Virus record (IMG/VR): IMGVR_UViG_3300006749_000174
Span: 1 to 21,305 of that record
DNA length: 21,305 nt
DNA from: a virus
Direction: 5' to 3' (one strand)
Part shown: piece by piece, positions 1 to 21,305 of the stretch
Layout of the letters: every line of letters starts with the position of its first letter
Position numbering within the stretch: the stretch's first letter is position 1
Made by a program: the position numbers and the translations under genes
The notes under the pieces: model-generated
What the model was told of the DNA's origin: nothing
Seen by the model: the letters and a program-made list of their open reading frames with translations, nothing else
Database searches by the model: none

Positions 1-427
1 CATTTTTTAATTTTTCTTCTTCACTATTACCTATTGAAAAAAAAGGTCTGACTGTTTTTCTTTTACCTACTCCAAAAAAATCATGTTGTGCCGCAATCTT
101 TTCTCTTTCTTTATTTGAAAAAAATAATGTATTTGTAGTTCCTCTTTGTTTAAAATCTAAACTTCTAAACATTTTTCCTGTATCTGTTAAATCTACAAAC
201 CCTGTTTGTCTTCCTCTATCTTCTCTAGCCTTTTTAGTAGATTTTGCATAAGGCAACATTTTGCCACCATCAGGCAAACTACCAGATTGAGTTCTTTTAG
301 TAATCATTAATACTGCCATATTTGAAACTCTATTCAAACTTTTTTGCGTAGCAGATAATTGTTTTCTAGTTATACCTTTTAAAAAATTTTTTACTTGTAA
401 AGTGTTAGCTTTTATTTTTAGTTCCAT
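1..427 (-). CDS. Tail-completion / virion morphogenesis protein (HK97 gp10 / Mu gpG-like), 3' end cut by window edge
   Basis: The frame starts at ATG 427 and runs off the left edge after about 142 codons. The protein is basic. Its later part reads KIAAQHDFFGVGKRKTVRPF, an aromatic/basic segment ending in an RPF-type motif. From memory that pattern (a Gln-His-x-Phe-Gly-like stretch, then 'RPF' and a small loop) is typical of the phage virion-morphogenesis/tail-completion families that sit just downstream of head-tail connector genes. The order capsid, small gene, connector, this gene fits that role. The start overlaps the previous gene's stop as TAATG, so translation is probably coupled. The family call is moderate; it could be another neck protein of similar fold. 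Confidence 0.6.
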   Translation of the reverse strand, partial: MELKIKANTLQVKNFLKGITRKQLSATQKSLNRVSNMAVLMITKRTQSGSLPDGGKMLPYAKSTKKAREDRGRQTGFVDLTDTGKMFRSLDFKQRGTTNTLFFSNKEREKIAAQHDFFGVGKRKTVRPFFSIGNSEEEKLKN

Positions 428-903
428 TACCTTACCAATCGTAAGCTATGCAATGGTTCCTTTTCACTATCAGATACCGTACCCCCACCATCTTCGTCGT
501 ATTCTACCCCGTCCCTAAGTATAGCTTGGAACTCTTCTTCGTATCTGTCCCTATAAAAATCTATTTGAACTTGAAAAGTATCTTTGCCCTCGCCAGTGTC
601 TGGATCACGCCATTTAGTAAGTATTGGGTAAATGTATTTCCATAATGCTAAATATACAACAGATTGAGTCCATTGTGAGTTAGTAAGTTTGCTATTAGTA
701 ATTTCAACTGAAGTAACTTTTGTAATGTCTTTGTATCTTACTTGATGTCTATATCTTTCCCACCATTCTTCTCTAATTCTACGAAGAACATCATTTTCTG
801 CAAATTGTAATTGATCGCCAAAGTCTGTAATACCAAATCCTAAAATATCTGGTTGAATCTTTTGCAAATTAGTATTCGCAACTGCAAACTCTGACGTTGC
901 CAT
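427..903 (-). CDS. Putative head-tail connector / adaptor protein
   Basis: A 158-residue soluble protein with no signal peptide or membrane segment. The N-terminal half has a helix-rich 'FAENDVLRRIREEWWERYRH' stretch, then an aromatic 'WKYIYPILTKW' segment. The C-terminus is acidic and Gly-rich (DEDGGG). I do not recognise a named family with certainty. It lies between the capsid gene and a tail-completion-like gene, where siphovirus and podovirus genomes carry the neck adaptor (gp6/gp36-like, DUF1320-like), and a mostly helical 150-residue protein fits. The stop overlaps the next start as TAATG at 427-429, and its own start is coupled in the same way to the gene before it (903-905). Confidence 0.5.
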   Translation of the reverse strand: MATSEFAVANTNLQKIQPDILGFGITDFGDQLQFAENDVLRRIREEWWERYRHQVRYKDITKVTSVEITNSKLTNSQWTQSVVYLALWKYIYPILTKWRDPDTGEGKDTFQVQIDFYRDRYEEEFQAILRDGVEYDEDGGGTVSDSEKEPLHSLRLVR

Positions 904-1109
904 TATTTTTTATTTTTCTTTTTTACAACTTTTTTAACAACTTTTTTTGGGACATTAACAGGTTTTTCTACTTTTGCTTTTGCAGTTTTACCATCATCTA
1001 AAAACCAACCACGCATATTAAATCTTTCAATATTATTTTCGTAGTCAACTTTTTTTCTTTCGATAACATCGCCTTTGTTATTTTTAAGTTTTACTGTTTC
1101 TATTGTCAT
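903..1109 (-). CDS. Small K-tailed protein next to the capsid gene, unknown function
   Basis: A 68-residue protein. The N-terminal 40 residues are mixed (ETVKLKNNKGDVIERKKVDY..., RGWFLDDGK), and the last 25 are a Lys/Val tract ending KKVVKKVVKKKNKK. No Shine-Dalgarno is evident before ATG 1109. The gene follows a strong hairpin after the capsid gene, so its expression may depend on read-through. Because it lies directly after the capsid gene it may be a minor head component or a DNA- or RNA-binding protein; that is inference. Its stop is coupled to the next gene by TAATG. The basic tail resembles those of other small proteins in this window. Confidence 0.6.
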   Translation of the reverse strand: MTIETVKLKNNKGDVIERKKVDYENNIERFNMRGWFLDDGKTAKAKVEKPVNVPKKVVKKVVKKKNKK

Positions 1110-1125
1110 AATTTTTTATATCAAA

Positions 1126-1150
1126 TATGGGGTGGATTGACCACCCCATA
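1126..1150 (-). terminator. Perfect 10-bp hairpin just after the capsid gene (terminator/attenuator)
   Basis: TATGGGGTGG at 1126-1135 and CCACCCCATA at 1141-1150 are perfect inverted repeats around a 5-nt loop. The hairpin lies in the 53-nt gap after the capsid stop codon on the leftward transcript. It is G+C-rich in an AT-rich genome. On the leftward RNA it is followed by AUAUUUGAUA, a weak U tract, so partial termination or 3'-end stabilisation of capsid mRNA is more likely than full termination. Confidence 0.6.
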
Positions 1151-1162
1151 ATTTAAAGTTTA

Positions 1163-2002
1163 TTAAGCTGCCAATGTATCAGCAGTTATTTTTACTCCGT
1201 ATGAATCATGTAGCTCACCTACACCAAACACGGCTGTGGCGACTATCTCGTCCGCACGAAGCGAGGCATCTCGCTGAGTTTCTATCTTAAGGTCTTGCAT
1301 CATTGCTAAACCTAAAGCATCTTGAGAGAAAACACCTCCGACAGAATCATCAGAACCATCAACTGCTATGTTTGAACTTTCAAAGATTTGTATTCCAGCA
1401 ACATTGCCGACAAATCCTGTTCTCATAGCTTCGTTAGAAAGCTCTGTATCTCTACCAACAAAAGTATTAGTCAAAGATTTTTTGACATTAAAAATTTGTT
1501 TCGGATGAAAAACACCAAAGTATGGACCAGGTGCTTTGTTAGTTTTTAGTTCAGCTGCACACTCGAATAAATCTTGCACTGTAATTTCAGCACCAGCTCC
1601 GGGACCCTTTTCTGTAGAGAATCCAGAAAACAATGCCGCAAGATCAGTATCAATTTTTGTAGCAATAGATTCTCCGAATAATCTTCCGATATCTGCCGCA
1701 ACATTTCTTGATGCTGAGTTTCTAGCAAGGTCTGTAAGTGTAGTCATGATACCAACTTCTGATGCTGTTATAGTAACAGATGATGGGTTGACTGCTGTGT
1801 TTGAAAGATCTGATGCTTCATTTACTGCACCAGCTGATACTGTTGCATAAATCGGTACTTCTACTGATTTACCACCACCAGCTATGCTGTAGTTTCGGAC
1901 TAGACCTCTCATTATAGATTGTTCGCTTGCAACGAACAATGCTTCAGCAACGATTTCAGTATATAGTTCTGATATCGTGCTACTTGTTGTTTCGTTAGCC
2001 AT
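1163..2002 (-). CDS. Major capsid protein (HK97-like fold)
   Basis: A 279-residue protein of capsid-like composition: Ala/Ser/Thr/Gly-rich, acidic, no membrane segment. The N-terminal region (TISELYTEIVAEALFVA) is helical. It is followed by IAGGGKSVEVPIYATVSAG, the E-loop/P-domain-type pattern I recognise from marine phage capsid proteins, then 'VTITASEVGIMTTLTDLARNS' and a C-terminal 'GVFHPKQIF' segment. It has a strong ribosome site (AAGGAGTAATTAA then ATG), as expected for the most abundant virion protein. It lies directly downstream of an acidic scaffold gene and is followed by a strong hairpin. There is no delta-domain or protease fusion; cleavage during maturation cannot be judged. Confidence 0.88.
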   Translation of the reverse strand: MANETTSSTISELYTEIVAEALFVASEQSIMRGLVRNYSIAGGGKSVEVPIYATVSAGAVNEASDLSNTAVNPSSVTITASEVGIMTTLTDLARNSASRNVAADIGRLFGESIATKIDTDLAALFSGFSTEKGPGAGAEITVQDLFECAAELKTNKAPGPYFGVFHPKQIFNVKKSLTNTFVGRDTELSNEAMRTGFVGNVAGIQIFESSNIAVDGSDDSVGGVFSQDALGLAMMQDLKIETQRDASLRADEIVATAVFGVGELHDSYGVKITADTLAA

Positions 2003-2023
2003 TTAATTACTCCTTTGTAATGG

Positions 2024-2752
2024 TTACTTGTTTAGAACAATCTTAGTCGGCATAGAATCTCTTTGCTTTCTGTACTCTGCATATTTTTTCTTATCCGCAG
2101 GATTGTTCATATCTATATCACTCAAATTGAAAGGTTTATTGAGCTCTGTCCTATCCACATTTGACACCGAGCCACTACCACTTGGAGTAGCAGTAACAAA
2201 GTGAGGGTTCTGTGTTAAAAACTCATTAACTAACTCGTCAGTAGTTAAAAGTTCCCCCTTACTGTTATATCGTGTTATACCATTTTTATCAAGGATTTCA
2301 ACATTGCCTGTATCATTCAATCTCATGTTTGATTGCAATAATGAAACTACTTGTTCTGGATTGATAGCACGATTTTTTGAAGCTGATGAAAGTAATGCTC
2401 TATTTATTTTTATATCTTTGAGTTCACTTTCAAGACCACTAATTTTTTTTCCATACTCTTCTGATTTTTCTTTGAGTATCTGTTCAAACTCGCCTTTTTT
2501 AATTTTTTCTTTTTCCTCTGCATCTCGGCTTTGTTTGACTGCATTTATTGCAGTATCTAAATCATCAACATCTAATTTTTTGTAAATTGATGCTCTTTCT
2601 TTTGCTAGTCTTTGTTTGACGATGTTATTTACGTCATCTTCAGAAAAAGTATTACCATTTACTTGTGGCTTTGTTTCTTCTGTTTTAGTTTCAGTTGTTT
2701 CACGTGAAACATCTGGTTGCGTAGTTTGTTCTACTTGGTTTTCTTCTGCCAT
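2024..2752 (-). CDS. Capsid scaffolding protein
   Basis: A 242-residue, highly charged and predicted mostly disordered or coiled-coil protein. The N-terminus is Gln/Glu/Thr-rich (residues 1-40). A long Lys/Glu heptad-like region follows (about 45-120), with a Gly/Ser linker (ATPSGSGSVSNVD, about 190-200) and a basic C-terminal tail (KKKYAEYRKQRDSMPTKIVLNK). Location immediately upstream of the capsid gene, size and composition are those of phage scaffolds; the basic C-terminus is the usual capsid-contact element. Ribosome site GGGAG before ATG 2752. Codons 15-19 (Val-Ser-Arg-Glu-Thr) spell an exact parS site on the DNA, described separately. Confidence 0.82.
   Translation of the reverse strand: MAEENQVEQTTQPDVSRETTETKTEETKPQVNGNTFSEDDVNNIVKQRLAKERASIYKKLDVDDLDTAINAVKQSRDAEEKEKIKKGEFEQILKEKSEEYGKKISGLESELKDIKINRALLSSASKNRAINPEQVVSLLQSNMRLNDTGNVEILDKNGITRYNSKGELLTTDELVNEFLTQNPHFVTATPSGSGSVSNVDRTELNKPFNLSDIDMNNPADKKKYAEYRKQRDSMPTKIVLNK
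2696..2711. promoter_or_regulatory. Exact match to the universal parS (ParB-binding) palindrome
   Basis: TGTTTCACGTGAAACA is a perfect 16-bp palindrome and matches, base for base, the conserved parS consensus bound by chromosomal and plasmid ParB proteins through their HTH domain. It falls in frame in the scaffold gene as GTT TCA CGT GAA ACA (Val-Ser-Arg-Glu-Thr). An exact 16-mer is expected about 5e-6 times in 21 kb of random sequence with equal bases. Whether a ParB of the host or the phage binds it is not shown. The ParB-domain protein encoded at 9053-9661 shows no obvious parS-binding HTH. Confidence 0.75.
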
Positions 2753-2765
2753 TTATTTCTCCCTG

Positions 2766-3671
2766 TTATATGTTCCATTCTGGGTTAGTCGGAATCCAAG
2801 TGTGTCGGCATCTATATCCACCACGAACAATAAACGGATCGCCTGTAGATTTACCAGCCCACGATCTCGAGTTCCAAATATCCCGAACTTCTTTTTCGGT
2901 AAAGGTTTTATTTACCATATTAATACAAAAAGGTCTAGAGTCACGTACAAGTGTGCCTGTATATCTAAAATGATTCAATCCACTATCTTTTGCTTTTTTA
3001 ACTGTAAATTGACCATGAAACTGCATAACTGAATCATGTGCTATTTGACCAGCATATCTTCTTAGATTATTACCAGATCGGTCAGCGGCATATTGAGTAT
3101 GTAGTTTTCTTACTGCTTCTTCTACTTGTGCTTTCATTCTTGCATTAAATTTATTTTCATTAATAAAATCAACTAAATCATTAATTTCTGTAATATTTGA
3201 TTTCTGATAAACACCATTAATGTGTGCTCTTATGTTTGATACCATATCTTCAAAAGGTCGCCCAGCTATGATGCTTTGATATACTTCGTCATTTATAACT
3301 TTTAAGAATCTTTCAGCAATATCTTCAAAACCTTGAAACACCTGTGTTTTAAGTGAGTTAATTGTAGCTAAATCAACTTGTGTAAGATTTTTAAATCTAT
3401 CTGGTATAGGCATTTCCCCAAAAGTATCTAATACTTCTTTTGCAATTTTATTGTATTCCTCGTTTATAATTAAATCAGCTTCTTCTAAAAAAGTATTTTC
3501 AATCGCCGCTCTTAACTTGGGTTGTAATTGAATGGCTAATCTAGTTTCAACATCAAGATTGCCTCCTGTTGCTAAAGTAACTTCTTTGATAATATCATCT
3601 TCTAAACGATATAGTGTGTTAATTATTCGTTCTTCGTGTTGATCAGCTAATTGATCTAATATTCGGCTCAT
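2766..3671 (-). CDS. Mu F / SPP1 gp7-like minor head (head morphogenesis) protein
   Basis: 301 residues. Residues 1-190 are helical. The C-terminal domain carries the Phage_Mu_F signature: an 'AHDSVMQFHGQFTVKKAK' helix, then RDSRPFC at 243-249, a variable segment, and GGYRCRHTW with CRH at 288-290. The Cys and His residues (C249, C288, H290) are the conserved ones of the family. Such proteins sit in a few copies inside the prohead near the portal and help head assembly or DNA ejection. The gene lies between portal and scaffold, the usual order, although three small basic genes intervene. Its start overlaps the preceding stop as ATGA. Confidence 0.85.
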   Translation of the reverse strand: MSRILDQLADQHEERIINTLYRLEDDIIKEVTLATGGNLDVETRLAIQLQPKLRAAIENTFLEEADLIINEEYNKIAKEVLDTFGEMPIPDRFKNLTQVDLATINSLKTQVFQGFEDIAERFLKVINDEVYQSIIAGRPFEDMVSNIRAHINGVYQKSNITEINDLVDFINENKFNARMKAQVEEAVRKLHTQYAADRSGNNLRRYAGQIAHDSVMQFHGQFTVKKAKDSGLNHFRYTGTLVRDSRPFCINMVNKTFTEKEVRDIWNSRSWAGKSTGDPFIVRGGYRCRHTWIPTNPEWNI

Positions 3672-3943
3672 TTAATACTGTTTCGCCAAGCATACAAACT
3701 CCAAAATGCAGGACTCAAACTCTTTTGCCCTCTAACCTTTTTTAAAACTCCACCCATACGTGCCATAAAGCTACGTTTCCTTGAGGGTATGTTAGATTTG
3801 ATTTTCATTCCCGGGTCGCCGAATCTTACTTTTTTAACATTTTTAGTTTTTTTATCTCTTACAAATACTGCAAACTTTTTAGATTGCCCAGGTGTACGAA
3901 AAGGTTTACCAAGTTTGACTGCCCTACCTTGATACTTTGCCAT
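3668..3943 (-). CDS. Small basic structural-type protein with 'KKVRFGDPGM' motif
   Basis: 91 residues, very basic. The core reads KFAVFVRDKKTKNVKKVRFG then DPGMKIK...SRKRSFMARMGG...SLSPAFWSLYAWRN. I remember the pattern '(V)KKVxFGDPxMxI(K)xxxxxRRKSFxARHxC...ARYWSCxxW' from many phage and giant-virus structural proteins, often fused to larger head proteins; here it stands alone. The usual His-x-Cys and Ser-Cys residues are replaced (ARMGG, WSLYAW), so a metal site seems lost. It is the third of three small cationic genes between portal and Mu F-like genes. Coupled by TAATG to the gene before it and by ATGA to the gene after. A virion or packaging role is inferred from position. Confidence 0.65.
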   Translation of the reverse strand: MAKYQGRAVKLGKPFRTPGQSKKFAVFVRDKKTKNVKKVRFGDPGMKIKSNIPSRKRSFMARMGGVLKKVRGQKSLSPAFWSLYAWRNSIK

Positions 3944-4215
3944 TATTTTTTTCTTCTTTTACGTTTTGATGCTCTTAAAATTAAGTCTTTATCAAATGTA
4001 CCACTACGACCACGACTAATTAATTTATTAACACGTGCCATCGACCATTGAGCCATACCGATACGTGGTCTTGAACCGCTACTCAAAAATGCACCTTGCC
4101 CTCTACGATAAGATGCTTTTAAATCTGCAAAATTAAATAATTTAGATTTTTTTGCTTTAGCTTTTAAAGTTCTAACTGTACTAGCAGATAATGCTTTTCT
4201 AAATTTTTTAGCCAT
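3943..4215 (-). CDS. Small basic protein, 'RRGQGAF...WSMARVN' type (DUF5824-like?)
   Basis: 90 residues, very basic, ending LRASKRKRRKK. The middle reads ADLKASYRRGQGAFLSSGSR then PRIGMAQWSMARVNKLI and DKDLI. This order (Arg-Arg-Gly-x-Gly-Ala, then Gln-Trp-x-Met-x-Arg-Val-Asn, then Asp-x-Asp-Leu) is one I associate with a family shared by phages and large eukaryotic viruses; the DUF number is from memory and uncertain. No membrane segment. Flanked by two other basic small proteins and coupled to both by TAATG junctions (4215-4217 and 3943-3945), so the three are probably made in a fixed ratio. The function is unknown; a DNA-contacting virion component is a reasonable guess. Confidence 0.65.
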   Translation of the reverse strand: MAKKFRKALSASTVRTLKAKAKKSKLFNFADLKASYRRGQGAFLSSGSRPRIGMAQWSMARVNKLISRGRSGTFDKDLILRASKRKRRKK

Positions 4216-4394
4216 TATATTTTTGTCCTACGTTTTAATAAACTCATGGGGATACGTCCACCACTTTTATAAATTGATGACATTCGATTTAACAAAGATG
4301 CTCTTGATTTTCTTTTAGAACCAGATAATCCCTCTAAATACTTTGATGGTATTTTAGTTTTTTTATCTTTTTTAACTTTCCGTTTCTTCGCCAT
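4215..4394 (-). CDS. Small basic protein, 'KYLEGLSGSKRKSR' type
   Basis: About 59 residues starting MAKKRKVKKDKKTK. The better-supported start is ATG 4394, with AAGGA about 10 nt upstream inside the portal 3' end. An ATG at 4412 would add six residues (MKDKHQ). The body reads IPSKYLEGLSGSKRKSRASL then YKSGGRIPMSLLKRR. From memory this resembles a short viral family with the pattern 'KYLxGLSxxxRKxxxxxLxxSxxxYKxGxxxxRxxL', seen in phages and giant viruses. It overlaps the portal end by 23 nt and is coupled to the next gene by TAATG. Highly cationic, with no membrane segment. Function unknown. Confidence 0.6.
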   Translation of the reverse strand: MAKKRKVKKDKKTKIPSKYLEGLSGSKRKSRASLLNRMSSIYKSGGRIPMSLLKRRTKI

Positions 4395-5796
4395 CTGGTG
4401 TTTGTCCTTCAACTTCTGTTGTTGTAAATTGTCCTCTTACAGTTCTTGTACTATCAATCTCATCATTAATAGTTTTAATAACATCATTATCATCTATTAC
4501 TGCTTCTGCGATTTGTTTATCAAGTTCTTTGTTAAAAGTTTCTGATCTAATGCCACTAGCTTTTGCCATTTGTAAAAACTGTAAATCATTTGCCCAATCT
4601 CTTATATCAAATGTATCTGGGTAATCTACTTTACCGTCCCATTCTTTGTCTTGCCATGTTGAAAACAATGTCCAAATATGTTCTTCTGCATTTTCTAAAT
4701 AATCTGCCTTTTCTGATAACCTTGCATTCAATAATTGAAACTCTGTTTGTAATGCTATACCACTTGCAATCTGTCCACTTGTTGCTCTAACAGAACCCAT
4801 GTGAGTAATCCTATCAATCGCATCAATTTTATTTTGAATACATTTCATAATACCATCTAAATTTTGTCCGCTCGGTTGAATAATATATGGTTTTAAACTT
4901 GGCTCTAAATCATCTGGCATTTCTATAATACTACCAGCACCAGCACTTGCTTCTACATTTGGTGTTTTAACTAAACTTGGGTGATTCGCTAATCTAATTA
5001 ATTGTTCTTTTTCAGAATAGTCATTGTAAATAGATTGTTGCAAAAATGCAACATCTGCTAAATCACTAATACCAATAGGTCGTTTAGCACCTCGCAAATT
5101 ATAAACATTGACTGCTGGAATCTTACCAATTGGATTTGCTATTTCTTCAATTAATCTTGCATCGCCATCAGCATATTCTTTATCGTAATCTGGTACTTCG
5201 TATGTTGCTATTGTTTCTTCTGTGAAAACTTTTAATATTGCTCTTTCATGGTTTATATCTTCAACTATAACTAAAAAATCTAAATAGAATCTTCCGCTTG
5301 ATGCTCTTTTATAATTCCAATTAACAACATTTTCTGGAGTATAAATTGACATGTAAGGTCTAATGTCTTGTGATAATTCTTCTGCTCTAGTTTTTAAATT
5401 TGTTTGTGGCTTATCAATAACTACCCAACAGTTACCATATATACTTGCATTCATTTGTACTTCTCTCATAACAGTATCAAATGATCTGCCATCCAAATCA
5501 GCATCAACTAAAAAAGATTCAAGTTGTTGATCGCCATCTAATGTTCCATAATCTCTAGTAGGTGGTACTCGCCATAAAAAACTTGTATAAATTTGAACTA
5601 CGTTTTTACAATGATTGTCAACAGGTGTGTGTCTAATTCTTTGATCGTACTCTTCTGGAGTTTCTAAAATATATCTATGTAAATAATATCCATTCTTATA
5701 ATCGTTGCCACCTAAATAACTACGTATATAAAATTCCCAATTAGAAATATTTGCATGCCACAATGGGTGCTTTGCTTTTAATGTTTTACTGTCCAT
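4372..5796 (-). CDS. Portal protein
   Basis: 474 residues counted from ATG 5796. That start is favoured because GAGG lies 8 nt upstream and the start overlaps the terminase stop as TGATG; a GTG at 5805 would add three residues. The N-terminal part (HPLWHANISNWEFYIRSYLG, DNHCKNVVQIYTSFLW) and the middle (PVNVYNLRGAKRPIGISDLA-like stretch, DYSEKEQLIR, then a GSVRATSGQIASGIALQTEF region) match the portal layout of wing, stem and crown in phages with DUF4055/SPP1-type portals. The C-terminus is acidic (EVEGQTPDGEETES). It forms the dodecameric DNA gate. Position directly after the terminase large subunit supports the call. Confidence 0.85.
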   Translation of the reverse strand: MDSKTLKAKHPLWHANISNWEFYIRSYLGGNDYKNGYYLHRYILETPEEYDQRIRHTPVDNHCKNVVQIYTSFLWRVPPTRDYGTLDGDQQLESFLVDADLDGRSFDTVMREVQMNASIYGNCWVVIDKPQTNLKTRAEELSQDIRPYMSIYTPENVVNWNYKRASSGRFYLDFLVIVEDINHERAILKVFTEETIATYEVPDYDKEYADGDARLIEEIANPIGKIPAVNVYNLRGAKRPIGISDLADVAFLQQSIYNDYSEKEQLIRLANHPSLVKTPNVEASAGAGSIIEMPDDLEPSLKPYIIQPSGQNLDGIMKCIQNKIDAIDRITHMGSVRATSGQIASGIALQTEFQLLNARLSEKADYLENAEEHIWTLFSTWQDKEWDGKVDYPDTFDIRDWANDLQFLQMAKASGIRSETFNKELDKQIAEAVIDDNDVIKTINDEIDSTRTVRGQFTTTEVEGQTPDGEETES

Positions 5797-7010
5797 CAAC
5801 TCCACCTCGTTGGAGGGTTTGGTTTAAAATCCCTACGTAAAGGAAAATTATACTCTATCATGTATCCTAACGCATCATTAAAATGGTCATAGCCACTATC
5901 TTTATCAGGCACATGTGTTCCCTCTTTGTATATTTGTCTTTCTATGCTTTTTATCACATTTTTACAAGAATTTAAAATAAACAAAGTATGTAGTCCTTTT
6001 GCATTTTTTAATTTAGCATTTACAGAATTTATTCTATCTCTAACTAATGGTGCTGAATTTTTACACTTAACTTCAAAACCAGCATTTTTTAAAATAGCCA
6101 AATCAGTCAAGCCACCAGCAGATGTTTTTCTTTGTCTAGCACTTGGGTCTGGGTAAATCACAATATTTTTTTTGTACCTTTGTTTTATTTCATCAACCAT
6201 TTCATTTGTATTTGATGACCATATTTGTATTTCATCTATAACATATATCTTATCTTTTTCTATAACGCAAACAACAGCACACATTGGATCGACATTAAAA
6301 TCTAAACCAATATGCAATGTTAAAATTCTATTTTTAAATCTTTCAATTAAATTTTTATTTCTATCAAAATTATAGTAAATCATTCCAGAATAATTTACGA
6401 ATGATGCTAAATATTCTTGCTGAAAAGTTCTTTCGTCTAAATCATCTTTTGCTTGTTCTATTTCTTCTGGTGGTACTTGCATACCCTCTAACGTAGTATA
6501 TTTAAAACTTTTCCATTCTTTATCAGATTGTCCTTTAGTAAATAAATCATACGACCAGTTACCAAAACCACGTGGTGTACCACAAAATAGTGCATGCCCT
6601 TGCGTGTCACTTAATGTTGGTCTTAATACTTCGTACCATGCTACAGGATTAATGTCGCTAAACTCGTCCATAACTAAAAAATCTAATCCAACTCCACGCA
6701 AACTGTTTTCATTATCAGCACCACGTAAGGATATTTTTGATTTATTCCTTAATGTAACTGTCAAATCAGAATTATTAATATCTTCAATCCACTTGTGAGC
6801 TCGTAACCTTTGTACAAGTTCAGTCCAACATATTGATTTAGCTTGTCTATAAGTAGGTGCTACATACCATACTTTTTTGTTTGGAAACCTTGCAAATCTA
6901 GCAAGTTCATTAATTGCAAGGAATGTTTTACCAAATCTTCTACCGCTAATTAATATACGGAATCTTGACTTATCTGTTATTACTTCTGCCTGTGGCTTTG
7001 TATATGGCAT
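5796..7010 (-). CDS. terL: Terminase large subunit (packaging ATPase-nuclease)
   Basis: 404 residues. The ATPase domain has Walker A ISGRRFGKT (21-29), Walker B LDFLVMDE (109-116, catalytic Glu116) and a CGTPRGFGN coupling motif (143-151). The RNase H-like nuclease domain has GLDFNVDP (D237, D241), YPDPSA (D288) and YDHFNDALGY (D375, D379), the expected acidic metal ligands. All key residues are present and the length is normal. The product packages concatemeric DNA through the portal and cuts it. It starts immediately after the small-subunit stop (TAA then ATG) and overlaps the portal start. Confidence 0.95.
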   Translation of the reverse strand: MPYTKPQAEVITDKSRFRILISGRRFGKTFLAINELARFARFPNKKVWYVAPTYRQAKSICWTELVQRLRAHKWIEDINNSDLTVTLRNKSKISLRGADNENSLRGVGLDFLVMDEFSDINPVAWYEVLRPTLSDTQGHALFCGTPRGFGNWSYDLFTKGQSDKEWKSFKYTTLEGMQVPPEEIEQAKDDLDERTFQQEYLASFVNYSGMIYYNFDRNKNLIERFKNRILTLHIGLDFNVDPMCAVVCVIEKDKIYVIDEIQIWSSNTNEMVDEIKQRYKKNIVIYPDPSARQRKTSAGGLTDLAILKNAGFEVKCKNSAPLVRDRINSVNAKLKNAKGLHTLFILNSCKNVIKSIERQIYKEGTHVPDKDSGYDHFNDALGYMIEYNFPLRRDFKPNPPTRWS

Positions 7011-7343
7011 TTATGTCAAATCTGGATTCCATGGTAGCGGTTCGCTCTCCTCTGATGTTTCCATTTTATCTTTCATGCCTAGATAATTTTTAGATAACCA
7101 TATCAACATAGTAGTATTACCACGCATAGCTTTATCAAACATTGCTCTTCTCAATGACCTTTTGCCCTTATCCCATCCCTTTTTTATAGGGGGGTCAAAA
7201 TTACGTTTTAGAGTACTTACTGACACTCCACAGAAGTTTGCTATTTCTTCTCGAGTACATTGCATTGTTGCTAATTTTTCTACGTCTTCCAACGAATATG
7301 GTAGTTCTTTTTTAGGTCTTCCTACTTTTTTCTGTGTGTCCAT
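7011..7343 (-). CDS. terS: Terminase small subunit (DNA-recognition)
   Basis: 110 residues. It begins with an AT-hook-like VGRPKK (7-12) and has a helix-turn-helix at about 30-50 (TREEIANFCGVSVSTLKRNF), followed by helices (KGWDKGKRSLRRAMFDKAMRGNTTMLIWLSKNYLGMKDK) typical of oligomerising terminase small subunits. 'MLIWLSKNYLGMKDK' is a strongly recognised terS signature. The short acidic/Pro tail probably contacts the large subunit. AGAGG lies upstream of ATG 7343. It directly precedes terL. It would bind the packaging initiation site, which is often near this gene; none is identifiable by eye. Confidence 0.9.
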   Translation of the reverse strand: MDTQKKVGRPKKELPYSLEDVEKLATMQCTREEIANFCGVSVSTLKRNFDPPIKKGWDKGKRSLRRAMFDKAMRGNTTMLIWLSKNYLGMKDKMETSEESEPLPWNPDLT

Positions 7344-7393
7344 TCAATCCTCTTTCCCCTGAGTATAGGTATTATTTACTTAATTTTGACTTT

Positions 7394-8164
7394 TTACACT
7401 TTTTTTTTCCTTTGGTCAATTAAACGAACTTCGGGATATTTTCCTTTTGATTTTGTATTTCTTTTGCAAAACATTGGAAAAGTTTGTAACAACCATTTGA
7501 CTGCAGTTTCTTCATATTCAACAGTTCTATAATTTTGTATCCCACCTTTTTCAGAATAATATTTAGTTTTCGGTGCAACATAATTAAATCTAGTTACACC
7601 ACCATCAGCCATGTAATATCTTATTGATCTTTCAAAATCTTCTTTACCATACTCTGGGTTTGTTGATACGTATGCTTTTTTATCATGGTTATTTCGCCAT
7701 CCATAAAAACAAGCAACAATATATTTTAAATTAAAAGTAACATTATTTTTCATAAAATATGGGTTAATTACAGGATTTACTCCCCACATGTCTATTTTTT
7801 TGTCGAGTGATATTGTAAATGCATTATCTACAAATTCAGTCAAACTGTTTAATTGTATTGTATTTTTATCATCAACTTTCATTGCCACTAAATCAATGTC
7901 ATCATCAATACCTAATATAAGTTCATCTTCCTTGTAATAATCTACAATAAAATTACGTTGTGTGTTGACGTGTTTTGTGTTGCTAACAATTATATTTACA
8001 GGATAATCTTTTAAATTTTCTCTATATGCTTGTTCTTCATTAGGATTACTCAAAAATATATCCACTTTTGACATGTCAATATCTGTTTGTTTTAAGTAAT
8101 TTAATGTTTTTTTTGTAATAGTTTCCGCTCTTGATATTGATGGTATTGCTACTCTAAAATTCAT
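7394..8164 (-). CDS. TET/JBP-associated glycosyltransferase (GT-A fold), predicted DNA-base glycosyltransferase
   Basis: 256 residues. The N-terminus VAIPSISRAETITKKTLNYL (5-24) is a GT-A Rossmann start. It is followed by NTQRNFIVDYY (67-77) and the metal/nucleotide-sugar motif LILGIDDDID (82-91, DDD at 87-89). A late 'MADGGVTRFN' and 'YEETAVKWLL' region fits the acceptor half. The layout matches the glycosyltransferases found beside phage TET/JBP genes (TAGT-type), which add sugar to hydroxymethylated bases in DNA. It overlaps the dioxygenase gene as ATGA, so the two products are made together. There is no membrane anchor or signal peptide, which argues against a cell-envelope glycosyltransferase. 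The sugar and base are not determinable here. Confidence 0.78.
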   Translation of the reverse strand: MNFRVAIPSISRAETITKKTLNYLKQTDIDMSKVDIFLSNPNEEQAYRENLKDYPVNIIVSNTKHVNTQRNFIVDYYKEDELILGIDDDIDLVAMKVDDKNTIQLNSLTEFVDNAFTISLDKKIDMWGVNPVINPYFMKNNVTFNLKYIVACFYGWRNNHDKKAYVSTNPEYGKEDFERSIRYYMADGGVTRFNYVAPKTKYYSEKGGIQNYRTVEYEETAVKWLLQTFPMFCKRNTKSKGKYPEVRLIDQRKKKV

Positions 8165-9072
8165 TTATTTTTGATCCTTTCAAGTTCTTCTTCGGCACTA
8201 CCACATTCAGTCATTTTTTCTCTAAAATATGCAACTATTGATATTCTTTCAGCATTTCCGATAGGTTTGATTTCAGTATTTCCGTGTAATTCATGTACGT
8301 CAAAAAAAGCTATATCACAACTTCTAACATCAACTCCAACACCATATTTCGGTATTATAGTATAAGCACCTTTATAATCCCCAGCCTGTAATACTCCAAG
8401 ATTACCGAAACCAGCTTTTAAATCTCCAGCATCATAATGACAGGCAGTCCTAAAATTTTTATTTACTGTAATTGTAGTAAAAGGTGTTTGAGGTATTTTA
8501 AAATCTACATGAGTTTCTTCCCATGCCTTTTTTTGTGCTTTGTATCTATCTGGTATGTATCTGGCAAATAAATCGCCAATATATTTTACGTAAGGTAATG
8601 TTTTTTTATATTCATCAAAATATTTACGAGTAAACTCTGTTGTTCTGCAATATGGTATTCTTGAGTATCTATCAGCATAACCTACGATTGAACTATAAAC
8701 TGCTTTTGCTTTTGGCGAGTTTGATAAAGTACCATCTTTTTTGAGTGGGTAAAATCTATTACCTTGTACTTTTCCTACAGTTAAACCATCAATTTTATCG
8801 CCCATTTTGAGTTCTGGTGGTAAAGGACCTGCTGCTTGTCCACGATTATTAGATAAATATGTTGCTTTTCTAAATGATTTATATGCCTCTAAAGCAATTT
8901 TTTGAGGAATAACATTTTTTAAAAATACGAGTAATGTTTCGCCTTTTTCATTTTTAACAATAGTATCGCTATTTATTACAGGATATTTCAGATAAGATTC
9001 ATCTAAAAAGTTGCCATGTAATTGCCTGACTTGTTCTTCTGATAATACAGGATTAGCTTCTATTGTTCTCAT
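8161..9072 (-). CDS. TET/JBP-family 2-oxoglutarate/Fe(II) dioxygenase (predicted 5-methylpyrimidine hydroxylase)
   Basis: 303 residues. The double-stranded beta-helix core begins TPFTTITVNKNFRTACHYDAG (about 196-216), with the iron ligands H212 and D214. 'GNLGVL', 'GAYTIIPKYGVGVDVRSCD' and 'FFDVHELHGNTEI' follow, with the distal His (H263, less likely H260). The 2-oxoglutarate-binding Arg is R276 in NAERISIVAYFRE. This strand and motif order, especially 'HYDAGD' and 'HELHGN', is that of phage TET/JBP enzymes, which oxidise the methyl of 5-methylcytosine (or thymine, as JBP does) in DNA. The N-terminal 130 residues include a 'NRGQAAG' segment also seen in that group. It is sandwiched between a ParB-domain gene (20-nt overlap) and the glycosyltransferase (ATGA overlap). 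All catalytic residues are present. Confidence 0.85.
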   Translation of the reverse strand: MRTIEANPVLSEEQVRQLHGNFLDESYLKYPVINSDTIVKNEKGETLLVFLKNVIPQKIALEAYKSFRKATYLSNNRGQAAGPLPPELKMGDKIDGLTVGKVQGNRFYPLKKDGTLSNSPKAKAVYSSIVGYADRYSRIPYCRTTEFTRKYFDEYKKTLPYVKYIGDLFARYIPDRYKAQKKAWEETHVDFKIPQTPFTTITVNKNFRTACHYDAGDLKAGFGNLGVLQAGDYKGAYTIIPKYGVGVDVRSCDIAFFDVHELHGNTEIKPIGNAERISIVAYFREKMTECGSAEEELERIKNK

Positions 9073-9661
9073 TTTCGATAGCTTTATACACAGTATCAGT
9101 CAAATTATTTGTATTGTATTTTTCTTGAAGATTCTCAATCATAGCTTTAAATTTAGGCTCTGATTCAGAATTTAAAAATAATTGAATCATTCTTACTTGA
9201 GAGGGTATAAAATCCTCAATGTTTGCCTCATTACTTTCCATTCCTGATTGTTCTGGACTTACAAATAAAGGATCATCTTGATTAAATATTCTATTCAGTT
9301 CATTAGTTTCAAATCCTAAACTTTCCAAATCAAACTCTTGTTTTTGCAAATCTAATAATTCAAGATTTAATAATTCGTTATCCCACTGTGACTCTTCTGC
9401 AACACGATTATCTGCTATACGATATGCTTTGACTTGGTTTTTTGACAAGTTATTTGCAATGATTACCGGGACTTCTTTCATTCCTAATTTTATCGCCGCT
9501 TGGTATCTTGTATGCCCTACAATAATAACATGCTCATTATCTACCACTATTGGTTGTTGAAAACCAAACTCTTTTATAGAACTTGCAACTTTGTCAACAT
9601 GTTGATTTTTTCTTGGATTTCTTGAGTACGGAACAATTTTATCTATTTCTATATTTTGCAT
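9053..9661 (-). CDS. ParB/Srx-type nuclease-domain protein of the DNA-modification cassette
   Basis: 202 residues. The ParB N-terminal domain has VPYSRNPRKN (10-19) and VGHTRYQAA (48-56, the GxxR nucleotide-binding motif). It is followed by 'VKAYRIADNRVAEESQWDNE' (77-96) and 'LESLGF'. That second segment is what follows the ParB domain in phage and prophage ParB-methyltransferase fusions. Here no methyltransferase follows. Instead there is an acidic linker and a C-terminal 'SQVRMIQLFLNSE...NLTDTV' module (154-191). No obvious HTH like that of chromosomal ParB is present, so direct parS binding is not expected. In TET/JBP clusters ParB-domain proteins are recurrent and thought to act as DNA-targeting or nicking/NTPase partners. 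It overlaps the dioxygenase start by 20 nt. Confidence 0.82.
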   Translation of the reverse strand: MQNIEIDKIVPYSRNPRKNQHVDKVASSIKEFGFQQPIVVDNEHVIIVGHTRYQAAIKLGMKEVPVIIANNLSKNQVKAYRIADNRVAEESQWDNELLNLELLDLQKQEFDLESLGFETNELNRIFNQDDPLFVSPEQSGMESNEANIEDFIPSQVRMIQLFLNSESEPKFKAMIENLQEKYNTNNLTDTVYKAIENENNRS

Positions 9662-9663
9662 AA

Positions 9664-10506
9664 TTACCTGTATTCGTTTGCCATTCCTAAATCTTCTATG
9701 GCTTGTTGTTTTGTTATTTTACCTTTTCTGATACCCATATCAATTATATCTTTGTTTCTTATAGCATAATCTTTAATAAATCTTGTTACTTTTTTATCCT
9801 TAATAGCATCAATAAACATTTTTATTCTTTCATCATCTCTATTAACAACACCGAAAGTTTGGTATTTATCTGGTATATCTTCTTCCCATCTTTTATCTTT
9901 TAACCATTTACTAAAATGTGGAATAAATTTTTTTTCCTCTGTATTAGAGCATAATTTATTATAGCCCATAACAATAGTATCATCATCAGTAGTTTTTTTT
10001 GCTATTTTATATTGCTCGTATGCTCTAAACTTACTTCCTCTTTTATTGTATAATCTTCCCCATACATTATCGAACTCCTTTGTATATATGGTAGTAGTAG
10101 AGGTAGGGGTAGGGGTAGAGGTAGGGGGGTTATCGTTGGGTTTTTTTGGACGACCACCTAATTTACCATTTGCTTTTGAACTATCAATTTTCTTGGTAAT
10201 ATATAAATATTCTTGAAGTTGTCTTTCGTTTTGCCAATGAGAATTATTTATTAATCTAAAATTTTCTCCTAAAACTTTTGCACAAGTTTTTTGTTCTTGT
10301 TCATTAAAAGCCATAGCAACTCTAAAAATTAATTCTTTTTCATCTGGTATGCCTTTGCACCTTTTATTCCAATTCCAACATAATAATCTAATATAAATTC
10401 CTAATGCCTCGTTGGTCATATGCTGAGTACCAGCTATAAAATCTTCGGTAAATAAATACCATGCTTTTAGTTTTTCTTTAGGTTTCGAGCTCTCGTCTAT
10501 AAACAT
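9664..10506 (-). CDS. DUF1376-type phage replication protein (DnaT/O-like)
   Basis: 280 residues from ATG 10506, chosen because GGAGG sits 5 nt upstream; an in-frame ATG at 10518 starts inside that ribosome site. The N-terminal domain (KAWYLFTEDFIAGTQHMTNE, EALGIYIRLLCWNW) is the DUF1376 winged-helix pattern found in phage replication initiators and helicase loaders. Then comes an AT-hook-like LGGRPKKPND, a Pro/Thr/Ser linker (PPTSTPTPTSTTT), and a C-terminal 'FDNVWGRLYNKRGSKFRAYE' to 'FIPHFSKWLKDKRWEED' domain like that following DUF1376 in replication proteins. It may load a host helicase. The linker is written by a G-rich tract on the opposite strand. It is adjacent to the ParB-domain gene in the same operon. 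Confidence 0.75.
   Translation of the reverse strand: MFIDESSKPKEKLKAWYLFTEDFIAGTQHMTNEALGIYIRLLCWNWNKRCKGIPDEKELIFRVAMAFNEQEQKTCAKVLGENFRLINNSHWQNERQLQEYLYITKKIDSSKANGKLGGRPKKPNDNPPTSTPTPTSTTTIYTKEFDNVWGRLYNKRGSKFRAYEQYKIAKKTTDDDTIVMGYNKLCSNTEEKKFIPHFSKWLKDKRWEEDIPDKYQTFGVVNRDDERIKMFIDAIKDKKVTRFIKDYAIRNKDIIDMGIRKGKITKQQAIEDLGMANEYR
10102..10129 (+). repeat. G-rich GGTAGGGG-type tract (possible G-quadruplex former)
   Basis: The top strand has TAGGGG-like units: G4 at 10106-10109, G4 at 10112-10115, GAGG at 10118-10121 and G6 at 10124-10129, in an otherwise AT-rich genome. On the coding (bottom) strand it encodes the Pro/Thr/Ser linker of the DUF1376 protein. Four G-runs with 2-3-nt loops could fold as a two- or three-layer quadruplex in the non-template strand; not demonstrated. 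Confidence 0.45.
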
Positions 10507-10729
10507 TATTGCCTCCATATTTCATTTGTTTATAAAATTTCACTGTATATTCATCAACTTTTAAATCAAAATCATCTTCTGAGAAATCATTATTATTTAA
10601 AAATTCATCAGTTACTTTTGTTATTGCTTTGTTTTGTGCCTTAACCCATAAACCCATAAATGAGTCAGCTTCCTTTGGGTCTTTTGGTACGATAAATGTT
10701 TGATTGTGAACTTTGACGACGTGGGACAT
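10478..10729 (-). CDS. Small hypothetical protein between nuclease and replication genes
   Basis: 83 residues, soluble, slightly acidic in the middle (NNNDFSEDDFDLKVDEYTVKF), with no recognised domain. It begins MSHVVKVHNQTFIVPKDPKE and ends YGGNNVYRRELET. It overlaps the VRR-NUC 3' end by 65 nt and its own 3' end overlaps the DUF1376 start by 29 nt. Its last codons contain that gene's ribosome site. The long overlap with the upstream gene is unusual but both frames look protein-like. A replication accessory role is only suggested by the neighbours. Confidence 0.55.
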   Translation of the reverse strand: MSHVVKVHNQTFIVPKDPKEADSFMGLWVKAQNKAITKVTDEFLNNNDFSEDDFDLKVDEYTVKFYKQMKYGGNNVYRRELET

Positions 10730-11072
10730 ATTTATCTATGATACTCGCTAAATCCTCCAAACAACTTTTAATATTACCTTTTATAATAAAATGCGGAGTA
10801 TTTAAAGCACTTGATTGAACTTTCCATAATTTTTGAGCATTTGATAATTGTCCTTTTTCGTTTTTTAACTCTACATACAGTAGTTTACCATTAGGATATT
10901 CAATGACTAAATCTGGTGCACCAGAACGAAATCCCATTTTTGCAAGTTTAAATCTATAATTTACTGATCGTTTGCCCTCGTTGGCTATGTGATAATGCCT
11001 AAAAATATAGATATCTGCTAATTCATTTAACAAATAATTACAGGCGATCTGTATATCAGCTTCTTTTGTCAT
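10665..11072 (-). CDS. VRR-NUC domain nuclease (PD-(D/E)XK superfamily)
   Basis: 135 residues. The catalytic core is MGFRSGAPDL (46-55, Asp54) followed by GKLLYVELKNEKGQLSNAQ (62-80, Glu68 and Lys70, then the Gln/Ser motif), the VRR-NUC pattern. The length is normal for the phage stand-alone form. Such enzymes act as structure-specific or Holliday-junction-type nucleases. It is the first gene of the leftward operon. Its start codon is embedded in the base of a 9-bp hairpin (11071-11102) and it lacks a well-placed Shine-Dalgarno, so translation may be controlled by RNA structure. The C-terminal 25 residues are basic and overlap the next gene. Confidence 0.85.
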   Translation of the reverse strand: MTKEADIQIACNYLLNELADIYIFRHYHIANEGKRSVNYRFKLAKMGFRSGAPDLVIEYPNGKLLYVELKNEKGQLSNAQKLWKVQSSALNTPHFIIKGNIKSCLEDLASIIDKYVPRRQSSQSNIYRTKRPKGS

Positions 11073-11102
11073 AGGGGGAATCTAACCTAAAACTCCCCCT
11101 AT
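11071..11102 (-). promoter_or_regulatory. Hairpin enclosing the VRR-NUC start codon
   Basis: ATAGGGGGA (11071-11079) and TCCCCCTAT (11094-11102) are perfect inverted repeats around a 14-nt loop. On the leftward RNA the second arm ends in ...CCCCCUAU with the AU of the AUG start codon (11072-11070) paired. A GGGGGAG purine tract is in the first arm and AGG is in the loop. This could sequester the start or, as DNA, serve as an operator. Confidence 0.55.
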
Positions 11103-11104
11103 AT

Positions 11105-11133
11105 GTAGTGTAAACTATGGAGGCATACACTAC
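11105..11133 (-). promoter_or_regulatory. Second leader hairpin
   Basis: GTAGTGTA (11105-11112) and TACACTAC (11126-11133) are perfect 8-bp inverted repeats around a 13-nt loop, only 2 bp from the hairpin at 11071-11102. On the leftward RNA the loop presents UGCCUCC, an anti-Shine-Dalgarno-like sequence. Both hairpins lie downstream of the leftward promoter and so would be in the 5' leader. Confidence 0.5.
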
Positions 11134-11171
11134 GGAAGCTAATTACTCCTAAGAAAAGAAATAATATTCAT

Positions 11172-11200
11172 ATTTTATGATGATTTTTAGCAATAATCAA
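11172..11200 (-). promoter_or_regulatory. Leftward sigma70-like promoter for the nuclease/replication/modification operon
   Basis: Read on the bottom strand: TTGATT (11200-11195), a 17-nt spacer, then TAAAAT (11177-11172), which are 5/6 matches to TTGACA and TATAAT at ideal spacing. Transcription would start near 11165, giving a leader of roughly 93 nt that contains both hairpins before the VRR-NUC start. A TGATGAT repeat touches the -10 side of the spacer. Confidence 0.6.
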
Positions 11201-11239
11201 GGTTTTTAAGAGTTTTTTTTATGACGATTTTTTGACGAT
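11178..11239 (+). repeat. TGAYGAT direct repeats at helical spacing
   Basis: TGATGAT at 11178-11184, TGACGAT at 11222-11228 and TGACGAT at 11233-11239. The offsets are 44 and 11 bp, multiples of one helical turn. The first two copies share a longer context (TTTTATGAYGATTTTT). The array spans the leftward promoter spacer and the likely rightward promoter region, as expected for sites of a regulator or a replication initiator. Confidence 0.5.
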
Positions 11240-11278
11240 AATGGTAGTCAAAACCCAAAAAAAGAAGTAGGTTTTAAA

Positions 11279-11299
11279 AATAATAATAATAATAATAAT
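11279..11299 (+). repeat. (AAT)7 microsatellite upstream of GGAGG
   Basis: Seven AAT units directly precede the GGAGG of the first rightward gene. Shorter AATAAT runs precede the GGAGG of the genes at 11762 and 12584. They probably form an unstructured A/U-rich leader that helps ribosome binding. Confidence 0.6.
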
Positions 11300-11309
11300 G
11301 GAGGCTAAA

Positions 11310-11603
11310 ATGACACATAACCTAAACACTCAAACTTTTTCTTTTGAAGGTAAAACTTTTAAGAAAGGTGTTGATTCATACAACTTTTCTGATGCTATGT
11401 TTATTATTGAACGATCAGAAAAAACATTAATCTCTTACGTTGATGATAACAAAAAAATTGTTCATCATGGCGAGATACCTAACCCAGCCGATTATCTTGA
11501 AGATGATAATAGAATACTTGTAAGCAAACGAGGTAAGGCTCTTGGTTGTATTATTTATTTAGGAGTAAATGATGAGAGATTGGGATTAAAAAATGATTCA
11601 TAA
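11310..11603 (+). CDS. First gene of rightward operon, hypothetical
   Basis: 97 residues from ATG 11310, set by GGAGG 5 nt upstream; the ATG at 11298 lies within that ribosome site. The protein is soluble, with short beta-like stretches (TQTFSFEGKTFKKGV, KTLISYVDDNKKIVHHGEIP, RILVSKRGKALGCIIYLG) and no recognised domain. As the promoter-proximal gene with a very strong ribosome site it is probably an abundant early product. The 3' end overlaps the next frame by 11 nt. Confidence 0.7.
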   Translation: MTHNLNTQTFSFEGKTFKKGVDSYNFSDAMFIIERSEKTLISYVDDNKKIVHHGEIPNPADYLEDDNRILVSKRGKALGCIIYLGVNDERLGLKNDS

Positions 11604-11793
11604 ATTATTTAAAAAAACCCAAAAAATATCAATCATAGAAAATGGTAAAGTTAATTATTATTTTAAATTAACTTTTTTAAATAACGATACTGCTGTTTTT
11701 GATAACAGTGGTAACGAAGTAATGAGTAGTAAAGTAATCAATAATAATAAGGAGGCAAATAATGTTATTACTTACCCAAGCACAAAAAAATAA
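11593..11793 (+). CDS. Possible small hypothetical protein overlapping the DUF2958 start
   Basis: 66 residues. The first 48 look protein-like (KKTQKISIIENGKVNYYFKL, TFLNNDTAVFDNSGNEV). The end runs through the AATAAT/AAGGAGG leader of the next gene and into its first codons, giving NNNKEANN. The Shine-Dalgarno is poor (GGGAT about 8 nt upstream). It fills an otherwise gene-free gap of about 160 nt in a compact operon, which favours it being real. No function recognised. Confidence 0.45.
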   Translation: MIHKLFKKTQKISIIENGKVNYYFKLTFLNNDTAVFDNSGNEVMSSKVINNNKEANNVITYPSTKK

Positions 11794-12118
11794 ATTAATA
11801 AAAAACCATAAAGCACAAGATGGTACAAAAGAGTTTAAAGCAGAGGTAAAACTTTTTAATCCAACAGGTGTCGGTACATGGTATTTATCTGAACTTGATC
11901 CAGAAACAAATGTTGCTTTTGGATTGTGTTGTATTCATGAAGAAGAACTAGGATATGTTAGTCTTGATGAATTATCAGAGTTCAAAGGACGATTCGGTTT
12001 AGGTATTGAAAGAGATAAATATTTTATTTCTAAATCTTTTGAAGAATGTAAAAAAAAAGAAACTTTGATGAAAGATGACGACATCACTGATCCTTTATGG
12101 AGTAGTAATGAAAAATAA
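11762..12118 (+). CDS. DUF2958 domain protein
   Basis: 118 residues. Starting MLLLTQAQKNKLIKNHKAQD, it has the DUF2958 pattern in order: 'VKLFNPTGVGTWYLSELDPE' (about 29-48), 'FGLCCIHEEELGYVSLDELSEF' (53-74) and 'GLGIERDKYF' (79-88). The family is common in phages, plasmids and conjugative elements, often near anti-restriction or DNA-processing genes; its biochemical function is unknown. AAGGAGG lies 5 nt before ATG, preceded by an AATAAT run. The 3' end overlaps the next gene by 11 nt. Confidence 0.85.
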   Translation: MLLLTQAQKNKLIKNHKAQDGTKEFKAEVKLFNPTGVGTWYLSELDPETNVAFGLCCIHEEELGYVSLDELSEFKGRFGLGIERDKYFISKSFEECKKKETLMKDDDITDPLWSSNEK

Positions 12119-12563
12119 AAAAAATAAATTATTTCCCTATGGCTATGAACGTAGGGAAGTAATCGGATATTCTATGGATAAGGATAAAACACCTCTCTAT
12201 AGAATTACTAGAATTATGCCTAAAGAAAAAAGTGGATTTAAAAATTTCTTTAGAGTATCAATAGCTTTGCTTCTAATATGTGGTGCTATACTGTTCCTTG
12301 CAAGTTGTAGCACCGCACCAATAGTAGATAGTAGAGGCAAGAGCTCGGCTAATATTGAGGGGAATGCCGAGCGATATCATGATGATTATTATACATGCGT
12401 TGCTTTAGTTGACGATCATACCAATAAGGTAGTCGATACTAGTAAAGTAGTTTATAATAAACTTCGTTGGCGAGTATTATGGCTTTCGCCCAAATTAAAT
12501 ACTAAACAGGATTTGATTAATAATTGTTTAGAGGGAAGAGGCTATAATGTTCTTAACAAATAA
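12108..12563 (+). CDS. Membrane-anchored / lipoprotein-like protein with CLxGRGYxVL ending
   Basis: 151 residues from ATG 12108 (GGAG 5 nt upstream). A frame open to 12075 has no comparable ribosome site. There is an unusually long basic N-region (1-50), then a hydrophobic stretch VSIALLLICGAILFLASC (50-67) ending in a lipobox-like LASC (64-67). After Cys67 come APIVD (70-74), YHDDYYTC (90-97) and C140-LEGRGYNVL. The PIVD...Y..D...C...CLxGRGYxVL pattern reminds me of small bacterial outer-membrane lipoproteins with a glycine zipper, but the zipper is absent here. It could be a lipoprotein or an inner-membrane protein with a cytoplasmic N-terminus. A role in envelope change or superinfection exclusion is speculation. 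Confidence 0.65.
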   Translation: MKNKKNKLFPYGYERREVIGYSMDKDKTPLYRITRIMPKEKSGFKNFFRVSIALLLICGAILFLASCSTAPIVDSRGKSSANIEGNAERYHDDYYTCVALVDDHTNKVVDTSKVVYNKLRWRVLWLSPKLNTKQDLINNCLEGRGYNVLNK

Positions 12564-12583
12564 TAATAATATAGGAGGAAAAT

Positions 12584-13030
12584 ATGGTAGCAATCGTAGA
12601 TAAATGCTTCGATAATACTAAAGATGGTGCACCCAACTACGCAATAGATTTAATTGATGGTACTAGATTATATGCTAGAGGATCAGTTTTAAATCCAATG
12701 CCACAGAAAGGCGATGCCATCGACTATACTGAAGTAAATACTAAAACTTCAGCAAATGGTAATCAATACACCAATGTGAAAGATGTTTCTATATCAGCAC
12801 CACCAAACTTTGATGATGATATAAACCAAGTACAAACATCACAAACCACAAGCACAGTTACAAATGGTACTATGAAAATCACTGATGTACAAACTCGTCA
12901 GAGAATGGACATATTTGTAACAGGAGTTGTTGGTCGTTCAATGGGTAGTGGTCATTTTAGTGTTGATCACATTGAGGACTTAACTAAAAATGCAGTAAAG
13001 GCATTTGATGAGTTCCTCAAAAATAAGTAA
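12584..13030 (+). CDS. Putative single-stranded-DNA-binding / OB-fold-like early protein
   Basis: 148 residues. The N-terminal 75 residues (MVAIVDKCFDNTKDGAPNYA, LYARGSVLNPMPQKGDAIDYTE, ANGNQYTNVKDVSI) have the strand pattern of an OB fold, with 'KGDxIxYxE...NGxxYxNVKDV' recalling SSB-type ends. Then comes a Gln/Thr/Ser-rich flexible linker (about 80-95) and a C-terminal helical segment that is basic rather than carrying the acidic SSB tip. The operon context (HNH nuclease and exonuclease downstream) fits DNA metabolism. Strong AGGAGG ribosome site. The call is tentative. Confidence 0.5.
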   Translation: MVAIVDKCFDNTKDGAPNYAIDLIDGTRLYARGSVLNPMPQKGDAIDYTEVNTKTSANGNQYTNVKDVSISAPPNFDDDINQVQTSQTTSTVTNGTMKITDVQTRQRMDIFVTGVVGRSMGSGHFSVDHIEDLTKNAVKAFDEFLKNK

Positions 13031-13307
13031 AAACTACAAAAAAATCTTTAGTGATTATTGGGGATATCGAGGTCAAGATGTCCCCATGTGTTGGGGTTGC
13101 AATATGCAAATAGCAGTTGATATCCACCACCTAGTTCCTCGTGGTTTTGGAGGAAGTAAAAAAAATTTAAGAAACACTATTGATAATCTCATACCATTGT
13201 GTCGTCCATGCCACATGATAGCCGAAAGAGATAAGTTTTTTAATGAAGAATTAAAAATAAAATTAAAAAATAAAATAGCAGAAAAGGAGTTTGAAGAAGA
13301 TGAGTGA
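13005..13307 (+). CDS. HNH endonuclease
   Basis: 100 residues. A zinc-supported beta-beta-alpha HNH core: CWGC (C29, C32), DIHHLVPRGFGGSKKN (H41-H42, N54), then NLIPLCRPCHMIAE (C66, C69, H70). All metal and catalytic residues are present. The C-terminus is Lys/Glu-rich helix. It is stand-alone, not inside an intron or intein that I can see, so a DNA-processing, recombination or packaging-related role is as likely as homing. It starts within the end of the preceding gene (26-nt overlap), with AAAGG upstream. Confidence 0.85.
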   Translation: MMSSSKISKNYKKIFSDYWGYRGQDVPMCWGCNMQIAVDIHHLVPRGFGGSKKNLRNTIDNLIPLCRPCHMIAERDKFFNEELKIKLKNKIAEKEFEEDE

Positions 13308-13656
13308 TATATATTCACTAGATTTTGAGCCAAATAAATTATCACATCAACAAGAGCAATTAGGATTAGTTTATGCTGATGAAGATACAGCAGTCGATTT
13401 AATGAAAAAAGAAGAAAAAATGTTAGTAGCAGAATTAACGGTATATTATTCTCAGAATACGAGTTATAAAAATACTTCTGAATTAAATGCACATATTTAT
13501 TCGGATAAAAGATTTAAGGACTTTGCTGACAGATACGGCAAAACCTTAAAAAGTAGGAATCGTTCTAAAATTAGATACGAAACTTACAAAACTTTCAGAG
13601 AAGACTTAAGAACTAAAGTCGTCAATGAAAGAGAGTTAGTCAAAAGAAACTTATAG
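13300..13656 (+). CDS. Hypothetical basic early protein
   Basis: 118 residues from ATG 13300 (AAGGAG about 10 nt upstream). A TTG at 13291 is in frame but sits too close to that ribosome site. The N-terminus is acidic (DEDTAVDLMKKEEKM). The C-terminal half is helical and basic (DRYGKTLKSRNRSKIRYETY, KTFREDLRTKVVNERELVKR), suggesting nucleic-acid contact. The HNH stop overlaps it by 8 nt. No family recognised. Confidence 0.65.
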   Translation: MSDIYSLDFEPNKLSHQQEQLGLVYADEDTAVDLMKKEEKMLVAELTVYYSQNTSYKNTSELNAHIYSDKRFKDFADRYGKTLKSRNRSKIRYETYKTFREDLRTKVVNERELVKRNL

Positions 13657-13669
13657 AAAGGAGTTATAC

Positions 13670-13867
13670 ATGGCTAGTCAAAACACAAGAATACTAGATT
13701 ATTTAAAATCTGGTAAAAAGTTAAACCCTTTACAAGCATTAGAAAAGTTTGGTTGTTTCAGATTAAGTGCAAGAATACTTGATTTACGACAACAGGGTAA
13801 TGCAATCATAACAACAAATGTTACTCGAAAAGGTAAAACTTTTGCCGAGTACTCACTAATGGAGTAA
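13670..13867 (+). CDS. Small helix-turn-helix protein (HTH_39-like)
   Basis: 65 residues forming a single winged-helix-like unit: SQNTRILDYLKSGKKLNPLQ (3-22), then ALEKFGCFRLSARILDLRQQ and a short wing, GNAIITTNV...KGKTFAEYSL. This is the phage HTH_39 pattern, which I recall well. Strong AAGGAG ribosome site. A small DNA-binding regulator or recombination accessory protein; the TGAYGAT repeats in the control region are possible targets, but nothing in the sequence links them. Confidence 0.75.
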   Translation: MASQNTRILDYLKSGKKLNPLQALEKFGCFRLSARILDLRQQGNAIITTNVTRKGKTFAEYSLME

Positions 13868-13869
13868 TC

Positions 13870-14130
13870 ATGAGCATAAAAGATAAAGAGTATTTCAATA
13901 TTAGTGATCAACAAATCGCTGATATGGAAGATGGGTTGGATTTAGATAAGATGAGAGCCTTTGATAAACACAATGAAGATATCAAAACTATGCAACTTAC
14001 TAAATTTGGTCTTGAACATTATATCAAACGATTCGGTAAAGAGAGTAACATCTACGAAAAATGTAAAGAATTGATTATAGAACTTGATAACAACATCAAT
14101 CATACCGAAAACTATAAGGATTTATTATGA
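13870..14130 (+). CDS. Hypothetical acidic early protein
   Basis: 86 residues, helical and charged (ISDQQIADMEDGLDLDKMRA, TKFGLEHYIKRFGKESNIYE, KCKELIIELDNNIN). No domain recognised, and no membrane segment. GGAG lies 6 nt upstream, only 2 nt after the preceding stop, and the 3' end overlaps the next gene as ATGA. It is probably cotranslated with its neighbours in the DNA-metabolism operon. Confidence 0.65.
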   Translation: MSIKDKEYFNISDQQIADMEDGLDLDKMRAFDKHNEDIKTMQLTKFGLEHYIKRFGKESNIYEKCKELIIELDNNINHTENYKDLL

Positions 14131-14357
14131 CTTTAGATCAAGCAATAAAAATACAAAGCACGATTGATGGTCGTGCTATTGCAGTTGATACTCTAGAATT
14201 TTTAGATCAAACGCATTACTCAAGATCAAAAGAAGAATGGATTAGATTTGGAGATATGCACCTTGATCATTTTTTTAGAGTCTTTCAAAATGAGGCGAGT
14301 CATATAACTAAAAATGATATAAAATCTTTAATAAAAGAAGTTATGGAGGAAAAGTGA
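14127..14357 (+). CDS. Hypothetical small early protein
   Basis: 76 residues, mixed charge and helical (DQAIKIQSTIDGRAIAVDTL, RSKEEWIRFGDMHLDHFFRV, DIKSLIKEVMEEK). No family recognised. AAGGAT lies upstream of ATG 14127, and the start overlaps the previous stop (ATGA). Its last codons contain the GGAGG of the exonuclease gene. It may be a partner of that enzyme, on position only. Confidence 0.6.
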   Translation: MTLDQAIKIQSTIDGRAIAVDTLEFLDQTHYSRSKEEWIRFGDMHLDHFFRVFQNEASHITKNDIKSLIKEVMEEK

Positions 14358-15142
14358 TTGAACATTTTAAGAAGTTTGATGCCGAGGGTGTTAAAAGTAT
14401 TTTACCCTTGTCATTCAGTCAAATAACAGACTTCGCTTTCAATAGAGAGCGATGGGCATTACGCAGAATATTTGGGTATGAGTTTCCATCTTCTGCGGCA
14501 GCAGAACGAGGCAAAGCAGTAGAATCTGGTTTAAACATGGTATTGAATGGACTAGATCATGAAGTTGCTATTGTTAAAATGCATGAGGAGTTTGATGCTA
14601 ACGTCAAAAGATTTAACGATCCTAAAACTCAAGATGAAAAAGAAAAATTAAATTTTCTTTTTTTTAGAGGGATTGAAGAATTTAAAGATAAATCTCTGAC
14701 ATGGAATCTTACAGGATATCAAGAAAAGATCGAGATTGATATTCAAGGCATACCTTTGATTGGTTATACTGATTTTAAATTTGAAGATAAAAATACAAAA
14801 GAAGATTTTTATATTGATTTAAAAACTACAGGTAGAAAACCATCTGGGGTATCTATGGCTCATGCCATGCAACAATCAATTTATCAAAAAGGCACTAATG
14901 CAAATCAAAAATTATGGTATTTAGTTGGTAAAAAAACAGGTGCAGATTTTTATGATTTTAGCATTGATGACTATGATACACCATTCAAAGTATGTGAGCA
15001 GATTGTTTGTGCTATGGGAAACTACCTTAAATCAGTAAATACTCTTGATGATGTTAAAAATACACTTGTTCCAAACCCAGATGATTGGATTTGGCGAGAA
15101 GAAGCTCTTGTAAAGGCAAGGAAAGAGATTTGGGGGTATTAG
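14354..15142 (+). CDS. RecB/Cas4-like PD-(D/E)XK exonuclease
   Basis: 262 residues with a GTG start (GGAGG 4 nt upstream; GTGA overlap with the preceding stop). The N-terminal 'LPLSFSQITDFAFNRERWAL' (18-36) is the Cas4/AddB-type entry helix. It is followed by ERGKAVESG (51-59; the usual His is replaced), IGYTDFKFED (136-145, Asp140), FYIDLKTTGRKPS (152-164, Asp155 and Lys157) and QQSIYQKG (173-180, the QxxxY motif). The catalytic set of the RecB nuclease family is complete. I see no Cys cluster for a 4Fe-4S centre, unlike true Cas4. Likely role: DNA end resection for recombination or degradation of host DNA. Last gene of the rightward operon. Confidence 0.82.
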   Translation: MIEHFKKFDAEGVKSILPLSFSQITDFAFNRERWALRRIFGYEFPSSAAAERGKAVESGLNMVLNGLDHEVAIVKMHEEFDANVKRFNDPKTQDEKEKLNFLFFRGIEEFKDKSLTWNLTGYQEKIEIDIQGIPLIGYTDFKFEDKNTKEDFYIDLKTTGRKPSGVSMAHAMQQSIYQKGTNANQKLWYLVGKKTGADFYDFSIDDYDTPFKVCEQIVCAMGNYLKSVNTLDDVKNTLVPNPDDWIWREEALVKARKEIWGY

Positions 15143-15300
15143 GTACCTTTTACCCTTAAAAGTGTCTGAGAGGCTCTATATGAGCCTTTCTGCACTATCT
15201 TTTTAGAGTATTTAGTCCTATTTTTTCTACGACCACGTTTTATAGGTCTTTTATCAATTAATTCAGATATTGTCGCAGTAGTAGTAAATCCAGAACTCAT
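15139..15300 (-). CDS. Tiny basic protein (53 residues), convergent with the exonuclease
   Basis: The frame runs from ATG 15300 (MSSGFTTTATISELIDKRPI) through a very basic middle (KRGRRKNRTKYSKK) to the stop at 15139-15141. Its start overlaps the stop of the preceding gene as ATGA, and its end overlaps the convergent exonuclease stop by 4 bp. Both facts fill the gap exactly and argue that it is real. No family recognised; the composition suggests nucleic-acid binding. A hairpin (15168-15190) lies within it. Confidence 0.6.
   Translation of the reverse strand: MSSGFTTTATISELIDKRPIKRGRRKNRTKYSKKIVQKGSYRASQTLLRVKGT
15168..15190 (+). terminator. Hairpin at the convergent junction
   Basis: GAGAGGCTC (15168-15176) pairs with GAGCCTTTC (15182-15190) around a 5-nt loop, with one G-U pair. 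On the rightward RNA it is followed after 8 nt by CTTTTT. It would end the rightward operon about 25 nt past the exonuclease stop. It lies inside the leftward 53-codon frame, so it also has a coding explanation. Confidence 0.45.
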
Positions 15301-15479
15301 TTACCTACTGATCTCATAGCACGAGTATGTGCTTGATTGAAAGTGGCACCTTTTTTCATTGCTCTAGCCATAGAACGCATGTGTTTCAACGAATGATGTC
15401 TTGCGTGTTTGTTCATTGTTTTTTTCTGACCTGGTTTTAGACCTTTGACAATGTTTTTTATAGATGCCACCTTTACCAT
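15297..15479 (-). CDS. Small basic protein, 'RHHSLKHMRSMARAMKKG...AH' type
   Basis: 60 residues, Lys/Arg/His-rich. After a start IKNIVKGLKPGQKKTMNKHA come RHHSLKHMRSMARAMKKGAT (27-46) and FNQAHTRAMRSVGK. I recall the pattern 'LKPGQRKT...HxRHHSxKHxxxMxxxMxxGxSFxxAHxxAMxxVG' as a small family in marine phages and giant viruses; its function is unknown. Coupled on both sides: TAATG with the 28-residue gene before it and ATGA with the 53-residue gene after it. One of several cationic microproteins in the late region. Confidence 0.65.
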   Translation of the reverse strand: MVKVASIKNIVKGLKPGQKKTMNKHARHHSLKHMRSMARAMKKGATFNQAHTRAMRSVGK

Positions 15480-15565
15480 TATTTTTTCTTTTTAGCTTTT
15501 TTGGATTTCTTTTTTTTCATTGGTTTGGATCGCATACCCATACCATATCCTTTACCTCTTGGCAT
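15479..15565 (-). CDS. 28-residue Gly/Lys microprotein
   Basis: ATG 15565 begins MPRGKGYGMGMRSKP and ends in an almost pure Lys tract (KKKKSKKAKKKK). It has an excellent ribosome site (AAGGAGG 4-5 nt upstream) and its stop forms TAATG with the next start, so it is translated despite its size. The 'PRGKGYG' start is familiar from short phage proteins. A DNA- or RNA-neutralising role is inferred from charge. Confidence 0.6.
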   Translation of the reverse strand: MPRGKGYGMGMRSKPMKKKKSKKAKKKK

Positions 15566-15574
15566 ATTCCCTCC

Positions 15575-15703
15575 TTAATGTAAAATCCAGTTATGAGCCG
15601 CAACAACAACTGCTACCGCTATCACTATCTGCACCCACGATTTTAGTTCCGTAAATGCATGCCACCATTTAGTAATTTTCTGTTCTACAAATTTTCTAGC
15701 CAT
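15575..15703 (-). CDS. 42-residue single-pass membrane protein
   Basis: ATG 15703 follows AAAGGAGTAATTT, one of the best ribosome sites in the window. Residues 1-20 (MARKFVEQKITKWWHAFTEL) form an amphipathic, aromatic helix. Residues 24-41 (VQIVIAVAVVVAAHNWIL) form one membrane helix. It lies directly after the holin gene and may be a second small holin-like or accessory lysis protein, or a lysis timer. No family recognised. Confidence 0.62.
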   Translation of the reverse strand: MARKFVEQKITKWWHAFTELKSWVQIVIAVAVVVAAHNWILH

Positions 15704-15715
15704 AAATTACTCCTT

Positions 15716-16138
15716 TCATTTGTCGGTGTTTATTTTCTTCATTTTCTCGAACGATCTGATCCCACTCATGCCAAGTAAAGCCATGACTAAAGGCATCAGA
15801 GTGCCCATATCCATCTGTGGTATATTTGTCACTTCATATTGAAACAACCCACAAATAAATAAGATAAATTTACTTAATACATATTCCCAAAATATTGCTA
15901 ATGCACAACTCATACCAATCAATGGTCGCCAAGCACGTTGTAAAAAACCACTTATGCCACCAGCTTTACTTGAAGCATCAGCCAAGTTTATAGACATTTG
16001 CTTTTCTTTAAGTTTAGCTTCTATTTCAGCAAATCTATTTTTTAATTGTAATTTTTCTTCTTCACTCGTATGTAAATCATCAATAACACCAGCAACAGCT
16101 TTAACTGTACCGCCACTTAATAATTTTCCTAAAACCAT
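15716..16138 (-). CDS. Holin, 3-TM (GTA_holin_3TM-like)
   Basis: 140 residues. A charged, helical N-terminus (VIDDLHTSEEEKLQLKNRFA, EIEAKLKEKQMSINLADASS) leads to SGFLQRAWRPLIGMSCALAI, the 'Q..WRP' entry motif of the 3TM holin family. Three hydrophobic segments follow: LIGMSCALAIFWEYVLS, FILFICGLF, and LMPLVMALLGMSGI. The C-terminus is Lys-rich. The product permeabilises the inner membrane to release lysozyme. It lies 12 nt after the lysozyme gene, with AGGAG before ATG 16138. Same family as the holin used by gene-transfer agents in alphaproteobacteria. Confidence 0.8.
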   Translation of the reverse strand: MVLGKLLSGGTVKAVAGVIDDLHTSEEEKLQLKNRFAEIEAKLKEKQMSINLADASSKAGGISGFLQRAWRPLIGMSCALAIFWEYVLSKFILFICGLFQYEVTNIPQMDMGTLMPLVMALLGMSGIRSFEKMKKINTDK

Positions 16139-16150
16139 GTGATCTCCTAT

Positions 16151-16597
16151 TTAAACGTCAACAGTAATACTTTTTTGCATTTTGGCAATAATTCGATTTG
16201 CCCTGTTTGTTGTTTGATTATACCATCTTGAGTCTTTCATTTCTACCATCGCACCTGCATAATCTTTATTTTTAAGGCATTCTTTAAATTTAACAAATTT
16301 TTGCAATCGTGGTAATCCTAACTGAAAAACCATGTGAGCTACACACTCTCTTGCATTTTCATCAATATCCATATCCATTGTAAATGTTTCCATATCTTTT
16401 AATGCTATGTTAAAATCTTTCATAAATAACTCTATTGCTCGTTCTTGAGTTATTGGTTTCATTAATTCTTCTTTTTCATCATCACGAATTAAATGCCCAG
16501 CACCTATAGTCCAATACCCTAAATGATCTTGGTATGGGTTTAAAATAACACCACCCTCTTCTTTGATTATGTCATCTCTTAATGTTTCTATATCCAT
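16151..16597 (-). CDS. T4-type lysozyme (GH24 endolysin)
   Basis: 148 residues from ATG 16597, whose start overlaps the preceding stop as TAATG; an in-frame start at 16621 would add eight residues. IIKEEGGV (10-17) and PYQDHLGYWTIGAGHLI (21-37) carry the GH24 catalytic triad equivalent to T4 E11/D20/T26: E14, D24, T30. 'NARECVAHMVFQLGLPRLQK' and 'DSRWYNQTTNRANRI' are the conserved substrate-lobe segments. There is no signal peptide, so it needs the holin for access to the wall. Confidence 0.9.
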   Translation of the reverse strand: MDIETLRDDIIKEEGGVILNPYQDHLGYWTIGAGHLIRDDEKEELMKPITQERAIELFMKDFNIALKDMETFTMDMDIDENARECVAHMVFQLGLPRLQKFVKFKECLKNKDYAGAMVEMKDSRWYNQTTNRANRIIAKMQKSITVDV

Positions 16598-16785
16598 TAT
16601 TGTACCATCCTTAATACCCATGCAATGAATTGAGTTGCAACCATAAACCCAATACCATACAAAATTCGATTTAGTTTTTTCACTTCAAGTTGCAAGTGAT
16701 GTATGTGATTTGTTTCGAGCAGTTCAATTTTATTATAAATATTTACTATATGCTCTTTGGTAGTTTTTGGTGTTATCTTACTCAT
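16597..16785 (-). CDS. Small coiled-coil plus C-terminal membrane helix protein (XhlA/spanin-like accessory)
   Basis: 62 residues. A helical N-terminal part (KEHIVNIYNKIELLETNHIH, HLQLEVKKLNRI) leads to a C-terminal membrane helix (YGIGFMVATQFIAWVLRMV). This topology recalls XhlA-type lysis accessory proteins, and position just upstream of lysozyme fits. Coupled by ATGA to the gene before and TAATG to lysozyme. It may be an antiholin or accessory holin; the sequence does not decide. Confidence 0.62.
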   Translation of the reverse strand: MSKITPKTTKEHIVNIYNKIELLETNHIHHLQLEVKKLNRILYGIGFMVATQFIAWVLRMVQ

Positions 16786-17018
16786 ATTGCATTTACCCTA
16801 ATATCTCTACATTCAAATTTAACTACAATTTTATTTTCCTCAATATAATCTTTTTCTAATTCTTCTAATTCTTCTAAATTCTTGTAGTTATTATATGCTA
16901 ATTTATACCCAGCTTCAACACAATCATAATGTGTATCAAATTGATATCCAGAAACAGAACTACTAGGACAAGTCCCGGTAGTCATAGTGCAAATATATAA
17001 AATTAAAATATATTTCAT
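16782..17018 (-). CDS. Small secreted Cys-containing protein
   Basis: 78 residues. An N-terminal hydrophobic signal (MKYILILYICTMTTGTC) is followed by a soluble part with Cys33 (HYDCVEAGYKLAYN) and Cys69 (KFECRDIRV), plus Cys10 and Cys17. A periplasmic domain with a disulfide is likely. The Cys17 context (TGTC) is only weakly lipobox-like. The 'YDCVEAGYxxAY...VxFxC' pattern is common, from memory, in small marine phage proteins of this position. Coupled to both neighbours by 4-nt ATGA overlaps. Confidence 0.6.
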   Translation of the reverse strand: MKYILILYICTMTTGTCPSSSVSGYQFDTHYDCVEAGYKLAYNNYKNLEELEELEKDYIEENKIVVKFECRDIRVNAI

Positions 17019-17509
17019 TTCATATTACTTAATGGATTTTCTAATGCTTTTTGTATTTGTTTTGCAACTTTTTCTTCAAGTTCTGTCATATCGTTTTTTA
17101 TTTCATCAATAGCTTCTTTTAAATCTTTTGAGTTTTCTCTGCTATCTTCTTTTACTCTTTGTTCTACATCTTCAACTATTGTCTCAATTCTACGAACATC
17201 TGCCTTTAGATCGTTTTTAAGTTCTTTTGCTACAGATGCCACTAAAGCAACTTCATCTAATATTATTGTTATTTCTGACTGTAACATATTAAATTCAGTT
17301 TCAAGCACCTCTAATTTTTTATCAAAGCCACTTAAATCTGGGGAAACAAAAGAATTTATTTTCGCCTCCATATCAAGATATCTCTGATAAGCCTCAAACC
17401 CACCCCATAATACACCTATAAAAGAACTCAAAATAGTGATTATGAGAAACACCCTACCGCCCTTAAATTTAATACCGCCTATATCAATTTCTGTTTGTTG
17501 TTTAGCCAT
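17015..17509 (-). CDS. Membrane-anchored coiled-coil protein
   Basis: 164 residues. A short cytoplasmic N-terminus (MAKQQTEIDIGGIKFKGG) leads to one membrane helix (RVFLIITILSSFIGVLWGGF, about 19-38), then about 110 residues of heptad-like coiled coil (LDEVALVASVAKELKNDLKA, RRIETIVEDVEQRVKED, AIDEIKNDMTELEEKVAKQI). The C-terminus (LSNMK) is outside. It probably forms a periplasm-spanning rod; a spanin-like or envelope-bridging role is possible but not shown. TAATG coupling to the gene before. Confidence 0.65.
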   Translation of the reverse strand: MAKQQTEIDIGGIKFKGGRVFLIITILSSFIGVLWGGFEAYQRYLDMEAKINSFVSPDLSGFDKKLEVLETEFNMLQSEITIILDEVALVASVAKELKNDLKADVRRIETIVEDVEQRVKEDSRENSKDLKEAIDEIKNDMTELEEKVAKQIQKALENPLSNMK

Positions 17510-17649
17510 TATTTTCCTTGTCCTCTATACTTTTTTGAAAAGCCACGTCTAGTATCTTTGTTCATTTTTGCTTTACTAGGTTTTCTACCTATACTCGTTT
17601 TATGATTTATAGGTTCGTGTGCTTCATAATTTTTAAATTTTTTTGCCAT
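17509..17649 (-). CDS. 46-residue basic protein, 'KKYRGQGK' ending
   Basis: ATG 17649 begins MAKKFKNYEAHEPINHKTSI. The basic C-terminus (RKPSKAKMNKDTRRGFSKKY, then RGQGK) resembles a tiny conserved phage protein I have seen in marine viral genomes ('FSKKYRGQG'). The start and stop both form TAATG with the neighbours (17649-17651 and 17509-17511), so it is certainly placed as a gene. Function unknown. Confidence 0.62.
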   Translation of the reverse strand: MAKKFKNYEAHEPINHKTSIGRKPSKAKMNKDTRRGFSKKYRGQGK

Positions 17650-17870
17650 TAATCTAATATTAATTTATTTATATGCTTACTACCTAATTTATCTACCTCT
17701 ATTTCTGCCATAGATTTGATACATTGATACTCAACTGAACTGCCAATATTACGAGAAGCAATCCTTTTACCTTTTAAACAATCACTCATTGATTCTTGTA
17801 TTCTATGTTCTTTGATTTCGCCTTGTACTATCATAAGCAAAGCAATCACGACTTCAGTAATTTTTTCCAT
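17649..17870 (-). CDS. Small secreted/anchored Cys protein, marine phage type
   Basis: 73 residues. The N-terminus has a hydrophobic stretch (ITEVVIALLMIVQGEI) followed by EHRIQESMSDCLKGKRIASR and VEYQCIKSMAEIEVDKLGSK. The two Cys (C31, C50) and the 'SDCLKGKRIASR...VxYxCIKSxAEIE' pattern are familiar from uncultured marine phages. Probably a periplasmic disulfide protein. AAGGTG lies upstream. It overlaps the preceding gene by 17 nt. Confidence 0.6.
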   Translation of the reverse strand: MEKITEVVIALLMIVQGEIKEHRIQESMSDCLKGKRIASRNIGSSVEYQCIKSMAEIEVDKLGSKHINKLILD

Positions 17871-18216
17871 TTTCTCGCACCTTATCTTTTAATTTTTCGA
17901 TATCTTCTAAAGCACTTTCTAATAAAGATTTATTAAACTCAATATTGACTTTGTTTGTCATATTTTGCTCTTGGTTCTCAATCAATTTTTCTACATCACC
18001 ATATAAACTTTCAATCAACATAAATTGCTCTTGATCTACAGGCTTTTGATCACTTGCTTTTAATAAATCTGCTTGCATTAATTCTCTTGATGTTTCTAAA
18101 CTTGTTAATCTTCCTGTGAGTTCTGTATAAGCAAACACCCCAGCTACGACACCAGCTATGATCATAATCATATTACGAATAGGCATGCTTACTGATGTGT
18201 TTTCACTTATTTTCAT
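17854..18216 (-). CDS. Membrane-anchored coiled-coil protein
   Basis: 120 residues. Residues 12-34 (PIRNMIMIIAGVVAGVFAYT) form a membrane helix. The rest is a periplasmic or cytoplasmic helix-rich region (GRLTSLETSRELMQADLLKA, LIESLYGDVEKLIENQEQNM, LLESALEDIEKLKDKVRE) typical of a parallel coiled coil. The ribosome site at ATG 18216 is weak. It overlaps the 533-residue gene by 14 nt. The 'NTSVSMPIRNMIMIIAGVV' start is characteristic of a conserved marine phage protein of unknown role. Confidence 0.65.
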   Translation of the reverse strand: MKISENTSVSMPIRNMIMIIAGVVAGVFAYTELTGRLTSLETSRELMQADLLKASDQKPVDQEQFMLIESLYGDVEKLIENQEQNMTNKVNIEFNKSLLESALEDIEKLKDKVRENGKNY

Positions 18217-19804
18217 ACTGACTTTCTATAATTTCATTCATTAAACCATCACTTCCAGCAAATAAAAAATATCCTGCAATATCATTATCAGATATCACTG
18301 CATCTGGCAAAGTTGTATCCGTAAAAAAATCTACTCTATCATTTAACTGTTGTTGACTATCAAAAAATGTCTTACTATCTGCAAGAACTTGCATAACAAC
18401 AAGTGTTTTTAATTGGGAGGTAGAGTCATACTTTTGCTTATCATCAATCTTTTTCAAAATTTTTTTCGCCGCTTTTTCTTTAGATGATTGTTTTTTCGAT
18501 ACTGTCTTGGATTGTTCGTTTTTGTTTTTCGATTCTGATTGCTCTTCTTGCTTTTCTTCTGACTTTTTTTCAGCTAACTTGGATTTTGATTCGGTTTTTT
18601 CCTCGTTTGATTTATCGTTGGTTTCTGTTGATGCTTCCTCGTTTCCTTCTTCGTTTTGTTCTGAGGCATCAGTTGAGGATTCTGTTTTTTCTGCTTGGTT
18701 TGTTTCTTGTGATTTTTCTGTTGACGTTTGGTTATCTACTTCTGAATCTACCTCAAGTTCCAACTCCATTTCTATTTCTTGCTCAACATCTACAACATTT
18801 ACTTCAAGAGTTTCTGAATCTGATACATCAACACTAGCAACTTGTATTTCTTCTATTTCTATTTCAGCTATCTCTATCTCAATACTTTCATAACTAATTT
18901 CTTCCGTTTCTATAGGCTCTAAATCCATGCCAACATCTGATTCAACAGGGATATTAGTTTCAAAAATATCTTCTACAACATCTATCACTTCTTCTGGTGC
19001 ATCTGGTTGCAAAGCAATAAATTGCTCAACACTCGTAATAGTTTGTTGCACTATTGTACTTACTACATTGTATAATACATTGATCGTTACATCATCAAAC
19101 ATAGGACCAACTGCCAAATTTATATCTCGCCCACCCACCTCGACTATAATGGTAGTTAAACTACCCCCAAAATCAAAACCACCCTCGTAGCTTTGAAATC
19201 CACTATTAGTACCACTCGCACTTAAAATATCAGTACCACTAAAAACATTCGTTTGTCCATTTCTTCCTGTAATATGCATATAGATTGAATCTTGTGCATC
19301 TTGTTTTTCAACTTTGATTGTATAATTAGTTCGCCCACCTTTATCAAAACTTAAATCGGAAATATCAATAGTATTAACGAATGTCGTACCCATGTTTGCT
19401 ACTCCCATAGCACTAGTTGAGTTGCCACTTCCTGTTATCATGGCACATTTATCTGTTCCTAATTGACCACAAGAGTTGCCACTAGGCATACTTGCTGATC
19501 CTTGACCACCCCAATCTATGTCCATATCGCCCTCTTTTGAACTAACAACATAATCGTTATCGCCATCTAATAGATCGCCAGAGTCTTCATTTGAAGTAGT
19601 TGTTGTTGTAGTCGTTGTGGTCGTTTCAGTAGTTATTGTATATCCGTTTGATTCGTATTCTATTGTTTCAATAGAACTTTCCTCAATAATTTGTTCTATG
19701 GTAGGAGTACATAATCCGACTGTATCTGTAGTACAATCTACTGCTTGACTATAAAAGGGGAACCAACATAAAAGTAGCAATCGTCCAAAAAACTTTCCAA
19801 CCAT
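18203..19804 (-). CDS. Large secreted low-complexity protein (Thr-tract, acidic beta-repeat, Ser/Glu/Lys region)
   Basis: 533 residues. Signal peptide at 1-21 (FGRLLLLCWFPFYSQA). A Thr decamer lies at 61-70. Residues 75-250 look globular and beta-rich (Gly-rich, with 'YTIKVEKQDAQDSIYMHITG' and 'LTTIIVEVGGRDINLAVGPM'). Residues 299-352 strictly alternate acidic and hydrophobic residues (ESIEIEIAEIEIEEIQ). Residues 353-447 are a Ser/Glu/Lys/Gln low-complexity region, and residues 448-533 are a folded C-terminal part. AAGGGG lies upstream of ATG 19804. It is probably exported to the host periplasm or surface, which is odd for a phage gene of this size outside the virion. A related exported or fibre-associated class exists in marine phages by memory; function unknown. 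Confidence 0.65.
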   Translation of the reverse strand: MVGKFFGRLLLLCWFPFYSQAVDCTTDTVGLCTPTIEQIIEESSIETIEYESNGYTITTETTTTTTTTTTSNEDSGDLLDGDNDYVVSSKEGDMDIDWGGQGSASMPSGNSCGQLGTDKCAMITGSGNSTSAMGVANMGTTFVNTIDISDLSFDKGGRTNYTIKVEKQDAQDSIYMHITGRNGQTNVFSGTDILSASGTNSGFQSYEGGFDFGGSLTTIIVEVGGRDINLAVGPMFDDVTINVLYNVVSTIVQQTITSVEQFIALQPDAPEEVIDVVEDIFETNIPVESDVGMDLEPIETEEISYESIEIEIAEIEIEEIQVASVDVSDSETLEVNVVDVEQEIEMELELEVDSEVDNQTSTEKSQETNQAEKTESSTDASEQNEEGNEEASTETNDKSNEEKTESKSKLAEKKSEEKQEEQSESKNKNEQSKTVSKKQSSKEKAAKKILKKIDDKQKYDSTSQLKTLVVMQVLADSKTFFDSQQQLNDRVDFFTDTTLPDAVISDNDIAGYFLFAGSDGLMNEIIESQYENK

Positions 19805-20318
19805 TAGAATCCCCTTTTTCTTCTGTTAATTTTATTTTTTCTTTTTCTTCAATACTTTTAAAAACTAAACTACCTTTTGGCACATCTTCAACATTTTCTA
19901 ACCAACCATTTTTTGCATCAATACCTATACTTGCATTGTATGGGCAATAAGTTCCAGCATTCCACATCGCATCAAAAACTCTAGAGTCTGCACATAATGT
20001 TGAGATTGCCGCTACTTTCATGCCCATAGCATAGAGAGAGCGAGATATTTTAAGTCTTTCACAGTTTTCATCACGGACAGTCATACCGCTACTGATACCT
20101 AATATTTGAGTCTGAACTGCACCAGCTACGGCAGTTTTACAAACATCTGAATTATTAACTACTACTGATGGTGCGTTAGCAGTAGGTGGTGTGTTGTTAG
20201 TTACGACTGTTGATGAAACTGTATTTGTATCTGCCCCAAGAGCAGAGTTCATTAAACCATTAAGAAACCAAATTAGTATTGATGCTAATATTATTCCTAT
20301 AATAAAAGGATTCCTCAT
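19749..20318 (-). CDS. Conserved marine phage envelope protein ('VCKTAV...TVRDENCERLKISRSL')
   Basis: 189 residues. N-terminal membrane helix/signal (FIIGIILASILIWFLNGLM), a Thr/Val/Asn linker, then the well-remembered block CKTAVAGAVQTQILGISSGM, TVRDENCERLKISRSLYAMG, MKVAAISTLCADSRVFDAMW and CPYNASIG with four or more Cys (C60, C85, C108, C124). C-terminal membrane helix (WKVFWTIATFMLVPLL). The Cys-rich part is presumably periplasmic. In pelagiphages this protein sits between tail-fibre and lysis genes, as here; its role is unknown. The last 56 nt overlap, in another frame, the signal peptide of the next gene. Confidence 0.72.
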   Translation of the reverse strand: MRNPFIIGIILASILIWFLNGLMNSALGADTNTVSSTVVTNNTPPTANAPSVVVNNSDVCKTAVAGAVQTQILGISSGMTVRDENCERLKISRSLYAMGMKVAAISTLCADSRVFDAMWNAGTYCPYNASIGIDAKNGWLENVEDVPKGSLVFKSIEEKEKIKLTEEKGDSNGWKVFWTIATFMLVPLL

Positions 20319-20321
20319 TTA

Positions 20322-20630
20322 TCATTCTGGCTTTGGATATTTATTTTTAGTTGCTGTTCTTTTTGCTTGTAAATCTGTAAGTGTATCTCCACCATCTAGT
20401 AGTGCGTGAATACAATCGTCATGTGATGGATATTCTGCTTCTCTATTTCTTTTCCATTCTTCAGCATCATAAGCATTTTTTAATTCAGTTACTTTAGCAT
20501 TTATATCTGAATCAGAAATAGGAGTTTCGCCATCAGCCCATGTTACAATTTCATTTCCCTCACTATCTGTAGCAGTAGTAAATTGTTTTGTTTCGTCTAT
20601 TGCTCTAATTGCATGCCATTTTGAATACAT
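20322..20630 (-). CDS. Small tail-associated protein (XkdW / fibre-assembly-like)
   Basis: 102 residues from ATG 20630, whose start overlaps the fibre gene stop as TAATG; an in-frame start at 20651 would add seven. The C-terminus has EYPSHDDCIHALLDGGDTLT and DLQAKRTATKNKYPKP, which matches the XkdW-like pattern 'R..EYP...D.IHALLDGGxxLxxLQxxR...K.KYPKP'. Proteins of this type follow fibre genes and may be fibre or assembly components. No membrane segment. Confidence 0.62.
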   Translation of the reverse strand: MYSKWHAIRAIDETKQFTTATDSEGNEIVTWADGETPISDSDINAKVTELKNAYDAEEWKRNREAEYPSHDDCIHALLDGGDTLTDLQAKRTATKNKYPKPE

Positions 20631-21220
20631 TAGTCTAATACCTCCATACAAGCGAGATATGATAATCCATTATTTTCAGATATATCACCTGAACTCGGAT
20701 CACTACCTACAATACCTCTAACACCTGAGTGTGACCTTGTATCTCCTGTTCCTATGCAAAATTTAACAGTTTTACTGCCTGTGCCAGGAGTTGCAAAAGT
20801 ACAGTTGAAAGCAGAAGCTAAATAAAGTCTTCTATGATTATGCTCATCTAAGTGTAATATTCTTGCTGTTGATTCACTTCCTAAAATCCAACAAGCAGCG
20901 TCATGTGAGTTTGTACTAGAAAAACAAGTATAAAATCCCCATACATACAAATTACTAGAAGCACTTTGCATTGTATAAGAACCCTCCATCACAGCACTTG
21001 AATTATTTGGATAATAAAAATCACTAGCAGTACCAGATAATTGAGTACCACTGATACTTGACCATGTTGTTCTACTTGTGCTGTTAAATAAAATTTTTGA
21101 ACCTAATACTTTACCTGACAAACCTGTTAAACTTGCACCGCTAATAGCTGGTAAGTTTCCTGTAAGTATTGTTGCATCTAAAGCACTTGATGATCTTGCG
21201 TTTGTTTTAATTAATGACAT
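20630..21220 (-). CDS. Tail fibre / receptor-binding-like structural protein
   Basis: 196 residues. The start NARSSSALDATILTGNLPAI, SGASLTGLSG is the repeated 'LDATILTGNLPAISGASLTGL' stem typical of marine phage fibres. It is followed by a beta-rich, Ser/Gly/Asn domain (STSRTTWSSISGTQLSGTAS, LYVWGFYTCFSS, HNHRRLYLASAFNCTFATPG). AGGAGT lies upstream of ATG 21220, with the stop of the preceding gene just before. Probably a trimeric host-contact or accessory fibre; host specificity cannot be read from this sequence. Confidence 0.65.
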   Translation of the reverse strand: MSLIKTNARSSSALDATILTGNLPAISGASLTGLSGKVLGSKILFNSTSRTTWSSISGTQLSGTASDFYYPNNSSAVMEGSYTMQSASSNLYVWGFYTCFSSTNSHDAACWILGSESTARILHLDEHNHRRLYLASAFNCTFATPGTGSKTVKFCIGTGDTRSHSGVRGIVGSDPSSGDISENNGLSYLACMEVLD

Positions 21221-21223
21221 AAT

Positions 21224-21305
21224 TTATACTCCTAACAATGCTTGTATCTCATCATCGTCTAAACCTAAATCTTTTAATTTTTGTTTTCCTGATGCTTTTT
21301 TATTA
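21224..21305 (-). CDS. 3' end of a protein cut by the window edge
   Basis: The leftward frame runs from beyond the right edge and stops at 21224-21226, giving a C-terminus KKASGKQKLKDLGLDDDEIQ followed by ALLGV. This 'LKDLGLxDxEIxxLxG' ending is like those of phage structural proteins but is too short to name. It is separated by 3 nt from the fibre-like gene, so it belongs to the same late operon. Confidence 0.5.
   Translation of the reverse strand, partial: NKKASGKQKLKDLGLDDDEIQALLGV

Follow-up and report, generated by a model that had tools for sequence, protein, structure and literature searches.

A ParB–TET/JBP dioxygenase core with an exchangeable tailoring gene beside the terminase of a marine phage: a candidate route to glycosylated 5-hydroxymethyluracil

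The locus described here raises the question of which DNA base is altered by a phage TET/JBP dioxygenase that is encoded together with a ParB-domain protein and a glycosyltransferase. It lies in the window, the whole stretch of DNA that was analysed, which is a linear IMG/VR virus record of 21,305 b with 32% G+C and a fragment. The three contiguous reading frames run in the order ParB - dioxygenase - glycosyltransferase, all on the minus strand, and overlap by 20 bp (ParB/dioxygenase) and 4 bp (dioxygenase/glycosyltransferase) (Table 1). The trio is confirmed far above chance, at the positions and in the order of the initial annotation, whose motifs (H212/D214, H263, R276, DDD at 87-89 and GHTR from 49) are all found as numbered there. 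Further upstream, the minus-strand genes for modification and replication diverge from plus-strand genes (11298-15142) at an intergenic stretch (11073-11297) that is likely a promoter region.

Table 1. Features of the modification locus and its borders in the window.
Feature	Position	Strand	Remarks
ParB_N-domain protein	9053..9661	-	202 aa, GHTR at 49-52; constant upstream partner of dioxygenase
TET/JBP-type 2-oxoglutarate/Fe(II) dioxygenase	8161..9072	-	303 aa; H212, D214, H263, R276; proposed base-edge R284
TAGT-family GT-A glycosyltransferase	7394..8164	-	256 aa, DDD 87-89; exchangeable tailoring gene
Exchangeable slot, dioxygenase stop to terS start	7344..8160		817 bp in window
Terminase small subunit (terS)	7011..7343	-	PHROG 309, 1.2e-10; downstream border of the slot
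Terminase large subunit	5796..7010	-	Terminase_6N + Terminase_6C; 56% identical to HTVC112P TerL
DUF1376 / primosomal-like replication protein	9664..10518	-	PF07120 38 bits; PHROG 9327 primosomal protein; upstream border

The trio is syntenic in L002 (identical proteins) and in L003, L005 and L006 (92-98% identical proteins), and the order ParB - dioxygenase - X - terS recurs in IMG/VR contigs and in Pelagibacter phage HTVC112P. Since TerL (56%), portal (53%) and presumed capsid protein (67%) are related to those of HTVC112P at these identities, the host is likely a SAR11 bacterium. Adjacency to the terminase is conserved in the lineage and also seen in actinophages; from the position next to terS, on which the initial annotation based its proposal of modification just before packaging, a coupling of the modification to packaging is thinkable.

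The assignment of the dioxygenase to TET/JBP holds by profile as well as by predicted fold; a profile placement elsewhere, which would have refuted the initial annotation, was not seen. The protein scores 86.5 bits against Tet_JBP (PF12851; curated cut-off 34.9), and H212, D214, D217, H263 and R276 are invariant in an alignment of 48 sequences (A1), with H212, D214 and H263 as Fe ligands and R276 as the 2-oxoglutarate arginine. A structure model built from 48 relatives (mean pLDDT 94.7) aligned with TET2 at Z 21.5 (VIA-align; 256 residues aligned, 3.4 Å) and with NgTET1 at Z 19.7, while the best entry outside TET/CMD1 reached Z 14.2. This likeness is visible by fold search only, as a PDB sequence search with the dioxygenase or its profile gave no TET match. 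A scan of genome contigs for the dioxygenase found no relative. In public records, phage TET genes also appear as 'SNF2 DNA repair protein', 'DnaJ chaperone' or 'queuine tRNA-ribosyltransferase' (L082:7599-8507, L160, L161, L162; Nigel-type mycobacteriophages).

Both partner proteins bear out their proposed families. The glycosyltransferase scores 51.2 bits against TAGT (PF20691; cut-off 27.5), and the motif residues D87 and D88 are invariant. A structure search with its model (pLDDT 75.9, with weak stretches at 132-139, 197-211 and the C-terminus) returned GT-A enzymes, TarS and TarP first, which upholds the predicted GT-A fold and agrees with a 2026 study that sets TAGT beside the GT2 family (PMC13216743); the characterised TAGT action, in phage T6, is on a cytosine-derived base (PMC13216743), a point against thymine as the substrate. 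The ParB protein scores 41.9 bits against ParB_N (PF02195; cut-off 26.3), matches a ParB-like PHROG and carries GHTR as a GxxR-type motif. Each core locus with sequence available upstream of the dioxygenase also has a ParB gene, which makes it a steady partner.

ParB and the dioxygenase form a conserved core, but the third gene is exchangeable, so the "three-gene cassette" of the initial annotation is not one fixed unit. Contigs with flanking genes that are 88-100% identical differ in what the slot before terS contains. Where the dioxygenases are 92-99% identical, the slot holds different TAGTs, an FkbM or another class I methyltransferase, or GT-B-like proteins with weak matches only; in more distant relatives it holds kinases, such as the lone P-loop kinase of L018-L020, or an ADDT set (GATase, GNAT, ADDT and kinase). 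Three pairs illustrate the exchange: L012 and L013 (dioxygenase 97%, terS 100%, terL 98% identical) carry a TAGT and a methyltransferase plus TAGT, respectively, with a best match of 45%; L009 and L010 (dioxygenase 96%, ParB 99%, terS 100% identical) hold unrelated genes; and L024 and L025 (dioxygenase 99% identical) carry c32 plus c33, both without Pfam match, and a TAGT. Another slot (L014:3262-5463) combines a TAGT with a HAD/kinase-like protein (EcbF-like phosphatase part) and a cytidylyltransferase-like protein, and Synechococcus phage S-CBWM1 (L162:3729-7921) has a similar run of TET, TAGT, phosphatase, nucleotidyltransferase and APH-kinase-like genes; these sets suggest a made-to-order activated group for DNA. 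In many ADDT operons (L098:6625-7500 and similar), GATase and GNAT are separated by an additional gene that matches Amidoligase_2 weakly; in Arthrobacter phage Ottawa, a clear Amidoligase_2 and a GATase lie upstream of the TET.

As the substrate, the initial annotation had named 5-methylcytosine (5mC) or thymine. Our data favour the thymine arm because the lineage has no detected C5-methyltransferase and its relatives sit with thymidine-hypermodification genes. To our knowledge, the published biochemistry of phage TETs has been on 5mC, and it could be argued that the cassette acts on 5mC from the host or from an undetected phage methyltransferase, giving glycosylated 5hmC. We regard this as unlikely. 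It is in line with the known phage TET activity and with the pairing of published phage TET systems with a C5-methyltransferase, as given in PMC12730594 (citing Burke et al. 2021), and D217 is common to the lineage and the C5-methyltransferase clade. However, C5-cytosine methyltransferase (PF00145) was found in 0 of 50 records with a relative of the window's dioxygenase, many of them short, among which are complete HTVC112P, complete Nonlabens phage P12024L, two 160-kb contigs, a 31.9-kb contig whose dioxygenase is 95% identical and a 30.7-kb contig. The window record, itself an incomplete 21-kb fragment, has none either, but the rest of the phage genome could encode a methyltransferase. The search itself works, since it was positive in 41 of 41 Melnitz-type TET records, a contrast that is essentially one clade against another in collections gathered by sequence similarity. 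On the host side, 7 of 50 SAR11 genomes, many of them incomplete single-cell genomes, have a C5-methyltransferase over the cut-off and the other 43 do not, so that host 5mC would not be a dependable substrate. Besides C5-methyltransferase and TET, Melnitz-type phages (L163:6269-8090) encode a homologue of the slot's P-loop kinase as well as a 427-aa protein that matches no Pfam family; the slot kinase was dropped as a marker for thymine because of this homologue in phages that possess a C5-methyltransferase.

The association with ADDT also argues against 5mC. Characterised relatives of ADDT act in thymidine hypermodification, and the ADDT of L032 (PF18724) matches ViI-type phages at about 1e-21. 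A search with this ADDT alone gave 43 loci, of which 37 have a relative of the dioxygenase upstream and the other six have <1 kb of sequence upstream of ADDT; these loci were fetched by ADDT, and 37/43 does not show how often a dioxygenase is accompanied by ADDT. Their full-length dioxygenases are 46-73% identical to that of L032. In records fetched independently of ADDT, it occurs in 8 of 30 non-Melnitz and in 0 of 20 Melnitz-type records, and seven of eight large-phage contigs with the dioxygenase have it as well. In Caulobacter phage Cr30, TET and ADDT are a few genes apart. ADDT is absent from the near-identical longer records L002 and L006 and present in relatives such as L032, and in the dioxygenase tree (FastTree; support 0.974 for the core plus P12024L) the window's TAGT clade is surrounded by ADDT operons, some of which are interspersed with it. 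Thymine is thus proposed from relatives whose dioxygenases are 46-62% identical to the window's. Thymidylate synthase, to whose family the usual source of 5hmdU belongs, was found in 0 of the 50 related records, including L002 and L006, and judged by gene content the dioxygenase appears to take the place of the nucleotide-level hydroxymethylase, supplying 5-hydroxymethyluracil (5hmU) from thymine in DNA. For Rhodococcus phage Tonitrus, with ParB, Tet-like, ADDT and kinase genes, thymidine hypermodification with a TET-like gene has already been suggested in its annotation (PMC11955845).

The clades also differ at position 284 of the dioxygenase, which is Arg in 102 of 102 sequences without a methyltransferase (core and large phages), Asp or Gly in 51 of 51 methyltransferase-clade sequences and Leu in seven actinophage TETs, some of which adjoin ADDT. 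D217 was rejected as a residue telling the clades apart, being identical in both. By motif register rather than coordinates, we take R276 to correspond to TET2 R1896, Y282 (+6) to Y1902 and R284 (+8) to H1904 and NgTet1 H297; in the TET enzymes, the +6 and +8 residues stack on and contact the base. On this alignment, R284 is proposed as a base-edge residue.

Taken together, we consider it probable that the locus is a post-replicative operon for decorating DNA bases, leading from thymine via 5hmU to a glycosylated, base-J-like and protective hmU. The dioxygenase would hydroxylate the 5-methyl group of thymine in phage DNA, and the TAGT enzyme of the slot would add a sugar to the 5hmU hydroxyl. 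The ParB-domain protein probably recruits the dioxygenase to phage DNA or spreads it along that DNA, and the modified base would protect the DNA from restriction enzymes. The wider scheme, in which ParB-guided thymine oxidation is followed by a slot-set decoration (sugars, methyl-bearing groups, phosphate or amino acids) and the route to glycosylated 5hmU is JBP-like, has in our view an even chance of being right.

Two further readings carry little weight. It is very improbable that N6-methyladenine or another methylated base is the substrate of the dioxygenase and that the slot enzymes have a different target: Nonlabens phage P12024L does have an N6/N4 methyltransferase adjoining TET and TAGT, and fungal CcTet, crystallised with 6mA DNA, is among the matches, but the annotation of HTVC112P shows no methyltransferase of this kind near its cassette, and the oxidation product of 6mA is unstable and hard to glycosylate. 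The least credible reading is that the trio leaves DNA unmodified and that the targets of its dioxygenase and glycosyltransferase are a protein, tail or surface glycan. GT-A and FkbM enzymes serve surface glycans too, and among solved structures TarS/TarP come closest to the glycosyltransferase model, but the TET/JBP fold, the ParB partner, the ADDT swaps and the conserved neighbours all argue against it.

Direct oxidation of thymine by phage TETs, a step otherwise known from base J, is what this lineage points to, because no cytosine methyltransferase was found in any of its records examined and thymidine-hypermodification genes are its neighbours. If true, this would place base J chemistry in a bacterial virus, together with a modular platform for altering DNA chemistry. 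Iyer et al. are said to have predicted, in 2013, that TET/JBP products serve as starting points for further modification. In a limited literature search, we did not find the marine lineage, its missing C5-methyltransferase, the exchangeable slot or the prediction of glycosylated hmU described. The slot swap suggests that phages of abundant marine bacteria leave the oxidising core in place and alter the decoration of their DNA by exchanging a single gene. Such a pattern would be consistent with an arms race against defences based on restriction or base sensing. As cultured phages exist (HTVC112P with FkbM, P12024L with TAGT, Cr30 with ADDT), the question is accessible to a direct test.

Among known systems, the Burke-type C5-cytosine system of Methylophilales phage Melnitz shares with the window a TET/JBP dioxygenase and, on the reading proposed here, a hydroxymethyl pyrimidine and post-replicative action, and published examples of this type also feature glycosyltransferases. 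In contrast to the window lineage, Melnitz has a C5-methyltransferase that overlaps the TET gene, and its dioxygenase is about 24% identical to the window's, with Asp in place of R284. Thymidine hypermodification in ViI (Salmonella) and M6 (Pseudomonas) resembles the lineage in the proposed 5hmU intermediate and in ADDT, which occupies the same slot in relatives of the window; however, 5hmdUMP is made there before replication by a thymidylate-synthase homologue, whereas the lineage has a dioxygenase and, in the records examined, no such gene, and the window itself carries a glycosyltransferase instead of ADDT. Rhodococcus phage Tonitrus and mycobacteriophage Bane2 follow a like logic, with a Tet-like gene at a near-terminase site, but this gene adjoins ADDT and a kinase where the window has a TAGT, and their dioxygenases are distant (that of actinophage Ottawa is 26% identical). 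Finally, kinetoplastid base J, made by JBP1/JBP2 and the J glucosyltransferase, parallels the chemistry proposed for the window, hydroxylation of thymine followed by glycosylation in DNA; that system is eukaryotic, with a J-binding domain and a different glucosyltransferase.
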